A stretch of DNA of 64,000 nt from Myxococcus guangdongensis (GTDB lineage: Bacteria; Myxococcota; Myxococcia; Myxococcales; Myxococcaceae), in NCBI RefSeq assembly GCF_024198255.1, contig NZ_JAJVKW010000001.1:558001-622000 (forward strand), written 5' to 3'. The first letter of the stretch is position 1. Every line of letters begins with the position of its first letter. The notes beneath the pieces were generated by a model. It saw only the letters and a list, made by a program, of their open reading frames with translations. It did no database searches and was not told the origin of the DNA. Both the position numbers and the translations under genes were made by a program. Below, one piece after another: positions 1-64,000 of the stretch.

Positions 1-1101
1 GACGTCATGCCCCACCTGTGGCGGCGCGCGGAGCACGGCACGCGCTTCCTGCACCACCACAGCGCGGCGAGCTCCACGGACTACTCGGTCTTCAGCCTCT
101 TCTTCGGCCTGGAGGCCCAGCGCCGTGACGCGGTGGTGGGCGCGGGCCGCGCGCCCCTGCTCTTCCCCGCGCTGCGGGAGAATGGCTATCGCCAGGCCTT
201 CTTCGCCGCGTCCTCCGTGGACTGGATGGGGCTGAAGGACACGGTGTTCCGCGACGTGCAGGGCGGACTGCGCACGGACTACGAGGGCAAGAGCCACCTG
301 CGCGACGCGGCCATGGTGAAGGACGCGCTGGACCTGGCGCGCTCCACGCCCGTGGACACGCCGCTCTTCACCTTCGTGTTCTTCGCGGGCACGCACTTCG
401 ACTACGACTATCCGCCGCGCTCCGCGGTGTTCTCGCCCGCGTGGGACGGCAAGGGCGGCCTCGCCACCGCGCGCGTTCCAGCCGAGCACCTCAAGGCCCG
501 CGCGTGGAACTCCGCCTACGAGGTGGACTCGAAGGTGGAGGAGCTCTTGTCCCGGTGGGAGGCCGTGCGTGGCACGCGTCCCCTGGTCGTCTTCACCGGA
601 GACCATGGCGAGGAGTTCCGCGAGCACGGCCGCGTGGGCCACGCCAGCGATGTCACCGAGCTGCAGTTGCATGTGCCCATGCTCGTCTTCGATGAGCGCT
701 TGCCGCCCGGACAGGTCGAAGCCGTCACCGGACACATCGACCTGGTGCCCACGCTGTTCGACCTGCTGGGGGACACGCACACGCCGGAGCAGTTGGGGGA
801 TGGGATTCCGATGAGCCGTCCGGACCCTCGGCGCTACCTGCTCACCACCATCGGCTGGGAGCCGCGCTACGCGCTCATCGGGCGTGAGCTCAAGGTGCGC
901 TTCGGCGCGGGCCTGCCCGGCACCGAGCTGAGTGATTTGTGGGACCGCCCGCTCCCGGATGCGCAGGAGCGCTTCGCGGCCGAGGCGCCACGCATCCTGC
1001 GCAGGCTGCGCGGTGGGGGCGCCCAGAGCGAAGCTTCCGAGTCCACTCCGCGGCCCGTACCCGCGGGCGCTCCCGCCACCGCGACCCAGCCGCCGCGCTG
1101 A
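1..1101 (+). CDS. Sulfatase/alkaline-phosphatase superfamily protein, 5'-truncated by the window edge
   Basis: The frame is open from base 1, so the true start lies upstream and 366 residues are visible. The motif FTGDHGEEF followed by GRVGHASDVTELQLHVPML is the C-terminal metal-site signature of sulfatase-fold hydrolases (arylsulfatases, LtaS/YejM-like and phosphoethanolamine transferase-like enzymes). The first residues resemble the middle of such a domain, so the catalytic Ser/Cys/Thr and any N-terminal membrane helices lie outside the window. HIDLVPTLFDLLG is the usual follow-on segment. The last 40 residues are a Pro/Ala-rich tail. A role in modifying an envelope polymer or lipid is inferred from the family; the substrate cannot be told. 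The next gene is convergent. Confidence 0.75.
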   Translation, partial: DVMPHLWRRAEHGTRFLHHHSAASSTDYSVFSLFFGLEAQRRDAVVGAGRAPLLFPALRENGYRQAFFAASSVDWMGLKDTVFRDVQGGLRTDYEGKSHLRDAAMVKDALDLARSTPVDTPLFTFVFFAGTHFDYDYPPRSAVFSPAWDGKGGLATARVPAEHLKARAWNSAYEVDSKVEELLSRWEAVRGTRPLVVFTGDHGEEFREHGRVGHASDVTELQLHVPMLVFDERLPPGQVEAVTGHIDLVPTLFDLLGDTHTPEQLGDGIPMSRPDPRRYLLTTIGWEPRYALIGRELKVRFGAGLPGTELSDLWDRPLPDAQERFAAEAPRILRRLRGGGAQSEASESTPRPVPAGAPATATQPPR

Positions 1102-1167
1102 GGCCACGTCCGTGACAAGCGCGGCCAGCGCGCCGTGAGCACAAAGCCGCGTGGGAATCCGCCTGGC

Positions 1168-1785
1168 TCAGAAACGGACGCGGGCTCCGAGCGCGAGCGA
1201 GAACAGGCCCAGCTTCACGGTGTCCGGGTTCCGGAGGAACTGGACGATGCGGTAGTCCGTGGCGACCAGCTCGTAGTACCCCTCGAGCCGCTCGAACCCG
1301 AGCACCTTCGCCGGCCGACCCACGCCCCCACCCATCAAGAACGCCGGGCGCAGCGCCGTCTTGAACCAGTAGTAGCCCGACGCGTACCGGTCCGGCAGCG
1401 TCAGGTAGAAGTCATCCCCGAACGTGTAGCTGAACGCCGCGCCCAGGGTGAGCGGACGGATGTCCCACTCCCCATGGCGCACCCGGAACGGATGCCACTG
1501 CGCCTTGAGCGTCAGCGTCACGAAGTCCGAGCCCGCCACCGCCTGCGGCGCCCACCCCACGAGCACCTCCAGGTCCACCTGCTCGTCCAGGAACGCCCAC
1601 CCAGGCCCCGCCGCGAGCATCCCGATGGAGCCCGCGAACTGCACGGCCGCATGGTCTGGCACGTACCACGGCGCCTTCTTCGACTCCGAGGCGTCTTCGT
1701 GCAGCTCCTGCTCCTGCGCACGCGAGGAGGACGCCACCAGGAGCAGCGACGTCAGCAGCCCCCCCGCGAGCCCGGAGCGCGACAT
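1168..1785 (-). CDS. Probable outer-membrane beta-barrel protein
   Basis: This 205-residue protein starts with a Sec signal peptide ending near SSRAQEQE. The mature part is rich in alternating aromatic and polar residues (DDFYLTL, GYYWFKTALRP, YYELVATDY). It ends in a terminal phenylalanine (RVRF), the C-terminal signature of barrels recognised by the BAM machinery. No enzyme motif is seen. Its ATG overlaps the TGA of the upstream phosphoesterase gene by one base, so the two are translationally coupled and probably work together at the envelope. It could be an uncharacterised outer-membrane protein; the function is unknown. Confidence 0.7.
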   Translation of the reverse strand: MSRSGLAGGLLTSLLLVASSSRAQEQELHEDASESKKAPWYVPDHAAVQFAGSIGMLAAGPGWAFLDEQVDLEVLVGWAPQAVAGSDFVTLTLKAQWHPFRVRHGEWDIRPLTLGAAFSYTFGDDFYLTLPDRYASGYYWFKTALRPAFLMGGGVGRPAKVLGFERLEGYYELVATDYRIVQFLRNPDTVKLGLFSLALGARVRF

Positions 1786-2558
1786 CAGAAGAAGACCTGT
1801 TGGACATCCACCGACGGCCCCTCGACGGAGACCAACAGGTAGCTGCGGATGTCGAGCGCGTCGGTGACGAAGTAGCGCACGCCCAGTCGCTCATCGCTCC
1901 GGAAGCGGTGGGAGTGGCCGTGGAAGGACACCGTCACGCCCCGCTCCGACTGGAGCTCCTCGATGGGCCCGGTCAGCGTCGGGTCGAAGTCCTGATGCCC
2001 GGGTGCCACGTGCGAGAAGGTGAAGCGATGGCCGCCCAGCGAAGCCTCGGCGAGGGCCTGCTCGAGCCGGACCAGGTCCGGTACGTCGCCCGGAAAATCG
2101 TACTCGCGCGAGTTCGAGTCGAAGAGGACGAACCGGCTGCCGCCATGCTCGAACGACAGGAACGTCGGACCGAAGCGGGCCAGGAACAGCTCCGTCCCCT
2201 TGCCCACCATGTCGTGGTTGCCGATGACCGCCATCGTGGGGACTGACGCGTCATTGAGCAGCTTCGACACCCACTTGTACTCGTCCGCCGAGCCGAACTC
2301 CGTCAGGTCCCCCATCTGCACGGCGAAGTCCACGTCCCGCCGCGACAAGTCCCGCACCGCCGCTTCCGAGGAGCCCTGGAAGATGCCGATGTCCCCAATC
2401 ACCGCGAAGCGGAAGGGCCCCGAGCTCATCCGCTCCTGCAGCCGCTCCACGGCCCGCGCATTCGAGTCCCGCTCGCCCCCGCGAACCTCGTAGGGGTGCA
2501 TCTCGAACGCGCCACAGCCCGCGGCGAGCCACGGCAGCATGATGAGAAAGTGTCTCAC
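1785..2558 (-). CDS. Calcineurin-like metallophosphoesterase lipoprotein
   Basis: This 257-residue protein has a lipoprotein signal (lipobox LAAGC, Cys15) and then a metallophosphoesterase domain. Motifs in order are GDIG (Asp56), QMGDLTEFG, VIGNHD and FHGHSHRF, matching the GD-x-H, GD, GNHD and GHxH set. The first motif reads D-I-G where most family members have D-x-H, so one metal ligand appears to be missing; the other motifs are intact. It is probably anchored in the envelope and acts on a phosphomonoester or diester. It is the first gene of a two-gene unit with the barrel protein. A lid-like hairpin (2696-2715) sits in the divergent spacer upstream. Confidence 0.8.
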   Translation of the reverse strand: MRHFLIMLPWLAAGCGAFEMHPYEVRGGERDSNARAVERLQERMSSGPFRFAVIGDIGIFQGSSEAAVRDLSRRDVDFAVQMGDLTEFGSADEYKWVSKLLNDASVPTMAVIGNHDMVGKGTELFLARFGPTFLSFEHGGSRFVLFDSNSREYDFPGDVPDLVRLEQALAEASLGGHRFTFSHVAPGHQDFDPTLTGPIEELQSERGVTVSFHGHSHRFRSDERLGVRYFVTDALDIRSYLLVSVEGPSVDVQQVFF

Positions 2559-2695
2559 GAACTTCGGAAGTAACGACCCGGTGCCACCTCTTCAACCCTT
2601 GGATTCGCGCCGGCCACCCCCAAGACACAATGGCTCATGTCGACCATCACCTGACCGACAGTCACCGCCCTCGCAACGAGGCTCCAGGGCCATGG

Positions 2696-2715
2696 CCCCT
2701 GTCTCCTGACAGGGG
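2696..2715. repeat. Inverted repeat in divergent spacer
   Basis: Perfect 8-bp arms (CCCCTGTC and GACAGGGG) with a four-base loop lie between the divergent phosphoesterase and small membrane protein genes. A 12-bp palindrome, GGGCCATGGCCC, overlaps its left edge. It could be an operator or an RNA hairpin. Confidence 0.45.
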
Positions 2716-2775
2716 GGCGCGGCTTCACGGCCGTGTCACCTGAACGCCACGCGGCCCGGCTATGACGTCCCTCCC

Positions 2776-3204
2776 ATGGGGCGACTGCTGTCCTTCGCGT
2801 TGGTGGCGGCCAGTCCCGTGGGCGGCGTGCTCGCGGCCATTCCGCTGGGCATCCTCGGGCTGGGCTATCCCCCGTGGGCCGTCGTGGTCGCCTGCGTGCC
2901 GCTGGGCTACCTGCAGGTCCTCGTCGTGGACCTGGGCTGGGATGGCCTGGAGCGACTGGAGGGCTGGCGACGGCTGCGCTCCCGGCCTCGGGGACGGTGG
3001 GTGGAGAAGCTCCTGTCACACTGCGGCGGATTCTGGTCCACCGCCGCCCTGGTGCCGCTGGTGGGCCCGTGGGCGGTGATGGCGCTGATGCGCGCGGCGG
3101 GAGTGCCCCAGCGCCGCGTCGCCGCGCCCATCCTCCTGGCCCTGACGGTGCTGTCGTCGGTGCTCGCGCTCGTGTGCGCGTGGGCCCCCGAGTGGGTGCG
3201 CTGA
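2776..3204 (+). CDS. Small multi-span membrane protein
   Basis: This 142-residue protein has about four hydrophobic segments, at residues 4-28, 31-52, about 87-108 and 116-137. A basic loop (RRLRSRPRGRW) lies between the second and third. The Pro/Gly-rich helices and the short repeated topology faintly recall the putative small multidrug export family, but I cannot confirm that. The start is the ATG at 2776. It ends five bases before the convergent VWA gene. Function unknown. Confidence 0.55.
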   Translation: MGRLLSFALVAASPVGGVLAAIPLGILGLGYPPWAVVVACVPLGYLQVLVVDLGWDGLERLEGWRRLRSRPRGRWVEKLLSHCGGFWSTAALVPLVGPWAVMALMRAAGVPQRRVAAPILLALTVLSSVLALVCAWAPEWVR

Positions 3205-3209
3205 AGGAC

Positions 3210-4304
3210 TCAGGCCGCGAGCGCCTTCGCGCCGTCCCAGTCCTCCACCTCGTAGAGGAAGCGCGAGCCCTTCACGAGCTTGCGGTTGGCGGAGGTGCTC
3301 TGCACGAAGACGACGTACTTCTCCAGGCTCGCGGGGCGGATGCGCACCGTCTCCCCCGGCGGCAGGCCCAGCATCTCGCGCGCACGCTCGCCGCTGAAGA
3401 AGTCCCCCGTCTTGCGGTCCATGAGGACGACCTCCTTGTGGCCCTGGATGGTCTCCGTCTTGGTGAACTCGTAGAAGCCCCGGCCCGTCTTGAAGCCCAG
3501 GCCGTTCTCCTGGACGAAGGTCTTGATGGGCATGTCCGCGTCCACCTCCAGCGACTGGAAGCGGCCGGGCGGCACGGCGCGCAGGTCCGCCTCGCCGTAG
3601 ACGGACGTGGGCGCGCGGCCGAGCATGGCGCTGAACAGGCCACTCAGGCCCCGGCTCATGCGGCCCTCGCGGGAGACCTCCGCCTCGTAGGCCTGGAGCT
3701 GGGCGTCCGACGCCTGCTTGTAGCAGACGGCCAGCAGCATGTCGGTGACGTGGGAGAACTGGTCCAGGCTCAGGTGGAAGCCGCCCGACTTCTCGGCCAG
3801 CTCCCGGTAGAACGGCGTGGCGTGGCGGCGCGCCAGGGCCTGGACGCCGTACACCGGGATGCCCAGCCTACCCAGCGCGTCCACTTCCTTGCGCCAATCC
3901 AGCCGCTTCGGGTTGTCCGAGGGCGCGTGCGGCACGTCATCGCCAATCAACACGAAGGCGTGCCGATAGCCCGTGGTCCATGAGAGGGATTGCGCCTCGC
4001 GGAGCACCAGCTCGTAGCACTCCGGCGCGTCGCCGCCGCCCGTCTGCCCCACCTTGTCCACGAACCGCACCACCGCGTTCACGTCGTCCGTGAGGTCCAG
4101 GATCTTCGTCACGTACGTCGAGCGCGCGTCACAGTAGTCGCCGTGCGCGATGACGCCGATGCGGATGCCCGGAATCTCCTTCATCAGCCGGGACACGGTG
4201 CCGTGCAGCTTCTTTCGGACCTGCGCGAGGCAGGGATACATGCTGCCGGTGGTATCGAAGCTGAAGACAATCTCGACGCGATTATCGACGACGGACTTGC
4301 CCAT
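3210..4304 (-). CDS. VWA-domain protein
   Basis: This 364-residue protein begins with a von Willebrand factor A domain. FSFDTTGSM (Asp17, Thr19, Ser21) is a MIDAS metal site of the DxTxS type, followed by HGDYCD and a GGDAPE loop. After about residue 210 comes a region without a recognised domain (GFKTGRGFYEFTKTE and a C-terminal EKYVVFVQSTSANRKLV segment). I chose the ATG at 4302-4304 because GGGGAG lies about eight bases upstream. An in-frame ATG 57 bases earlier has no such site. There is no signal peptide, so it is probably a cytoplasmic scaffold or binding protein. It stands alone, and the gene downstream on the other strand is convergent. Confidence 0.8.
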   Translation of the reverse strand: MGKSVVDNRVEIVFSFDTTGSMYPCLAQVRKKLHGTVSRLMKEIPGIRIGVIAHGDYCDARSTYVTKILDLTDDVNAVVRFVDKVGQTGGGDAPECYELVLREAQSLSWTTGYRHAFVLIGDDVPHAPSDNPKRLDWRKEVDALGRLGIPVYGVQALARRHATPFYRELAEKSGGFHLSLDQFSHVTDMLLAVCYKQASDAQLQAYEAEVSREGRMSRGLSGLFSAMLGRAPTSVYGEADLRAVPPGRFQSLEVDADMPIKTFVQENGLGFKTGRGFYEFTKTETIQGHKEVVLMDRKTGDFFSGERAREMLGLPPGETVRIRPASLEKYVVFVQSTSANRKLVKGSRFLYEVEDWDGAKALAA

Positions 4305-4489
4305 TTGTTGGCTCCCCTCGTGTGCCGTGACGAGAGGAAGAATACGGGGCGGGTCTGACATTTTCGGGGCGCCGGAAGGGCCTACGTGAAGGGTGGTTTC
4401 GAGGCGCTTTCCGACAGTCCTTGCGGGCTTCGAGGGGCCGTGCTGAAAAGCGCGCCACAGCCCCTGCCTGGGGCCCGGGGAGGACGTTG

Positions 4490-5506
4490 GTGGAGATCCA
4501 GAAGCCCTACCTGTTGTTCCTGGGGGATGTCCCCGACCAGCTCGCGGCGAAGACGGCGCACGGCATCGTCGACTGGCGTCCCGATTGGTGCGTGGGGCAG
4601 CTGCGGCTGCCGGGCTGCAAGGCGGACTGTGGCCTCGAGGATTTGGACATCGCGGGGGCGAAGGCCAGGGGTGCCCGGACGCTCATCGTCGGCGTGGCCA
4701 ACGCGGGCGGCGTGCTGCCGGAGCACTGGGTCAGCAAGCTGGTGGAGGCGCTGGACGCGGGGATGGATGTCGCCACCGGATTGCACAAGCGACTGTCCTC
4801 CTTCCCCGCCATCGCCGAGGCGGCCCGGCGCAATGGCCGCGCGCTGCACGACGTGCGCATCCCCGACCAGGACTTCGCCACGGGCAAGGGCACCAAGCGT
4901 CAGGGATTGCGCCTGCTGACGGTGGGCACGGACTGCTCGGTGGGAAAGAAATACACCGTGCTCGCGCTGGAGAAGGAGATGCGGGCGCGGGGCCTGAAGG
5001 CGGACTTCCGGGCCACGGGGCAGACGGGCATCTTCATCTCGGGCCGGGGCGTGGCCATCGACGCGGTGGTGTCAGACTTCGTCGCGGGCGCGGCTGAGTG
5101 GCTCTCCCCCGCCAACGACGTGGACCACTGGGATCTGGTGGAGGGACAGGGCTCGCTGTTCCATCCCTCGTTCGCGGGCGTGACGCTCGGGCTGCTGCAT
5201 GGCGCACAGCCGGATGCCTTCATCGTCTGTCACGAGCCCACGCGCACCAAGATGCGCGGCGTCCAGCATGGGCTGCCCTCGATTCAGGCCGTCATCGAGC
5301 GCACCGTGCTGGAAGGACAGCTCACCAACCCCGCCATCCAGTGTACGGGGCTGGCCATCAACACCGAGCACCTGGACGAAGCCGAGGCCCTGGCGCTGCT
5401 GGAGCGCACCGGGCGCGAGCACGGGCTGCCCTGCGTGGACCCCATCCGCACCGGCGTCGGGCCGCTCGTCGACGAGCTCTCGCGCCGCTTCCCCGCCCGG
5501 AGCTGA
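4490..5506 (+). CDS. dgcN: DgcN-type N-acetyltransferase (DUF1611 family)
   Basis: This 338-residue protein has the DUF1611 layout. An N-terminal Rossmann-like half contains LFLGDVPDQLAAKT. A P-loop-like half contains LLTVGTDCSVGKKYT, then ATGQTGIFISGRG, VEGQGSLFHPSF and HEPTRTKMRG. In the described DgcN-DgcA route, DgcN N-acetylates D-glutamate-type amino acids and DgcA then racemises the product; I use that assignment because the partner gene is adjacent. The GTG at 4490 is preferred: GGGGAGG ends six bases before it, and the longer frame to 4421 has no ribosome site. The stop is seven bases from the next start, so the two form an operon. Confidence 0.75.
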   Translation: MEIQKPYLLFLGDVPDQLAAKTAHGIVDWRPDWCVGQLRLPGCKADCGLEDLDIAGAKARGARTLIVGVANAGGVLPEHWVSKLVEALDAGMDVATGLHKRLSSFPAIAEAARRNGRALHDVRIPDQDFATGKGTKRQGLRLLTVGTDCSVGKKYTVLALEKEMRARGLKADFRATGQTGIFISGRGVAIDAVVSDFVAGAAEWLSPANDVDHWDLVEGQGSLFHPSFAGVTLGLLHGAQPDAFIVCHEPTRTKMRGVQHGLPSIQAVIERTVLEGQLTNPAIQCTGLAINTEHLDEAEALALLERTGREHGLPCVDPIRTGVGPLVDELSRRFPARS

Positions 5507-5513
5507 GGAGCCC

Positions 5514-6500
5514 ATGCGCAAGCTCACCGTCCGACACGAGAGCTGGCCCATCGCGGGGAGCTTCACCATCTCCCGGGGCTCGAAGACGAGCGCGGAGGTG
5601 GTGGTCGTCACCCTGGAGGAAGGCGGCGCCGTGGGCCGCGGCGAGTGTGTCCCCTATGCCCGCTATGGCGAGACGGTGCCGGGCGTCATGGAGGCGCTGG
5701 AGGCCGCCCGGGCGCGCATCGAGGGCGGGCTCTGCCGGGAGGAGGTCCCCGAGGTGCTCGAGCCCAAGGCCGCGCGCAACGCGCTGGACTGTGCGCTGTG
5801 GGATTTGGAGGCGAAGCGGACCGGCAGGCCCGTCTGGGCGCTGTTGGGGATGCCCGAGCCCCGGCCGCTCGTCACCGCGTACACGCTGAGCCTGGACACG
5901 GCGGAGGCCATGGGCCGGGCCGCCGTGAAGTCCGCGCACCGGCCGCTGCTCAAGGTGAAGCTCGGGCGTGGGAGCACGGAGGACCTGGAGCGCCTCGAGG
6001 CCATCCGCGAGGGAGCGCCGGCCAGCCGGCTCATCGTGGACGCCAACGAGGGGTGGAGCCCCGCGGAGCTGCCGGGCCTGCTGGATGCGTGCGCGAAGCT
6101 GGGTGTGGTGATGGTGGAGCAGCCCCTGCCCGCCTCGGACGACGAGGCCCTGCGAGGGCTGGGGCGTCCGGTGGCGGTGTGCGCCGACGAGTCCGCGCAT
6201 GACCGGCACGGGCTGGCGGCGCTCGTGGGCAAGTACGACGCGCTCAACATCAAGCTCGACAAGACGGGAGGGCTCACCGAAGCCCTGGCCCTGGCCCGGG
6301 ACGCGCGAGGGCACGGGCTGCAGCTCATGGTGGGCTGCATGGTGGCCACGTCCCTGTCCATGGCCCCCGCGGCCCTGGTGGCCCAGGACGCGGAGGTGGT
6401 GGACCTGGACGGCCCCCTGCTGCTGGCGAAGGACCGCGAGCCGGGCCTCCACTTCGAGGGGAACACCCTGTTCTGGCCGCCCCGAGCGTTGTGGGGCTGA
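5514..6500 (+). CDS. dgcA: Enolase-superfamily racemase/epimerase (DgcA/dipeptide epimerase type)
   Basis: This 328-residue protein belongs to the muconate-lactonising subgroup of the enolase superfamily. It has the capping domain (residues 1 to about 110) and then a TIM barrel. KVKLGRG carries the catalytic Lys. The metal ligands lie in VDANEGW, VEQPL and ADES, and KLDKTGG carries the second catalytic Lys. Length and motifs fit L-Ala-D/L-Glu epimerases. The tight spacing after dgcN, with ribosome site GAGGAG overlapping the previous stop, points to N-acetyl-glutamate racemase in D-amino acid use. Ordinary peptidoglycan dipeptide epimerase is the alternative. Confidence 0.8.
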   Translation: MRKLTVRHESWPIAGSFTISRGSKTSAEVVVVTLEEGGAVGRGECVPYARYGETVPGVMEALEAARARIEGGLCREEVPEVLEPKAARNALDCALWDLEAKRTGRPVWALLGMPEPRPLVTAYTLSLDTAEAMGRAAVKSAHRPLLKVKLGRGSTEDLERLEAIREGAPASRLIVDANEGWSPAELPGLLDACAKLGVVMVEQPLPASDDEALRGLGRPVAVCADESAHDRHGLAALVGKYDALNIKLDKTGGLTEALALARDARGHGLQLMVGCMVATSLSMAPAALVAQDAEVVDLDGPLLLAKDREPGLHFEGNTLFWPPRALWG

Positions 6501-6591
6501 AGCACCAGCCGGGGCTTCGTCGTCCCGATGGCACCCGACGACAAGGGCCTCTTGCCCTGGGCGGGCCGGAAGCACAGCATGCGCGGCCACC

Positions 6592-8439
6592 GTGTCCGTG
6601 AACGCCACCCGCCCGAGTCCCCACCACACGTATACCGAGCGCCGCGCCGCCGCCCAGGCGGAGCTGTCCGTCCTGGACCGCATCAGCGCCCGCTACGCCA
6701 ACCTGCGCACCGTGGCGGTCCTCGCCGCGGCCATCATCTCGGGCCTCATCCTCACCGGCCGACTGCCCAAGACGTGGTGGTGGGGCGCGCTCGGCTTCGT
6801 CGTCGTCTTCATCATTCTCGCGGTGCTCCACCACCAGGTGTTCCGCCGCGAGGAGCGCCAGCGGCTCTACGTGACGCTCAATGAGCGGGGACTGGCGCGC
6901 CTGGGACACGGCTGGCACGAGTTCACCGAGCAGGGTGAGCGCTTCGCCTCCCCCGCCCACCTGTACACGCCGGACCTGGACGTCTTCGGACAGGGCAGCC
7001 TGTTCCAGCTCCTCAATGAGACGGCCACTCGCGCCGGCGAGGAGCGGCTCGCCGCGTGGCTGTCGTCCCCTGCTCCGCTGGAGGTCGTCGAGGCCCGACA
7101 GGGCGCCGCCCAGGAGCTGGCCCCGCGCGTGGACTTCCGGCAGGACCTCTGCGTGGACGCGCGCACGGTGGCCAAGGAGAAGGCGGACCCCGCGCTCTTC
7201 ATCCAGTGGGCGGAAGCCGGCTCCTCGCTCGACTCCATCCGCTGGTCCCGCCCGCTGGCGGTGGTGCTGCCCTTCGTGACGCTCGCGCTCTTCATCCTGG
7301 GCGAGGTGGGCGTGATTCCCGGCTCAGCCGTCTGGGCGGGCCTCATCGCGCAGCTCGCGCTGGCGGCGGCCACCCGCAAGACGCTCAAGCGGATGGACGA
7401 CAACGTGGAGAAGGGCGAGCGGGGCTTCGCGCGGTATGCCCCCCTCTTCGAGCGCATCGAGGGCCAGCGCTTCGAGCATCCCCTGCTGCGCCAGCTCCAG
7501 GCAGGCCTCCAGCAGCAGGGCGAGCCGCCGGTGTCCACGCACTTCCGGCGCTTCAGTCAGCTCTTCTCGCTCATCGAGTTCAAGCGGCACCAGTTCCACC
7601 CGCTGGTTCACTGGCTCACCCTCTGGGACATCCACGCGCTGTTCGCGCTGGAGCGATGGCGCGAGAAGCACGGCACGCGCGTGCGGCACTGGTTCGAGGC
7701 GCTCGCGGAGCTGGAGGCGCTGTCCTGCGTCGCCGGGCTCGCGCATGACCGCCCCGCCTTCGCGTGGCCCTCGCTGGTCAAAGAGGGGCCTATCGTCGAG
7801 GCGACGAAGCTGGGCCACCCGCTGCTGGACGCGCCCGTGCCCAACGACGTGTCCCTGCCCGGGCCCGCGCACGCGTTGCTCATCACCGGCTCCAACATGA
7901 GCGGGAAGACGACGCTGATGCGCGCGGTGGGCGCCAACGTGGTGCTGGCGCTCGCCGGAGCGCCCGTGGCCGCCGCGTCGTTCCGCCTGTCACCGCTGCA
8001 TGTGCTCACCAGCATGCGGGTGAAGGACTCGCTGGAGCGCGGCGTCTCCTACTTCTACGCGGAGGTGCAGCGCATCAAGGCCGTGCTGGACGCGGCGCGC
8101 GCGGCGAACGGGCAGGCCCTGTTCCTGCTCGACGAAATCCTGCTCGGCACCAACACGCGGGAGCGCCAGCTCGCCTCGCGCGAGGTGCTGCGCCTGTTGC
8201 TCGCCACGGGGGCCAGCGGCGCGGTGACGACGCATGACCTGTCGCTGACCTCGCTCGCCGAGGAGACCACCCACGCGAAGGTCCGCAACGTCCACTTCCG
8301 GGACCACCTGGAGGAGGGACAGATGGTGTTCGACTACACGCTGCGCGAGGGCGTGGTGGACACCACCAACGCGCTGCGCGTGCTGCGGCTCGCCGGTGTC
8401 CCCGTGGACGACCCGGAGGCGCCCACGCCCCGCGCGTAG
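6592..8439 (+). CDS. Membrane-anchored MutS-family ATPase
   Basis: This protein of about 615 residues ends in a MutS-type ABC ATPase domain. It shows Walker A GSNMSGKTT, signature-like SLERGVSYF, Walker B ALFLLDEILLGTN and switch His TTHD. Unlike true MutS it has no N-terminal mismatch-binding domain. Instead there are two hydrophobic helices near residues 35-75 and another pair near 215-265, so the clamp region appears membrane-attached. This matches a little-studied MutS-like family and not mismatch repair MutS or MutS2 (no Smr or KOW domain). The start is uncertain: GTG 6592 is used, GTG 6598 is equally possible, and neither has a clear ribosome site. The dgcA gene lies 91 bases upstream. 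Confidence 0.75.
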   Translation: MSVNATRPSPHHTYTERRAAAQAELSVLDRISARYANLRTVAVLAAAIISGLILTGRLPKTWWWGALGFVVVFIILAVLHHQVFRREERQRLYVTLNERGLARLGHGWHEFTEQGERFASPAHLYTPDLDVFGQGSLFQLLNETATRAGEERLAAWLSSPAPLEVVEARQGAAQELAPRVDFRQDLCVDARTVAKEKADPALFIQWAEAGSSLDSIRWSRPLAVVLPFVTLALFILGEVGVIPGSAVWAGLIAQLALAAATRKTLKRMDDNVEKGERGFARYAPLFERIEGQRFEHPLLRQLQAGLQQQGEPPVSTHFRRFSQLFSLIEFKRHQFHPLVHWLTLWDIHALFALERWREKHGTRVRHWFEALAELEALSCVAGLAHDRPAFAWPSLVKEGPIVEATKLGHPLLDAPVPNDVSLPGPAHALLITGSNMSGKTTLMRAVGANVVLALAGAPVAAASFRLSPLHVLTSMRVKDSLERGVSYFYAEVQRIKAVLDAARAANGQALFLLDEILLGTNTRERQLASREVLRLLLATGASGAVTTHDLSLTSLAEETTHAKVRNVHFRDHLEEGQMVFDYTLREGVVDTTNALRVLRLAGVPVDDPEAPTPRA

Positions 8440-8663
8440 CGCATACCGAGGAGCACCCGACCACCGCGACGTCGGGCCTCGCGGCACGACGACGCCTCCT
8501 CCTTGCGCTCGGCGGCCCCATGCCCGACCGCCACGTCGAGGTATCGACGCCACCGCGCCAGCGATGTCCGGCTCGGAAACCAACGGCCCGGGGGTGCAGA
8601 CCTCCAGAGCCCACGAGCGCCCTCGGGCACTCGACGCGGGGCTCCCGAGAAACCAGCCTGGAA

Positions 8664-8702
8664 ATGAAAACGGGCCCCGGGAAGCGCTTCCCCGGGGCCC
8701 GT
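8664..8702 (-). terminator. Rho-independent terminator of the thiolase operon
   Basis: A GC-rich stem (8670-8702) pairs about 15 bp with one bulge. On the minus strand it is followed by TTTTCAT, so it ends the transcript that leaves the thiolase gene at 8727. The rest of 8440-8663 holds nothing I recognise. Confidence 0.75.
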
Positions 8703-8726
8703 GAACTTTCGAAGTCGAAGCGGCGA

Positions 8727-9899
8727 CTACTTCGCCAGCTCGATGAGCGCCGCGGCGCCCATGCCGCCACCGATGCACATGGTGACGACGCCGTAGCGGC
8801 CGTTGCGGCGCTTGAGCTCGCGCAGAATCGTCGCGACCAGACGCGCACCGGACACGCCCAGCGGGTGACCCAGGGCGATGGCGCCGCCGTTCGGGTTCAC
8901 CTTGTCCATGGGGATGCCCAGTTCACGGATGCAGTACAGCGCCTGCGGAGCGAAGGCCTCGTTCAGCTCGAAGACGTCGATGTCCTTCACCTCGAGCTTG
9001 TTCTTCGCCAGGAGCTTGCGCACCGCGGGCACGGGGCCGATGCCCATGACCTCCGGAGGCACGCCCGCGACGGCGAAGTCCACGAAGTAGCCCAGCGGCT
9101 TGACGCCCAGCTCCTTCGCCTTCTCCTCGCTCATCACCACCGCCGCCGCCGCGCCGTCCGTCAGCGGCGACGCGTTGCCGGCCGTCACCACGCCCTTGGC
9201 GTTGAACGCCGGGCGCAGCTTGCCCAGGCCCTCGGCCGTCGTCTCCGGACGCAGGATGGTGTCCACCGACACCGTCACCGTCTGCGCCTTGCCGTCCTCG
9301 TCGTAGACAGTGGTGGTGACCGGGACGATCTCCTCGGAGAACTTCCCCGTCTCCCGCGCGGCGGCCGCGCGGCGCTGGCTCTCCGCGGCGAACTTGTCGG
9401 AGTCCTCACGCGACACGTTGTGACGCGAGGCGATGTTCTCCGCCGTCACACCCATGGAGCTGTAGATCTCCGGGTGGTTCGCCATGATGTCCGGGTTGGC
9501 GCTGACCTTGTTGCCGCCCATGGGCACCATCGTCATGGACTCGGTGCCACCCCCGATGCCCACCTGGATGTGGCCCGCCTGGATGGCCGCGGCAATCTGC
9601 GCGATGGCCTGCGTCCCGGAGGAACAGAAGCGGTTGATGGTCATCGCGGCAACCTCCACCGGAAGACCCGCCAGCAGCGTGGCCTGACGCGCCACGTTCA
9701 TGCCCTGCTCGGCCTCCGGCATGGCACAGCCCAGGACGACGTCCTCCACGTCCGACGGCTTCAGGCCGGGGACCTGGGCCACGGCCTCCTTGATGGCGGC
9801 GGCCGCCAGCGTATCCGGCCGCGTGTCCTTGAACTCTCCCTTGTGCGCGCGGGTGAACGGCGTGCGGACCGCGCTGGCAATCACGACTCGACCAGGCAT
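8727..9899 (-). CDS. fadA: Acetyl-CoA acyltransferase (thiolase) of fatty acid beta-oxidation
   Basis: This 390-residue thiolase covers the full usual length. The nucleophile Cys lies in NRFCSSGTQAI. The active-site His is in GGAIALGHPLGVSGAR and the second Cys in CIGGGMGAA. It catalyses CoA-dependent cleavage of 3-ketoacyl-CoA to acetyl-CoA and a shortened acyl-CoA in the cytoplasm. It follows the fused dehydrogenase/hydratase gene by 77 bases on the same strand. A good ribosome site (AAGGAGA) lies directly after a hairpin in that gap. Together they supply the last three steps of the beta-oxidation spiral. Confidence 0.92.
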   Translation of the reverse strand: MPGRVVIASAVRTPFTRAHKGEFKDTRPDTLAAAAIKEAVAQVPGLKPSDVEDVVLGCAMPEAEQGMNVARQATLLAGLPVEVAAMTINRFCSSGTQAIAQIAAAIQAGHIQVGIGGGTESMTMVPMGGNKVSANPDIMANHPEIYSSMGVTAENIASRHNVSREDSDKFAAESQRRAAAARETGKFSEEIVPVTTTVYDEDGKAQTVTVSVDTILRPETTAEGLGKLRPAFNAKGVVTAGNASPLTDGAAAAVVMSEEKAKELGVKPLGYFVDFAVAGVPPEVMGIGPVPAVRKLLAKNKLEVKDIDVFELNEAFAPQALYCIRELGIPMDKVNPNGGAIALGHPLGVSGARLVATILRELKRRNGRYGVVTMCIGGGMGAAALIELAK

Positions 9900-9912
9900 C
9901 TTGATGTCTCCT

Positions 9913-9933
9913 TGCCCGGGTCACACCCGGGCA
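9913..9933 (-). promoter_or_regulatory. Intercistronic hairpin before the thiolase ribosome site
   Basis: Perfect 8-bp arms TGCCCGGG and CCCGGGCA enclose a five-base loop between the two beta-oxidation genes. On the mRNA it ends immediately before the AAGGAGA ribosome site, so it could tune translation or mark an RNA processing or stability boundary. Confidence 0.55.
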
Positions 9934-9976
9934 TGCAGCGAAATTTATGTCGTAGCCAATGAGTACCGGCCGGCCG

Positions 9977-12367
9977 TCAATTCCGCAGCGGCTTGCCCTT
10001 TTCGATCATGAACGTCAGGCGGTCCTGGGTCTTCTCCTCGCCGCACAGGCTCAGGAAGGCCTCGGCCTCCAGCTCGAGCAGCTTCTCCTCGGTGACCAGC
10101 GTCGAGGTGCTGGTGTCGCCACCGGTGAGCACGCGCGCCAGCTTCTGACCAATCTTGCGGTCGTGCGCGCTGACCTGCCCGTTCATCTCCATGTCGTACA
10201 GCATCATGTCGATGGTGGCGTAGCCGCTGGGGCCGCCCAGCCGGAAGCGCGAGGGACGCGGCGCGCGGAAGCCCGCGTCCGCCATGCCCAGCACGCGCGC
10301 CTTCGCGTCCGACAGCAGGAAGTCGCGGTTGGCGCTGATGCCGTCCGCGTGCGTGAGGAAGCCCGCCTCGCGCGCCTCTTCCGCGCTGGTGGCGACCTTC
10401 GCCGTGCCGATGGACAGGAACACCTTCTTGAGGAAGGGGAACGGATCGAAGTCCTTGTCCGTGGAGTACGGGCCGTAGACGTTGCGCAAGAGCTGCATGT
10501 TGCCGCCGCCGCCGGGGATGAGGCCCACGCCCACCTCGACGAGGCCCATGTACAGCTCGGCGCTCGCCTGCACCGCGTTGCCGCCCATCGTCACCTCGGC
10601 GCCGCCGCCGAGCGCGAGGTTGAACGGCGCCGTCACCACCGGCACCGGGCTGTAGCGCATGCGCTGGTTGGCCGCCTGGAACGACGTCACCAGCTTGCGG
10701 ATGTCCTCGTACTGGCCGCTCTTCGCCGCCCACACCAGCGCGACGATGTTGGCGCCCGCGGAGAAGTTGGCGCCGTCGTTGCCAATCACGAGGCCCTTGA
10801 AGTTCTTCTCCGTCTCGTCCAGCGCCGTGTGCATCATCTCGATGATCTGGTCATCGATGGAGTTCATCTTCGTGTGGAACTCCAGCAGCGTGGCGCCGTC
10901 GCCCAGGTCCCACAGGGTGGCGGAGTCGTTGCCGGCGACCTTCTTGTTGCCGCGCTTGAGGTACTCCACGCGCTGGGTGCGCGCGTTCTCCGGCACCACC
11001 TTCACGGACTTCGTGGGGATGTCCCAGTACGTGTCCTTGCCGCCCTCCACGCCGTAGAAGGACTCACGGCCCGCGGCCAGCATGTCCTCCACCCACCCGG
11101 CGGGCTTCAGGCCCAGCTCCTTCATCCGCGCGACGCCCTTCTTCACGCCGTACGCGTCCCAGACCTCGAAGGGGCCCAGGTCCCAACCGAAGCCCCAGCG
11201 CACGCCGCGGTCCACGTTGACCACGTCGTCGGCGATCTCCGGGATGCGGCGGCTGGTGTACGCGAGCACGTCCAGCGTCACCTGCTCGGCGAACTTCGCG
11301 GCCTTGTCCGTGCCGTTCATGACGACGGCGACGCGCTCCTTGACGTTCTCCACCTCGCGGGCGGCGCCCAGCGACTCGAAGCGCACCTTGCCCTGCGCGC
11401 GGTACTCGAGCGTCTTCAGGTCGAGCGCGAGGATTTCCTTCCCGCCGGAGCTCTTGTCCTTCTTGTAGAAGCCGCCGCCGCTCTTGTCGCCCAGCATCCC
11501 CTTCTCCACCATCTTCTGGAGGAAGCCGGGGATGGCGAAGACCTCACGCTCCTCGTCCTGGGTCAGCGTGTCGTAACAGTTCTTCGACACGTGGACGAAG
11601 GTGTCCAGACCGACGATGTCCGCGGTGCGGAACACGGCCGACTTGGGGCGCCCCATGGCCGGGCCGAAGATCTTGTCCACCTCCTCGATGGACAGTTCCG
11701 CGGGGCCCATGGCGGCGATGGTGCGCATCATCCCGTACACGCCGATGCGGTTCGCGATGAAGTTGGTGGTGTCCTTGCCGTAGACGATGCCCTTGCCGAG
11801 CACCTCTTCGCCAAAGCGGTGGATGGCCTTCATCACCGCCGGGTCCGTGTCCTTGCCGGCCACGAGCTCCAGGAGCTTCATGTAGCGGACCGGGTTGAAG
11901 AAGTGCGTGACGAGGAAGTTCTTCTTGAAGGCCTCGCCCCGGCCCTCCGTCATCCCGACAATCGACATGCCGGAGGTGTTCGAGGAGATGATGGCGTCCT
12001 TGCGGGCGTGCTGCTCCACCTTGGCGAAGAGCGCCTGCTTGACGGCCAGGTCCTCCTTCACCACCTCGATGACCCAGTCGCACTCGGAGATGCGCTGCAG
12101 GTCGTCGTCGAAGTTGCCCACCTCGATGGCGGTGAACACCTGCTCGGACATGATGGGGCTGGGCTTCTGCTTGCGCATGTTGGCCAGCGCCCCGAGGGCG
12201 AACTTATTGCGGAAGGCCTTGGTCGAGGTGTCCTCGCCCGGTGCGGCCTTCGGCGGAACGATGTCCAGGAGGAGCGCGCGCACGCCCGAGTTGGCCAGAT
12301 GGGCGGCAATGCCGCTGCCCATCACTCCGGCGCCCAGCACAGCTACCTTGCGGATCCGCGTCGTCAT
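9977..12367 (-). CDS. fadN: 3-hydroxyacyl-CoA dehydrogenase / enoyl-CoA hydratase fusion (FadN-like)
   Basis: This 796-residue bifunctional enzyme starts with the NAD-binding dehydrogenase (VAVLGAGVMGSGIAAHLAN; catalytic His in THFFNPVRYMKLLE). A C-terminal crotonase domain follows, with oxyanion-hole segments GANFSAGANI and GGGAEVTMGGN and the Glu-bearing GLIPGGGGN. This dehydrogenase-first order and length match Bacillus FadN and not E. coli FadB, which is hydratase-first. The ATG at 12365-12367 begins the Rossmann fold. An open frame continues upstream but overlaps the peptidase on the other strand and is not coding. The promoter region carries a palindrome (12419-12442). It forms an operon with the thiolase. 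Confidence 0.92.
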   Translation of the reverse strand: MTTRIRKVAVLGAGVMGSGIAAHLANSGVRALLLDIVPPKAAPGEDTSTKAFRNKFALGALANMRKQKPSPIMSEQVFTAIEVGNFDDDLQRISECDWVIEVVKEDLAVKQALFAKVEQHARKDAIISSNTSGMSIVGMTEGRGEAFKKNFLVTHFFNPVRYMKLLELVAGKDTDPAVMKAIHRFGEEVLGKGIVYGKDTTNFIANRIGVYGMMRTIAAMGPAELSIEEVDKIFGPAMGRPKSAVFRTADIVGLDTFVHVSKNCYDTLTQDEEREVFAIPGFLQKMVEKGMLGDKSGGGFYKKDKSSGGKEILALDLKTLEYRAQGKVRFESLGAAREVENVKERVAVVMNGTDKAAKFAEQVTLDVLAYTSRRIPEIADDVVNVDRGVRWGFGWDLGPFEVWDAYGVKKGVARMKELGLKPAGWVEDMLAAGRESFYGVEGGKDTYWDIPTKSVKVVPENARTQRVEYLKRGNKKVAGNDSATLWDLGDGATLLEFHTKMNSIDDQIIEMMHTALDETEKNFKGLVIGNDGANFSAGANIVALVWAAKSGQYEDIRKLVTSFQAANQRMRYSPVPVVTAPFNLALGGGAEVTMGGNAVQASAELYMGLVEVGVGLIPGGGGNMQLLRNVYGPYSTDKDFDPFPFLKKVFLSIGTAKVATSAEEAREAGFLTHADGISANRDFLLSDAKARVLGMADAGFRAPRPSRFRLGGPSGYATIDMMLYDMEMNGQVSAHDRKIGQKLARVLTGGDTSTSTLVTEEKLLELEAEAFLSLCGEEKTQDRLTFMIEKGKPLRN

Positions 12368-12411
12368 TGGGGAAGGCTCCCTTGCTCTCATGGGATGGAG
12401 GGGACTGCACA

Positions 12412-12442
12412 AATGTAGGCGATTGACCCGAAAGTCAATCGC
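12412..12442 (-). promoter_or_regulatory. Promoter and palindromic operator of the beta-oxidation operon
   Basis: Perfect 9-bp arms GCGATTGAC (12419-12427) and GTCAATCGC (12434-12442) enclose six bases. On the minus strand a -35-like TTGACT (12433-12438) lies inside the palindrome and a -10-like TACATT (12412-12417) follows after 15 bases. A bound dimer would block RNA polymerase, as fatty-acid-responsive TetR-type repressors do. The regulator itself is not in the window. Confidence 0.6.
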
Positions 12443-12447
12443 TTCGG

Positions 12448-12470
12448 CGGGTGGGAGCACTCGCCACCCG
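12448..12470 (+). repeat. Inverted repeat upstream of the M1 peptidase gene
   Basis: Seven-base arms CGGGTGG and CCACCCG enclose nine bases, starting 52 bases before the peptidase ATG. It could be a 5' leader hairpin or a second operator in the divergent spacer. Confidence 0.4.
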
Positions 12471-12499
12471 GCGCGCCAAGGACTACAAACCGGACCTCC

Positions 12500-14254
12500 A
12501 TGGCTCGCCCCGACCCGCACTCGTACAACGACAGCACGCAGCCCGAGACGGAAACCCTGGACTGGAAGGCCCGCGTCGACTTCCGCACGCGAAGGCTGCA
12601 CGCCGAGGCCACCCTGACGCTGAAGGAAGCGTCCGCCGGTCCCCTCGACCTGGACACCCGGGATTTGGAGATTCTCAGAGTCGTAGACGGCAATGGTCGC
12701 CCCTTGCCCTACATGCTCGCGCCGCCGGAGCCGATTCTGGGGAGCCGGCTGCGGGTGGAGCTGCCCCAGGGGGTGCGCCAGCTGACGGTGCAGTACCGCA
12801 CGTCCCCCACCGCGAGCGCGCTGCAGTGGCTGACGCCCTCGCAGACGGCGGGCGGGCAGCACCCGTTCCTCTACAGCCAGTGCCAGGCCATCCACGCGCG
12901 CAGCCTGGTGCCGCTGCAGGACACGCCGCGCATCCGCATCCGCTACCGGGCGTCGCTGCGCGTGCCCAAGGCGCTCAAGGCCGTGATGGCCGCGAGCTTC
13001 GTTGGCCGCGAGGAGCACGGCGTGGAGGCGGAGGAGCACTACGAGATGCCGCAGCCGGTGCCTCCGTACCTGCTCGCCTTCGCGGTGGGCAGCCTGGCGC
13101 CGAAGGAGCTGGGGCCGCGCTCGCGGGTGTGGGCGGAGCCGGAGCTGCTCGAGGACGCGGCGGAGGAGTTCTCCGGCGTGGACGACATGCTGCGCGCCGC
13201 CGAGTCGCTCTTCGGGCCGTACGACTGGGAGCGCTTCGATTTGCTCACCATGCCTCCGTCGTTCCCGTACGGCGGCATGGAGAACCCGCGGCTGACGTTC
13301 CTCACGCCCACGCTGATTGCCGGCGACAAGAGCCTGGTGAACGTGGTGGCGCACGAGCTGGCGCACTCGTGGACGGGCAACCTGGTGACGAACGCGTCCG
13401 CGGAGCACTTCTGGCTCAACGAGGGCTTCACCGTGTTCGCCGAGCGCCGCATCCTGGAGGCGCTCGCGGGCAAGGAGGTCGCCGCGCTGCACGGGGCGCT
13501 GGGGCGAAGGGCGCTGGAAGAGGCGATGCACCACTTCCGCGAGCACCCGCACCTGACGGCGCTGCGCACGCACCTGACGGGCGTGGACCCGGACGAGGCC
13601 TTCTCCCAGATTCCGTACGAGAAGGGCTACCTGTTCCTGCGCGCGCTGGAGGACGCGGTGGGCCGCGAGACGTTCGACGGCTTCCTGCGCCGCTACCTGG
13701 CCACCTACCGCTTCCGCGCGCTCACCACCGAGGAGTTCATCGCCTTCACCGAGCGCGAGCTGCCCGGGGCGCTGGCCAAGGTGGACGCGGACGCGTACCT
13801 GCAGCGGCCCGGCATCCCCGGCGGCGCGCCCTCCCCTCGCTCCAGCCGGCTGGAGACGCTCTTGCGCCTGCGCGGCACCGTGCCGTCGAAGGACGTGGTG
13901 AAGGACTGGACGCCCGCGGAGTGGCAGCTCTTCCTGGAGTGGCTGCCGTCGGACGCGCCGCGCGACCTGTTCCGCCAGCTGGACGAGCGCTTCGAGCTGA
14001 CCCAGAGCCGCAACTCGGAGGTGCTGGTGGCGTGGCTGGTGGCGGCCCTGCGCGCGGGCTGGGAGCCGGCGGTGGCGCGCACCGAGGTCTTTCTGGGCGA
14101 GGTGGGCCGCATGAAGTACCTCAAGCCCCTGTACGGCGTGCTCAGCGCTTCACGCGAGCACAAGCCGCTGGCGCGCTCGCTCTTCCAGAAGAACGCGGAG
14201 CGCTACCACCCCATCGCCCGGCAGGGTGTGGAGCTCATCCTCTCCCGCGCCTGA
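12500..14254 (+). CDS. M1-family zinc aminopeptidase, leukotriene A4 hydrolase-like
   Basis: This 584-residue protein contains an N-terminal beta-sandwich domain and the gluzincin catalytic domain. The exopeptidase motif GGMEN lies at 258-262. HELAH (285-289), with Glu308, forms the zinc site, and Tyr373 in IPYEKGY is the transition-state Tyr. The spacing and the segments around SWTGNLVTN, and the C-terminal helical domain, resemble leukotriene A4 hydrolase more than E. coli PepN, which is much longer. No signal peptide is seen, so it is a cytoplasmic peptidase that removes N-terminal residues. It is divergent from the beta-oxidation operon. Confidence 0.9.
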   Translation: MARPDPHSYNDSTQPETETLDWKARVDFRTRRLHAEATLTLKEASAGPLDLDTRDLEILRVVDGNGRPLPYMLAPPEPILGSRLRVELPQGVRQLTVQYRTSPTASALQWLTPSQTAGGQHPFLYSQCQAIHARSLVPLQDTPRIRIRYRASLRVPKALKAVMAASFVGREEHGVEAEEHYEMPQPVPPYLLAFAVGSLAPKELGPRSRVWAEPELLEDAAEEFSGVDDMLRAAESLFGPYDWERFDLLTMPPSFPYGGMENPRLTFLTPTLIAGDKSLVNVVAHELAHSWTGNLVTNASAEHFWLNEGFTVFAERRILEALAGKEVAALHGALGRRALEEAMHHFREHPHLTALRTHLTGVDPDEAFSQIPYEKGYLFLRALEDAVGRETFDGFLRRYLATYRFRALTTEEFIAFTERELPGALAKVDADAYLQRPGIPGGAPSPRSSRLETLLRLRGTVPSKDVVKDWTPAEWQLFLEWLPSDAPRDLFRQLDERFELTQSRNSEVLVAWLVAALRAGWEPAVARTEVFLGEVGRMKYLKPLYGVLSASREHKPLARSLFQKNAERYHPIARQGVELILSRA

Positions 14255-14281
14255 GGAAGGCGCGGGCAGGAGGACGACGGA

Positions 14282-15163
14282 CTACTTCGCCGACTGCGCC
14301 TTCAGGCGCTTCTCGGAGAGGTCCAGGTACTTCTCGTCCATGTCGATGCCCACGTAGCGGCGGCCCAGCTTGAGGGCCGCCACACCGGTGGTGCCGCTGC
14401 CGTTGAAGGGGTCCAGGATGAGCGCGTCCTCGGGGGTGCTCGCCTCGATGATGCGCTCGAGCAGGGCCACGGGCTTCTGCGTGGGGTGGCTGCCGTGGGC
14501 CTTCTCCTCACCGCCGCGCGGGACGGTGAGCGTCCACAGCCGACCCTCGCCGTCGTCCGTCACTTCCGCGTCGCCGGAGGGCGGCAGCACCCACGCGTCG
14601 CGCATCTGCTTGCCGCCGTTGTCCGACTTCATCTTCTTGTAGTTGAAGATGTGCTGCAGCTTGCCGCCCGACTTCGGCGAGGCCCAGATGAGCAGCTCCG
14701 TCGAGTGGGTGAAGTAGCGGCAGGCCAGGTTCGGACTGGCGTTGGGCTTGAACCAGGTGACGGTGTTGAGCAGCTTGTAGCCGAGCTTCTGCATGGCGAA
14801 GCCGGCGTTGAAGATGACGTGCTGGGTGCCGCTGACCCAGAGCGTGCCGGTGGGCTTGAGCAGCCGCTGGCAGGCCTCCAGCCACGCCGTGGTGAAGGCG
14901 TGGTCCTCCTCCACCCCGCGCGACACGTCCCAGTTGCCCTTCTTCACCGCGACGCGCTTGCCACCCTTGCAGGTGGTGCCGCCATTGGAGAGGAAGTACG
15001 GCGGGTCGGCGAAAATCATGTCGAAGGTCTGGGGCTCGAACTGCTTGAGGAGCTCCAGGCTGTCCCCGTGCAGGAGCGTCCAGGCGTCGCCCTTCGCGTG
15101 CACGCTCTCGTTGAGGGAGCGCCGGACAATCTTCAGGTCAGGGGCAGCAGCTTCAGCCAACAT
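14282..15163 (-). CDS. Site-specific DNA methyltransferase, beta class
   Basis: This 293-residue amino-methyltransferase has the catalytic motif DPPY (in IFADPPYFLSNGG) near the N terminus. The SAM-binding motif FNGSGTTG lies near the C terminus, after SHPTQKP. This permuted order defines the beta class, which methylates adenine N6 or cytosine N4. The ATG at 15161-15163 is chosen because GGAGG precedes it by a few bases; the frame continues upstream without a site. No restriction endonuclease or specificity gene is adjacent, so it is an orphan methylase that may regulate replication or transcription, or be a restriction relic. The recognition sequence cannot be read from the gene. Confidence 0.88.
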   Translation of the reverse strand: MLAEAAAPDLKIVRRSLNESVHAKGDAWTLLHGDSLELLKQFEPQTFDMIFADPPYFLSNGGTTCKGGKRVAVKKGNWDVSRGVEEDHAFTTAWLEACQRLLKPTGTLWVSGTQHVIFNAGFAMQKLGYKLLNTVTWFKPNASPNLACRYFTHSTELLIWASPKSGGKLQHIFNYKKMKSDNGGKQMRDAWVLPPSGDAEVTDDGEGRLWTLTVPRGGEEKAHGSHPTQKPVALLERIIEASTPEDALILDPFNGSGTTGVAALKLGRRYVGIDMDEKYLDLSEKRLKAQSAK

Positions 15164-15287
15164 CACGCCTCCGTCGGACTCTTCGTCGTGGGACGCGGCG
15201 GAATGTGCGGTGACTTGAGTGCTACGTCTAATTTCTGGCCTGTAGCACCCTGAAATTTGACCCGGGGGGCTTGCCGTGGAAACGACT

Positions 15288-15335
15288 CGAGCAGGGCGGG
15301 AGCGCCTCCAGTGAGGCCCTCCGACACCCTGCTCG
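15288..15335. repeat. Large imperfect cruciform between rpmE and the methylase gene
   Basis: Outer 9-bp arms CGAGCAGGG (15288-15296) and CCCTGCTCG (15327-15335) are perfect. Inside them a second 10-bp stem with one mismatch (GGAGCGCCTC and GAGGCCCTCC) closes on a CAGT loop. There is no T-run, so it may be a Rho-assisted terminator or a structured RNA. Confidence 0.5.
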
Positions 15336-15353
15336 ACGGTGCTGCGAATGGCT

Positions 15354-15374
15354 GTCACGCGGCGAGCGCGTGAC
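15354..15374 (-). terminator. Hairpin just downstream of rpmE
   Basis: Perfect 8-bp arms GTCACGCG and CGCGTGAC with a five-base loop begin nine bases after the rpmE stop. There is no U-tract. It is possibly a 3' stabilising hairpin or part of a terminator with the cruciform at 15288-15335. Confidence 0.45.
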
Positions 15375-15382
15375 GGCTCGAA

Positions 15383-15652
15383 TCAGGCCTTGGCCTTCTT
15401 GCCCTTGGCGACCGGGACGGCGATGGCGCCCTCGCCAGCGGCGGTCTCCGTGGGGTTCGAGCCGTACTTCTTGCGGAAGCGGTCGATGCGGCCGGCCGTG
15501 TCCACGAGCTTGTACTTGCCCGTGAAGAAGGGGTGGCAGTTCGAGCAGATTTCCACCGAGAACGAGCCGCGGGTGGAGTGGGTCTCGACGACGTTGCCAC
15601 ACGCGCAGGTGATGCGGGACGGCGGATAGACGGGGTGCATTTCCGGCTTCAT
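15383..15652 (-). CDS. rpmE: 50S ribosomal protein L31, zinc-binding form
   Basis: This 89-residue protein starts [11 protein letters not shown]. It has Cys16, Cys18, Cys36 and Cys39 (TCACGN and ICSNCHPF), the zinc site of the C+ type of L31. It bridges the two ribosomal subunits at the central protuberance. The C-terminal 20 residues are an Ala/Lys extension beyond the usual length of about 70. The start is set by GGAG upstream of the ATG at 15650-15652; a longer frame is not supported. A sigma70-like promoter lies at 15721-15749. The C+ form implies zinc-replete expression; no C- paralogue is in the window. Confidence 0.95.
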
Positions 15653-15720
15653 GACGCTCTCCAGGGTGCCTTGCCCCCAGCCGCCCACGGCAGGGAGGTC
15701 CGGCACTGTAATGGCCGGCG

Positions 15721-15749
15721 CTTATAACGGCGCGCCGACCGGGGCACAA
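15721..15749 (-). promoter_or_regulatory. Sigma70-type promoter of rpmE
   Basis: On the minus strand TTGTGC (15744-15749) and TATAAG (15721-15726) are separated by exactly 17 bases, about 70 bases upstream of the rpmE start. Confidence 0.6.
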
Positions 15750-15761
15750 GACCAGCGCGGC

Positions 15762-16904
15762 TCAGTGGGCCGCCGAGCCCGGGGGCTCGACACGTTCCAC
15801 CGCCTTCTGGACGACCGGATCCGCCGGTACGTCACTGCCGAGCTGGATGTACGACAATAGATGCGTCCGGGCCGAAGGCGTTGCGCCGCCCGCCACCGTC
15901 TTCTCCAGGGACTGGCGCCGGGCCTCCAGGCTGGCGACCGTGGACTCGAGCGCCCGCTTCTGCGCCTCGTCCTTCATCTGGGCCAGCCGCTCCTTCGCCC
16001 GGGCGAGGTTCGTCTCGACGATGCGGAGGCTGTCGCGGGTGCGCTCGCGCTCGGAGACGTCCACGAAGCGACCGGGCCCGTCGATGGACAGCTCCAGCTT
16101 CGCGACCTGGCGGCCCCGCTCGCCCGGGGGCACCACGGTGGTCAATCCCACGCGCTGGGCGATGCCAGCGCCCCGACCCTCGTGCGACTGCACCACGAAG
16201 TCCACGCCCTCCAGCTCACCGGCGAGCCCGAGCAGGTCGTTGTAGGGCACGGCGGCCAGGAGGATGACCAGGTCCACCTTCTGCTCCCGCAGCGCCTTCA
16301 CCTCGGCCATGACGGAGGGGAGCACGGGCAGCCCCTGCCGCTTGACGGCCGTGGCCTTGCCCTGGGCGAAGGGCTCCATGGGCTCCGGCTGCGCGGTGGC
16401 CGGCGACGCGCCCACCAGGCCGACCTTGAGCCCGCCCACCTGCGTCACCAGCGACGCGGAAAACAGCAGCTTGCCCTGCGCGTCCACGAGGTTCGCGGAC
16501 AGGAGCTTCATCTTCGACTTGCGCGACTGCTTGCGCAGGAAGTCCACACCCAGCGACAAGTCGCGCGTGCCCACGGCCATGGCGGTGGTGCCCTGCGCGC
16601 TCATCTGCGCGAACACCAGCTCGGCGCGCGCGCGCGCATCCGGGGACTCACCGCTGTCCCGGCTCTTGAAGAGCGCGTTGCCCGCGTCCAACACGAGGAC
16701 CGGCACGCCCTTGGCGCGCTCCTTCTCTATCGTGACTTTTCTTCTGGCCAGACCGCCAGACGGGTTGTGTCGTCAACCACAGGGGGCGACTTCGCCCCCG
16801 TTGTCTCCAGTGAAGAGGAGCACGAGCTGCTTGGGCGCGGCCCCCGCGACGAGCGGGAACAGCAGGGCGGCCAGCAGGGCGAGCCCGGGCAGGCGGAGGC
16901 TCAC
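15762..16904 (-). CDS. Metallophosphatase/5'-nucleotidase-like exported selenoprotein (in-frame UGA read as Sec)
   Basis: Read through one in-frame UGA (16773-16775), this is a 380-residue protein. It opens with a classical signal peptide (residues 1-23, ending LVAGAA), then LLFTGDNGGEVAPC, Gly43, Sec44 and Arg45, then NPSGGLARR. The following domain resembles metallophosphatases (VLVLDAGNALF, AVGTRDLSLG, SANLVDAQGKLLF, FVVQSHEG), although several metal ligands are altered. It ends in a coiled coil. The GTG start overlaps the previous stop as GTGA. The same frame is coding on both sides of the UGA, and a SECIS-like hairpin follows it at the canonical spacing. From memory, relatives carry Cys-Gly-Cys here, so Sec would replace the second Cys. 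Calling from the GTG at 16706 would lose the export signal. A nonsense mutation is the alternative. Confidence 0.8.
16743..16775 (-). promoter_or_regulatory. SECIS-like element with recoded UGA
   Basis: The mRNA begins with UGA (16775-16773). Eighteen bases follow, and then the loop GGUCUG (16754-16749) is held by a perfect 6-bp stem UCUGGC/GCCAGA (16760-16743). In E. coli fdhF the apical GGUCU also starts 18 bases after UGA, with G23 and U24 contacting SelB. Here G and U fall at the same positions 23 and 24. Confidence 0.78.
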
Positions 16905-17749
16905 TTCTTGGCCCCCTTCTTCGCGGGCGTCTTCGCCTTGTCCAGCTCCGCGATGCGGTCCTTGGCCGTCTTGGCGGCGCCGGACTTGGGGTAGCTCTTC
17001 ACCAGCTCCTCGAGCGCCATGCGCGACTCGTCCTTCATCTTGAGCTGGGCGAAGCACTCGGAGGAGCGCAGGTACGCATCCGGCGCGGAGGGCGTCTTCG
17101 GGTGGTCCTGCACCACCTTGCCGTACTCGAAGAGGGCCTCGCGGCACTTGGACTCGGAGAAGTACGTCTCTCCCAGGCCGTAGTGGGCCTCGCCGACGAG
17201 CGCGTCCTTGGACCACTTCTTCATCAGCTCGGTGAAGAGCTGGCGCGCCACGAGCAGCTCGCCGGCCTTGGCGCGCTCCTGCGCGAGCGCGAGGAAGTCC
17301 TTGGGGTTGGTGGGGCGCTGGAGCTCCTCGGCCTTCTTCTTGGCCTCGGCCTCCTTCACGGCGGCGGCGCCCTGCATGGCGAGCAGCTTCTGGTCCTGGG
17401 CGCCGAGCGCCGTCTCCAGCTCGGTGATTTTGTGGAGGTAGGTCTCCACCTGCCCGCGCAGCTGGGACAGGTCCTCCATCGTCTTCTGGAGCTGGATGCC
17501 GATGTCCGCGTCCTTGCGGCGCGCGGCGGTGTCCAGGCCGTCCAGGGCCTTGGTGACCTCGGCGACCTTCTCGTCGATCTTCGGCAGGACGATGGCGAGC
17601 TGGGCGCGCGCCTCCTTCAACTCCGTCTGCATCTGCGCGGAGTCGGTGCCGAGCCGGTCGACCTTCGCCTCGAGGGCGCGGCCGCGATCAGCGGGATAGA
17701 AACAGCCAGGGAGCGCCACCAGCAGCGCGAACAGGACGAGCCTTCGCAT
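16901..17749 (-). CDS. Coiled-coil/TPR lipoprotein, CpoB (YbgF)-like
   Basis: This 282-residue lipoprotein has lipobox LPGC (Cys16). A long coiled coil follows (residues about 25-150, heptad-rich in Leu, Lys and Glu). The C-terminal half is TPR-like with two or three repeats (EAHYGLGETYFSESKCREALFEYGKVV and SAPDAYLRSSECFAQL). This is the layout of CpoB/YbgF, which coordinates outer-membrane constriction with peptidoglycan synthesis beside Tol-Pal. No tol genes are here; the gene follows cheR by 59 bases and overlaps the selenoprotein start by four. It may instead be an accessory scaffold for those neighbours. The Lys-rich tail AKKGAKK is unusual. Confidence 0.75.
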   Translation of the reverse strand: MRRLVLFALLVALPGCFYPADRGRALEAKVDRLGTDSAQMQTELKEARAQLAIVLPKIDEKVAEVTKALDGLDTAARRKDADIGIQLQKTMEDLSQLRGQVETYLHKITELETALGAQDQKLLAMQGAAAVKEAEAKKKAEELQRPTNPKDFLALAQERAKAGELLVARQLFTELMKKWSKDALVGEAHYGLGETYFSESKCREALFEYGKVVQDHPKTPSAPDAYLRSSECFAQLKMKDESRMALEELVKSYPKSGAAKTAKDRIAELDKAKTPAKKGAKK

Positions 17750-17808
17750 GGGGCCGGCATCTTAGGGCCAAATCGGCGCGTCGTCCGGACTTCTCGCCAA
17801 GGGGGCGG

Positions 17809-19068
17809 CTAGCGGGGCCCGCCCAGGGGCTCCAGGCGGCCAGCCGCGTGCGCGCACGCCACCCGCAGGCGGCTGGGGTTGAGGAAGAAGGGCACCGGGC
17901 GGGCGCGGCCCTCCTCCAGGGCGACCAGGGCCCGGCGGTACTCGGAGACCGCCTCGAGGGGGCGGCGGCACTGCTCCAACAACAGGGCCAGCAGGTAGCG
18001 GGCGGCCGCATGGTCGGGGTCCAACTGGAGGCACTGGCGCAAGTCCCGCTCCGCCACCGCGTCCGACACGCCCGACGCGGCGCCGTCGAGCACGCAGGCG
18101 AAGAGCAGGTCGGCCTCGGCGAACGCGGGGGCCAGGGGTGGGGCCTCGAGCGGGGCCGCCGACGCGGAGGGCGCCGCGCCCCGGGGTGTCCCCCTGGGCG
18201 GTCCCAACGGGACAGGGGTGGAGGGGCTCCGCGTCACCTCCACGGGGACGAAGCGCTCGGCTTCACCGCGGACGTGGAAGAACGCCGACTCCGTGCGGAC
18301 CACGCGCAGGGTGGGCGGCACCTGGAGCAGCGGCTCCGAGGACGACAGCACCAGCGTGCCCCCGGGCGCGAGGCTCTCCGCGAGCGTGGCGACGGTCCGG
18401 TGGAAGGACTCCACCGTGAAGTAGATGAGGACGTTGCGGCAGAAGATGACGTCGAAGCCGCGCTCGGCCGGGGCCCGGGGATAGGGCACGTCCATCAGGT
18501 TGTGGACCTGGAAGCTGGCCCGCTCGCGAAGCCCGCCCATCAGCGCCAGGCGCGAGCCCGTCGACACGAAGTAGCGCTCCCGGAGCGCGGGCGGCACCCG
18601 ACGCAGCTGCTCCGTGGAGAAGGAGAGTCCTCGCGCGCGCCGCAGCGCCGCCTCCGAGATGTCCGTGCCCAGCACGGTGCTCCCGGGGCTCGCGCCCGCC
18701 TCGGCCAGCAGCACCAACAGCGTGGCCACCTCCTCGCCCGTCGAGCACCCCGCGCTCCACACCCGCAGGGGCCCTCCCCTCGCCCGCTCCACCAGCGGCG
18801 CCAGCACGTGCTCGCGGAAGTCGGTGAGCTGCACCTCGTCGCGGAAGAGGTCGGTCTTGTTCACCACCACCGCGGAGATGAGCCCCTCGAGCTCCGCCGC
18901 GCCGGTGGGGGACTTGAGGAACGCCAGGTACTGGTGCGGCGTCAGCCCGCGACACCGCTCCGCCAGCCGGTCATCCAGCCGACGAATCTGGGGGCCGCTC
19001 AAGGCCATGCCCGTACGCGCCGTGAGGAAGGCCCGCACGAAAGCCCATGGCGCGCTCGGAGCACGCAC
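17809..19068 (-). CDS. cheR: CheR chemoreceptor methyltransferase with TPR-like tail
   Basis: This protein of about 419 residues starts with the helical CheR N domain. The SAM-binding methyltransferase domain follows: VWSAGCSTGEEVATLL, GTDISEAALRRAR, FDVIFCRNVLIYF. It adds methyl groups to glutamates of the MCPs. After a Pro-rich linker the C terminus carries TPR-like helices (LRQCLQLDPDHAAARYLLALLLEQ), a common CheR extension for receptor or partner binding. The GTG at 19066-19068 is chosen as the first start after the cheB stop, seven bases away; the frame continues upstream inside cheB. It closes the chemosensory part of the operon. Confidence 0.9.
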   Translation of the reverse strand: MRAPSAPWAFVRAFLTARTGMALSGPQIRRLDDRLAERCRGLTPHQYLAFLKSPTGAAELEGLISAVVVNKTDLFRDEVQLTDFREHVLAPLVERARGGPLRVWSAGCSTGEEVATLLVLLAEAGASPGSTVLGTDISEAALRRARGLSFSTEQLRRVPPALRERYFVSTGSRLALMGGLRERASFQVHNLMDVPYPRAPAERGFDVIFCRNVLIYFTVESFHRTVATLAESLAPGGTLVLSSSEPLLQVPPTLRVVRTESAFFHVRGEAERFVPVEVTRSPSTPVPLGPPRGTPRGAAPSASAAPLEAPPLAPAFAEADLLFACVLDGAASGVSDAVAERDLRQCLQLDPDHAAARYLLALLLEQCRRPLEAVSEYRRALVALEEGRARPVPFFLNPSRLRVACAHAAGRLEPLGGPR

Positions 19069-19075
19069 CGCCAGC

Positions 19076-20131
19076 TCAGCGCCCCACGGCCAGCGACTCG
19101 CCCCGGGCCAGTCGCGACAGCGTCGCCGCGACCTCGTCGCCGTGGATGAGGTGGTCCACCGCCTTGCGCTCCACCGCCGCGCCCGGCATGCCGAACACCA
19201 CGCAGGACTCCTCGTTCTGCGCCAGCGTGAGCCCACCGGCCTGACGGATGGCCAGGAGCCCCTCCGCGCCGTCCGCGCCCATGCCCGTCAGCACCAGGCC
19301 CACCGCGCGCCGGCCGTAGGTCCTCGCCGCGCTCTCCAGCAGCGTCGTCCCGGAGGGCATGTGCCCGTCGCGCTCCACGCCCGCCTTGAGCGCCACCCGA
19401 CCCCGGAAGGGAATCATGGTGTGCTGCCCCGGCGGCGCGATGAGCACGTGGCCCGGCATCAACGGCTCACCATCCTGTGCCAGCCGCACCTTCAGCCGGC
19501 TGGTGTTGCCCAGCCACCCCGCCAGCGACTCGGCGAAGGCGGCGTTGATGTGCTGCACGATGACGATGGGCGCGGGGAAGTCCGACGGCAGCTCGGACAA
19601 CATCCTGCACAGCACCTGCGGCCCGCCCGTGCTCGCGGCCACCACCACCACGCCCATGGACACGGCGGGCAGCACGGACGTCGTCACGCGGGGCGGGGTG
19701 ATGCCCTTCTGGGGACGGCGCAGGTGGCGGATGACGCGCACCGAGGAGAGCAGTCTTATCTCCCGCACCAGGTTCCAGGCCTCGGGGCCGGCGTCGATGG
19801 CGGGCTTGATTTGCAGCGCGAGCGCGCCCAGTTCCAGCGCCCGGTACGTCAGCTCCGGCGCCTGCGAGCGCGGGTCCGCCGTCAGCACCAGGATGGGCGT
19901 GGGGCACTCGGCCATGATGTGCTCGGTGGCCGTCAACCCATCCATGACGGGCATGTCCACGTCCATGGTGATGACGTGGGGCCGCAGCTCCTTGGTCATC
20001 TCCACGGCCTGCTTGCCGTCCGCGCACGAGCCGACGACCTCGATGTCGGGGTCCTTGCTCAGCGCCTCGCAGATGAGCTGTCGGCAGATGAGTGAGTCAT
20101 CGACCACCAGCACCGACACTTTCTTGCCCAT
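19076..20131 (-). CDS. cheB: CheB chemoreceptor methylesterase response regulator
   Basis: This 351-residue protein has an N-terminal receiver domain (VLVVDDS; phospho-acceptor Asp57 in MDVDMP) joined to the methylesterase/deamidase domain. The catalytic Ser lies in AASTGGP, His in IVIVQHI and Asp in [11 protein letters not shown]. It removes methyl groups from MCPs when phosphorylated by CheA. The start is the ATG at 20129-20131, after a GGACAGG sequence. It lies between cheA (80 bases upstream) and cheR. Confidence 0.93.
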
Positions 20132-20210
20132 GCCCTGTCCATACCCCGTGCGCGAGGCGCCGAGTATAGCCAATGCTCCGGCCTGTCCTCAGGAGGTTGA
20201 GCGGGGGCCC

Positions 20211-23015
20211 TCAGGACAACAGTCGTCCCACCACATCCACCAGGTCCTGGCGCACCAGGTCCCCCTTGGTGACGTAGGCGTCCGCCCCCGCCGCCAGCCC
20301 ACGCCGCCGGTCCTCCTCTCCACCACGGGTGGTGAGGATGACGACGGGCAGCCTCGGCTGGGCGGAAAGTTCCTTCAGCCGGCGGGTCAGCTCCAGGCCG
20401 TCCATGCCCGGCATCTCCAGGTCGGTCACCACCAGGTCCACCGGGGCGCCCTCCAGGACGTCCAGCGCGTCCGCCCCGTCGGCAGCCATGACGGTGTCGT
20501 AGCCCACCGCCTCCAGGAGGTTGGAGATGAGCTCCCGGGTGAGGGGGGAGTCGTCCACGACGAGGATGCGCCGGCGACGCGACTCCGTCCCGGGGGCCGA
20601 CGAACGGGGCAGCTTCAGCGGGGACGTCCCGTGGGCACTGGCGGTGAGGTAGGCCGCCGACAGCACCATGGCGAGTCGACCATCCGCCAGGGACGTGGCG
20701 CCCGTGAGGTGGCCGAAGCGGGCCAGCACGCCGCGCAGGGGGAGGATGGCCTGGACGCGCTCCTCGAGCACCCGGTCCACGACGACGGCCGCGGCGCCGC
20801 TCTGGCTGCGGACCACGAGGACGAGCTCTCCCTCGCGGACCTCCCTCTCCGCGGACAGGCCGAGGAGCGCGCCGAGCGACGCCAGGGGCAGCACCCTCCC
20901 CTCCACGAGCAGCGCGGGCCGGCCCGCCACCTCGCACAGGTGCAGGGGCTCCACCTTGAGGGCGCGCGAGACGTGGGTGGCGCTCAAGGCGAGCGTCTCC
21001 GTGCCCACCTGGACGAAGAGCAGCGGCGCCACGGTGAGGGACACGGGGACGCGCAGCTCGAAGATGGTGCCCCAGCCGGGCGCCGATTCGACGCCGACGT
21101 CGCCGCCCAGGCCCTGGATGGAGGCGCGCACGGCGTCCAGTCCCACGCCCCGACCTGACAGGTCCGTGACGACCTCTCGGGAGGTGAAGCCCGCCAGGAA
21201 GATGAGCTCGCGGGTGGCGGCGTCGGACAGGGCGTTGGCGGCGCTCTCGTCGAGGACGCCCCGGCGCACGGCCACTCGGCGCAGCTCCACGGGGTCCAGT
21301 CCCATGCCGTCGTCCTCGACGCGCAGGATGATGCGGCTGCCCTCGCGCGCGGCGCGCAGGGTGAGACAGCCCCTGGGGTGCTTGCCGGAGGTGACGCGGT
21401 CCACCCGGGTCTCCAGGCCGTGGTCCAGGGCGTTGCGCACCAGGTGCATCAGCGGCTCTCGCAGCGCCTCCACCACCGCCCGGTCCGCGCGGGTGTCCTC
21501 GCCGTCGACGACGAGCTCCACCTCCTTGCCCAGCGTGCGCGACAGGTCCCGCACCATGCGCGGATAGGGCTCGAAGAGGACGGACAGGGGGAGCATGCGC
21601 AGCCCCTGCACCTCTTCGACGACCATCCCCAGGTCGCGGAGTTCTTCGTTGGAGAGCAGCTTGGACTCGCGATGGAGGTCCGCGGCCAGTTCCTTGGCGG
21701 TGCCGAGCCGGGCCACCAGCGCGGCGGCGGCGGGGCCCAGGTCCTCGGCTTCCCGGGCGAGTTTTCCGAGCTCCCGAGCCAGGGCCAGGCGGCGGGCGTT
21801 GGCGCGCTCACGGCGACGGGCGACCTGGGCCAGGTTCGTCACCGCGCTGGTCAACAGGTCCAGGCTGGCCACGTCGATGCGCACCGCGTCCATGCGCATC
21901 TCGGGCTGACGGGGCGTCGGGGAGGGCCCCTGCCCTGGCGCGGCCACACGAGGGCCCGGGACGGGGGTGGGCGCGTGCGCCGCGCCAGTCGTTCCCATGG
22001 AAGGGCGGGCGGGGCTTGCCTCGGGGCGAGGCGCGGAGGGCCAGCCGCGATTCTGGGAGACGGTCGAGATGCCGCCCGTGGGCAGTGGGGCGCTACCGCG
22101 GAGTGGAGGTTCCGCGGGAGACACCGTGGACACGCGGGTCATCCCCGGCCCCGAGATTCGCCAGAGAGGGTTGCCACCGGGCGAGGAGCGCGCTCCGGTT
22201 CGAGCAGTCCCATCGGCGACGGATGCCTCGCTCCGAGGAGGAGCATCGGGAGCACGCGCACCGCTCGTGGCAAGCACTTCGGGGGCAGCCCCTTCGGACC
22301 GGAACGAAGCCTCGGACGCACGCGCACCGCTGCGAGCGGAAAGCTCGCGAGCAGTCCCCTCACTCCGGGACGAGACCTCAAGAGCACGAGCCTCGTTGAA
22401 GGAGCGCTCATCGCGGGCGGACGCCTCACCACGAGGCGCCTCGTTGGGAGCGCGCGCAGCGCCTTGGGCAGGAGCACCGCTCCGTGCGTCCCTCTCATTT
22501 CGGAACGAGGAATGAGGAGCAGGAGCCGCACCGCCGAAATCGCCCACCCCGCCCGCTGACCGCGCCAACGACTCGGCCCCGTCGATGCGCACGCTCGAAG
22601 GAGAACCCGCGCCCGCTCCCGTCGGAGCGTCCCGCGTCTCCGCGCGGGTACACGCCTGGAGCCAGCCCACGAGCCGCACCACCTCGGGCGAGGACGCCGC
22701 GCCCGGCTGTGCACCCGAGAGCAGCAGCACCGCGTCAGCGGCGCTCAGGAGCGCGTCCGCCGAATCCGCGGACAAGGCATAGCGCCGGGGCTCCACGCAG
22801 CGGACGAGCTCCTCCATCTCGTGCACCAGCACGTTGATGTCGTCGAAGCCCATCATCCGGGCCTCACCCTTGAGCCCGTGCAACTCGCGCAGCGCCCCCC
22901 GCCCCGCGTCCGGGCTCGCTCCCGCCTCCAGTTCCATGAGCGCCCGGTTGATGCGCTCCAGGCGCACCGTCACCAGGTCCCGGAACTGCCTGAGCAGGCG
23001 CTCGCTCGGGTTCAC
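20211..23015 (-). CDS. cheA: Hybrid CheA histidine kinase with C-terminal receiver
   Basis: This 934-residue kinase has an HPt domain (phospho-acceptor His46 in ELHGLKGEARMM). A low-complexity linker of about 270 residues rich in Ser, Arg, Ala and Glu follows. Then come the dimerisation and ATPase domains (NALDHGLETR, DDGMGLDP, GRGVGLDAVR), a CheW-like domain and a receiver (ILVVDDSPLTR, Asp in VVTDLEMPG). This HPt-kinase-CheW-receiver architecture is that of Myxococcus CheA3 and FrzE. The GTG start overlaps the preceding mcp stop (GTGA). In M. xanthus CheA3 controls CrdA phosphorylation indirectly; that role is carried over by homology. Confidence 0.93.
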   Translation of the reverse strand: MNPSERLLRQFRDLVTVRLERINRALMELEAGASPDAGRGALRELHGLKGEARMMGFDDINVLVHEMEELVRCVEPRRYALSADSADALLSAADAVLLLSGAQPGAASSPEVVRLVGWLQACTRAETRDAPTGAGAGSPSSVRIDGAESLARSAGGVGDFGGAAPAPHSSFRNERDARSGAPAQGAARAPNEAPRGEASARDERSFNEARALEVSSRSEGTARELSARSGARASEASFRSEGAAPEVLATSGARAPDAPPRSEASVADGTARTGARSSPGGNPLWRISGPGMTRVSTVSPAEPPLRGSAPLPTGGISTVSQNRGWPSAPRPEASPARPSMGTTGAAHAPTPVPGPRVAAPGQGPSPTPRQPEMRMDAVRIDVASLDLLTSAVTNLAQVARRRERANARRLALARELGKLAREAEDLGPAAAALVARLGTAKELAADLHRESKLLSNEELRDLGMVVEEVQGLRMLPLSVLFEPYPRMVRDLSRTLGKEVELVVDGEDTRADRAVVEALREPLMHLVRNALDHGLETRVDRVTSGKHPRGCLTLRAAREGSRIILRVEDDGMGLDPVELRRVAVRRGVLDESAANALSDAATRELIFLAGFTSREVVTDLSGRGVGLDAVRASIQGLGGDVGVESAPGWGTIFELRVPVSLTVAPLLFVQVGTETLALSATHVSRALKVEPLHLCEVAGRPALLVEGRVLPLASLGALLGLSAEREVREGELVLVVRSQSGAAAVVVDRVLEERVQAILPLRGVLARFGHLTGATSLADGRLAMVLSAAYLTASAHGTSPLKLPRSSAPGTESRRRRILVVDDSPLTRELISNLLEAVGYDTVMAADGADALDVLEGAPVDLVVTDLEMPGMDGLELTRRLKELSAQPRLPVVILTTRGGEEDRRRGLAAGADAYVTKGDLVRQDLVDVVGRLLS

Positions 23016-24832
23016 CCGCCCTCCTCCCCTCGCAGCGTCTCCTGTCCAATCTGGAAGCGCTCCACCACCTCACTCAAGTCCCTCGCCAGCACGAGCAGGT
23101 CCGTGTTGGCGGTGCTCACCTGCTTGGTGGCGTTGAGGCTCTGCTGGGTGATGCGCAGGATGTCCGCCATCGTCTCCGCGAGCTGGTCGGTGCCCGTCTG
23201 CTGCTGCTGCGTGGCCAACGAGATGCTCCGCACCGCGTCCGACGTCTTCCCCGCGAGCTTCGTGATCTGCCGCAGTGACTCCGACACCTGCTGCGCCAGC
23301 GTGGTGCCGGACTCCACCGCGCGCACGCCGCCCTCCGTCGCGGACACCGCCGCGGCCGAGGCCTCGCGCACCTCCTCGATGAGCCCCTCGATCTCCTTCG
23401 TGGACTCGAGCACGTTCTCCGCGAGCCGACGCATCTCCGCGGCCACCAGCGAGAAGCCCCGCCCCACCTCCGCCGCCTTCGTCCCCTCCAGCTCCGCGTT
23501 CAGCGCCAGCAGGTCGGACTTGTCCGCCACGCCGTTGATGAACTCGACGATCTTGCCAATCTGCTGCACGCGCTTGTTGAGCCGCACCACCGAGGACGCG
23601 ATGGCGACGTTGTCCTGCTTCATGCGCTCCATCGAGCCCAGGAACGACTCCGCGCTGCGCTGTCCCTGCTGCGCCGCGCCCAACGTGCGCTGCGCGATCT
23701 GCGCCACCGAGCCCGCGTTCTCGGCAATCTGCCGCGCCGAGCGCGCCAGCTCCTCCGTCGTCGCGCTCGTCTGGTCCAGGGAGCTCGCCTGCTCCGACGC
23801 GCCCACCTCGTAGCGCCCGGAGGTGGTGAGGATCTCCTCCGTCGTCGCCGAAATCTGCGCCCCGGCGCGCTGCAACTGGGACATCACGTCCGCCAGGTGC
23901 GCTCGCATGGTGGTGAAGGCCGCGGACACATCCCAGATTTCATCCTCCGTCGGCACCACGCGAGGGCTCGCCAGGTCGCCCTCGGCGATTCGCCGCGCCT
24001 CGCTCGACAACTCCCGCAGGGGCCGGCCCAGCAGCGTGCCTCCCAGGTACGCGGTGGTGAGCGCCAGCGCGAAGACGAGCAACACCAACGGCCCGCCCGA
24101 CATGAGCGCCTCCACGCGAAGCCTCGAAGCCAGCTCCGCGCTCGGCGCCGCGTGCGCCACGAGCTGCCGCAGCGCCCGCTCCCCCAGCGCCGAGGAGAGC
24201 TGCACGGACAACACCGCCGGCGTCACCACGGAGATGAAGGCGAACGCCACCAGCCGCGCCCGAATCTCCGCCCGCCTCGGCATCGCCGCGATGAGCTGAC
24301 CGTGCGTCATGCCCAGCTCCGCCAGCCACAGCACCACCTTGCGCGAGCGCAGGATGACCAGGCAGTGCACGAGCAGCGCGGTCAGCGGACCGAACAACAG
24401 CCCCAACCCGGCGATGCGCCGCGCCGCGTCCGCGTCCACGCCCGCCGTCCGCCACACCGCGAAGCCCAGCAAGGGCGTGGTGAACAGCCACAGCCCCAGC
24501 GAGCGCAGGAACGCCTCGTCCGGCCAGCGCGTCACCTCCGTCACCGCGGCCTTCAAGACCTCCGGCGTCGGGGACACGCGGCCCACCTCCAACGCCCGCA
24601 CCGTCCGCAGCCGTTGGATCGATACCAGTGCGCCCAGGGCAATCGCCACCGTGCCCATCCCACAGGCCCACCGGACGAACAGCCCCATGCGCCCCACCAT
24701 CCCCGGCGCGTCGGAGAGCGTGAGCCACGCGTAGTGCAGCCCGAACACCACGCCGACCAGGTTGGTCAGCGGCACGGGCAGCATCAGGTGACGGGTGAAG
24801 GAGATCCGATTGGCACCCTCGCGCGGGCTCAT
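23012..24832 (-). CDS. Methyl-accepting chemotaxis protein with polytopic membrane sensor (second of pair)
   Basis: This 606-residue receptor has about six hydrophobic segments over residues 10-270 and no large periplasmic loop. A HAMP domain follows (GRPLRELSSEARRIAEGDL) and then the cytoplasmic coiled coil. The hairpin tip region reads VEFINGVADKSDLLALNAE, then LEGTKAAEVGRG, where most MCPs have NAAIEAARAGE-GRGF. Both of its ends overlap neighbours by four bases, giving strict translational coupling to the other mcp and to cheA. It signals through CheW to the hybrid CheA. The ligand is unknown; a membrane or envelope-stress cue is plausible from the topology. Confidence 0.9.
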   Translation of the reverse strand: MSPREGANRISFTRHLMLPVPLTNLVGVVFGLHYAWLTLSDAPGMVGRMGLFVRWACGMGTVAIALGALVSIQRLRTVRALEVGRVSPTPEVLKAAVTEVTRWPDEAFLRSLGLWLFTTPLLGFAVWRTAGVDADAARRIAGLGLLFGPLTALLVHCLVILRSRKVVLWLAELGMTHGQLIAAMPRRAEIRARLVAFAFISVVTPAVLSVQLSSALGERALRQLVAHAAPSAELASRLRVEALMSGGPLVLLVFALALTTAYLGGTLLGRPLRELSSEARRIAEGDLASPRVVPTEDEIWDVSAAFTTMRAHLADVMSQLQRAGAQISATTEEILTTSGRYEVGASEQASSLDQTSATTEELARSARQIAENAGSVAQIAQRTLGAAQQGQRSAESFLGSMERMKQDNVAIASSVVRLNKRVQQIGKIVEFINGVADKSDLLALNAELEGTKAAEVGRGFSLVAAEMRRLAENVLESTKEIEGLIEEVREASAAAVSATEGGVRAVESGTTLAQQVSESLRQITKLAGKTSDAVRSISLATQQQQTGTDQLAETMADILRITQQSLNATKQVSTANTDLLVLARDLSEVVERFQIGQETLRGEEGG

Positions 24833-26619
24833 GCGTCCTCCCTGGCCGCCACGTGGAAGCGCTCCACCACGCGCTTCAAATCCCTCGCCAGCGTGGACAG
24901 GTCCGCGTTGGCCACCGCCATCTGCTTGGTGGCCGCCGCGTTCTGCTCGGTGACGCGCAGGATGTCCCCCATCGCCGCGGCGAGCTGGTCCGTGCCCGTC
25001 TGCTGCTGCTGCGTGGCCAGCGAGATGCTGCGCACCGCGTGGGACGTCTGCCGCGCCAGCTCCAGGATGAGGCTCAGGCTCTCGTCCACCTCGGCCGCCA
25101 GCACCGTGCCCGCGTCCATGGCCTTCAGCCCCGCCTCCGTGGCCATCACCGCCGCGTTCGTCGCGTCGCGTATCTCCTCGATGAGGCCCTCAATCTCCTT
25201 CGTGGAGCGGATGACGTTCTCCGCGAGCCTGCGCATCTCCGCCGCCACCAGCGAGAAGCCCCGGCCCACCTCGCCCGCCTTCGTCCCCTCCAGCTCCGCG
25301 TTGAGCGCCAGCAGGTCCGACTTGTCGGCAATCTCGTTGATGAACTCCACCACCTTGCCAATCTGTTGCACGCGCTTGTTGAGCCGCACCACCGCGTCCG
25401 CGATGGCCTGGTTGTCCTGCTTCATGCGCTGCATGGCGCCCAGGAAGGCGGCCGCGCCGCGCTGGCCCGTCTGCGCGGCGGAGAACGTCGACTCGGCGAT
25501 GGTGGACACCGACTCCGCGTTGCCCGCGATTTGCTGCGCCGAGCGCGCCAGCTCCTCCGTCGTCGCGCTCGTCACGTTGAGCGAGCTGGCCTGCTCGTCG
25601 GCGCCCGCCTCCTGCTCGCCGGACGTCGCCACCAGCTGCTCGGTGGTGGTCGATATCTGCAGGCCCGCGCGCCGCAGCTGGGTGAGCGCCTGGCCGAGCT
25701 GCGCCTGCATCTGCGCGAACGCCGCCGAGGTGGCCCACACCTCGTCCTCCGCGGGGATGACGCGCGGGGGCCGCAAATCGCCCTGGGCGATGCGCGTGGC
25801 CTCCTCGGTGATGGCGCGCAGGGGACCCGCGATGACGGTGCCTCCCAGGTGCGCCGTCAGGAGCACCAGCACCGCCACCAGCCCCGCGACGACCAGCCCC
25901 CGCTCGTCGTCCGCCCGTCGGACGGCCACGTCGCGCTCCAAGGGCGACGTCGCTCGCACCACCTCGTCCATGGCCCGCGAGGTGCCCGTGACGGTGGCGT
26001 CGAGGATGAAGAGCGAGGGGGTGAGCACCGCGATGGCGGTGAAGAGCACCATGTGCCGGCGCATGTGCAGCCGACGCGGGGGCGCCGCGGCCACCACGTC
26101 CAGCGGCGACAGCCCCCGGGCCGCCACCAGCTCCACCGCCCGGCGGCAGCGGCGAATCACCAGCAGGTAGATGAGCAGCGCCGTCAACGAGCCCAGCGAC
26201 GCGCCCACCAACACGATGCGCGGCGCGAGCCCCAGCGACGCGTCCGCCCAGGGGATGAAGATGAACGCCACCACCAGCGCGCCCAGCAACCAGCTGCGCA
26301 GCGCGAAGGAGAAGACCCTGTCGGGGAACGCCCGCGCCTCCAGCAGCGCCTGCCGCAGGTGCTCGGCGGAGGCGGGCAGTGCCCCCTCCCCCACCGCGTG
26401 CAGCACCCGCAGCGAGCGCCGCGCGTTGAGCCGCACCAGCCACAAGGACAGCGCCGTCACCACCACCACCAGCCCCAGGAAGCGCAGCCACGCCTCCCGC
26501 GGCAGCGCATCCGTCAGCAGCCCGTGCAAGAGCGCCAGACAGATGCCCACCGTGCTCGCCGGCATCACCGGCCGCGCCACCCAGAGCGCCAGGCCCCGCA
26601 CGTCCGAAGGCCCCGTCAC
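24829..26619 (-). CDS. Methyl-accepting chemotaxis protein with polytopic membrane sensor (first of pair)
   Basis: This 596-residue protein is a paralogue of the next gene, with the same plan. It has about six membrane helices, then HAMP (GPLRAITEEATRIAQGDL) and a signalling coiled coil with the same ALNAELEGTKAGEVGRG tip. The two are clearly a tandem duplication that has diverged in the sensor half. The start is the GTG at 26617-26619, overlapping the upstream CheW-like stop as GTGA; the open frame runs further upstream but without support. The pair may form homo- or heterotrimers feeding one CheA. Confidence 0.9.
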   Translation of the reverse strand: MTGPSDVRGLALWVARPVMPASTVGICLALLHGLLTDALPREAWLRFLGLVVVVTALSLWLVRLNARRSLRVLHAVGEGALPASAEHLRQALLEARAFPDRVFSFALRSWLLGALVVAFIFIPWADASLGLAPRIVLVGASLGSLTALLIYLLVIRRCRRAVELVAARGLSPLDVVAAAPPRRLHMRRHMVLFTAIAVLTPSLFILDATVTGTSRAMDEVVRATSPLERDVAVRRADDERGLVVAGLVAVLVLLTAHLGGTVIAGPLRAITEEATRIAQGDLRPPRVIPAEDEVWATSAAFAQMQAQLGQALTQLRRAGLQISTTTEQLVATSGEQEAGADEQASSLNVTSATTEELARSAQQIAGNAESVSTIAESTFSAAQTGQRGAAAFLGAMQRMKQDNQAIADAVVRLNKRVQQIGKVVEFINEIADKSDLLALNAELEGTKAGEVGRGFSLVAAEMRRLAENVIRSTKEIEGLIEEIRDATNAAVMATEAGLKAMDAGTVLAAEVDESLSLILELARQTSHAVRSISLATQQQQTGTDQLAAAMGDILRVTEQNAAATKQMAVANADLSTLARDLKRVVERFHVAAREDA

Positions 26620-26987
26620 GCCGCGCCTCCCATGAGCCGCCTCAGGAAGCGCTCGAAGTCCGCCAACCCCAGCAGGGGCCACAGCTCCCCACGCGCCAGC
26701 ACGAAGCCTCGCAGGCTGCCTCCCGAGGCGCGCACCGCCACCAGCGGCGCGGGCAAGAGCGGATGCGCCTCCGCGTCGATTTCGAGCGCGTCCACGCCCA
26801 CCGCCCCGCCCGACGTCGCCACCAGCACGCGCGAGGCGCCCGCCGACGCGCGGAAGGCCAGACGGGCCGAGGCCGCGTCCTCCTTCCCCGGCGAGGTGAT
26901 GGAGAGCACCTCATGGGCCAGGAACGCGAGCCGATGCGGGCCCGCGTGACACAACAACATGCCCCGCACGGGGCCTGCTGGAGCCAT
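26616..26987 (-). CDS. Divergent CheW-like protein
   Basis: This 123-residue protein has the size and beta-rich pattern of CheW (LAFLAHEVLSI, LVATSGGAVGVDALEI, GFVLARGELWPLLGLADF). It lacks the usual strongly conserved VxDLR-type core, so it is a weak family member. The WPLLGLADF segment near the C terminus corresponds to the CheW strand that contacts CheA. It sits between the standard cheW and the mcp pair and is coupled to both, with three bases upstream and a GTGA overlap downstream. It could be a second adaptor or a specialised scaffold for the output branch. Confidence 0.7.
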   Translation of the reverse strand: MAPAGPVRGMLLCHAGPHRLAFLAHEVLSITSPGKEDAASARLAFRASAGASRVLVATSGGAVGVDALEIDAEAHPLLPAPLVAVRASGGSLRGFVLARGELWPLLGLADFERFLRRLMGGAA

Positions 26988-26990
26988 GAC

Positions 26991-27425
26991 TCAGGCGCCC
27001 TGACTGAGGTGGTCGAAGAGCCCTTCGGGGTCGATGACGGCCACATCCCGGGGACCGCTCTTGGCGGGGCCTCTCAGGTGGACCTGGACGCCCGCGGACC
27101 CCAGGGGCTCGAGCGTGCCCGTCACCGGGGAGACGCCCGCCACATGGGTCGCCGTCAGGGCGAGGGTGCCGCGCGGCAGCCGTACCAGGACGGCCCGCCG
27201 CGACGACTGGCTGGCTCCGCCCACCAAGAGGCCCATGTCCACCACCGGGATGACCTCTCCTCGGTGGGCGAACACACCCAGCAGGTGGGCTGGAGCGCCC
27301 GGTACCCGCGTGAGCTCGGGGAAGGTGACGACCTCCGCCGCGCTGTCCGCGGGTACCGCGTACCAGCTGCTACCGCAGGCGAAGACGAGATAGGACTGAC
27401 GCGCTTCCGGCTCGTGGACGGCCAT
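26991..27425 (-). CDS. cheW: CheW adaptor protein
   Basis: This 144-residue CheW domain has the recognisable pattern SYLVFACGSSWYAVPA, then LTRVPGAPAHLLGVFAHRGEVIPVVDMGLLVGG. Its GEVIPVVDM segment is the classical G-x-x-x-P-v-x-D core. It couples the MCPs to CheA at the membrane. It lies 27 bases after crdB and three bases before the CheW-like gene. The C terminus extends beyond the minimal fold. Confidence 0.88.
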   Translation of the reverse strand: MAVHEPEARQSYLVFACGSSWYAVPADSAAEVVTFPELTRVPGAPAHLLGVFAHRGEVIPVVDMGLLVGGASQSSRRAVLVRLPRGTLALTATHVAGVSPVTGTLEPLGSAGVQVHLRGPAKSGPRDVAVIDPEGLFDHLSQGA

Positions 27426-27452
27426 GTGGCGCGAAGCCTACCTCAGCCCCCA

Positions 27453-28205
27453 CTAGCGCTGGAACTCAACCCGGCGGTTCTCGCTCCACGCCTCTTCGGA
27501 GGAGGCGTTGTTCACCGGGCGGGTCTCACCGTAACCCACCGTCGTGACGGTGTTGGACTTGATGCCCAGGTCCGTCAGGTAGCGCTTGACGGCCGCCGCG
27601 CGGCGGTTGGAGAGCTGGAGGTTGTACTCCTCCGTGCCGCGCTCGTCGGCGTGGCCCGCCAGCGTGAGCTTGCCGCCCGGGCTGGTCTTCAGGCAGTTGG
27701 CCAGGTCCGACAGGCGCTGCTGGGCGCTGGAGTCCAGCGAGGACTCGTTGAAGCCGAAACGGATGGGGCTCCAGTCGCACTTGTCCGCGGAGGCCGTCAC
27801 GCAGCGGCCGGCGCTGCACTCCTGGCCGTCACCGCAGTCCGAGTTGGACGCGCAGGTGTCCGTGGGGACCTGGCAGCGGCCCGCCTGGCACTTGCCACCG
27901 GAGGGGCACGCCGAGTCGTCCTTGCACTGGGCCTCGGCGCACTTGCCGGCCTCGCAGATGCGGCCGTCACCGCACTGGTTGTCGACGGTGCACTCGGGCG
28001 GCTTGGGGGCGCACTTGTTGCCCTGGCAGGAGAAGCCCTCCTTGCAGTTGGCGTCGGTCGCGCACTCCTGGCACGTGCCCTGGACACAGACCTCGCCCTT
28101 CTCGGAGCAGGTCGAGTCGTCCTTGCAGTTGGGGTAGCTGGGGGGGCAGCCGGTCAGCACGGCCATGGCGAGGCCGAGACCCGCCCACAGAGAAATCCGA
28201 CGCAT
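27453..28205 (-). CDS. crdB: Cys-rich OmpA-like lipoprotein, CrdB homologue
   Basis: This 250-residue lipoprotein has lipobox VLTGC. A region of about 120 residues follows with repeated Cys-containing units (CKDDSTCS, CATDANCK, CTVDNQCGDGRIC, CASNSDCGDGQEC). Five or six short disulfide knots likely form a stalk. The C-terminal OmpA/Pal peptidoglycan-binding domain shows LAGHADERGTEEYNLQLSNR and VGYGETRP. It heads the chemosensory operon. In M. xanthus the Che3 cluster carries a similar envelope protein, CrdB, and I assign it by gene order. The ATG at 28205 is preferred over 28208, because GGGAGGA ends only one base from the latter. Confidence 0.85.
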   Translation of the reverse strand: MRRISLWAGLGLAMAVLTGCPPSYPNCKDDSTCSEKGEVCVQGTCQECATDANCKEGFSCQGNKCAPKPPECTVDNQCGDGRICEAGKCAEAQCKDDSACPSGGKCQAGRCQVPTDTCASNSDCGDGQECSAGRCVTASADKCDWSPIRFGFNESSLDSSAQQRLSDLANCLKTSPGGKLTLAGHADERGTEEYNLQLSNRRAAAVKRYLTDLGIKSNTVTTVGYGETRPVNNASSEEAWSENRRVEFQR

Positions 28206-28425
28206 CATTCCTCCCGAAATCATTGAAACGAAAGAAGCACCCGCATGGGACGGGTATTGGGGTCGCGTGTAGTCTCAGTCGCCGGGGTGAGTCAAAGCTT
28301 TTGTCCCTTTCGAGACACCCCGCCCGCGCCCCGAAACCCTTGAATGTCCAAATATTTTCCGTGAGATTGTCCCTGTTCCCCGGGAGCGGCCGCGTGACGT
28401 GGTCCCCGGGCCGGGAGCGCCCCGC
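28206..28425. promoter_or_regulatory. Divergent crdB/crdA promoter region
   Basis: This 220-base spacer includes an unusually AT-rich stretch near 28340-28370. A -35-like TTGACT for crdB lies on the minus strand at 28290-28295, but the matching -10 is poor. No GG-N10-GC sigma54 site is seen. Confidence 0.4.
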
Positions 28426-29910
28426 ATGCCCGCATCCGTGCTCATCGTCGATGACGAGAAGAACATCCTGCTGACCCTGAGCCAGTCGTTGCAGCTTGCC
28501 GGATATCAGACACATCTGGCGGCCAGCGGGCAGGTGGCGCTCGACGTGGTGAGCGCGCGGCCGGTGGACGCGGTGTTGATGGACGTGAAGATGCCGGACA
28601 TGGATGGGCTGACGGCGCTGGCCCGGCTCACGGAGCTTCGTCCCGAGCTGCCCGTCATCATGATGTCGGGGCACGGCACCATCGACACGGCGGTGAAGGC
28701 GACGCAGCTGGGGGCGCGCGACTTCCTGGAGAAGCCCATCGCGCGGGAGCGGCTGCTGGTCGCGCTGCGCAACGTGCTCAAGCACCAGGCGGCGATGGAG
28801 GAGCTGCGCGAGTTGCGCGAGCAGCTGGGGCGCTACGACATGGTGGGCAGCGGGCCGGCCATGCAGCGCATCTTCTCGCTCATCCAGCGCACGGCGCCGT
28901 CCGAGGGGCGGGTGCTCATCACCGGAGAGAACGGCACCGGCAAGGAGCTCATCGCCCGGGCGCTGCACCAGAACTCGCGGCGCAAGGCCTCGCCGTTCGT
29001 GAAGCTCAACTGCGCGGCGGTGCCGCACGAGCTCATCGAGAGCGAGCTGTTCGGCCACGAGAAGGGCGCCTTCACGGGGGCGGTGAGCGTGCGCCGCGGC
29101 AAGTTCGAGCTGGCGCACGAGGGGACGCTGTTCCTCGACGAGATTGGCGACATGCCGCCCGCCATGCAGGCCAAGCTCCTCAGGGTGCTCCAGGAAGGAG
29201 AGCTGGAGCGGGTGGGCGGCGCGGAGACGCTCAAGGTGGACGTGCGCGTCATCGCCGCGACGAACAAGAACCTGGAGCAGGAGATTGCCGCCGGGCGCTT
29301 CCGCGAGGATTTGTACTACCGCATCAACGTCGTGCAGATTCACTCGCCGCCCCTGCGCGAGCGGCGCGAGGACCTGCCGGACCTCATCGGCACCTTCCTG
29401 CGCGAGGCCTGCGCGAAGAACGGCCGGCGCCCGCTGACCTTGTCCCCGGACGCGCTGGCGGTGATGAGCGCCTACGACTACCCCGGCAACGTGCGCGAGC
29501 TGCGCAACCTGGTCGAGCGGCTGGCCATCCTGTGCGAGGGTCCTGTCGTCACGCGCACGGACGCGCTGGAGCTCCTGCCCCGAGGACGCGGCGCAGTGCC
29601 GCCTCCGGTGGAGCAGGTGGCCGCGCCGGCGCCGTCGGTGGACTCCGCGGTGGTGGCCGCCGCGAGCACGCCCGCGCCCGCGCTGATGGCGCCGCCTCCC
29701 CCGTCGGCGCCCGTGGTGGGCTTCCGGCCCCGCGCGGACAAGACCTTCCGCGAGCAGGTGGAGGACGCCGAACGGGAGATCATCCTCTACGTCCTGGCCC
29801 ATACCCATGACAACGTCACGGAGGCCGCCCGGCTCCTGGACCTGGAGCGCGGTCATTTCTATAAGAAAATGAAGGCATTGGGCCTCCGGCGCGGCCAATC
29901 CGAGACGTAA
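28426..29910 (+). CDS. crdA: NtrC-family sigma54-dependent response regulator, CrdA homologue
   Basis: This 494-residue protein has a receiver (phospho-acceptor Asp53). A complete AAA+ sigma54-activating domain follows: Walker A GENGTGKE, the GAFTGA loop, Walker B LFLDEIG. A Pro/Ala linker leads to a Fis-type HTH ([21 protein letters not shown]). It activates sigma54 promoters on phosphorylation. Divergent placement next to the chemosensory operon matches crdA of M. xanthus, which together with kinase CrdS is controlled by Che3 and times development. No CrdS-like kinase is in the window. The start is the ATG after GGGAG; the earlier in-frame GTG/ATG at 28399 is less likely. A hairpin terminator follows. 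Confidence 0.92.
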
Positions 29911-29927
29911 TCCCGTGTCGTCATCCG

Positions 29928-29953
29928 TGTTTCAGCGCCGCCAGGCTGAAACA
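29928..29953. terminator. Bidirectional hairpin between crdA and the LuxR gene
   Basis: Perfect 9-bp arms TGTTTCAGC and GCTGAAACA with an eight-base loop, followed on the plus strand by TTTCC, lie 17 bases after the crdA stop in a convergent spacer. Confidence 0.7.
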
Positions 29954-29973
29954 TTTCCAGGCACGGTGTTGTT

Positions 29974-31071
29974 TCACGCCCCACGCGCGACGCCCTGGGG
30001 CAGCGGCCCCGCGGACATGCCCACCAGTTGGGCGATGAACTCGCGCCGGCTGCGGACCTTGGCCTTGGTGAAGATGGCCTTCAGGTGGTCCTGCACGGTC
30101 GCCGGGGTGATGACCAGTCGCCGGGAGATGGTGTCCGTGGTGTGCCCCTGGGTCACCAGGATGGCCACATCCTGCTCCCGGGCGGTGAGCCCCAGGCTCA
30201 TCAGCGCCATGGGCAGCACCTCCGCGGGCGTGGCGGGCGCCACGACAATCGCGACCTGCCCGTCCGGCCGCCCCTCCAGGAGGGAGGCATGCAACGTGAG
30301 CCACTGTCCGGCGCGCGTCCTCACCCTGGAACGGGATGGCACGTCCTTGCGCCCCGCCGCGCCCAGGCCCCGGGCATGCTCGGCCACGGTGATGACGCCG
30401 GACGGAACGCCCGTGGACGACGGTGACGTCTCCGCGAGCTCCGCCAACACGGCCTCCGCCCTCGGGTCCGCCGACATCAACTGCCCCCGGGGCCCCAGCA
30501 CCGCGATGCCCGGCAGGGGCTGCCCGTCCCCCTTCGGCACCGTGCCCTGGTACGAGCGCCACAACATCTGCCCGATGTGCGCGGAGAAGCGCTCCATCAT
30601 CCCCAGCTCGCGCTCCGTGTAAGGCCCCCGGTCCGTCGCCCGGAGGAACGTCGCCGCGCCCCAGCAGCCCGACGACAAGTCGAAGTTGACCCGAAGCTCG
30701 TCCCCGAAGCCGAAGGGCGCGATGAGCTCGCGGTAACGCGCGCTCTCGTCGAGCTTCTCCCCCGCCGCCCGCCGCAGCGAGCCCACCCGCTGACCGGACG
30801 CCCGCAACCCCGCGAACGTCAACGGCTCCGGCGCCCACAGCTCCAGATACGCCGCCCGCTCGAAGCCTCGCGGGTCCAGGTTCTCCATCACCGTCGACGT
30901 CACCAGCCCCGTCGCGGGGTCCGTGCCGTGCCAACAACTCGCATCCACGCCCAAGGGCTCTCGAAGCAAGACATTCAGCCGCGTGAACAGTTCTCCCAAG
31001 GGAAGCTCGGCGTCGGACAGCTCACGCAAGGCCCCCAACAACGCTCGCTCCATCCGGGAACGCGTCACCAT
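29974..31071 (-). CDS. LuxR-type regulator with GAF/PAS-like sensor region
   Basis: This 365-residue protein ends in a LuxR/GerE helix-turn-helix (LTAREQDVAILVTQGHTTDT, then ISRRLVITPATVQDHLKAIF). The N-terminal 170 residues look GAF-like (VDASCWHGTDPATGLVTST and the later LRVNFDLSSGCWGAATFLR). A short PAS-like segment follows (GIAVLGPRGQLMSADPRAEAVL). There is no receiver domain, so it probably senses a small molecule. The same GAF plus LuxR plan is common in actinobacterial and myxobacterial genomes. It is divergent from the lectin-like gene, with which it shares a 110-base spacer. Confidence 0.85.
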   Translation of the reverse strand: MVTRSRMERALLGALRELSDAELPLGELFTRLNVLLREPLGVDASCWHGTDPATGLVTSTVMENLDPRGFERAAYLELWAPEPLTFAGLRASGQRVGSLRRAAGEKLDESARYRELIAPFGFGDELRVNFDLSSGCWGAATFLRATDRGPYTERELGMMERFSAHIGQMLWRSYQGTVPKGDGQPLPGIAVLGPRGQLMSADPRAEAVLAELAETSPSSTGVPSGVITVAEHARGLGAAGRKDVPSRSRVRTRAGQWLTLHASLLEGRPDGQVAIVVAPATPAEVLPMALMSLGLTAREQDVAILVTQGHTTDTISRRLVITPATVQDHLKAIFTKAKVRSRREFIAQLVGMSAGPLPQGVARGA

Positions 31072-31181
31072 TCCCTGACTCTATCCAGACTAGACACTAA
31101 TTCCCCACATTCCTGGGATAGACGCGCCCGGCGGGTCCAACGCACCCTGTCGGCAATCCCTGTCCCTCGTGTGGAGGAACC

Positions 31182-31931
31182 GTGCGCAATCCCCCCCATG
31201 GTCGCGTGACGACTCGCGTCATCGCCCGGAGTGTGGCTTTGGCGCTCTGCGCATCCGTCCCCGCGGAGGTCCGGCCCCTGACAGTCCTTCATCAACAACA
31301 ACAGCAATACTGCCTGAAGACAGGCAGGGGAAACCCTGGTGGCCATGTCAGCGCCGCGCCTTGCCATGGCCCCGCGCTCGACTGGGAATTCGAAGCGGTG
31401 CGGGGAGTCCTCGCCCGCAGGGAGCGCATCCGGGATGGCAGTTTCTGTCTGGGCGCTCGCGGGCGACATCTGGTCTCCGCGCGGTGTGATGACAGCCTGG
31501 AGCAGCAATGGGTCGTCACCCCGTTCGAGGTGCCCGGCGCCGCCCCGCCTCCAGGGTTCCGGGGCATCCGCCTGAAGAGCGCCGCGACGGGGGGATGCGT
31601 GGAGGGGGCGCCGGAGCCCGTGGGCGGGGCTCGCATCCGCCTGCACCCGGAATGTCTGCCCCAGCCCTCACAGCAATGGAATGTCCATCGCTCGGTGTTC
31701 GAGCGGCTCCTCATGCAAACCCCTCCCGAGGCCGCTCGCGCCCCTCAACGACGGCCCCGGGCGTCTGGCGATACCGAGCGCCTCCACTTCTACTCGGACG
31801 AGAGCCGCACCCTCCTGGTGGGATGGCGCGACAGGGATTGTCTGGGTGCCCAGACGTCCTGGGGCGTGTCATCCCCCCATGAGACGCGGGTCTCCACCTC
31901 CTGCCCGGGCGAGGCAGGAGGCCTGGAGTGA
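31182..31931 (+). CDS. Secreted ricin-type beta-trefoil (QxW) protein
   Basis: This 249-residue protein has a short N-terminal hydrophobic stretch (VIARSVALALCASVPA), a probable signal peptide. It then shows three repeats with the trefoil pattern QYCLKTG ending LDWEF, SFCLGA ending LEQQWVV, and GGCVEGA ending PSQQWNV. These Cys-plus-QxW units form sugar-binding ricin B-type lobes. The last 70 residues are less conserved. The GTG start at 31182 follows GGAGGA by a few bases. It likely binds extracellular glycans; no enzyme domain is attached. It stops four bases before the convergent lipoprotein gene. Confidence 0.7.
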   Translation: MRNPPHGRVTTRVIARSVALALCASVPAEVRPLTVLHQQQQQYCLKTGRGNPGGHVSAAPCHGPALDWEFEAVRGVLARRERIRDGSFCLGARGRHLVSARCDDSLEQQWVVTPFEVPGAAPPPGFRGIRLKSAATGGCVEGAPEPVGGARIRLHPECLPQPSQQWNVHRSVFERLLMQTPPEAARAPQRRPRASGDTERLHFYSDESRTLLVGWRDRDCLGAQTSWGVSSPHETRVSTSCPGEAGGLE

Positions 31932-31935
31932 CGGC

Positions 31936-33348
31936 TCAGAGCGGGTCGGCCGTCGCGCAGCTCGGCGAGGCGCTCTCCGCCACCTGGCGCGTCAACGACT
32001 TGCGGCTCGCGTCGGTGAACGGGGACACGCCCATCACCAGGCACGTCCGGTAGAGCAGCGCCTTGCTCGCGGGGAAGGCATTGATGGCCGTGCTGAAGTC
32101 GTTGTTGAAGTACACCGAGGTGAACGCCGAGCCGTAGAACGGGCTGGAGCCCCAGGCGAACTTCTTGCCCGTCACGCCCGTCGCCGCGTTGAGCCCGCTG
32201 TACTGCGCGGACTGGAACGGCCACTCGCCCGCGGAGAAGCCGTCGCTCAGCAGCGCCCGCCCCGTCGCGGCCTTCGTCGAGCCATTGTTGGTGCTGTAGC
32301 CGCCGTAGACCAGCCCCGCGTCCTGGCCCAGCTTCAGCTCGAACAGGCCCAGCTCGTACAACACCCCCGTGCCCGAGTGCCGCGCGATGAGCGCGTGGTA
32401 CTTGCGCGTGGTGCCGATGGGCTCGTTCCACGTCCAGTTCGCCTGGGTGGTCAGCGCGCCCGCCACGGGCGCCTGCGTGGTGAAGTGGTTGCGCGTGTCG
32501 CCCCACTGCACGTTGCTCAGCGACGCCTGCGTGTCCGCGTCCGCGAACTCGACGACGCCGTAGGGGCCTCGCATGTCGAACGAGAGCTGTCCCGCCGTCG
32601 CCTCACCCAGGTCCAACCGGGTGTCCAGGCGCGGGAAGTCGACGCCCTTCTGGAAGACCCAGCGAAGGGTGAGCGGCACCATGAACTTCTGGTGGGACGC
32701 GGCGGCGGCTGGCGTCGCCGCGGTGACGTCCGCCATGGCCGCCCGCGTTCCCCACTTCGGATAGGTCGTCGTGAAGGTGTGGCTGGCGGTGGTGCTCGCC
32801 GGCAGGATGGCCGAGTGCGCACCCTGCACCGGGAAGCCATACCCCAGCGGCGAGTCGTCCTCGTCGTGCAGCCCCGCGATGGTGCCGGACGCGCCGTTGT
32901 CGAACTGGCGGTACAGCTCGTGCCCCACGAAGTAGCCGAAGCCACGCTCGCCGCCGCCCGTGCCATCCACCGTCACCGTGCGCCAGTCGGCGCCCGCGGC
33001 GACCTGGTAGGTCATCTGGACCGCGTACCCGCCGTTGCCCGCGGCGGTCTGCCGCTTCAGCGACAGCGTCCTCGGGCGCCCCTTCGAGTCCGTCCACGTG
33101 TAGCGGTCCACGTCGATTCCACCCACCACGGTGGACTCACGCGAGACGCCGTCGCCCTGCTCGAAGGAGGGCACCTCGGGCCCCGCGTCCGGAGTCCCCG
33201 CATCCGGCGTCCCCGCGTCACCACCGGCATCCGGGAGGCCCGCGTCCTGGACGCCCGCGTCGTCCTTCGAGTCACTGGAGCCGCAGGCACACAGACACAG
33301 CGCCGTCGCCAGGAGCGTCACCTCGAGCCATCGCTGATTCATTCGCAT
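31936..33348 (-). CDS. Large lipoprotein with DAG-repeat linker
   Basis: This 470-residue protein has lipobox LCAC. A linker of about 35 residues built of D-A-G, P-D-A-G and T-P-D-A-G units follows. The remainder has the look of a large beta-sandwich hydrolase or lyase fold (GERGFGYFVGHELYRQF, QGAHSAILPAS, FDMRGPYGVVEFADAD). I do not recognise a family; polysaccharide lyase-like or glycoside-binding proteins are possible. Two clear features are a Gly/Ser/Thr-rich composition and an unusually even beta pattern. It is cell-surface or periplasmic. Function unknown. Confidence 0.75.
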   Translation of the reverse strand: MRMNQRWLEVTLLATALCLCACGSSDSKDDAGVQDAGLPDAGGDAGTPDAGTPDAGPEVPSFEQGDGVSRESTVVGGIDVDRYTWTDSKGRPRTLSLKRQTAAGNGGYAVQMTYQVAAGADWRTVTVDGTGGGERGFGYFVGHELYRQFDNGASGTIAGLHDEDDSPLGYGFPVQGAHSAILPASTTASHTFTTTYPKWGTRAAMADVTAATPAAAASHQKFMVPLTLRWVFQKGVDFPRLDTRLDLGEATAGQLSFDMRGPYGVVEFADADTQASLSNVQWGDTRNHFTTQAPVAGALTTQANWTWNEPIGTTRKYHALIARHSGTGVLYELGLFELKLGQDAGLVYGGYSTNNGSTKAATGRALLSDGFSAGEWPFQSAQYSGLNAATGVTGKKFAWGSSPFYGSAFTSVYFNNDFSTAINAFPASKALLYRTCLVMGVSPFTDASRKSLTRQVAESASPSCATADPL

Positions 33349-33578
33349 GCGTCGCGGTTATCACGCCTCGCGGGGCGTCGATATCGGTCGGCAGAGACGT
33401 GAAGAAATACACACAGCGCCCGAAGGAATCTCGCCCTCGACGTTGCGCGCGGCGCCGGGGCGCCTTCATCCAGACATGCTGAAGGTTTCCGCTCGGGGTC
33501 AGCTGACAGCGAACCCCGCCGCGATGCCCTATCCTCGCGAGGGCAACACCCACCGGAGACGGAGTTCCAGGAGGACGC

Positions 33579-33848
33579 ATGCGAGGCATTCTCGGAGGAC
33601 TGCTGGCGGCGGCGCTGCTGATGGGCTGTGGTGGAAGCGAGGCCGACACGGACACGCCCCCGCCCGAGACCCAGGGCGGAGGAGTCACCGCGTCGGCGCT
33701 GTGCACCAGCGCCTACCTCACCAAGTACTACAACAAGACGTACACGGAGGTGCTCGGCACGCTGACGTGTGTCTGTGGCGCGGCGCCCGTCTTCGAGGGC
33801 AACCTGACGCCCTACCCCAAGACCTACAACCAGAGCGCCTGTCCCTGA
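33579..33848 (+). CDS. Small lipoprotein of unknown function
   Basis: This 89-residue protein has lipobox LMGC (Cys17) and an acidic, Pro-rich linker. A compact tail with three Cys follows ([31 protein letters not shown], and CP at the end). The ribosome site is GGAGGA just before the ATG. A strong hairpin terminator lies ten bases after the stop, so it is a single-gene transcript. No family is recognised; the Tyr-rich core suggests a small folded domain held by disulfides. Confidence 0.7.
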
Positions 33849-33858
33849 ACGAGGCCCG

Positions 33859-33885
33859 CTCCCGTCCGGGCCTTCCGGACGGGAG
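33859..33885 (+). terminator. Hairpin terminator of the small lipoprotein gene
   Basis: Perfect 11-bp arms CTCCCGTCCGG and CCGGACGGGAG enclose a five-base loop. There is no long T-run, so it is probably a strong-stem or Rho-assisted terminator. Confidence 0.65.
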
Positions 33886-33983
33886 TGACTCGACGCCACT
33901 CCTGGTGAAGCCAGACATGGCGCGAAACGCACACACACCTGTTGCCCTCGCGGCCTCGACTGACGTGTGATGGCAAGTCGCCC

Positions 33984-34751
33984 ATGACCTCCGCACTGCT
34001 CCGAACGCTGACGCTCTGCTGTCTGGTGTCCACGGCCTGTTCCAAGGAGGGTCCCGCCGGCCCGCCCGGTCCACAAGGCCCCCAAGGGCCCGCTGGAGGT
34101 CCCATGGGTCCACAGGGGCCTGTCGGCTCCACGGGTCCCACCGGACCACAGGGCCCCGCCGGCGCCACGGGCTCAATCGGTCCACAAGGTCCTGTCGGGG
34201 CCACCGGTGCGCAGGGCCTCACGGGTCCGCAGGGTGTCACGGGCCCCACCGGCCCGCAGGGCCTCACGGGGGCGATGGGCCCGACCGGCCCCAAGGGAGA
34301 GACGGGCGCCTCCGGGCCTCCAGGCCCCGCGACCCGGACCATGCGCGTCCACGACGCCACGGGCCGCTTCGTCAGCAACGACACCCTCTTCGCGGACGCC
34401 CAGGGCCTCGTCTGGTCCGTGGACATCGAGACCGGCAGGTCCAAGCCCGTCTTCCAGGACGTCTCGAGCTACTTCGAGACCAGCGATTGCACGGGCGAGG
34501 CATTCCTCGGGGGCACCTTCCCTCCCCGCTACGTCTTCACTCTCGCCGGGGACCCGACCTTCCGCCGACGCCCCGACACCCAGATGCGCGCGCTCCGTCA
34601 GTTCAAGTCCTTCTTTTCGGAGGGGCGCTGCCGGACCACCCAGTTCGAGAGCCATGGCCTCCCCCTGTCCAACACCGTGCCGGACAGCCCCGTCTCCCCG
34701 CCGACGCACACGGACGGCTTCACGCCGCCCTTCCACTACGAATTCGACTGA
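33984..34751 (+). CDS. Collagen-like lipoprotein
   Basis: This 255-residue protein has lipobox VSTAC (Cys19). About 30 Gly-X-Y triplets follow (residues 23-114) in the GPQ, GPT, GAT and GPA style of bacterial collagens. There is one register break near GGPMGP. A globular domain of about 140 residues follows ([32 protein letters not shown]). The triplet tract has repetitive, low-entropy codons, a sign of slippage growth. It probably trimerises on the cell surface with the C-terminal domain as head. The start is ATG 33984; the ribosome site is weak. Confidence 0.85.
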
Positions 34752-34777
34752 AGCCACCCGCTCGGAGCCACCCCGAC

Positions 34778-35086
34778 TCACGGCACTCCGAGCAGCCGCA
34801 GTCCCGCCGCACTCGCCGCCGCGGCAATCACCACCCCGATGAAGGGCAAACGCAGGCACGCGAGCACCGCGCCGACGAGCACCCCCGCCGGCCGGGCCCA
34901 CCCGGCGAAGCCCCCCTGAACCAGCAGCGTCGAGGTGGCCACGAGCGCCGCCAGCATCGCGATGGTCGCCAGCGCCATCCGCTCCTGGACCCGTGCCGAC
35001 AGCTTCAGCCGCTCGCTCAACAGCGGCCCCGCCACGCGGAAGCCATACGTCCCCAGGGCCAGCACCAGAATCGGCAGCAAGGTCAT
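34778..35086 (-). CDS. azlD: AzlD-family membrane protein
   Basis: This 102-residue protein has three or four hydrophobic helices (LPILVLALGTYGFRVAGPLL; MALATIAMLAALVATSTLLV; VLVGAVLACLRLPFIGVVIA). It is the small partner of AzlC in branched-chain amino acid export. The ATG overlaps the stop of azlC by four bases (ATGA). The open frame continues far upstream but overlaps azlC and is not coding. Together they form the two-part exporter. Confidence 0.85.
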   Translation of the reverse strand: MTLLPILVLALGTYGFRVAGPLLSERLKLSARVQERMALATIAMLAALVATSTLLVQGGFAGWARPAGVLVGAVLACLRLPFIGVVIAAAASAAGLRLLGVP

Positions 35087-35775
35087 CGCAGCGCCACTCC
35101 CACGGCGAGAATCGACAGAATCACCGGCAGCCCCATGGGCAGCCACGGCGTCAGCACCAACGCGATGAGCGCGCCCACCAGCGCCACCTTGCGCGCCTTC
35201 GCCGCACGCTCCCTCGCGCCGGCCTCCGCGTCCTGCTCCCGGGGCGGCAACAACGACGGCAACAGCAGCGCGACCATGCACGCGGGGAACGCCGCGTCGA
35301 GCCCCAGCGACTCGGAGCTGCCCACCACGCGCCCCGCCCAGCCGCCCAGCACCACGCCCGTGTTCCACCCCACGAACAACATGCCGCCGCACAGCCAGTA
35401 GGCCGCCCGACGCCGCCCCGGCTCTCGCTGCGACAGGGCGAAGGCCACCGACTCGTCCACCATCAGGTGCGCGCCCAACAGCCGCGTGGGCCACCGCTTC
35501 CCCAACAGGTCCGCCACCGCCAGCCCGAAGGGCAGATGCCGCGCGTTGAGCAGGAGCCCCGCGAGCACCGCCGCCACCGGACTGCCGCCCGCCGCCACCA
35601 TCCCCACCACCACGAACTGCGCGCCCCCCGCGAACACCACCACCGACATGAACAGCGCCATCCACACCGACATCCCCGCCGCCACCGCCAGCGCGCCGAA
35701 CGACACCCCCACCACCCCCGACGCCAGCGCCACCGCCCCCACGTCCCGCACCAACACCCGGTCCACGTTCTCCAT
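35083..35775 (-). CDS. azlC: AzlC-family amino acid exporter
   Basis: This protein of about 230 residues has the AzlC signatures SFGALAVAAGMSVWMALFMS, VVFAGGAQF, LLNARHLPFGLAVAD and DESVAFALS. It has about six membrane helices. It exports branched-chain or related amino acids with AzlD. The start is the ATG 47 bases from the divergent regulator gene, so both share a short control region. The insert of charged residues near PREQDAEAGARERAAKARK is a normal cytoplasmic loop. Confidence 0.9.
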   Translation of the reverse strand: MENVDRVLVRDVGAVALASGVVGVSFGALAVAAGMSVWMALFMSVVVFAGGAQFVVVGMVAAGGSPVAAVLAGLLLNARHLPFGLAVADLLGKRWPTRLLGAHLMVDESVAFALSQREPGRRRAAYWLCGGMLFVGWNTGVVLGGWAGRVVGSSESLGLDAAFPACMVALLLPSLLPPREQDAEAGARERAAKARKVALVGALIALVLTPWLPMGLPVILSILAVGVALR

Positions 35776-35801
35776 GCATCTCAATGTGGACAGAAGCCGC
35801 C

Positions 35802-35819
35802 CGTTCGTCAATAAGAACG
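35802..35819. promoter_or_regulatory. Putative operator between azlC and its XRE regulator
   Basis: Arms CGTTC and GAACG with eight bases between form a short palindrome in the 47-base divergent spacer, close to the regulator start. Confidence 0.4.
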
Positions 35820-35822
35820 ACC

Positions 35823-36395
35823 ATGCCGGTAAAACGAACGCCCAAGACGCCTCGTCCGCTGGACGCCATCGCCGTCGCCCTGCGCCGGGAGCGTGAGCGC
35901 GCGGACATGTCCCTGTCGGAGCTCGCCCGCCGCGCGGACATCTCCAAGTCCACGCTGTCGCAGCTGGAGTCGGGCGCCGGCAACCCGAGCATCGAGACGC
36001 TCTGGGCCCTGGCCGTGGCGCTGGGCGTGCCCTTCAGCCGGCTGGTGGACCCGCCCGCTCGCGAGGTGCGCGTCATCCGCGCCGGCGAGGGCGCCGCCAT
36101 CCGCTCCGAGCAGGCCCACTTCACCGGCATCATGCTGTCCGCCTGCCCGCCTGGCGCCCGCAGGGACCTCTACGTCATCACCCTGGAGCCCGGCTCCGCC
36201 CGCCACGCCCAGGCCCACATCCCCGGCAGCGTCGAGCACCTCATCGTCAGCAAGGGTCGGCTGCGCGCGGGCCCCACGGACAACCCGGTGGAGCTGGCTC
36301 CCGGCGACTACGCCACCTTCCCCGGTGACGTGCCCCACCTCTACGAGGCGCTCGCCCCCCACACCGTCGCCGTCATGGTGATGGAACACGTGTAG
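35823..36395 (+). CDS. XRE-family regulator with cupin domain
   Basis: This 190-residue protein starts with an HTH_3 domain (MSLSELARRADISKSTLSQL, then ESGAGNPSIETLWALA). It ends in a cupin (PGSARHAQAHIPGSVEHLIV, then PVELAPGDYATFPGDVPHLY). Such regulators bind a small ligand in the cupin and usually repress the divergent transporter. The ATG at 35823 is used; a longer in-frame start (35784) would sit in the azlC promoter. The adjacent azlCD is the likely target and self-regulation is expected. Confidence 0.88.
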   Translation: MPVKRTPKTPRPLDAIAVALRRERERADMSLSELARRADISKSTLSQLESGAGNPSIETLWALAVALGVPFSRLVDPPAREVRVIRAGEGAAIRSEQAHFTGIMLSACPPGARRDLYVITLEPGSARHAQAHIPGSVEHLIVSKGRLRAGPTDNPVELAPGDYATFPGDVPHLYEALAPHTVAVMVMEHV

Positions 36396-36475
36396 GCAGG
36401 AGAACCCCGCGACTCTGAATCCCTGGAATCTCCGGAGCTGAACCGCCGGGCCAGACATGGGAGACTCCGGTCCGC

Positions 36476-37990
36476 ATGAGTACGGCCCCCATCCTCGGAA
36501 TCGACTTCGGGACCACCAACACGTCAGCGGCCTTCTTCGACAAGACGGGCAAGCTGCGGCTGGTGCCGGTGACGGACAAGAGCTTCACGCTGCCTTCGGT
36601 GGTGTGGTTCCACGCGGCGGACAAGGCCATCGTCGGCCACGCGGCCCGCCGGCAAATCATCGACGACCCCCGGCACACCGTCTTCGGCGCCAAGCGCTTC
36701 CTGGGCCGTCGCTACCAGTCCGAGTACGTCACGCAGCACAAGGACAAGTACGCCTTCGAGCTGGTGGAGGCACCGGACGGCTACACCGCGGTGACGATGT
36801 ACGGGAAGCAGACGTCGCTGACGGACGTCACCCACCTGGTCATCAAGCAGATCCTCACCCTGGCCACGCACGCGGCCGGCGAGCCCTTCAAGGAGTGCGT
36901 GCTGACCGTTCCCGCGCACGCGAGCATCCGCCAGCGCGAGGCGGTGCGGCAGGCCGCCGAGATGTGCGGGCTGCAAGTGCGCGCCATCATCAACGAGCCG
37001 ACGGCGGCGGCGCTCTACTACGCCAACCTGCGCAACCCCGAGCAGACGGTGATGGTGTTCGACCTGGGCGGCGGCACGTTCGACGCCACGCTGCTCGCGG
37101 TGCAGAACCGGGTGGTGAAGGTGCTGGCGACGGGCGGCGACGCGTTCCTGGGCGGCGCCAACTTCGACGAGCGCATCGTGGAGCTGCTGGTGGCGGACTT
37201 CCAGCGCCAGCACGGGCTGGACCTGCGCGGCAACCAGGTGGTGATGCAGCGGCTGGTCTTCGCCGCCGAGTCCGCGAAGATGGCGCTCAGCACGCGTGAG
37301 TCCACGGTGCTCCGGGTGCCCTGCATCGCGCAGAAGGACGGCGGCTTCATCGACTTCGACTACACGCTGACGCGCAAGCAGCTGGAGGAGATGGTGTTCC
37401 AGCTCATCGAGCGCAGCGCGTCCGCGTGCGACGACGTGCTCGAGCGCGCCAAGCTCAAGGCGGAGCACATCGACGAGCTGGTGCTGGTGGGCGGCCAGAC
37501 GCGCATGCCCGTCATCCGGCAGCGCTTCTCCCACTTCAAGCGGCTGTCCTCGGACAAGGAGGTCAACCCGGAGCTGGGCGTGGCGGTGGGCGCGGCCATC
37601 CTCGGGCGCAACCTGGCGCGCGGAATCACCGGCCTGTCGGACGTGGTGCCCATGCCCATCGGCATCATGGTGCCCGGCGGCGCCCAGCACGAGGTCATCC
37701 CCGCCAACACCCCCGTGCCTGCGACGAAGTCGGTGACGCTGGAGCTGCCCCTCATCCCCGGCCCCATCTCCGTCGCCCTCTTCGAGTCGCTCGACACCAC
37801 CACCGTGGACCGCGAGCTGCTCGGCACCGTGCGCATCGACTTGGACTGGCGCACCACGCACAAGGGGCCCACCACCCTGGAGCTGCGCATGGGCCAGGAC
37901 TTCGTCCTCGCCGCCGCCCTCGTCTCGCCCCAGGGCACCCGCCACCCGCTGCCCATTACCGACCTGCGCGCCCCCAAGCGCACGTCGTGA
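36476..37990 (+). CDS. Hsp70-family protein without the C-terminal lid
   Basis: This 504-residue protein has the actin-like ATPase (GIDFGTTNTSAAFFD, FDLGGGTFDATLL, INEPTAAALYY, VLVGGQTRMPVIR). A short substrate-binding beta domain follows (VPMPIGIMVPGGAQHEVIP) to residue 504. The lid helices of DnaK (about 640 residues) are absent, as in several myxobacterial DnaK-like proteins used in signalling and motility. There is no neighbouring dnaJ or grpE, so it is not the housekeeping chaperone. The start ATG lies about ten bases after GGGAG. Confidence 0.9.
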   Translation: MSTAPILGIDFGTTNTSAAFFDKTGKLRLVPVTDKSFTLPSVVWFHAADKAIVGHAARRQIIDDPRHTVFGAKRFLGRRYQSEYVTQHKDKYAFELVEAPDGYTAVTMYGKQTSLTDVTHLVIKQILTLATHAAGEPFKECVLTVPAHASIRQREAVRQAAEMCGLQVRAIINEPTAAALYYANLRNPEQTVMVFDLGGGTFDATLLAVQNRVVKVLATGGDAFLGGANFDERIVELLVADFQRQHGLDLRGNQVVMQRLVFAAESAKMALSTRESTVLRVPCIAQKDGGFIDFDYTLTRKQLEEMVFQLIERSASACDDVLERAKLKAEHIDELVLVGGQTRMPVIRQRFSHFKRLSSDKEVNPELGVAVGAAILGRNLARGITGLSDVVPMPIGIMVPGGAQHEVIPANTPVPATKSVTLELPLIPGPISVALFESLDTTTVDRELLGTVRIDLDWRTTHKGPTTLELRMGQDFVLAAALVSPQGTRHPLPITDLRAPKRTS

Positions 37991-38015
37991 GCGACTCGCT
38001 GCCACGGGGGCCCGA

Positions 38016-38043
38016 GTGGGAAGCAGGCACGCCTGTCTCCCCA
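38016..38043. terminator. Convergent hairpin after the Hsp70-like gene
   Basis: Nested arms GTGGG/CCCAC and GCAGGC/GCCTG with a two-base loop lie between the convergent Hsp70-like and neprosin-like genes. Confidence 0.5.
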
Positions 38044-38063
38044 CCCGGGTCGGGTGACGCGGA

Positions 38064-39452
38064 CTACGTGCAGTTGCCGTTGTAGCCCGGACCGCCGAAG
38101 TAGAAGTACCGGCCCCAGCCGCCCGGGTTGTTGCCCTGGATGATGTCGTAGCAATTGCTGTCGTTGCGCCACGCGCCCAGCGCCGTGGGCTCACGATAGA
38201 CATTGCCCGTGTCCACGTAGAGGATGTTGCGGGTGTACGCGGCGTTGCTCCAGCCCGCGCCCGGGTACGCGCCGCTGCCCATGTCCGTGGACGTGTGGAG
38301 GTTGAGGTTGCGGTTGTCGATGATTTCGCCGCCGAAATCGATGACGTCCGCCCGGTCCGCCAGACCCGCCGCGTCGAAGCGCGCACGCGGGTAGTAGCCC
38401 ACCCAGATGTCCTGGAACTTCAGCCACCAGGCGCCCGTGGTGCCATCCTTGTACCACATGAGCTTGAACTCATATTGGGCGCCGCCGGAGACGCTGTAGT
38501 TGTCGAAGCCTCCGCCGATGAAGACGGACGTGTTCGTCTGGACGAACGCGCCGCAGCTCAGGTTGTAGCAACCGCCGCTGCCGTAGTTGTCCGGCGTGAA
38601 GTAGATGAACAGGCGCGCGCGGTCATCACCGTAGAGGTCGCGGTAGCGCTGCCAGCCGGCCTCCACCGTCTCCAGCGACGCGCCGGAGCCGCGCACCACC
38701 CACATCTGCGACAGGCTGAACTCGCTGCTCAGCTCCGTGTACGGGCTCCACAGGTTGAAGATGGCCTCCGCGCCCATGTTGCCCACGCCCTGGGCGGTGT
38801 GCGCGTACTGGTGCAGGTCCGTGGGGCCCGCGCGCAGGGACGGCGTGGGCTGCTGCTCGGAGCGCCGCTTGCCCGTCTCCACCGAGACGTTGCCCGTCAG
38901 GTGATTGGGAATCTTGCGCCGGAAGTCGTCCACCGACTCGAAGCGCTTGAGCGTGTCGAGCGTCAGCTTGACGATGGGCACGCTCCCCTCCGGGCACTGC
39001 CTGCGCGCGCCCGTGGCGTCCACCTCGTCCGCGCGGCCCTCCAGCGTCGCGGGCTCGGCGCGCCACTTCGTCGCGAGCGAGTCCCCGGGCGCCACCTGCC
39101 GCTCCGGACGCGCGATGGGCTCGGTGCCCGGCGCCAGTTGGATGCGGTGGTTCTCCATGCCTGGCTGACGCAGCGCGGGCTGCGCGTACAGCGGCACGCA
39201 GTCGATGGCCTCGCCGCCCCGACTGGTGAAGCGATGCACCACGTCCTTCTCGTCGTAGAGCGACTCGGCGTAGGCCTTCATCCGGGCCAGCTCCGTCGTG
39301 TCCCGCACGCGCTCCACCAACGCCGTGCTCCCCGTGGCCTCGGGAGCGGCGACCTCGGGCGCCACGGCACCTCCGCACGCCAGCGCGCCCAGCATCACTC
39401 CGGACACCGGGCCCAGACGCCAGCCACGCGACGACCTTCGTTGCTCGTTCAT
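38064..39452 (-). CDS. Neprosin-domain secreted endopeptidase-like protein
   Basis: This 462-residue protein has a lipoprotein-type signal (lipobox-like GALAC). The C-terminal half resembles the neprosin (DUF239) fold. Hallmarks are SQMWVVRG, the aromatic-rich WWLKFQDIWVGYYP, VIDFGGEI and TSTDMGSGAYPGAGW. Neprosin is a glutamate peptidase that cleaves after proline; the Glu in FGGEI is a candidate catalytic residue. The N-terminal 180 residues probably form a propeptide. Extracellular predation enzymes of this type occur in myxobacteria. The convergent partner is the Hsp70-like gene. Confidence 0.75.
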   Translation of the reverse strand: MNEQRRSSRGWRLGPVSGVMLGALACGGAVAPEVAAPEATGSTALVERVRDTTELARMKAYAESLYDEKDVVHRFTSRGGEAIDCVPLYAQPALRQPGMENHRIQLAPGTEPIARPERQVAPGDSLATKWRAEPATLEGRADEVDATGARRQCPEGSVPIVKLTLDTLKRFESVDDFRRKIPNHLTGNVSVETGKRRSEQQPTPSLRAGPTDLHQYAHTAQGVGNMGAEAIFNLWSPYTELSSEFSLSQMWVVRGSGASLETVEAGWQRYRDLYGDDRARLFIYFTPDNYGSGGCYNLSCGAFVQTNTSVFIGGGFDNYSVSGGAQYEFKLMWYKDGTTGAWWLKFQDIWVGYYPRARFDAAGLADRADVIDFGGEIIDNRNLNLHTSTDMGSGAYPGAGWSNAAYTRNILYVDTGNVYREPTALGAWRNDSNCYDIIQGNNPGGWGRYFYFGGPGYNGNCT

Positions 39453-39706
39453 GCAATGCCCCTCTTGGTGGGTTGGAATGCCTGGCCTGCTTCACGGCGA
39501 GGCATGGAATGAACGCCTGTCTGGGAATCCTTCGGTTCAAAGCGTTCCATGTCGCACGTGCGGATGCGTGGGCGCGCGGGAGGAGCAACGGCAGGGCGGG
39601 AAGATTGGCGCGGGGCTGGAGTCCTGGACGCGCCGGAGTGTCAGGGGTTGGACATCCTCCAGGCTGACGCCAGCCCGCACGGGGAGTCCCAGCGAGACTC
39701 GAGGCC

Positions 39707-40216
39707 ATGACCTCTCTCAATCCCTTGCATCGTGTCGTGGTGGCGGTGGTCCTGGCGGTGGCGGCGCTCTGGGCCTGTGGTGACGAGCCCCGGGCGACGT
39801 CGCGAATAGAGTCCGCCGTGGCCACGGACTCCTCGACGTGCGCCTTCGTCGACAACACGCCTCCCGACGTCGCCCGGCGGCTGGAGGGCACGGTGATGAC
39901 GGCGCTCGGTCCGGAGAAGAGCCACGAGGAGGAGGGGAAGAGAGTCTCCACCCTCTCCGTCCGCGTGGAGTCTCCCGGCTCTCACACGGCCTCGAGCGCG
40001 ACGGCCCTCGGAGAGGGAATCATCATCTGCACCGGCACCTGCTCGGGGCAGGCCTGCCCGGCGCCCAGGGGCTGCAAGGCGGACCTGGGTGGCTGCACGC
40101 CCCTGTCCTGCGGCCACTGCGACGGGGGCTGCTCCCAGACGACGATCTTCATCCCGTTCGATGGCGGCACGGCGGACGCCGGCACGCCGGATTCGGGGAC
40201 GCCGAACCTCCAGTAG
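39707..40216 (+). CDS. Small Cys-rich lipoprotein with DAG tail
   Basis: This 169-residue protein has lipobox ALWAC. The middle is Thr/Ser-rich. It then has a cluster of nine Cys in about 35 residues (CTGTCSGQAC, GCKADLGGC, LSCGHCDGGC). It ends in a Thr/Asp-Ala-Gly tail (GTADAGTPDSGTP) that resembles the linkers in other lipoproteins here. It could be a disulfide or metal-binding surface protein; no family is recognised. The region 39453-39706 upstream shows no gene. Confidence 0.65.
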   Translation: MTSLNPLHRVVVAVVLAVAALWACGDEPRATSRIESAVATDSSTCAFVDNTPPDVARRLEGTVMTALGPEKSHEEEGKRVSTLSVRVESPGSHTASSATALGEGIIICTGTCSGQACPAPRGCKADLGGCTPLSCGHCDGGCSQTTIFIPFDGGTADAGTPDSGTPNLQ

Positions 40217-40226
40217 CCGCGCGCTC

Positions 40227-40257
40227 GCGCCGCGCGTCGGAAGGGACGGCGCGGCGC
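40227..40257. terminator. Strong convergent hairpin
   Basis: Nine-base arms GCGCCGCGC and GCGCGGCGC extend with a GTC/GAC pairing across one bulge. It separates the lipoprotein gene from the convergent hydrolase gene. Confidence 0.5.
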
Positions 40258-40273
40258 GGGTGGCCTCCTCCGC

Positions 40274-41194
40274 TCAGGCGCCTTCCGCCCGAGCGATGAG
40301 CTCCTGGACCATGGGCTCCAGCCAGGCACCGCGCTCGATGATGTTCATGTGCGTGGTGTTCGGCAGCACGGCCAGCTTCGAGCCGGGGATGAGGCGGTAC
40401 ATCTCCGCCGCGTGCTCCAGGCGGGTGAAGTCATTGTCCCCGAGCGCGAGCAGCACGGGGGCGCGGATGCCGTTGAGCTGCGCCGGGCTCCACCCCTTCC
40501 ACTCCGTCAACAGGGTGTTCAGTCGCGCCAGCACGGACTCGAAGTTGGACGGGTCCGGGTTGTACTTGTCGAAGTTCGCCTTCCACGACAGGAAGTCCGC
40601 CTCCGTGGGCAGGAGCGGAATCAGCTCGGGCGAGGGCACGTGCGTCGGATCCCTCTGCATCTTCACCAGCTCGGGCTGCATGCCCTCGAGCGTGTAGGTG
40701 ACGCTCAGGAGCGTGGCGCTGGCGACGACCTCGGGGTGGTGGACGCACACGCCCGTGGCAATCATCCCGCCCAGGCTGTGGCCCAGCAGGTGGGCCCGCT
40801 TCACGCCGAGGTGCGCGAGCACGCCCGCGACGTCCTTCACCATGCGCTCCAGCTGGATGGGCCCCGGCCTGTCTCCCGTGTGGCCATGTCCCTGCATCTC
40901 CATGGCGATGACGGGGCGGCTCTTGGCGAAGCGCGGGAGCAGGTCCTTCGTGAAGGCCGTCTCGATGGCCAGCATGCCCCCGGGCAGCAGGACGAGCGGC
41001 GCCTTGCCTCCCTCGAGCGGACCTCCGTGGACCTCGAAATAGACCTTCAGGTCGTCGACGGTGGCGTAGCCACCCTGCTGCGGCTTCGTGTTCATGGTGT
41101 GTCCCCGGCAAGAGAGTCCAAGACTCGCGACACACGCGGCCCCGGCCCCCAGGATGAAACGGCGGCTGAGCCCCTGCTGTCCCTGGTCCTTCAT
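40274..41194 (-). CDS. Exported alpha/beta hydrolase
   Basis: This 306-residue protein opens with a twin-arginine-type signal (LSRRFILGAGAACVASLGL, followed by a Cys that may be lipidated). The alpha/beta hydrolase core has nucleophile Ser in LGHSLGG. Asp lies in LALGDND and His in LPNTTHMNI. It matches the proline iminopeptidase/epoxide hydrolase/meta-cleavage type. The substrate is unknown. Tat export suggests it folds before export. The following gene (yedK-like) is on the same strand after 79 bases. Confidence 0.85.
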   Translation of the reverse strand: MKDQGQQGLSRRFILGAGAACVASLGLSCRGHTMNTKPQQGGYATVDDLKVYFEVHGGPLEGGKAPLVLLPGGMLAIETAFTKDLLPRFAKSRPVIAMEMQGHGHTGDRPGPIQLERMVKDVAGVLAHLGVKRAHLLGHSLGGMIATGVCVHHPEVVASATLLSVTYTLEGMQPELVKMQRDPTHVPSPELIPLLPTEADFLSWKANFDKYNPDPSNFESVLARLNTLLTEWKGWSPAQLNGIRAPVLLALGDNDFTRLEHAAEMYRLIPGSKLAVLPNTTHMNIIERGAWLEPMVQELIARAEGA

Positions 41195-41277
41195 CGCGAA
41201 TCCTCCGACGCATTCGACTTCGGGGAGGCGAACGAACGGGCCCTTCGCATTTCGACAGAGCGGTTGTTTTTTCCCGG

Positions 41278-41952
41278 CTACGCCGCCACCCGCTCCACGC
41301 AGGCCGGCACGTCGTTCGTGGGAGAATTGACCACGCGCGCCACCTCGTAGGCATCCAGGCCGTCATCCGCCACCGGCACCAGCAGGGGCAGCAGGACGGA
41401 GGACTCCTGGGGCTCTGGGCGCAGCCACACCTCCTGGGCCGGGGGCGGCAGGATGACGGGCATCCGGTCATGGATGGGCGCCATCAACGCGTTGGGGCTG
41501 GTGGTGATGATGGTGCAGGTGCGCAGCACCTCGCCGGTGTCCTGCGCCGTCCACTCCTCCCACAGCCCCGCGAGCGCCAGGGGCTTGCCGTCCGCGCGGT
41601 GGAAGTAGAAGGGCGTCTTCGGCTTCGTGGACTGCTTCCACTCGAACCAGCCGTCCACCAGCACCAGGCACCGGCGACGCTTGAGCGCGCTGCGGAAGCT
41701 GGGCTTCTCCGCCACCGTCTCCCCGCGCGCGTTGATGAGCTTGTTGCCGATGCTCGCGTCCTTCGCCCACGAAGGGATGAGCCCCCAGCGGAAGGCGTCC
41801 AGCATCCGCGCTCCGTCATTGGGCACCACGGGCATCAGCTGCGTGGGCGCCAGGTTGAAGCGGGGGCGGTCCACCGCCATGCGAATGCCGGCGAGGCCCA
41901 GCTCCACCACGAGCTGATCAGGAGAGGTCCGAACGGTGACACGGCCGCACAT
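41278..41952 (-). CDS. yedK: SOS-associated peptidase/HMCES-type abasic-site shield (YedK family)
   Basis: This 224-residue protein starts MCGR, so Cys2 becomes the catalytic N terminus after Met removal. Other hallmarks are NLAPTQ, KLINARGET (Asn), DGWFEWK (Glu) and HDRMPVIL (His). YedK/HMCES covalently captures abasic sites in single-stranded DNA as a thiazolidine crosslink. The length and every listed motif fit. It was formerly called DUF159. It stands in no operon with repair genes here. Confidence 0.92.
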   Translation of the reverse strand: MCGRVTVRTSPDQLVVELGLAGIRMAVDRPRFNLAPTQLMPVVPNDGARMLDAFRWGLIPSWAKDASIGNKLINARGETVAEKPSFRSALKRRRCLVLVDGWFEWKQSTKPKTPFYFHRADGKPLALAGLWEEWTAQDTGEVLRTCTIITTSPNALMAPIHDRMPVILPPPAQEVWLRPEPQESSVLLPLLVPVADDGLDAYEVARVVNSPTNDVPACVERVAA

Positions 41953-42128
41953 GGGTGGGGAGTATCACCTCGTCCGGAGGCGGACCCAAGCGACTCGTGC
42001 GTGGCGTCCGCGCCCGGTCGCCGTCCGGCGGTGCGCGCGGGGCTGGGGAATGAACGTTCGTCCTCGAGTCACCAGAAGGGGCGCGTGAGAAGACACGGGC
42101 CCGGGGGCTTGAACTACATACGGGTGCC

Positions 42129-42836
42129 ATGAATCGCCTGACCCGCCTGTCCATCTGCGTCGCCGCCTCACTCGTCGCCTGCACCGAGCGCACCGCCACT
42201 CCCGCCAGCGGTCCGGCGGACGCGGGGGCCCCTGCCGCCGCCGTGGCGCCCACCCAGCCCGTCGTCCCCGACTCCCCTCCCGTCGCTCCCGGCACGACGG
42301 GGAGCGCGGTGGACCTGACCGACGCGGGAACGGGTGACGCCGGGGCCGTCGCGCAGGCCGCGGGCAGCACGGACTGCTCGGCGGCGAAGCTGAAGGCCTC
42401 CACGAAGGCCGCGCCGAAGCCGCCCCTGCCTCCGGCGGTGGAGAGCATGCGCACCCGCATCATCGCCGCCGCGCGCGCCTGCGACTACACGGAGCTGGGC
42501 AGGCTGGTGGACGAGAAGGGCAAGAGCGTGCGCTTCAGCTTCGGCCCCGACGAGGACGCGGTGACGTTCTGGAAGCAGCAGGAGGCGAAGGGCGAGCCCA
42601 CCCTCGCGCGCATCGTCCAGGTGCTGGAGCTGCCCTACGCCCAGGAGGGAGACCTCTACTACTGGCCCTCCGTGCACATCACCGGCCTCAAGACGGAGAA
42701 GGACGTGAAGATGCTCGCCGGTGTCTACCCGAAGGCCACCCTCGAGAGCATGCGCAAGGAGATGGGCAGCTACCTGGGCCTCCGCGTCGGCATCGACAAG
42801 GACGGTGACTGGCAGCTCGCAGTCGCGGGCGACTGA
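42129..42836 (+). CDS. Lipoprotein of unknown function with Ala/Pro-rich linker
   Basis: This 235-residue protein has lipobox SLVAC (Cys18). A linker of about 90 residues rich in Ala, Pro, Gly and Asp follows, with DAG units. The C-terminal domain (residues about 105-235) shows MRTRIIAAARACDYTELGRL, then VRFSFG, TFWKQQEAKGEP and YYWPSVHITG. The last domain recurs in myxobacterial lipoproteins but I do not know its role. The start ATG has a weak ribosome site. Function unknown. Confidence 0.7.
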   Translation: MNRLTRLSICVAASLVACTERTATPASGPADAGAPAAAVAPTQPVVPDSPPVAPGTTGSAVDLTDAGTGDAGAVAQAAGSTDCSAAKLKASTKAAPKPPLPPAVESMRTRIIAAARACDYTELGRLVDEKGKSVRFSFGPDEDAVTFWKQQEAKGEPTLARIVQVLELPYAQEGDLYYWPSVHITGLKTEKDVKMLAGVYPKATLESMRKEMGSYLGLRVGIDKDGDWQLAVAGD

Positions 42837-42944
42837 GCACGACGGTCCACCATTCGCCGCCCCGGGCGCGCACTTCGCCGCGCCCCTCTCGCCATTGGCT
42901 GCAAAGGCGCCGGAAGCACTCGGGCGCCTCGACATCCTGGGGGC

Positions 42945-44483
42945 ATGAGACGAACCGCTCCGTTACTCGTGCTCCTCGGTCTGGTCCTCGCGTCCTCCGC
43001 CCTCGCGGCCGAGGACGCCTCCCGTGCCCACCTGCGGGCCTCGCTAGAGGCCATGGGGGGTGAAGCGAAGCTCCAGGCCCTCTCCGCGCTGCGCATCCAG
43101 GGCATCGGCCACTGGAACCTGATGGAGCAGTCCGAGCGCCCTGCCCCGCCGTGGCTCGTCAGCTACGAGCAGGTCGACGAGGTGCGCGACCCGCGACAGC
43201 GCCGGCTGCGCATGAAGACCGAGGGCCGTGGCTCCGGAGGGCTCGAGGACTGGCAGGGCGCGACGATGGTGCTGTCCGACGGCGTGGTGATGCTGGAGCG
43301 CGGCGGCCAGCGACGCCCCGCGGGAGGCGCACAGCTCCAGGACATGAACGAGCGGCTCGACTTCGCGCCCGAGCGCATCCTCTTCACCGCGCTGGCCGCT
43401 CCGGAGCTGCGCGCGCTGGCGGACACCCGCCTGCAGGACGTGCCGCACCACGTGGTGGCGTTCCGCCATGGCCACGCTCGGGTAAAGCTGTACCTCAACG
43501 CGAGGACGCGGCTGCCGACGATGGTGGAGACGCAGGACGCGCACCCGTCGGACTTCTTCTGGAGTGTCTGGGGTGACGTGACGACGCGGCTGTTCTTCCA
43601 GGCGTGGTCCCTGGAGCCGGGCGGGCTGCGCTATCCGCGCCACTGGGAGTGGGAGCGCAAGGGACAGGCGTACCACAGCTTCACGGTGACGCGGCTGGAG
43701 CTGGCGCCGAAGGTCTCCGAGGAGGACTTCGCCATCCCCGAGGACGTGAAGAAGGGCTTCGGCGCGCGCGGCAAGATGACGGTGGAGGACCTGCCGCTGG
43801 GCCACCCCGACCGCCCGGCCGTCGAGCTGGCGCCGGGCGTCGTGCACCTGCCTGGTGCGTGGGATGTCACGCTGGTGAAGCAGGACGACGGCCTGGTCAT
43901 CGTCGAGGCGCCCATCTCCTCGGGCTACTCGGCGCGAATCCTGGAGGAGGCCCAGCGCCGCTTCCCCGGCGTGAAGGTGAAGGCCGTGGTCTCCACGAGC
44001 GATGCCTGGCCTCACGTGGGCGGTGTCCGCGAGTACGCCGCGCGCGGCGTCCCGCTCCACGTGCTGGACCTCAACCGGCCGCTCCTGCAGGGCGTGCTCA
44101 CGGCGCCTCGGACCCTCGCGCCGGACGCGCTCGCCCGCGCGCCTCGGGCCGCCTTGCTCGTCAACGTGGGGCAACGCGTGAAGCTCGGCAGCGGGAAGAA
44201 CCGGTTGGAGCTGGTCCCCGTGCGCACGGAGACCGGGGAGCGGATGCTCTTCGTCGCGCTACCCGAGCACCGGCTGCTCTACACCAGCGACCTGGTCCAG
44301 CCTCGCCCGGATGGGACGTTCTTCAACGTGCAGCAGGTCTCCGAGACGATGGAGGTCATCGCGCGTGAGCGACTGGACGTGGACCGCGTCTTCGGCATGC
44401 ACCTGAGCGCCACGGAGGTGGCCTCGCTCACGGCGGCGGTGGAGAAGCAGCAGGCCCCGCCGCTCTCCGAGGTGAAGCCCTGA
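42945..44483 (+). CDS. Exported protein with degenerate metallo-beta-lactamase fold
   Basis: This 512-residue protein has a clear signal peptide (ending SALAA). An N-terminal beta region follows (residues 25-270). The C-terminal region has metallo-beta-lactamase-like layout: VVHLPGAWDVTLVKQDDGLV, IVEAPISSGYSARIL, then VVSTSDAWPHVGG. The usual HxHxDH metal motif is replaced by a sequence with only one His. LYTSDLVQPRPDG near the C terminus recalls the later Asp. A binding or pseudo-enzyme role is inferred. It follows the lipoprotein gene after 108 bases. Confidence 0.65.
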   Translation: MRRTAPLLVLLGLVLASSALAAEDASRAHLRASLEAMGGEAKLQALSALRIQGIGHWNLMEQSERPAPPWLVSYEQVDEVRDPRQRRLRMKTEGRGSGGLEDWQGATMVLSDGVVMLERGGQRRPAGGAQLQDMNERLDFAPERILFTALAAPELRALADTRLQDVPHHVVAFRHGHARVKLYLNARTRLPTMVETQDAHPSDFFWSVWGDVTTRLFFQAWSLEPGGLRYPRHWEWERKGQAYHSFTVTRLELAPKVSEEDFAIPEDVKKGFGARGKMTVEDLPLGHPDRPAVELAPGVVHLPGAWDVTLVKQDDGLVIVEAPISSGYSARILEEAQRRFPGVKVKAVVSTSDAWPHVGGVREYAARGVPLHVLDLNRPLLQGVLTAPRTLAPDALARAPRAALLVNVGQRVKLGSGKNRLELVPVRTETGERMLFVALPEHRLLYTSDLVQPRPDGTFFNVQQVSETMEVIARERLDVDRVFGMHLSATEVASLTAAVEKQQAPPLSEVKP

Positions 44484-44533
44484 AGTGAGGCACGTGTGAG
44501 AGGATGCGGGAGTACGAACGGGGTCGCATCCGC

Positions 44534-45043
44534 ATGAACGACGAGACGCTGTTCACTCATCCCTGGATGGGAGTGCTCGAGCCCAAGGTCCGGGACTTCC
44601 TCCGGCAGCGCGGCGTCCTCCAACCGCGCACGGTGCCCATCGACACCGTGCGCGCGGAGCTCGAGGGCCTCGGCTATCACGTCCATGACTCCGTCCGGGC
44701 GGTGATGGCGTCCATGGAGGGGCTGCACCTGCGCGGGCTCGACCATCGCCACCTGAAGTTCGACGCGAGCGCCGCGGCGGATGGAATCGACGGTTTCTGC
44801 ATCCCCGACGTCAAACGGACCCTCTCGGACACCGCGTGTCCCGTGGCCACGAGCGACTTCGCCACCTTCTTCGTGACGGCGGACGGCGGCTGGTGGCTCC
44901 TGGATGAGGCGTGGATCCTCTACATCCGGTTGAAGGACTTCAACGACGTCATCCGGCTCGTCTGCTTCGGCGAGCAGACGGTCGGGACACGAGTCCAGTT
45001 GGAGGGGGAGCAGATTCCTCCCGCCTATCGACGGGATACCTAG
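44534..45043 (+). CDS. Hypothetical cytoplasmic protein
   Basis: This 169-residue protein has no signal or motif. It has a mixed helix/strand pattern with an aromatic tail (FFVTADGGWWLLDEAWILYI, then DFNDVIRLVCFG). The middle (DGIDGFCIPDVKRTLSD) is polar. Immunity or SMI1-like folds are imaginable but not supported. The start at 44534 is uncertain because an in-frame ATG at 44504 also exists. The stop overlaps the stop of the convergent response regulator (45040-45043). Confidence 0.55.
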   Translation: MNDETLFTHPWMGVLEPKVRDFLRQRGVLQPRTVPIDTVRAELEGLGYHVHDSVRAVMASMEGLHLRGLDHRHLKFDASAAADGIDGFCIPDVKRTLSDTACPVATSDFATFFVTADGGWWLLDEAWILYIRLKDFNDVIRLVCFGEQTVGTRVQLEGEQIPPAYRRDT

Positions 45044-45840
45044 CGCGCCCGTCCGAGCCTGCGCTCCAGTTCCTCGCGTCGACTCCGACTGACGCGCAGG
45101 CGCTGGCCGGTGCTCAGCACCACCACCACCTCCGTCGCCGAGTCGTGATGCAGCTCACGGATGCGCTCCACGTTGACGATGACCGAGCGGTGGATGCGCA
45201 CGAAGCGCTCCGCGTCCAGACGGGATTCCAGTGACGCGAGGCTCTCGCGCAGCACGTGCTCCTTGTCGCCCACGTGCAGCGTGACGCAGTAGTCGTCCGC
45301 GCCAATCCAGTCGATGTCCGTCACCGGCACGAGCACCGAGCGCGCCCCCACCTTCACCACCAGCCGGTTCGGGTGTTCATCCTGTCGGGGAGCGTCGCTC
45401 TCCATGGGAGTCGAATGCCCCGTGTCCGCGAGCAGGGCCGCGAGCTTTCGCCCCAGCTCCACGGCCTCGCCCTGTCGCAGTCGTTGCCGGGCTCGGCTCA
45501 GCGCCTCGTCGAAGCGCTCGTCCGCGAAGGGCTTCACCAGATAGTCCACCGCGTGCATGTCGAAGGCGCGCACGGCGAAGGTGTCGAACGCGGTGATGAA
45601 GATGACCGCGGGCATCCGCGACACGCCCACCTCGCGGATGACCCCGAAGCCATCCAGCTCCGGCATCTGCACGTCGAGCAACACCAGCGAGGGCTTCAGC
45701 GCGTGGATGGCGTCCACCGCCTCGCGACCATCGCGGCACTCGCCGCACACCGTCACGTCCGGATGCCGCGCCAAGACCTGCCGGAGCCCGCGCCGCGCCA
45801 GCGGTTCGTCATCCACCAGGAGGACACTGAGCTCAGCCAC
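45040..45840 (-). CDS. LytTR-family response regulator
   Basis: This 266-residue protein has a receiver (phospho-acceptor Asp56) and a C-terminal LytTR DNA-binding domain (DIDWIGADDYCVTLHVGDK, RFVRIHRSVIVNVERIREL). It pairs with the overlapping histidine kinase gene, whose stop lies eight bases inside this start. LytS/LytTR systems typically answer pyruvate, peptides or cell-envelope cues. A cstA gene is 9 kb away, but no shared control is visible. Confidence 0.92.
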   Translation of the reverse strand: MAELSVLLVDDEPLARRGLRQVLARHPDVTVCGECRDGREAVDAIHALKPSLVLLDVQMPELDGFGVIREVGVSRMPAVIFITAFDTFAVRAFDMHAVDYLVKPFADERFDEALSRARQRLRQGEAVELGRKLAALLADTGHSTPMESDAPRQDEHPNRLVVKVGARSVLVPVTDIDWIGADDYCVTLHVGDKEHVLRESLASLESRLDAERFVRIHRSVIVNVERIRELHHDSATEVVVVLSTGQRLRVSRSRREELERRLGRAR

Positions 45841-46951
45841 GTGCGGCCCCTCGGGAGTCCTCGCGCTGGAAGGGCAGCGACACCGTGGCCACGGTCCCCA
45901 CGCCCTCCGGCGCCGCCGCCACGCTCACGCGCCCCGCCGCCCCGTAGAGCTGGGACAGCCGCGCCCGGGTGTTGGACAGCCCGATGCCCGGGCTTCGCTC
46001 CACATCGAAGCCCACGGGCAAACCCGGCCCGTCGTCCTCCACCTCCAACTCCAGCGCCTCGCCGTGCCGCCGCGCCCGGATGCGCAGCATCCCCGCCGCC
46101 GTGCGGGCCGACACCCCGTGCCGGATGGCGTTCTCCACCAACGGCTGCAGCACCAGGTGCGGCACTCGCGCGTCCATCAACGCCTCGTCCACGTCCCAGT
46201 CCACGCGCAGCCGGTCCTGGAAGCGCAGCTGCTGTATCTCCAGGTACCGCTCCAGCACCGACAGCTCGTCCCGGAGGGACACCTCCTGCGTCGCGCCCTG
46301 CTGGAGCAACCGGCGCAGGATGTCCCCGAGCAACACCAGCATCCTCGCGGCCGTGTCCTTCTCCCCATCCCGCACCAACACGACGATGGCGTTCAGGGTG
46401 TTGAACAAGAAGTGCGGATGGAGCTGGACCTGGAGCGCCTGGAGTCGGGCCTCGGCGAGCTCGACGGCGAGCGCCGCGGCCTGACGCTCCCGCGCTCGCT
46501 CCCTCCTCCGGGCCGCCAGCGACTGCGCCACCCCCACCGTCGCGACATACGTCATCGCCATCATCGGCAACCAGCCCAGCGCATAGCGCGTCAGCATCGC
46601 CCCGAAGGACACGCTTCCCATCCCCGCGCCCAAGGCCCGCTGGCACACCGTGTACACGAGCGCGAACAGCCCGCTCACGCCCAGGCACGCCAGCACGTGC
46701 CCCACCCAGGCGCCCGCGCGGAAGGGCCGCCCCAACCGCAGTCGCTCCGCCAGCGCGAACACCAGGGGCGTGACGGGCACCCACACATACCAACCCGGAA
46801 GCTGCGTCAGGAACGCGCGCCACGGCTCCATCGGCCGAGGCGACGACAGGCTGAAGAAGTACGTCTCCAGCGCGGACAGCGTCCCCGGTACGGTCCACAC
46901 CGCGACGAGCCCCAGCGCTCGCCGCCACGTGGAGGCAGCTGTCTCTTCCAT
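45833..46951 (-). CDS. LytS/YpdA-type sensor histidine kinase
   Basis: This protein of about 372 residues starts with four hydrophobic segments (about residues 10-140). A short coiled coil follows, and then the His_kinase domain with LQVQLHPHFLFNTLN and the ATPase motif (VENAIRHGV, EDDGPGLPVG, GIGLSNTRARL). It phosphorylates the LytTR regulator encoded next. The ATG at 46949-46951 is used; a GTG nine bases upstream (46960), preceded by AGGGG, is possible. There is no extracytoplasmic loop, so sensing is through the membrane helices. Confidence 0.9.
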   Translation of the reverse strand: MEETAASTWRRALGLVAVWTVPGTLSALETYFFSLSSPRPMEPWRAFLTQLPGWYVWVPVTPLVFALAERLRLGRPFRAGAWVGHVLACLGVSGLFALVYTVCQRALGAGMGSVSFGAMLTRYALGWLPMMAMTYVATVGVAQSLAARRRERARERQAAALAVELAEARLQALQVQLHPHFLFNTLNAIVVLVRDGEKDTAARMLVLLGDILRRLLQQGATQEVSLRDELSVLERYLEIQQLRFQDRLRVDWDVDEALMDARVPHLVLQPLVENAIRHGVSARTAAGMLRIRARRHGEALELEVEDDGPGLPVGFDVERSPGIGLSNTRARLSQLYGAAGRVSVAAAPEGVGTVATVSLPFQREDSRGAARG

Positions 46952-47095
46952 CGGCGTCACGGTGCCCCTGAGTGTAGCGGAGTCATCCCGCGCCACCCAT
47001 GGCCTTCCACGGAGCCAGGAGGCGACAGCCACGCCGTGTCCTCGCTTGCGCGTCGCCCGGCCGGTGCCCACCTGTCCCTCGAGGAGGACGGACTC

Positions 47096-47551
47096 ATGGG
47101 ACTGGGAAGAACGAGGGCGGTACCCACCCTGGCGGTGACGGACCTGAAGGCGGCCCGACGCTTCTACGGCGAGGTGCTCGGGTTCGACGAGGTCAAGGAG
47201 GTCTCGGAGGAAGGCGCGGCCATGTACCGCGTGGGCGGTGACTCGCTCCTGCTCGTCTACGAGCGCCCGACACCGTCCGGCTCCACCGCCACCGCGTGCT
47301 CCTTCGCCGTAGAGGACGTGGAAGCCACGGTGGACGAGCTGCGCCAGGCGGGCGTGAAGCTCGAGGACTACGACATCCCCGAGATGGGCATCCAGACGAA
47401 GAACGGCGTCGCGTCGATGGGCGACTTCAAGTCCGCGTGGTTCAAGGACCCTTCGGGCAACATCCTGGCCATCGACGACTCCTTCGCCCAGATGGAGCGA
47501 CGGGGACGGCAGACGCGCACGAATGCACCCTCGGAAGGGCTGCACGCCTGA
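47096..47551 (+). CDS. VOC-family (glyoxalase/bleomycin resistance) protein
   Basis: This 151-residue protein has one vicinal oxygen chelate domain with paired beta-alpha-beta-beta-beta modules. Motifs are LKAARRFYGEVLGFDEV, YRVGGDSLLLVYE and WFKDPSGNILAIDD. The family includes glyoxalase I, dioxygenases and antibiotic-binding proteins. The metal-ligand pattern is incomplete, so a binding protein is as likely as an enzyme. The ATG at 47096 has GAGGAGGA seven bases upstream. It is followed by the convergent dGTPase gene. Confidence 0.85.
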   Translation: MGLGRTRAVPTLAVTDLKAARRFYGEVLGFDEVKEVSEEGAAMYRVGGDSLLLVYERPTPSGSTATACSFAVEDVEATVDELRQAGVKLEDYDIPEMGIQTKNGVASMGDFKSAWFKDPSGNILAIDDSFAQMERRGRQTRTNAPSEGLHA

Positions 47552-47569
47552 GCGGCGACGCACACGCCG

Positions 47570-49012
47570 CTAGGTCGGCAGCTTGATGCCGGACAGGCGC
47601 TGGTACAGCGCCACCGCGAAGCCGTCCGTCATCCCGGAGATGTAGTCCGTGACGCACAAGAGCCGCTGGTACATGGACAGCCGCGCGAGCGCGTCGCCGA
47701 TGGCCTCACTGGTCAGCGGCTTGTCCGGACGCTGGAACAGCTCCAGGGGGAGCAGTTGCCGCAGCTTCTTCTCCTCCCGGTTGGGCGTGTCGGTCACCAC
47801 CGCCTGCGCGAACATGTCCAACAGGCCGCCGAGCGTCTTGAAGCCCGCGCTCTCGATCTGCAGCACGCGCTCGCTCTCGTAGCCCTTGCGACGCGTCAGC
47901 TTCTTGATGGCGTCGAGCGGCACGCGCACGTCGTCCCGCGCGGAGACGAGCGGCTTCTCCCACTCGCCCTCCTCCATCTGCTCCACGTGCTCCAGGAACA
48001 CATGCTTGCTCGCCTGGATGAGCACGCCAATCACGCGCGCGCGGGCCTGCGCCAGGCGCGTCTCCAGGTGCGCGGGAGGTGGCCGGGTCGACTTCTCGGA
48101 GGGAGGGAGCACCTCGTCCAGCAGCTCGCACGCCTCCTTCGTCGGCACCAGCCCCAGCTTCGCGGAGTCCTCCAGGTCGATGACCGCGTAGCAGATGTCG
48201 TCGGCCGCCTCGACGAGGAAGGCCAGCGGGTGACGGGAGAAGACGCCCTCCTCGCGCTCGGGGAGGCCCGCGGCGCGGTAGGTCTCCAGCGCCAGCACGT
48301 GGTCGTCCTGGAAGTAACCGAACTTCTTCTCCGACACGCGAGCCTTGCTCGCGTCGCGTCCGCCCGGGAGCACCGACGGTCGTGGGTACTTGCTCATCGC
48401 CCCCAGCGTCGCCGCGGTGTAGCGCAGCCCGCCCCGCCGCTCGCGCGACTGGAGCCGGTTGAGGATGCGGAAGCCCTGCGCGTTGCCCTCGAAGCTCTCC
48501 AAGTCCCGCCACTCCTCCACCTTCGTGAAGGGACTCGGCTTGCCCGCGAGCGCCTCGCCCGGCTTCGCCAACCGCTGCGAGACCCAGTGCTGGATGGCCG
48601 CCTCGCCCGAATGACCGAAGGGCGGGTTGCCGATGTCATGCGCCAGGCACGCCGCCGCGACGATGGTGCCCAGGTGCGAGGGCTCCACCTTCACCCCCTG
48701 CGCCTTCAGCCCCAGGCCCGCCAGTTGCCCCAACGAACGCCCCACGCACGAAGCCTCGATGCTGTGGGTCAGCCGCGTGCGCGTGTAGTCGCTCGTCGAC
48801 AACGGGAAGACCTGCGTCTTGTCGTGCAGGCAGCGGAACTCGCTGGAGAACACGATGCGGTCGTAGTCCACGTCGTACGGCGTGCGCTCATCCAGCGAGA
48901 CCTCACCCTCGGGCGCCTTCTCCACCCGAGCCTCCACGGGCTTCGGCTCCGAGCCCACCCGGTGTCCCGACAAGAATCGCTGCCACCGCTCCGTTCGACC
49001 GCTGCCGCCCAC
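47570..49012 (-). CDS. dgt: Deoxyguanosinetriphosphate triphosphohydrolase (dGTPase)
   Basis: This protein of about 480 residues is an HD-domain enzyme. RTRLTHSIEASCVGR opens the metal site and LAHDIGNPPFGHSGE is the HD motif. Later segments (EAADDICYAVIDLED) fit the family. It hydrolyses dGTP to deoxyguanosine and triphosphate and tunes dNTP pools. It resembles the large dGTPase form. The GTG at 49010-49012 with GAGG eight bases upstream is my start; the frame continues to 49084 without support. There is no operon partner. Confidence 0.88.
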   Translation of the reverse strand: MGGSGRTERWQRFLSGHRVGSEPKPVEARVEKAPEGEVSLDERTPYDVDYDRIVFSSEFRCLHDKTQVFPLSTSDYTRTRLTHSIEASCVGRSLGQLAGLGLKAQGVKVEPSHLGTIVAAACLAHDIGNPPFGHSGEAAIQHWVSQRLAKPGEALAGKPSPFTKVEEWRDLESFEGNAQGFRILNRLQSRERRGGLRYTAATLGAMSKYPRPSVLPGGRDASKARVSEKKFGYFQDDHVLALETYRAAGLPEREEGVFSRHPLAFLVEAADDICYAVIDLEDSAKLGLVPTKEACELLDEVLPPSEKSTRPPPAHLETRLAQARARVIGVLIQASKHVFLEHVEQMEEGEWEKPLVSARDDVRVPLDAIKKLTRRKGYESERVLQIESAGFKTLGGLLDMFAQAVVTDTPNREEKKLRQLLPLELFQRPDKPLTSEAIGDALARLSMYQRLLCVTDYISGMTDGFAVALYQRLSGIKLPT

Positions 49013-49241
49013 TGAAAGTGCCTCGCTGCCATCCCAGGAGAGAGGATGACGGGAGCATGCTGCTCCGCCCGTACGCGGAGGCAAGTTTCATGGGACGGGC
49101 GGGCACGGAGCCGTTGTCCCACCCGGCGAGCGGACGGCGCCCGGGTCGCTCGCCGGGCCTCGGGACGCTGGACGAGGACACGCGCCCTGGGCAGCCTGCG
49201 CCCGGTTCCCTCCTCCAGCGGAACCCAAGGAGTCTCACCGT

Positions 49242-49757
49242 ATGAAGCTCAAGGCGTTGTGCATCGCCGTGTCGCTGTTGGCCATCCCGGGCGTGGCCGC
49301 CGCGCAGAGCCCCTTCGACAACCTCAAGAAGGCCGCGGGTGACGCGGGCAAGTCCACCGTCGAGAAGCGCGTCAACACCAAGCTCCTCGAGGAGGGCCAG
49401 AAGAACCAGTGCAGCTTCAAGACGGGCACCGCGGAGCTGGCCGCCGGCTGCGAGGACAAGCTCAAGAAGCTGACCAATGCCCTCATCGACGCCAAGAAGC
49501 AGCTCACCGCCGGCGGGGTGAAGAGCTACAAGTTCGAGGTCTCCGGCCACACCGACTCGACGGGCGACGCGGCGAAGAACAAGAAGCTCAGCGAGCAGCG
49601 CGCGGAGGTCATCGTCAAGGAGCTGGTCGCCCGCGGCCTCCCCCGCGGAGAAATCGTCGCCGTGGGCCTCGGCTCCGACCGGCCCCTGGTGAAGCCGGAC
49701 AACACCGAGGCGAAGAAGGCGAAGAACCGCCGCTACGAGCTCCAGGTCCGCCTGTAG
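49242..49757 (+). CDS. OmpA-domain exported protein
   Basis: This 171-residue protein has a signal peptide (ending GVAAAQS). A short Lys-rich helix region follows and then an OmpA/MotB domain (FEVSGHTDSTGDAAKNKKLS, then RAEVIVKELVARGLPRGEI, VGLGSDRP and the final NRRYELQVRL). It binds peptidoglycan non-covalently in the periplasm. It has no lipobox and no beta-barrel. The ribosome site AAGGAG lies before the ATG. It is convergent with the GMC oxidoreductase gene. Confidence 0.88.
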   Translation: MKLKALCIAVSLLAIPGVAAAQSPFDNLKKAAGDAGKSTVEKRVNTKLLEEGQKNQCSFKTGTAELAAGCEDKLKKLTNALIDAKKQLTAGGVKSYKFEVSGHTDSTGDAAKNKKLSEQRAEVIVKELVARGLPRGEIVAVGLGSDRPLVKPDNTEAKKAKNRRYELQVRL

Positions 49758-49764
49758 CGCGCGC

Positions 49765-51366
49765 TCAGGACGGCAGCCGGGCGAGCCGCGGCGCGTCCTC
49801 CTCGCCCTTCCGCGCGTGGGGGATGAAGGTCATGGCGCGCTCGGCCAGCGCCGTAATCGTGAGCGAGGGATTGACGCCCGGGTTGGCGGAGATGGCCGAG
49901 CCGTCCACCACGTACAGTCCCTCGTAGCCGAAGAGCCGGTGGCGATGGTCGATGACGCCCGTCGCCGCCGAGTCTCCCATGCAGCAGCCGCCGAGGATGT
50001 GCGCGGTCGTCGGGATGCCCAGCACCGTCTCGCTCACCATCGTCATCGGATAGCCATCCAGCTTGTCCGCCACGCGGCGCGCCAGGTCGAACGCCTCGGG
50101 CATGTTGGCCGTGGGCGCGGGGCCGGACTGCAGCCCGGTGGACAGCCCGTTCTTCAGCAGCCGACCGCGCCGCATGCGCAGGTGTCCCTCCAGCGTGCGC
50201 ATGTAGAGCAGGATCAGGGTGCGCTTGGCGAAGTCCGGGACGAACCACGCCTTGAGGAAGCGCAGCGGATGCCGCGCGAGCAGGCCCGCCACTCGCGCCA
50301 GACGCCCCAGCATCGACTTGCCGGGCACCTGCGGCGCCATCAGCAGCCGGAAGAAGCCGGAGCCCTCCGAGAAGCGCACGGGCTCCAGGTGCGAGCGCTC
50401 GTCGGTGTGCAGGATGGAGCCGATGGCGATGCCCTTCGACAAATCATGCTCCGGGCGCCCGCTCACGATGCCGATGAGCGCCTCGGAGTTGGTGCGCACG
50501 CCGTCGCCCAGGCGCTCCGACAGCTGGGGCAACCCATCCTTGTGTTCCTTGAGCCGCAGCAGCAGCGACAGCGAGCCCAGCACACCACCGGCGAAGATGA
50601 CGTTCTTCGCGGTGAGGCGCAGCGTCTGCCGCCCGAAGAGGCCCGTGCCCTGCTTCGCCTGCACCTCGTAGCCGCCGTCCGGCAGGGGCCGCACCCACGT
50701 GGCCTCCGTGTCCGCGTGCAGCGTCAGGCCGCGCTTCTCCGCGAGGTAGAGGTAATTGCGGTCCAGCGTGTTCTTCGCGCCGTGACGACAGCCGAGCATG
50801 CACCCGCCGCAGGACGTGCAGCCGGTGCGTTCGGGGCCCTCTCCGCCGAAGTAGGGGTCCTTCACCGTGACGCCGGGCTCGCCGAAGTACACGGCGACGG
50901 TGGACGGCTCGAAGCCCGGGCGGCCCAGGTCCTGGCCCACCTGCGCGAGCACCTGGTCCGCCACGGTGCTGCGCGGGTTGGGGGTGGCGCCGAGCATCCT
51001 GCGCGCGGTGAGGTAGTGCGGCGACAGCTCGTCCTTCCAGGAGGCCAGGTGTCCCCACGAGGAGGCCTGGAAGAAGTCGTCCTTCGGGATGGGGAGCGTG
51101 TTGGCGTAGACGAGCGAGCCGCCGCCCACGCCCACGCCCGACAGCACCGTGACGTGGCGGAAGAAGCTCATCTGGAACAGGCCCCGCCAGCCGAGCTGGG
51201 GCATCCACATCCAGCGCTTCAGGTTCCAGTTCGTCTTCGGGAAGTCGGAGGGAGCCAGCCGCCGCCCCTTCTCCAGCATCACCACGCGGTAGCCCTTCTC
51301 GGTCAACCGCAGCGCGCTGACGCTGCCGCCGAAGCCCGAGCCGATGATGAGCCAGTCGCAGTCCAT
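49765..51366 (-). CDS. GMC-family FAD oxidoreductase with Cys cluster
   Basis: This protein of about 533 residues opens with an FAD-binding Rossmann motif (WLIIGSGFGGSVSALRL). The second GMC signature region follows (SGVGVGGGSLVYANT). The C terminus has DGSAISANPGVNPSLTITAL. A cluster CTSCGGCMLGC lies near residue 190 and could hold a metal or disulfides. Family members are cholesterol oxidase-like or long-chain alcohol oxidoreductases. The gene is divergent from the ketosynthase fusion, so it may oxidise a lipid made there. The start at 51364-51366 follows GGGAG. Confidence 0.82.
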   Translation of the reverse strand: MDCDWLIIGSGFGGSVSALRLTEKGYRVVMLEKGRRLAPSDFPKTNWNLKRWMWMPQLGWRGLFQMSFFRHVTVLSGVGVGGGSLVYANTLPIPKDDFFQASSWGHLASWKDELSPHYLTARRMLGATPNPRSTVADQVLAQVGQDLGRPGFEPSTVAVYFGEPGVTVKDPYFGGEGPERTGCTSCGGCMLGCRHGAKNTLDRNYLYLAEKRGLTLHADTEATWVRPLPDGGYEVQAKQGTGLFGRQTLRLTAKNVIFAGGVLGSLSLLLRLKEHKDGLPQLSERLGDGVRTNSEALIGIVSGRPEHDLSKGIAIGSILHTDERSHLEPVRFSEGSGFFRLLMAPQVPGKSMLGRLARVAGLLARHPLRFLKAWFVPDFAKRTLILLYMRTLEGHLRMRRGRLLKNGLSTGLQSGPAPTANMPEAFDLARRVADKLDGYPMTMVSETVLGIPTTAHILGGCCMGDSAATGVIDHRHRLFGYEGLYVVDGSAISANPGVNPSLTITALAERAMTFIPHARKGEEDAPRLARLPS

Positions 51367-51677
51367 GCGTCTCCCGTCCTTCGCAGTCCCCGGCATCGGC
51401 CCTCGCCCACCGGCACCGCCGCGGCACGACGAGGGCGCACTCTATGCGAAACACCCCGGGGGCCCGCGCGCCACGAAGCCCGCTCAGGTCGCATGGCGCA
51501 CGCTCGTCCTCCAGGCCAGCGCCCCGAAGCGGGTTTTCCCGGCCGTCCCATCCAGTCCCCGGCCGCTCCTTGTCGAAGTCAGCGCCGTCATGCGGGTGGA
51601 CGCGGCGTGAGCAGGGCTCACGCGGGTCATTTCCTCCCCCGGGGAAATGGCTCGGGCGGACGGCATATGGTCCGCGC
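51367..51677. promoter_or_regulatory. Divergent spacer between GMC oxidoreductase and ketosynthase genes
   Basis: This 311-base spacer has no gene. It holds a palindrome with arms CATTTCC (51628-51634) and GGAAATG (51643-51649), about 30 bases before the ketosynthase ATG. A second short one, GTGAGC/GCTCAC, lies at 51607-51621. These look like operator sites for shared or pathway-specific control. Confidence 0.45.
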
Positions 51678-53546
51678 ATGGCCCACGACGTCTTCATCAC
51701 CAGCCTGGGGAAGTTCCTCCCCGGCGAGCCCATCACCAATGAGCAGATGGAGGACTACCTCGGCAGGGTCCGGGGCAAGCCCTCCAGGGCCCGCGCCCGC
51801 GTCCTCTCCCAGAACGGAATCACCCAGCGCCACTACGCCATCGATCGCGAGCAGCGCACCGTGCTGCGCAACTGGGACCTCGCGGTGAACGCCATCCAGG
51901 ATGCGCTGTCGCGCTCGCCCATCACCCTGGGGGAGATGGACCTGCTCGTCACCGCCACCACCCAGGGCGACCTGGTGCTGCCGGGCTTCGCCAGCCAGGT
52001 CCACCGCGCGCTGGGAGGCCCCGCGTGCGAGGTGGCGTCGCTGCATGGCATCTGCTCCAGCGGCATGCAGGCCCTGCGCGCCGCGGCGCTCCAGGTCTCC
52101 GGCGGAGAGGCCAAGAGGGCCGTCGTCTGCGCCAGCGAGCTGGTGAGCCGGTTGCTCAAGGCGCGCCACTACGAGGAGGTCACCGCGGACGACAGCGTGC
52201 CCTTCGAGGCGGAGTTCCTGCGCTGGATGCTCTCTGACGGAGCGGCAGCCGCCGTGGTGCAGGACCGGCCGCACCCCACGCGGCTCAGCTTGAAGGTGGA
52301 GTGGATGGACATCCGCTCGCACGCCAACCGGCACGAGCTGAACATGTACGTGGGCGCCCGCTACACGCCCGAGGGTGGCTTCGGGCCCACCTGGCTCGAC
52401 CAGCCCAGCGTCACCGAGGCCGCGGCGCAGGGCGCCTTCAACATCAAGCAGGACATCCGCCGGCTGGAGTCACTGGTCGCGCTGGGCGTGGACGGCTTCT
52501 TCGCGCTGATGGACCAGGGGCTGCTGCGTCCGGACGAGGTCGACTGGTTCTGCATCCACTACTCGTCCCACTACTTCAAGAAGCCCATCGTCGACCTGCT
52601 GGGACGGGGCGGCGTGCGCATCCCCGAGGAGAAGTGGTTCACCAACCTCTCCACGCGCGGCAACACGGGCTGCGCCTCCATCTTCCTCATGTTGGAGGAG
52701 CTGGTGAACGAGGGCCGCGCGCGTCCGGGCCAGCGCATCTACTGCATGGTCCCCGAGAGCGGCGGCTTCATCACCTGTCACGCCCTGCTCACCGTCGTGG
52801 GACCTGAGCGCGCGGCCACGCCTTCGTTCGAGAGCGCCGACGAGCTCGGTCCGCTTCCCCTCAGCCCCCGCGCGGACGGCGAGCCGGTGCGGGAGCAGCT
52901 GGTGCGCGAGCTGACACACGTCTGGGTGGACTTCGAGTCGAGGCTCCAGCAGGTGCCGATTCTCGACAAGCTGCGCCGAGGGGTCTTCACCGTGGAGGAC
53001 TACCGCGAGCTGCTCGTCAACATGCGGCAGCAGGTGGTGGAGGGCTCACGTTGGATTGCGCGCGCCGCGTCCAGCATCACCGCCGAGCACCTGGCCTTGC
53101 GCTCCTCGTTCATCCGTCACGCGCGCGACGAGCACCGCGACTACGAGATGCTGGAGGGGCACTACGTCTCCGTGGGAGGCACGCACGAGGCCATCACCCG
53201 CGCGCCGAAGAACATCGGCAGCGAGGCCTTGTCGGCGTGGATGTTCCACCGCGCCAGTCAGGAGAACCCGTTCGACCTCTTGGGGGCCATGTTCATCATC
53301 GAGGGCCTGGGCAGCCGCGTGGCCCGGCGCTGGGGCACGGCCATCCGCGAGCAACTGCGCCTGGAGGACGAGCAGGTGAGGTTCTTCCTCTACCACGGCG
53401 ACAACGACGCCACGCACCTGGACCGGCTGGACGGTGCGCTCGGCTCGGGCATCCTCACGCCGGAGCTGGCGGCGCGCATCGTCAAGACGGCGAAGGTGAC
53501 GGCGCGCCTGTACCTGCTCCAGCTCGAGGAGCTGGGAAATGTCTGA
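51678..53546 (+). CDS. Ketosynthase III fused to a haem-oxygenase-like di-iron domain
   Basis: This 622-residue protein has two parts. Residues about 1-355 are a FabH-like ketosynthase with a visible triad: Cys126 in GICSSGMQAL, His294 in FCIHYSS and Asn329 in RGNTGCAS. Residues about 400-622 are a helical domain with the iron-containing redox enzyme pattern: IRHARDEHRDYEML (His481, Asp484, His486), a Glu-rich helix FIIEGLG and HGDNDATH (His573, Asp577, His580). From memory, StlD/DarB ketosynthases of dialkylresorcinol synthesis have this size. The ATG at 51678 was chosen because the fold starts there; the frame continues upstream through the palindrome. Confidence 0.78.
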   Translation: MAHDVFITSLGKFLPGEPITNEQMEDYLGRVRGKPSRARARVLSQNGITQRHYAIDREQRTVLRNWDLAVNAIQDALSRSPITLGEMDLLVTATTQGDLVLPGFASQVHRALGGPACEVASLHGICSSGMQALRAAALQVSGGEAKRAVVCASELVSRLLKARHYEEVTADDSVPFEAEFLRWMLSDGAAAAVVQDRPHPTRLSLKVEWMDIRSHANRHELNMYVGARYTPEGGFGPTWLDQPSVTEAAAQGAFNIKQDIRRLESLVALGVDGFFALMDQGLLRPDEVDWFCIHYSSHYFKKPIVDLLGRGGVRIPEEKWFTNLSTRGNTGCASIFLMLEELVNEGRARPGQRIYCMVPESGGFITCHALLTVVGPERAATPSFESADELGPLPLSPRADGEPVREQLVRELTHVWVDFESRLQQVPILDKLRRGVFTVEDYRELLVNMRQQVVEGSRWIARAASSITAEHLALRSSFIRHARDEHRDYEMLEGHYVSVGGTHEAITRAPKNIGSEALSAWMFHRASQENPFDLLGAMFIIEGLGSRVARRWGTAIREQLRLEDEQVRFFLYHGDNDATHLDRLDGALGSGILTPELAARIVKTAKVTARLYLLQLEELGNV

Positions 53547-53598
53547 GTCGTGTCATGGTGCGGGACACGCGCGCCTCGTCCCTTCGTTCCGGTGAGTC

Positions 53599-54525
53599 AT
53601 GGACCCCGTCGAGCAACTGAACAACCAGCCGCACGACCCCAGGGACCCCGACCCCTGGGTGGCGATGTTCCTGGACCGCAGCCTGCCGATGAACGAGCGC
53701 ACCAAGGCGGCGCTGCTCGTGGACCAGCGCTCGCGCTCGCGTCAGTTCCTGCTGCCCCTCATGCGCCCCATGGCGCGGCTCTTCATCGTCTTCTTCCAGG
53801 TGGTGAAGCTCTTCATCCCCAACCGCTTCACCTCGTCGAAGCTGCTGCACCGGCTGCTCGCGTGGGGGCTCAAGGTGTGGGTCAGCCCGGAGGCGAACTT
53901 CCTCATCCTCCGGCACTTCCACGTCGGCTCGGAGATTCTCGACTTCATCGCCCGCAACGCGAAGGAGCTGAACGTCCCCACCCAGCCCCTGCGTCCGACG
54001 ACGCTGGAGCACGTGAAGGACGAAATCTTCCTCCAGCACGACCTCAACCTCTTCAACTTCGTCATCCGGCTGAACAAGGCGCTGCGCGAGCAGGGACGCA
54101 CCCTGGAGCCACCGGCCCAGCTGGACTTCAGCGGCATCTCCGACGAGTTCCCACTGGAGCCCCTCCCCAACGGCTGGACGAACTTCCTGGACCTCCAGTC
54201 GGCGATTGAAATCTTCACGCCGGTGTACCAGCTGTTCCTCACGGACCGGGACTTCTGGCGGGCGAGCAACTCGCTGCAGCTCGACGAGACCATCGCCATC
54301 TACGTGGCCACGCTGATGCAGGCGCCGGGGCTCGTTGCGCTGGTGAACAACCGCCATCCGCTGGTGCCGCTGTCGACGATGCGCGCGGGCTTCCGGTTGG
54401 TGCTGCACGGCCTGTCCGCGGAGTCGATGCACGCGTTCCTGGTGGAGTGCAAACACGGGCGGATGCCCCAGCTCGCGCGCATCGTGGCGCCGGGGCTCCG
54501 GGCTCCCGCGCCCGAAGCGGCCTGA
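53599..54525 (+). CDS. Hypothetical protein next to the ketosynthase fusion
   Basis: This 308-residue protein has no clear family. It is mostly helical with an aromatic, hydrophobic middle (LFIVFFQVVKLFIPNRF). A polar HDLNLFNFVIRLNKALREQ segment follows, and then a second helical half (FTPVYQLFLTDRDFWRASNS). It has no signal or metal motif. It lies 52 bases after the ketosynthase fusion on the same strand, so the two are probably co-transcribed, and it may be the substrate partner or tailoring protein of that pathway. The ATG at 53599 is preceded by a weak ribosome site. Confidence 0.6.
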   Translation: MDPVEQLNNQPHDPRDPDPWVAMFLDRSLPMNERTKAALLVDQRSRSRQFLLPLMRPMARLFIVFFQVVKLFIPNRFTSSKLLHRLLAWGLKVWVSPEANFLILRHFHVGSEILDFIARNAKELNVPTQPLRPTTLEHVKDEIFLQHDLNLFNFVIRLNKALREQGRTLEPPAQLDFSGISDEFPLEPLPNGWTNFLDLQSAIEIFTPVYQLFLTDRDFWRASNSLQLDETIAIYVATLMQAPGLVALVNNRHPLVPLSTMRAGFRLVLHGLSAESMHAFLVECKHGRMPQLARIVAPGLRAPAPEAA

Positions 54526-54679
54526 ACCTCGCGTCGTCGTCTTCCACTCGGAGCGAGTGGAGAGAAGCCAACACGGCGAAGACAACGGGCCTCGCGCGCA
54601 TCGCGGCGGGTGGCGTTCCCGGGGAAGCTGCCCGGGCGCCGCCTTCGCGGGGCGCATCGCTCGCCGCGCGAGGTCCCTC

Positions 54680-56779
54680 GTGAAGGAAGCCACTCCGACA
54701 AGTCCCCCGTCCCGTCCTGGCCTCGTGCCGCTGCTCGGCTGGGTGCTCGTCGCGCTCGTCGGTGCCTTCTGTCTGGGCACGGTGGCGCTCCACCGGGGCG
54801 AGTCCATCAACGCCATCTGGCTGCTGGTGGCCTCGGTCTGCGTGTTCCTCATCGGATATCGCTTCTACGGGCGGTTCATCGCGGACCGGGCGCTGAAGCT
54901 GGACCCGACGCGGGCGACACCCGCGCTGCGGCACAACGATGGACTGGACTACGTGCCCACGGACAAGTGGGTGTTGTTCGGCCACCACTTCGCGGCCATC
55001 GCCGGCGCGGGGCCGCTGGTGGGGCCGGTGCTGGCGGCGCAGATGGGTTACCTGCCGGGCACGCTGTGGATTCTGGCGGGCGTGGTGCTGGCGGGCGCGG
55101 TGCAGGACTTCACGGTGCTGTTCCTCTCCATCCGGCGCGACGGCAAGTCCCTGGGGGACATGGTCCGGATGGAGCTGGGGCCGGCCGCGGGTGTGGTGGC
55201 GATGGTGGGCGTGTTGATGATCATGATGATCATCCTCGCGGTGCTGGCGCTCGTGGTGGTCAAGGCGCTGACGCACAGCCCCTGGGGCACCTTCACCGTG
55301 GCGATGACCATTCCCATCGCCCTGGCGATGGGCCTGTACCTGCGCTACGTGCGCCGCGGCAAGGTGCTCGAGGTGTCGATCGCCGGCTTCGTGCTGCTGA
55401 TGCTGTCCATCTGGTTGGGGGGACGGGTGGCGGAGTCGGCCACGTGGGCGCCCTTCTTCACGTTCGACAGCAAGGCGCTGGCGTGGATGCTCATCGCGTA
55501 TGGCTTCTGCGCGTCGGTGCTGCCGGTGTGGCTGTTGCTGGCGCCGCGCGACTACCTGTCCACGTTCCTGAAGATTGGCACCGTGCTGGTGCTGGCGGTG
55601 GGCATCGTGCTGGCGGCGCCGGAGATGCGGATGCCCGCCGTCACCCGCTTCACGGACGGCAGCGGGCCGGTGTTCTCCGGCAGCCTGTTCCCGTTCCTGT
55701 TCATCACCATCGCCTGTGGCGCGGTGTCGGGGTGGCACTCGCTCATCGCCTCGGGGACCACGCCCAAGATGCTGGCGAACGAGCGGGACGCGAAGATGGT
55801 GGGCTACGGGGCGATGTTGATGGAGTCGTTCGTCGCCATCATGGCGCTCATCTCCGCGACGGTGCTCCAGCCAGGGGTGTACTTCGCGATGAACGCCCCG
55901 CCGGCGCTGATTGGCACGACGGTGGAGCAGGCGGCGCGCACCATCAGCGAGTGGGGCTTCGTCATCACGCCCGAGGTGCTGGCGCAGACGGCGCGGGACA
56001 TCGGCGAGACGTCCATCCTCTCCCGGGCGGGAGGCGCTCCGACGCTGGCGGTGGGCATGGCGCAGATCCTCCATGGGCTGGTGGCCGGCGAGGGGATGAT
56101 GGCGTTCTGGTACCACTACGCCATCCTGTTCGAGGCGCTGTTCATCCTCACCACGGTGGACGCCGGCACGCGCGTGGGGCGGTTCATGATTCAGGAGCTT
56201 GCGGGCCTGGTGTACGCGCCGCTCAAGCGCACGGAGTCCTGGGGCGCCAACCTCATCGCCACGGCGCTGGGCGTGGCGGGCTGGGGATACTTCCTCTACC
56301 AGGGCGTGGTGGACCCGCTGGGCGGCATCAACACGCTCTGGCCCTTGTTCGGCATCGCGAACCAGATGCTCGCGGCCATCGCGCTGACGCTGGTGTGTGT
56401 CGTGTTCGTGAAGATGAAGCGCGAGCGCTACCTGTGGATTCCCGCGCTGCCGGCGGCGTGGCTGGTGTGCTGCACGCTCGTGGCGGGATGGCAGAAGGTG
56501 TTCGGCTCGGACCCGCGCGTCAGCTTCGTGGCGCACGCGCGCGACTTCTCCGCCGCCATCGACGCGGGCAAGGTGCTGTCGCCCGCGAAGTCGCTGGAGG
56601 AGATGCGGCAGATCATCTCCAACGACTACCTGGACGCCGGGCTCACCGTCTTCTTCATGGTGCTGGTGCTGGCGACGGTGGGCTTCGGGGTGCGCTCCGC
56701 GCTCGCGGCCCGGCGCTCCGCGACGCCCACGGCGAATGAGACCCCCTACGTCCCCGTGACGGCGGCGGAGGGCTCCTGA
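54680..56779 (+). CDS. cstA: Carbon starvation protein A family pyruvate/peptide transporter (CstA)
   Basis: This 699-residue protein has about 16-18 membrane helices and CstA motifs (AIAGAGPLVGPVLAAQMGYL, GAVQDF, FACGAVSG-like IACGAVSGWHS). CstA-type proteins take up pyruvate and peptides, often induced on carbon starvation. GTG at 54680 (GAGG upstream) is my start. The stop lies one base before a small partner gene; that tandem is conserved in the family. No LytS/LytTR sensor is adjacent. Confidence 0.93.
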   Translation: MKEATPTSPPSRPGLVPLLGWVLVALVGAFCLGTVALHRGESINAIWLLVASVCVFLIGYRFYGRFIADRALKLDPTRATPALRHNDGLDYVPTDKWVLFGHHFAAIAGAGPLVGPVLAAQMGYLPGTLWILAGVVLAGAVQDFTVLFLSIRRDGKSLGDMVRMELGPAAGVVAMVGVLMIMMIILAVLALVVVKALTHSPWGTFTVAMTIPIALAMGLYLRYVRRGKVLEVSIAGFVLLMLSIWLGGRVAESATWAPFFTFDSKALAWMLIAYGFCASVLPVWLLLAPRDYLSTFLKIGTVLVLAVGIVLAAPEMRMPAVTRFTDGSGPVFSGSLFPFLFITIACGAVSGWHSLIASGTTPKMLANERDAKMVGYGAMLMESFVAIMALISATVLQPGVYFAMNAPPALIGTTVEQAARTISEWGFVITPEVLAQTARDIGETSILSRAGGAPTLAVGMAQILHGLVAGEGMMAFWYHYAILFEALFILTTVDAGTRVGRFMIQELAGLVYAPLKRTESWGANLIATALGVAGWGYFLYQGVVDPLGGINTLWPLFGIANQMLAAIALTLVCVVFVKMKRERYLWIPALPAAWLVCCTLVAGWQKVFGSDPRVSFVAHARDFSAAIDAGKVLSPAKSLEEMRQIISNDYLDAGLTVFFMVLVLATVGFGVRSALAARRSATPTANETPYVPVTAAEGS

Positions 56780-56780
56780 G

Positions 56781-56984
56781 ATGGCGACCTGGGCGGAGGC
56801 GCTTCGACGCGGCTGGCGACAGGCCGTCCGCATCGCGCGGCTGATGATTGGGGTGCCCGACTACGAGGCGTACGTGGCGCACCTGCGCGCGCATCATCCG
56901 GAGCGTCCGGTGATGACGTACGAGGAGTTCTTCGACGAGCGCATGGCGGCGCGCTACCGGGGCGGTGGCGGACGCTGCTGTTGA
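56781..56984 (+). CDS. YbdD/YjiX-family small protein, CstA partner
   Basis: This 67-residue protein has the conserved DUF466 sequence: MIGVPDYEAYVAHLRAHHPE, then MTYEEFFDERMAARYRG and a Cys-Cys C terminus. It starts one base after the cstA stop and is required together with CstA-type transporters. No membrane span is evident, so it is probably a cytoplasmic stabiliser. A large hairpin terminator follows. Confidence 0.9.
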   Translation: MATWAEALRRGWRQAVRIARLMIGVPDYEAYVAHLRAHHPERPVMTYEEFFDERMAARYRGGGGRCC

Positions 56985-57117
56985 GCCGAGGAGTTCCGCG
57001 GCGATTCCGTCGCGGTGAGCCACCGCGGCAGTGTCCGCCGCATCCGCCGACGCAAGAAGCCCGCGACGCGCCAATGGCCTCGCGCCGCCGGGCGCTCCTG
57101 CCGCAGGGGGCCTGAAC

Positions 57118-57156
57118 GGGTCACCCGCCGTGCGGAACGAGCACGGCGGGTGACCC
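57118..57156. terminator. Large convergent hairpin with 16-bp perfect stem
   Basis: Arms GGGTCACCCGCCGTGC (57118-57133) and GCACGGCGGGTGACCC (57141-57156) are perfect complements with a seven-base loop. It lies between the cstA operon and the convergent basic-protein gene, so a bidirectional terminator is likely despite no U-run. Confidence 0.7.
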
Positions 57157-57209
57157 AGGTGCGCCCCTCCACGCCGCCACGACGCGAGCGCGGCGGGAAG
57201 GCCGGACGC

Positions 57210-57758
57210 TCACCGCCGCGTCGCCGCCTTGCGAGCACGACGCGCGGCGGGCGTGTTCGCCACGTACTGCCGACCTCTTCGCGAGGCCGTGCGCTTGCGC
57301 CGCTCCGTGGCCTGCTTCTGACGCGCGCTGAGCCGCGACCACGCCTTCTTCGGCAGATAGCGAGCCGTCGTCGCGCCACGGCGCGCGCGCGTGCCGCCGG
57401 TGCTCGTCTGCCAGGCCTCGCGCGTCCACGACGTGAGCGACTTCTGGCTCGTCGCCTTCCGCCCGCGATAGCCACCGCCGGCCTTCACGTATTCAGCGGC
57501 CAGCAGCTGGGCCTTGCGCGCGCTCCACTGTCCCGCGCGCCCTCCCCGCGAGCCCGCCATGATGCGCTTCTTGAGGCGCTCCCTCAGCGCGGGCCGCGTG
57601 TACCGGCTGTTCGCCGAGGCGCGCGCCCCGGACGCCACACGACGTCGGGGCGCGGCGGTGGCACGTCGAGGCTTCGACATGCGCGTACGAGAAACCATCC
57701 GCTTCTTGGGCATCCCACGGGTGCGCGACGTAGCGCGCGAGCTCTTCTTGGTGACCAT
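57210..57758 (-). CDS. Basic DUF5872-type protein, possibly DNA-associated
   Basis: This 182-residue, strongly basic protein has an Arg/Lys/Ser/Ala-rich N terminus of about 55 residues. A DUF5872-like core follows (KKRIMAGSRGGRAGQWSARK, AAEYVKAGGGYRGRK, ARYLPKKAWSRLSARQKQAT), with an Ala/Arg tail. The pattern resembles a eukaryote-like histone tail plus a small globular domain. It may bind DNA or RNA. The ATG at 57756-57758 is chosen because GGAGGG lies six bases upstream. Confidence 0.75.
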   Translation of the reverse strand: MVTKKSSRATSRTRGMPKKRMVSRTRMSKPRRATAAPRRRVASGARASANSRYTRPALRERLKKRIMAGSRGGRAGQWSARKAQLLAAEYVKAGGGYRGRKATSQKSLTSWTREAWQTSTGGTRARRGATTARYLPKKAWSRLSARQKQATERRKRTASRRGRQYVANTPAARRARKAATRR

Positions 57759-57888
57759 CAAGTCCCTCCCCCTCAGTGACTGCGCTGCGCGCCACAGTTG
57801 GGGACGGCCAGCGCACCTCGCAATCACCTGGCCTTGCCGCCTGCTCCTCGCGACGAGGGCCCGCTCCCTCTCATGCCCGCCCTCCGGC

Positions 57889-58083
57889 TCAATCCTTCAC
57901 ACCCGCCGGCCCCCGGGGGCGGAAGAGCGCGCAAGCCCGCACCGGCTGCGGCGGGTACTTCCCCGGCAACAGCGGGCACATGATGAACACCGAGGTCCGC
58001 GACTGGACGTAGCGCGGTGGCGCGGCGCAGCGATGGCAGAGGCTGTCCGGGAACGGGAGCGACTCGGGAGGGGGCGTCGTCAT
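57889..58083 (-). CDS. Small Cys-containing protein, probable zinc binder
   Basis: This 64-residue protein has four Cys (16, 19, 36 and 51) in a C-x2-C-x16-C-x14-C arrangement (LCHRCAAPPRYVQSRTSVF, then IMCPLLPGKYPPQPVRACAL). The basic Arg/Pro-rich pattern fits a small zinc-ribbon. The start is the ATG at 58083; a longer frame to 58113 exists without a ribosome site. I remember similar short proteins in myxobacteria but not a function. It is a weak call because neither end has strong signals. Confidence 0.5.
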   Translation of the reverse strand: MTTPPPESLPFPDSLCHRCAAPPRYVQSRTSVFIMCPLLPGKYPPQPVRACALFRPRGPAGVKD

Positions 58084-58243
58084 GGGGTCTCGACGGGAGT
58101 CTTGCCACGGCACTGTCGTCCGCGTGCGTCATGCGGGCTTCCGCCGTGCATGTCTCCCTTCATCTCACAATTCGAGGAAACAAACGCAGACCTGTCCAGA
58201 CAATCCAAGTGACTCAGCCCCCCTCACCCAGAGGAGTCACGCA

Positions 58244-59104
58244 ATGGCCCCGCCTGTTCGTCTCGAGAATCGCCGAGCGGTTCCGTACCGTCGAGTGGAG
58301 CCAGAGGTGGCGCCCAAGCCGCAGGCCACCCCCGTGTCGGCCCAGGCGAAGGCGTCGCCCATCGTCGATGAGTTCATCCCGTCGCTGCCCATCCCCGGCA
58401 AGGACGTGCTCAAGAAGGTCCAGGACGCGGCGAACCAGCTCGAGGGGCAGCCGCTCGACGACGCGCAGAAGAAGGACTTGAAGAAGGTCTTCGGCGACAG
58501 CGTCGACCTGGACAAGGTCAGCGTGGTGAAGGGGCCCTCGACGCTCTTCGACAACCTGAGCCGCTACACGCCCGCCTTCACGGTGGGGAACAAGATCCTC
58601 GTCAACCCGAAGGCGCAGGACGGCTCGCCCACGAACTTCCCTCCGTCCAAGGACCTGCTCACCCACGAGGCCACCCACGTCTGGCAGTACCAGAACCACG
58701 GCGCGGACTACGCGGCCAAGGCGCTGGTCGCGCAGGGCGCGGGACAGGGCTACGACTGGGAGAAGGGCCTCGAGTCCGGCAAGAAGTGGGCGGACCTCAA
58801 CCCCGAGCAACAGGGCGAGCTCATCCAGGACGCGTACAAGCAGGGCTACTTCGACGGCAAGCGGCCGTTCGTCGGAGAGAGCGGCAAGGACCGCACCGCG
58901 TACCTCGACGAGGCGGTGAAGCAGATGCGCGAGGGCAAGGGAGACCCGAACTGGGACTTCTCCAAGGCCACGGGCAAGTGGAACGAGGTCAAGGACGCGG
59001 TGGTCGACGGCGTGAAGGACGCTGGCAAGAAGGTCTGGGACACCGTCACGGAGCCCCTCGAGCGCGTCAAGGATGGCATCCTCGATCGCCTCCCCTGGCG
59101 TTGA
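58244..59104 (+). CDS. Putative HEXXH peptidase-like protein with amphipathic tail
   Basis: This 286-residue protein has a disordered, Pro/Ala-rich N terminus (residues 1-50). A domain holding LLTHEATHVWQYQNHG follows, a His-Glu-x-x-His zinc motif like the DUF4157 toxin-associated peptidase fold. The C terminus (VKDAVVDGVKDAGKKVWDTV, TEPLERVKDG) forms amphipathic helices. It has no signal peptide, so delivery through a contractile or secretion system is conceivable. The ribosome site GAGGAG lies seven bases before the ATG at 58244. The frame extends upstream without support. Confidence 0.65.
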   Translation: MAPPVRLENRRAVPYRRVEPEVAPKPQATPVSAQAKASPIVDEFIPSLPIPGKDVLKKVQDAANQLEGQPLDDAQKKDLKKVFGDSVDLDKVSVVKGPSTLFDNLSRYTPAFTVGNKILVNPKAQDGSPTNFPPSKDLLTHEATHVWQYQNHGADYAAKALVAQGAGQGYDWEKGLESGKKWADLNPEQQGELIQDAYKQGYFDGKRPFVGESGKDRTAYLDEAVKQMREGKGDPNWDFSKATGKWNEVKDAVVDGVKDAGKKVWDTVTEPLERVKDGILDRLPWR

Positions 59105-59106
59105 GG

Positions 59107-59961
59107 CTAGGGCTTCGCGCCTGACGCGGGACTGTCCGCCGGTGGGTTCGGTTCACGAAGCCACCGCGCGGCGGCCTGCGCGACCTCGGCCGGAATCGAG
59201 TGGCCGCCGGTGAACTCGTGGAACCGCACGTCGAAGCCCGCCGAGCGCAGCTCCGCGCCGATGCGCCGCCCCTCCTCCACGGGGATGGCCTTGTCTCCGA
59301 CGCCGTGGGCGATGAACACGCGCGGTACACCGCGAGGCTCCGCCGCGTCCACGAAGCCCGGCGCGAAGGCCACGATGCGCGAGAACAGGTCCCCGTTCAG
59401 GATGCCCATGGACAACGCATAGGACGCGCCATCCGAGAACCCGGAGACGCTGATGCGCTCGGGGGCCACGGCGTAGCGAGCGAAGACCCGCGCGAGCGCC
59501 CGGTCGATGAAGTCCAGGTCCGCGCCCCCCGTGGCCAGCTTGTGGTCCCACGTCACGCCGCGCGACTCCGGTATCACCAGCAGGAGCCCCTCCGCCTCCG
59601 CGACGGGCGCCAGCGCCTCCAGCATCTGCCGCGCGTTCCCCATCGCGCCGTGCAGCAACAGCATCAACGACGCGGGCTGCTCCGGACGGTAGGAGCGAGG
59701 CACGTACACGAGCCCGTCCCGCGCGCCGCCCAGCCCCAGCGGGTGCTCGCCGACCGCCGCTGACACCTCCGACACCGGGCCCGGACGCGAGCGCACCCGA
59801 CCCTCCGTGGACACGTGGGCGAGGGGACCCGCCATCGTGGCCTCTCTCGCGGGCCCCGCGCTCTTGGGCGCCACACAGGCCACGAGCCCCAGGCACATCC
59901 CCACGAGAGCTCGAAGCAGGGCCTCCCGCGGCGAGAAGACCAGAGACCTCCTCGTCGGCAT
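59107..59961 (-). CDS. Lipoprotein-type alpha/beta esterase, PHB depolymerase-like
   Basis: This 284-residue protein has a signal with lipobox-like LVAC. Its esterase core shows LMLLLHGAMGNARQML, the nucleophile Ser in VSGFSDGASY, Asp in HGVGDKAIP and His in GGHSIP. It resembles poly(hydroxybutyrate) depolymerase-like and phospholipase/carboxylesterase enzymes. The start is the ATG at 59959-59961 with GGAGGAGG upstream; the open frame to 60570 overlaps threonine synthase and is not coding. It follows thrC by 35 bases on the same strand. Confidence 0.8.
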   Translation of the reverse strand: MPTRRSLVFSPREALLRALVGMCLGLVACVAPKSAGPAREATMAGPLAHVSTEGRVRSRPGPVSEVSAAVGEHPLGLGGARDGLVYVPRSYRPEQPASLMLLLHGAMGNARQMLEALAPVAEAEGLLLVIPESRGVTWDHKLATGGADLDFIDRALARVFARYAVAPERISVSGFSDGASYALSMGILNGDLFSRIVAFAPGFVDAAEPRGVPRVFIAHGVGDKAIPVEEGRRIGAELRSAGFDVRFHEFTGGHSIPAEVAQAAARWLREPNPPADSPASGAKP

Positions 59962-59996
59962 CTTCACGCCTCCTCCTTCGCGGTTGCGACTCCGCT

Positions 59997-61169
59997 TCAC
60001 CAGAGCGGCGCCATGTTCTCCACGTACTTGAAGCCCGTGCCGGTGTTGAAGACCACCACGGACTCCTCGGGAGTCACCTGCCCGGACGCATGGAGCTTGC
60101 GCAGCGCGGCCACGCACGCGCCGCCCTCGGGCGCGGCGAAGAGGCCCTCGGCCGAGGCCAGGTCCTTCGTCCCCTGGACGATTTCGGCCTCCGTGACGGA
60201 GACCGCCGTCCCACCGCTCTGCTTCACCGCGCGCAGGATGAGGAAATCGCCCAGCGCCTTCGGCACGCGAAGCCCGTGCGCATGCGTCGTCGCGCCCTGC
60301 CACATCGGCGCATCGGGCTGGCCCTCCTCGTGGGCCTTCACGATGGGCGCGCAGCCCTCCGCCTGCACCGCCACCATCCTCGGCCGCTTCGAGCCGATGA
60401 GGCCCATCGCCTCCATCTCCTCGAACGCCTTCCACATGCCGATGAGGCCGGTGCCGCCGCCCGTCGGGTAGAGGATGACGTCGGGCAGCATCCACCCGAG
60501 CTGCTCGGCGACCTCGTAGCCCATCGTCTTCTTGCCCTCCACGCGGTAGGGCTCCTTCAGCGTGGCGCACTCGTACCAGCCATGCTCACGCGCCAGCCCC
60601 GCGCACACCTTCCCCGCGTCGGTGATGAGCCCATCCACCGTCTCGACGTGCGCGCCATAGGCCCGCGTCTCCAGCAGGAAGAGGCTCGCGATGTCGCGAG
60701 GCACGAAGACATGCGCCTGCAATCCACCGCGCGCCGCGTACGCCGCCAGCGCGCTCCCGGCGTTGCCCGCCGAGGGCAGGCACACCGCCTTCGCCCCCAG
60801 CACCTTCGCCATCGACACCGCCGCCGACAGGCCGCGCGCCTTGAACGAGCCGGTGGGATTGCCGCTCTCGTCCTTCACCCAGACCTGCTTCATCCCCAAC
60901 CGCGCCGACAGCCGGGGCGTCGGGAGCAGCGGCGTCCAGCCCTCGCCCAGGCTGAGCCGTTGGGCGGGGTCCTCCACGGGCATCACCTCGTGGTAGCGCC
61001 ACATGGAGCGCTCCCGCGTCGCCAGGGCCTCGCGGCGCAGCGTCTTCGCCGCGCGTTCCAGGTCGTAGCTCGCGAACAGCGGCGCGTTGCAGGAGGTGCA
61101 CAGGTTCAGCACGGCGCCCGGCGCATACGTCCGGTCGCACTTCGTACAGTCGAGTCGGAGGACGGACAT
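59997..61169 (-). CDS. thrC: Threonine synthase
   Basis: This 390-residue PLP enzyme has an N-terminal zinc-finger-like Cys set (Cys8, Cys11, Cys24, Cys27). The PLP-binding Lys110 lies in PTGSFKARG, the phosphate loop is PTGGGTG, and a GxGF-like NTGTGFKYVE closes the fold. It converts O-phosphohomoserine to threonine in the cytoplasm. The full length and motifs agree. No other thr gene is here; the nearby esterases on the same strand are unlikely to be related. Confidence 0.93.
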   Translation of the reverse strand: MSVLRLDCTKCDRTYAPGAVLNLCTSCNAPLFASYDLERAAKTLRREALATRERSMWRYHEVMPVEDPAQRLSLGEGWTPLLPTPRLSARLGMKQVWVKDESGNPTGSFKARGLSAAVSMAKVLGAKAVCLPSAGNAGSALAAYAARGGLQAHVFVPRDIASLFLLETRAYGAHVETVDGLITDAGKVCAGLAREHGWYECATLKEPYRVEGKKTMGYEVAEQLGWMLPDVILYPTGGGTGLIGMWKAFEEMEAMGLIGSKRPRMVAVQAEGCAPIVKAHEEGQPDAPMWQGATTHAHGLRVPKALGDFLILRAVKQSGGTAVSVTEAEIVQGTKDLASAEGLFAAPEGGACVAALRKLHASGQVTPEESVVVFNTGTGFKYVENMAPLW

Positions 61170-61205
61170 GGCCCTCCGACTCTACGGCGAACCCTGCCCC
61201 GAGTC

Positions 61206-62057
61206 CTACCGTCCGTCCCCGGCGGTGTTCACCGGGGGCAACCACTTGCGCAGCAAGGCGGGCGCGGTGGAGCGGTAGATGTTGTCGTGACGCAGGTCCG
61301 GCCGGGGCTCCACCTCCCACGTCAGCCCGGCGGGTGCGCTCGCCTGGAGGATGTCCTTCAGCCGGGCCACCGCGGGGACGATGTCCGTCTCGTTCGCGGA
61401 GGAGACATACAGCCGCGCGCGCAGCCCCGGACGGGAGGCGAGGTGCGCCCCGGCCTGGTTCACCAGCGCCTCGCCGTTCCACCAGAGGCTCGGGCTCAAC
61501 ACCAGGTACGTGTCGAACAGCTCCGGCTGGAGGAAGAAGGTCTCCATGAGGAACAGGCCCGCGAGCGACTCGCCGATGACGGCCCGCTCCTCCGTCACGC
61601 GGTAGCGCCGGGAGATGTCGGGAATCAGCTCGTCGCGGATGAACGCACGGAACGCGGCGGAGCCTCCCGAAACAGGGACGAGCTCCCGGTCCGCCGCCAC
61701 CTCGCTGGGCCCCGTCATGTCGCGCTTGCGCACCGTGTTCTCGATGCCCACGACGATGACCGGCCGCATCTCCCCCGCGCGGATGGCGGCATCCACCGCG
61801 GAGGCCACGTGCGGGAAGTCCTCCTGGAGCCCACCATCCGGCATGTAGAGCACCGGGAAGCGCGCCTCCTTCGCCGTGTCGTAGCCGGGCGGCAGGTAGA
61901 CGGCGATGCGCCGCTCCTCCTTCAGCACCGAGGAGGGCAGCAGGTACAGCTCATGCGGTGGAGGGGGCTCCAGGGCGATGGGTGGCAACCGGCGCACGGA
62001 GCACCCCGCCAGCAACAGGCTCAGCCCCACATACGCCATCCACCGTCGCGTCATCAT
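61206..62057 (-). CDS. Lipoprotein esterase of the enterochelin-esterase/antigen-85 type
   Basis: This protein of about 283 residues has lipobox LLAGC. A putative esterase fold follows with RIAVYLPPGYD, FPVLYMPDGG, the nucleophile Ser in VIGESLAGLF and a final DLRHDNIYRS carrying the likely His. It is similar to Fes-type or tributyrin-hydrolysing esterases. The ATG at 62055-62057 follows GGTGAGGG; the next codon is also ATG. Anchored in the envelope, it may act on lipids or siderophores. Confidence 0.8.
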   Translation of the reverse strand: MMTRRWMAYVGLSLLLAGCSVRRLPPIALEPPPPHELYLLPSSVLKEERRIAVYLPPGYDTAKEARFPVLYMPDGGLQEDFPHVASAVDAAIRAGEMRPVIVVGIENTVRKRDMTGPSEVAADRELVPVSGGSAAFRAFIRDELIPDISRRYRVTEERAVIGESLAGLFLMETFFLQPELFDTYLVLSPSLWWNGEALVNQAGAHLASRPGLRARLYVSSANETDIVPAVARLKDILQASAPAGLTWEVEPRPDLRHDNIYRSTAPALLRKWLPPVNTAGDGR

Positions 62058-62074
62058 GATGTCCCTCACCTGCT

Positions 62075-62845
62075 TCAATCCTGGAGCTCCAGCCACACCG
62101 GCGCGTGGTCCGAGGGCTGCTTGCCCTTGCGCGCGTCACGGTCCGTATCCGCCCCCGTCAGCCGGGGCACCAGCGGCGCGGACACGTAGAGGTGGTCGAT
62201 GCGCAGGCCCAGGTTCTTCGGGAAGCCGAGGTTGCGGTAGTCCCACCACGAGAAGCGCTGCGTGTCGGGGTGCAGCTTGCGGTACGCGTCCGTCAGACCG
62301 AAGGCGCACAGGCGCTGGAGCGCGTCGCGCTCCTTGAGCGTGAAGAGCGTCTGCCCTTCCCACAGCTTCGGGTCATAGGTGTCGATGTCCTCGGGCGCGA
62401 TGTTCCAGTCGCCGCCGAGCACCAGCGGCTCCTCCGGCTTGTGTCGCGTGTCCAGGTAGCGGCGCAGCCGGCCGTACCACTGGAGCTTGTACTCATACTG
62501 GGGCGAGTCCACCGACTGCCCGTTGGGCGCGTACGCGCTCACCACGCGGATGCCCTTCACCGTCGCGGCGATGAGGCGCGCGTGCGTGTCGTCCACGCCG
62601 TCCGACAGCCCCTTCACCACGTCGCGCGGCTCCTCCTTCGCCAGGATGGCCACGCCGTTGTAGGTCTTCTGCCCGTGGAGGGCCGCGTGGTAGCCGGCGT
62701 CGCGCACGGCCTCCAGCGGGAAGTCCTCCTCGATGCACTTGAGCTCCTGCAAGCACACCACGTCCGGCTGCGCGCTCTTCAGCCACTCGAGCAGGCGCTC
62801 CTGACGGGCCCGTACCGAGTTCACGTTCCAGGTCGCGATCTTCAT
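62075..62845 (-). CDS. xthA: Exodeoxyribonuclease III / AP endonuclease
   Basis: This 256-residue protein of the exonuclease-endonuclease-phosphatase family has Asn7 in TWNVNS, Glu34 in VCLQELK, Asp146 and Asn148 in GGDWNIAP, and Asp246-His247 in SDHAPV. The E. coli enzyme is similar in size (268). It repairs abasic sites and 3' blocks in DNA. The ATG is 18 bases before the conserved Asn7 codon. The upstream frame overlaps the divergent TPR gene and is not coding. Confidence 0.93.
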   Translation of the reverse strand: MKIATWNVNSVRARQERLLEWLKSAQPDVVCLQELKCIEEDFPLEAVRDAGYHAALHGQKTYNGVAILAKEEPRDVVKGLSDGVDDTHARLIAATVKGIRVVSAYAPNGQSVDSPQYEYKLQWYGRLRRYLDTRHKPEEPLVLGGDWNIAPEDIDTYDPKLWEGQTLFTLKERDALQRLCAFGLTDAYRKLHPDTQRFSWWDYRNLGFPKNLGLRIDHLYVSAPLVPRLTGADTDRDARKGKQPSDHAPVWLELQD

Positions 62846-62972
62846 CGCGGGCACCGTCGCACGGCACCCACGCCCCCGCCACGCTTTTCCCTCCTCGTGC
62901 GGCCCCACGGCCACACCCCGTCCCACGCCCCGGGGCAAGAGCCCTGGCATGCGCATCGCAATGACTCCGGGT

Positions 62973-62998
62973 GGGAGGACGCCCACAGGTGTCCTCCC
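62973..62998. repeat. Inverted repeat in the xthA/TPR divergent spacer
   Basis: Perfect 8-bp arms GGGAGGAC and GTCCTCCC with a ten-base loop lie 43 bases before the TPR gene start and 128 bases from xthA. A dimeric operator or leader hairpin is possible. Confidence 0.45.
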
Positions 62999-63040
62999 GG
63001 AGCGCCCTTCCCGGACGCCCCGCCTGGAGTCGAGGTCGCC

Positions 63041-64000
63041 ATGAGCCCGAGGACGAAGAAGACCTCCCGCCGCACCCTGGGATTCACCCTGCCTCCCACG
63101 CTGAAGAAGGCCCTGGTGCCGTCCTGCCTCGCGGCCCTCGGCCTGGCCGCGTGGACCGATGTCCCCCTGCCCGCCGCGCTGCGACCGTGGCTGGCCCTGG
63201 CCGAGCAGCACGCGCGCGCCCGTGACGCGGGCATCGTCGTGGACCTCGCGCCGACGTTCGCCGAGGCGCCCCTCCCCATCCCGGCCACCCACTCGGCCAC
63301 CCCGGAGCTCCCGTCCGCCGCCGGGCCCGCGCCGCGCGTGGCGGTCGAGGATGGCCTGGCCCTGTCGCACGAGCACACCCGACGGGTGGACCACCTGGGC
63401 CGCGCCCGCGCCCTGCGAGAGCTGGGGGATGTGTCCGGCGCGCTCACCGAGGTGCGCCGCGCCCTGCACGACGAGCCGTCCGACACGGAGGCGCTGACGA
63501 TGGCGGCCCGGCTGGCGCGGCTGCAGGGCCAGTCGGAGCTGGCGCTCGTGGCCTACGCGCGGATGGGGAGCCTGATGCCCGAGGAGGCCAGCGCGCTCAT
63601 CCAGCAGGCCCGCCTGCTGGTGTCCCTGGGGCGCCATGCGGAGGCGGTGCGCGTGGGCGAGGAGGCGGTGGTGCGCGCGCCGGAGGACGCGGAGGGCTAC
63701 CAGGTGCTCGGCCGGGCCCACCTGGCCTCGGGCGAGCTGTCGCCCGCCATCCTCCGCTTCCAGCAGGCGGTTCACCTGGAGCCGGAGCACGGCTACGCGC
63801 TCAACAACCTGGGCTTCGCCTACCTGCGCGCGGGTGAGGACACGAAGGCCGCGGAGGTGCTCGCGCGGGCCGCGGAGCTGCTGCCCCACGTCGCTTATGT
63901 GCACAACAACCTGGGCGTGGCCTGGGAGCGGCTGGGCCGCAAGGAGGAAGCTCGGGGCGCGTATGCCCAGGCCACCCGCCTGTCTCCCCGCTACGTCCAG
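63041..64000 (+). CDS. TPR-repeat protein, 3'-truncated by the window edge
   Basis: The frame is open to the last base, giving 320 residues with no stop. A membrane-anchor-like hydrophobic segment (LVPSCLAALGLAAWTDVPLP) follows the basic N terminus. A Pro/Ala linker leads to tetratricopeptide repeats (about residues 120-320: ALRELGDVSGALTEVRRALH, LVSLGRHAEAVRVGEEAVVR, NNLGFAYLRAGEDTKAAEVL, NNLGVAWERLGRKEEARGAY). Such proteins organise protein complexes in the envelope. The C terminus lies beyond the window. Confidence 0.8.
   Translation, partial: MSPRTKKTSRRTLGFTLPPTLKKALVPSCLAALGLAAWTDVPLPAALRPWLALAEQHARARDAGIVVDLAPTFAEAPLPIPATHSATPELPSAAGPAPRVAVEDGLALSHEHTRRVDHLGRARALRELGDVSGALTEVRRALHDEPSDTEALTMAARLARLQGQSELALVAYARMGSLMPEEASALIQQARLLVSLGRHAEAVRVGEEAVVRAPEDAEGYQVLGRAHLASGELSPAILRFQQAVHLEPEHGYALNNLGFAYLRAGEDTKAAEVLARAAELLPHVAYVHNNLGVAWERLGRKEEARGAYAQATRLSPRYVQ

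What the first reader, a model, noticed from the sequence alone, without database searches (positions are those of the whole stretch)
16743..16904. Hidden selenoprotein: in-frame UGA with a SECIS-like hairpin
The coding frame from GTG 16904 gives a perfect signal peptide, then reaches UGA at codon 44. It continues in the same frame without other stops for over 330 codons (RHNPSGGLARR onward). Directly after the UGA, at exactly the fdhF distance of 18 bases, lies a GGUCUG loop on a perfect 6-bp stem. The residue before is Gly and the one before that Cys, giving Cys-Gly-Sec, a redox-pair pattern. Calling the gene only from GTG 16706 would miss the first 66 residues.
Basis: partly seen in the sequence, partly recalled or inferred. 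Interest (0 to 1): 0.93.

Follow-up and report, generated by a model that had tools for sequence, protein, structure and literature searches.

The report
Selenoprotein hidden by in-frame stop codon
A Myxococcus gene that looks cut short by a stop codon very probably encodes an exported protein with the rare amino acid selenocysteine, and the signal that makes the ribosome insert it seems to include several RNA hairpins, some of them before the stop codon.

Summary
From GTG 16904 the frame runs through UGA 16775-16773 to a stop at 15764-15762 (380 residues, Cys-Gly-Sec). The genome has selA, selB, selD and tRNA-Sec. Of 110 loci read (the window's included), 88 have UGA and 22 Cys at this column. 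UGA genes keep the downstream hairpin with rare synonymous codons; Cys versions mostly do not. A 100%-complete genome without detectable tRNA-Sec or SelB has Cys in the syntenic orthologue.

The family is known (UshA-like (seleno)protein, NCBIfam NF041198, CxU). But this gene scores 187 bits against a cut-off of 275 and lacks the C-terminal multihaem part and most metal ligands: a short, probably redox-only variant.

Not in the finding: RNA constraint extends upstream. Four tandem hairpins flank the UGA. The strongest, 7-bp GGGGGCG-AARU-CGCCCCC ending 6 nt before it, is fully paired in 80 of 88 UGA loci (2.1 expected) and 0 of 19 Cys loci. I found no description of such an element in the papers searched. 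Sec insertion, the hairpins' role and the substrate are untested.

The parts
15762..16904 (-). selenoprotein gene, GTG start at 16904, UGA44 read as Sec, stop TGA at 15764-15762; 380 aa
   Evidence: similar length after the UGA in most relatives
16836..16904 (-). probable signal peptide (about 23 residues, AxA-type end)
   Evidence: read by eye; no signal-peptide program was run
16773..16775 (-). in-frame UGA, predicted Sec44 of a Pro-Cys-Gly-Sec motif
   Evidence: UGA in 88 and Cys codon in 22 of 110 loci read, the window's own included
16743..16760 (-). H4: SECIS-like hairpin, 6-bp stem, GGUCUG loop 18 nt after the UGA
   Evidence: fdhF spacing compared
16763..16778 (-). H3: 5-bp hairpin GGUUG/CAACC that holds the UGA
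   Evidence: fully paired in 74 of 88 UGA loci, 4.9 expected; little covariation
16782..16799 (-). H2: upstream 7-bp hairpin GGGGGCG-AAGU-CGCCCCC, ends 6 nt before the UGA
   Evidence: fully paired in 80 of 88 UGA loci, 2.1 expected; 0 of 19 Cys loci; pair counts; coordinates
16804..16816 (-). H1: upstream 5-bp hairpin UCUUC-ACU-GGAGA
   Evidence: fully paired in 75 of 88 UGA loci, 10.2 expected; also in 7 of 15 Cys paralogues, 1.2 expected
16901..17749 (-). upstream neighbour: TPR gene with a lipoprotein-like start (by eye), stop overlaps the selenoprotein start (GTGA)
   Evidence: found directly upstream in 86 of 88 UGA loci
15383..15706 (-). downstream neighbour: ribosomal protein L31 gene
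   Evidence: Pfam PF01197; found downstream in 50 of 88 UGA loci, within the flanks held

Best explanation
The gene encodes an exported selenoprotein. SelB with Sec-tRNA reads UGA44 as selenocysteine, directed by the SECIS hairpin H4, whose loop begins 18 nt after the UGA. The product is a single metallophosphoesterase-fold domain of the UshA/SoxB superfamily. Its Cys42-Gly43-Sec44 follows the first strand, close in sequence to the first metal-ligand loop of UshA. Most metal ligands are gone, so the most likely activity is thiol/selenol redox chemistry in the periplasm, not phosphate-ester hydrolysis. Longer relatives carry a C-terminal multihaem cytochrome-like part, so the likely partner is a c-type cytochrome in trans, or a thiol. 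Shown by sequence comparison: UGA kept in frame, SECIS kept, Sec machinery present, Cys replacement in genomes without detectable tRNA-Sec. Inferred: actual Sec insertion, export, redox role, electron partner.
For: Machinery in the genome: selA N-terminal domain over its cut-off, tRNA-Sec 62 bits, TCA, selB, selD. UGA in 88 and Cys in 22 of 110 loci read. SECIS pairs formed in 94.4% of cells with 13 both-side changes and a covariation score that 0 of 500 shuffles reach, against 63.6% in 22 Cys loci. 72 of 88 fully paired against 3.4 expected. Two UGA loci of another family of the phylum keep the stem with changed bases, CTTGGC..GCCAAG. Of 88 genomes with a UGA copy 87 have tRNA-Sec; of 5 with only a short Cys copy 4 lack it (Fisher p 8.5e-6, related genomes not independent). 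G077 (2 contigs, 100% complete) has TGC and neither tRNA-Sec at E 1e-8 nor SelB at E 1e-60, and its protein nests inside Sec-bearing relatives. Fold: AlphaFold2 pLDDT 87.5; Foldseek best hit UshA, E 2.5e-17; VIA-align Z 29. Ligand columns.
Against: No peptide or selenium-labelling data. The SECIS folded alone is not better than shuffles (z -0.41 and -1.06) and Rfam has no match for it. The number of pairs with a both-side change (2) is reached by 235 of 500 shuffles. In the Cys orthologue L069 (G077) the 6-bp stem can still form, with loop GGCUUG in place of GGUCUG. One UGA locus (L128) comes from G124 (87% complete, 900 contigs), in which neither tRNA-Sec nor SelB was found; G049, G088 and G134 have UGA but no SelB hit at the threshold used. 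One of 48 loci of a second collection has ACC at the column (L218, 30% identity, cut by its contig end). For the redox role there is no direct evidence, and 6 of 87 UGA proteins keep Asp at ligand column 76 and 6 keep His at 218.
Confidence: 0.95

Rival explanations
1. The UGA is a real stop: the gene is a pseudogene, or translation starts anew at GTG 16706 and the upstream part is a short remnant.
For: A standard ORF list gives only GTG 16706, 314 aa.
Against: Protein alignments run through the UGA in all 110 loci read: Asp34, Cys42 and the Sec/Cys column are invariant in the 87 UGA and 22 Cys proteins. The model has a strand of the fold (residues 25-32) upstream of the UGA. Unusual synonymous codons are fixed around the UGA.
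Confidence: 0.02
2. UGA is read as another amino acid, for example by near-cognate tRNA-Trp or a recoded tRNA.
For: None found.
Against: Among 110 loci the only other codons at the column are TGC (21) and TGT (1), never TGG; Cys versions go with loss of tRNA-Sec.
Confidence: 0.02
3. It is a working UshA-like metallophosphoesterase whose Sec is structural.
For: Same fold; NCBIfam matches below cut-off to SoxB and UshA.
Against: Of the ligand and catalytic positions aligned to 5'-nucleotidase 2z1a and SoxB, only D34 and H241 remain in this protein; over 87 UGA proteins the second Asp is Asn in 80, the GNH His is Arg in 83, His218 is Ala in 74. The C-terminal domain of UshA is missing. The roles of the ligands are recalled, not from a call.
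Confidence: 0.1
4. The upstream inverted repeat H2 is a DNA-binding operator inside the gene and not an RNA element of recoding.
For: It is an 18-bp dyad; the double change in L098 (C-G to A-U) keeps both DNA symmetry and RNA pairing. In the Cys orthologue L069 six of the seven pairs, one of them G-U, remain (letters).
Against: Fully paired in none of 4 syntenic Cys orthologues and none of 15 Cys paralogues; G-U pairs at two positions, one sequence each, suit RNA better; no copy in the loci of selA, selB, selD or tRNA-Sec that I hold.
Confidence: 0.25

Closest known systems
NCBIfam NF041198, UshA-like (seleno)protein (UshA_like_PCGU); COG0737 UshA-like, CxU, in GOS 2008 (PMC2398784) and later reviews (PMC9312934, PMC13188914)
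   Same: PCG(U/C) motif, profile positions 17-374 of 519 matched at E 5.9e-55
   Different: 187 bits against a curated cut-off of 275; no C-terminal multihaem part (0 CxxCH, against 3 or 4 in the 17 long PCGC proteins read); in 195 genomes of the phylum only 5 pass the cut-off, and the 5 matches listed over it are long and without UGA
E. coli UshA and related 5'-nucleotidases
   Same: N-terminal metallophosphoesterase fold, Z about 29 over 274 residues at 19% identity
   Different: metal ligands mostly lost, no C-terminal nucleotidase domain, CGU motif added
SoxB thiosulfohydrolase
   Same: same fold, Z about 28; NCBIfam TIGR04486 at E 3e-15
   Different: 55 bits against a cut-off of 550; most ligand positions not kept
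E. coli fdhF SECIS
   Same: GGUCUG starting 18 nt after the UGA
   Different: no bulged U in the stem (fdhF structure recalled); here further hairpins lie upstream of and around the UGA

Membership tests
bacterial selenoprotein | in-frame UGA conserved and aligned with Cys in homologues | tested here: met
   88 UGA, 22 Cys of 110 loci
bacterial selenoprotein | SECIS hairpin just downstream, conserved as RNA | tested here: met
   not matched by any Rfam family
bacterial selenoprotein | selA, selB, selC, selD in the genome | tested here: met
   (N-terminal domain of SelA)
bacterial selenoprotein | Sec found in the protein | not testable with these tools
   needs mass spectrometry or 75Se
NF041198 UshA_like_PCGU (equivalog) | score over the curated cut-off of 275 bits | tested here: not met
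   186.8 bits; so it is filed as a relative, not a member
NF041198 UshA_like_PCGU (equivalog) | PCG(U/C) motif | tested here: met
NF041198 UshA_like_PCGU (equivalog) | C-terminal multihaem part seen in long members | tested here: not met
   0 CxxCH against 3 or 4 in 17 long PCGC proteins; that this defines the family is my reading
UshA / SoxB type metallophosphoesterase | fold | tested here: met
   (predicted structure)
UshA / SoxB type metallophosphoesterase | metal ligands DxH, GD, GNH(E/D), H, GHxH | tested here: not met
   only D34 and H241 kept in this protein; motif list recalled
UshA / SoxB type metallophosphoesterase | phosphoesterase activity | not testable with these tools
   needs an assay

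The most novel reading that the evidence does not exclude
In this myxobacterial clade, Sec insertion is directed by an extended two-sided RNA signal: a row of four hairpins from 41 nt before to 32 nt after the UGA, in which a strong 7-bp hairpin upstream of the Sec codon is at least as conserved as the SECIS and constrains the protein sequence. It would be a form of bacterial Sec recoding signal not described in the papers I searched, possibly serving one dedicated client protein for which Myxococcus keeps its whole selenocysteine machinery.
Probability: 0.55. Interest if true: 0.72.

Novelty: new variant of a known kind. Interest (0 to 1): 0.56.

Why it matters
It gives a clear client for the Sec machinery of Myxococcus and its relatives, in a clade that scores below the current family model's cut-off. 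Bacterial SECIS elements are described as lying immediately downstream of the UGA (PMC1088965, passage), and one recent predictor scans the 300 nt downstream (PMC12013277, passage), so a conserved hairpin upstream would matter for both mechanism and gene finding. Natural Sec-to-Cys replacements, in which the hairpins erode, offer ready controls. A metallophosphoesterase fold that appears to have traded its metal site for Cys-Gly-Sec is also an unusual redox scaffold to test.

Tried and rejected
Rfam search of window 16500-17000: two sub-threshold matches on the other strand, nothing for the SECIS. Folding single sequences: 65-nt and 50-nt stretches are not better than shuffles; a 71-nt stretch with H2, H3 and H4 is (z -3.42), as is less clearly a 91-nt one (z -2.16). 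Among relatives L048 gave z -2.77, but L103 z -1.16 and L098 z -1.53, where H4 is absent from or only partly in the minimum-energy fold. RNAalifold on 66 columns gave only the SECIS (5 pairs), not H3. Other selenoproteins with a like SECIS: model R1 found one strong site in each of 27 Myxococcus genomes; next came Cys paralogues (34.7 bits and less) and then matches of at most 24.6 bits (150 of the 6,030-9,159 first-look candidates per genome were scored). Of seven weak sites in the own genome three hold no UGA; four do, in frames that I judged by eye not to be genes and did not search. R1 is close to this family, so another SECIS type would be missed. Formate dehydrogenase alpha as a second client: 38 matches at E 1e-60 in 27 genomes, none with an internal stop. 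H1 as a Sec-only element is doubtful: 7 of 15 Cys paralogues keep it. H2 has few informative changes: 2 cells with a both-side change (2 of 500 shuffles as high), but slid versions have 0 to 5, so covariation alone does not prove it; the case rests on the synonymous-codon null. On the Cys loci the H2 columns also score above all shuffles for covariation. Among the UGA loci aligned, H2 is complete in the own GTDB family (but not L107, L114) and in L113; by the letters it is partial or absent in L120, L122-L124, L126, L127, L143, L158.

Selections: (127 of 145 genomes matched) I read 110 loci, the window's own among them: the 30 returned and 80 asked for by place, chosen because the match reached or neared the Sec column; many partial or weak SoxB-like matches were left out, so 88 and 22 are counts of loci read, not of the order. 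A second collection gave 48 loci, largely the same places: 32 UGA, 13 Cys, 1 ACC, 2 without the column. Alignment A4 used 32 proteins, A5 the window and 34 of 41 usable ones, the tree 78 of 110. A7 and the Cys-paralogue counts leave out L125, L129 and L130. The ligand table leaves out L128 (fragment); of 18 long PCGC candidates L135 was dropped by my filter. The association test leaves out G022 and G122 (long forms only). Four and seven genomes without a match were not listed; I named them by subtraction. G144, counted as having tRNA-Sec, has only a 51.6-bit hit, and no SelB. In one search seven distant loci were scanned with a motif pattern; three gave a UGA site.

Full report
WHAT WAS CLAIMED AND WHETHER IT IS THERE. 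The minus-strand frame from GTG 16904 was read. It gives a signal-peptide-like start, Pro-Cys-Gly, UGA as codon 44 at 16775-16773, and 336 further codons to TGA 15764-15762. The start overlaps the stop of the gene before it (GTGA). An ordinary ORF list offers only GTG 16706, 314 residues. The stem UCUGGC/GCCAGA with loop GGUCUG occupies 16760-16743, and the loop begins 18 nt after the UGA. I read E. coli fdhF for comparison: there too GGUCUG begins 18 nt after the UGA. The details of the finding are right.

THE MACHINERY. In the window's own genome (11.2 Mb, 53 contigs) the SelA N-terminal family is over its cut-off (29.2 against 22 bits) in a 504-codon frame. tRNA-Sec scores 62.1 bits, over the gathering score of 47, and ARAGORN calls the same gene tRNA-SeC with anticodon TCA. 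SelB is over its cut-off (292 bits, 314 with its second piece), and so is SelD (385 bits).

RELATIVES. Searching the 145 genomes held of the same order gave matches in 127; nearly all of the strongest have one TGA inside. I read the codon at the Sec column in 110 loci, the window's own included: 88 TGA, 21 TGC, 1 TGT. A second collection gave 48 loci, largely the same places: 32 TGA, 13 Cys codons, 1 ACC (L218, weak and cut), 2 without the column; its named records include Myxococcus, Pyxidicoccus, Archangium, Hyalangium and Citreicoccus. The TPR gene lies directly upstream in 86 of 88 UGA loci. Four short Cys loci of the own family with the same upstream gene are taken as orthologues: L069 (G077), L101 (G092), L102 (G129) and L118 (G054); L125 (G144) of another family also has an upstream match, at 28% identity. 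Fifteen further short Cys loci of the own family lack it and are taken as paralogues; 12 genomes hold both a Sec and a Cys copy.

SEC OR CYS FOLLOWS THE MACHINERY. Of 88 genomes with a UGA copy, 87 have tRNA-Sec (E 1e-8) and 84 SelB (E 1e-60). Of 5 with only a short Cys copy, 4 lack tRNA-Sec and 4 lack SelB (Fisher p 8.5e-6 and 1.2e-4; related genomes are not independent). The clearest case is G077: two contigs, 100% complete, neither gene found, TGC at the column, and a tree place beside UGA-bearing G079 (support 99/82). The tree of 78 proteins needs 9 changes between Sec and Cys, at least 8 of them forced by well-supported branches. Results against: G124 has UGA but neither gene was found (87% complete, 900 contigs); G049, G088 and G134 have UGA but no SelB hit; G129 has Cys and SelB; G144 has Cys and a 51.6-bit tRNA hit.

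THE SECIS AS RNA. On the 88 UGA loci (62 distinct rows) the six pairs form in 94.4% of cells, with 13 both-side changes; none of 500 shuffles reached the percentage, the number of such cells or the covariation score, though 235 reached the number of pairs with such a change (2), and no slid version paired more than 46%. On 22 Cys loci it is 63.6%, which 55 of 500 shuffles reach. UGA genes use TCT, GGT and AGA, which are unusual in the same genes. Recoding each gene synonymously with its own codon usage gives a fully paired stem 3.4 times in 88; 72 are observed. Two UGA loci of another family of the phylum (L143, L158) have the same kind of loop on a stem with other bases. Against: in L069 the six pairs can still form, with loop GGCUUG.

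WHAT THE FINDING DID NOT SEE: CONSTRAINT UPSTREAM OF THE UGA. A scan of 117 conserved codons over the whole gene put seven codons near the UGA at the top: Arg54 AGA, Gly33 GGA, Arg55 CGA, Gly51 GGT, Gly43 GGT, Glu38 GAA, Gly36 GGG. Four of these lie before the UGA. Together with other positions they fit three more hairpins: H1 (16816-16804), H2 (16799-16782, GGGGGCG-AAGU-CGCCCCC) and H3 (16778-16763, holding the UGA). Fully paired in UGA loci, observed of 88 and expected from codon usage: H1 75 and 10.2, H2 80 and 2.1, H3 74 and 4.9, H4 (the SECIS) 72 and 3.4. In 25 UGA loci under 70% identical: 17 and 3.2, 19 and 0.6, 14 and 1.3, 14 and 0.7. In the 4 syntenic Cys orthologues: 0, 0, 0, 1. In 15 Cys paralogues: 7, 0, 0, 0. 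L098 keeps H2 by a double change, C-G to A-U, that also changes Ala to Ser. L107 and L114 each carry GGC with GCG in place of GGG with GCC, which may pair in a shifted register (my reading). The exact H2 sequence occurs once in each of 103 of 231 loci held, in none of the loci of selA, selB, selD or tRNA-Sec (many loci are duplicates of one place). A 71-nt stretch with H2-H4 folds better than all 200 shuffles (z -3.42). Limits: H2 and H3 have few informative pair changes, slid versions of H2 reach as many, H2 columns of Cys loci also exceed shuffles, the Cys orthologue L069 still keeps six of seven H2 pairs, H2 is nearly confined to the own family, and H1 also survives in Cys paralogues.

WHAT H2 MIGHT DO. 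Inference only. With UGA in the A site, the 3' arm of H2 would lie on the exit side of the ribosome, so the hairpin would be at least partly open then and could refold behind the ribosome; it may limit slippage or pausing, or keep the GC-rich upstream stretch from pairing with the SECIS. An operator in DNA is the main rival.

THE PROTEIN. NCBIfam's best match is NF041198, UshA-like (seleno)protein, at E 5.9e-55 but 186.8 bits against a cut-off of 275. Pfam gave nothing over its cut-off. Across 195 genomes of the phylum, 161 have a match at E 1e-20 and 5 pass the cut-off; the five matches are long and without UGA. The 17 long PCGC proteins tabulated have 3 or 4 CxxCH motifs; the short protein ends before that part. 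The own genome has one long Cys form too (L169/L171). AlphaFold2 on an alignment of 35 gave pLDDT 87.5 and pTM 0.85; the best structural matches are UshA, CD73 and SoxB. Ligand columns, by alignment with 2z1a and SoxB and over 87 UGA proteins: Asp34 is in 87, but Asp76 is Asn in 80, the His of DxH is Gly in 81, the GNH His is Arg in 83, His218 is Ala in 74, and His241 is kept in 69. Cys42 and Sec/Cys44 are constant in the short proteins and in the 17 long PCGC ones (chosen for that motif). I therefore favour a redox role over hydrolysis.

IS IT THE ONLY CLIENT? With the SECIS model, each of 27 Myxococcus genomes has one strong site (E at most 3.1e-18), then Cys paralogues in some, then weak matches. 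The 38 formate dehydrogenase alpha matches in these genomes have no internal stop. This suggests, but does not show, that this protein is the main reason the genus keeps Sec.

LITERATURE. The family is listed as COG0737 UshA-like, CxU, in the Global Ocean Sampling study (PMC2398784, passages) and in two reviews (PMC9312934, passage; PMC13188914, passages). PMC1088965 (passages) places bacterial SECIS elements immediately downstream of the UGA. PMC12013277 (passages) scans 300 nt downstream. Searches for selenoprotein or selenocysteine with myxococc, Myxococcus, Stigmatella and myxobacter listed no paper that by title or abstract start treats myxobacterial selenoproteins; a search for bacterial SECIS with upstream and UGA listed six, none of which by title or abstract start describes an upstream hairpin. 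Of those six I saw passages of three and only the listing of the others; subscription journals are mostly not held.

VERDICT. Very probably a real selenoprotein gene of a known kind, in a short variant clade below the current model's cut-off, with an unexpected upstream RNA constraint that deserves an experiment.

Noticed in passing
window 17809-23015 (-): CheR, CheB and a CheA-type kinase gene lie directly upstream of the TPR gene and the selenoprotein, a chemosensory cluster (Pfam).
   Followed up: no
window 14282-15358 (-): A DNA methylase of the N6_N4_Mtase family lies beyond the L31 gene.
   Followed up: no
L169/L171 (own genome C1:1151269-1152657): The own genome also holds a long PCGC relative with four CxxCH motifs and Cys in place of Sec.
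   Followed up: partly
L178, record BNCN01000006.1: A record labelled Comamonas sp. KCTC 72670 carries the myxobacterial gene and its neighbours; its contig length equals that of G107:C6, which lies in the window's own genus, so the label looks wrong.
   Followed up: no
G129 (L102): This genome has SelB but no tRNA-Sec was found and the orthologue has Cys; it is a fragmented assembly (910 contigs), or a lineage caught while losing the trait.
   Followed up: no
Cys paralogues among L079-L097 and L109: 7 of 15 Cys paralogues keep hairpin H1 fully paired (1.2 expected), although none has H2, H3 or H4 fully paired; unexplained.
   Followed up: no
codon 33 and codons 54-55 of the gene (window 16808-16806 and 16745-16740): GGA at Gly33 (0.90 against 0.07 expected) and CGA at Arg55 (0.77 against 0.07) are favoured in UGA genes; codon 55 lies beyond the 6-bp SECIS stem, and this genome has AGA there (letters).
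   Followed up: partly
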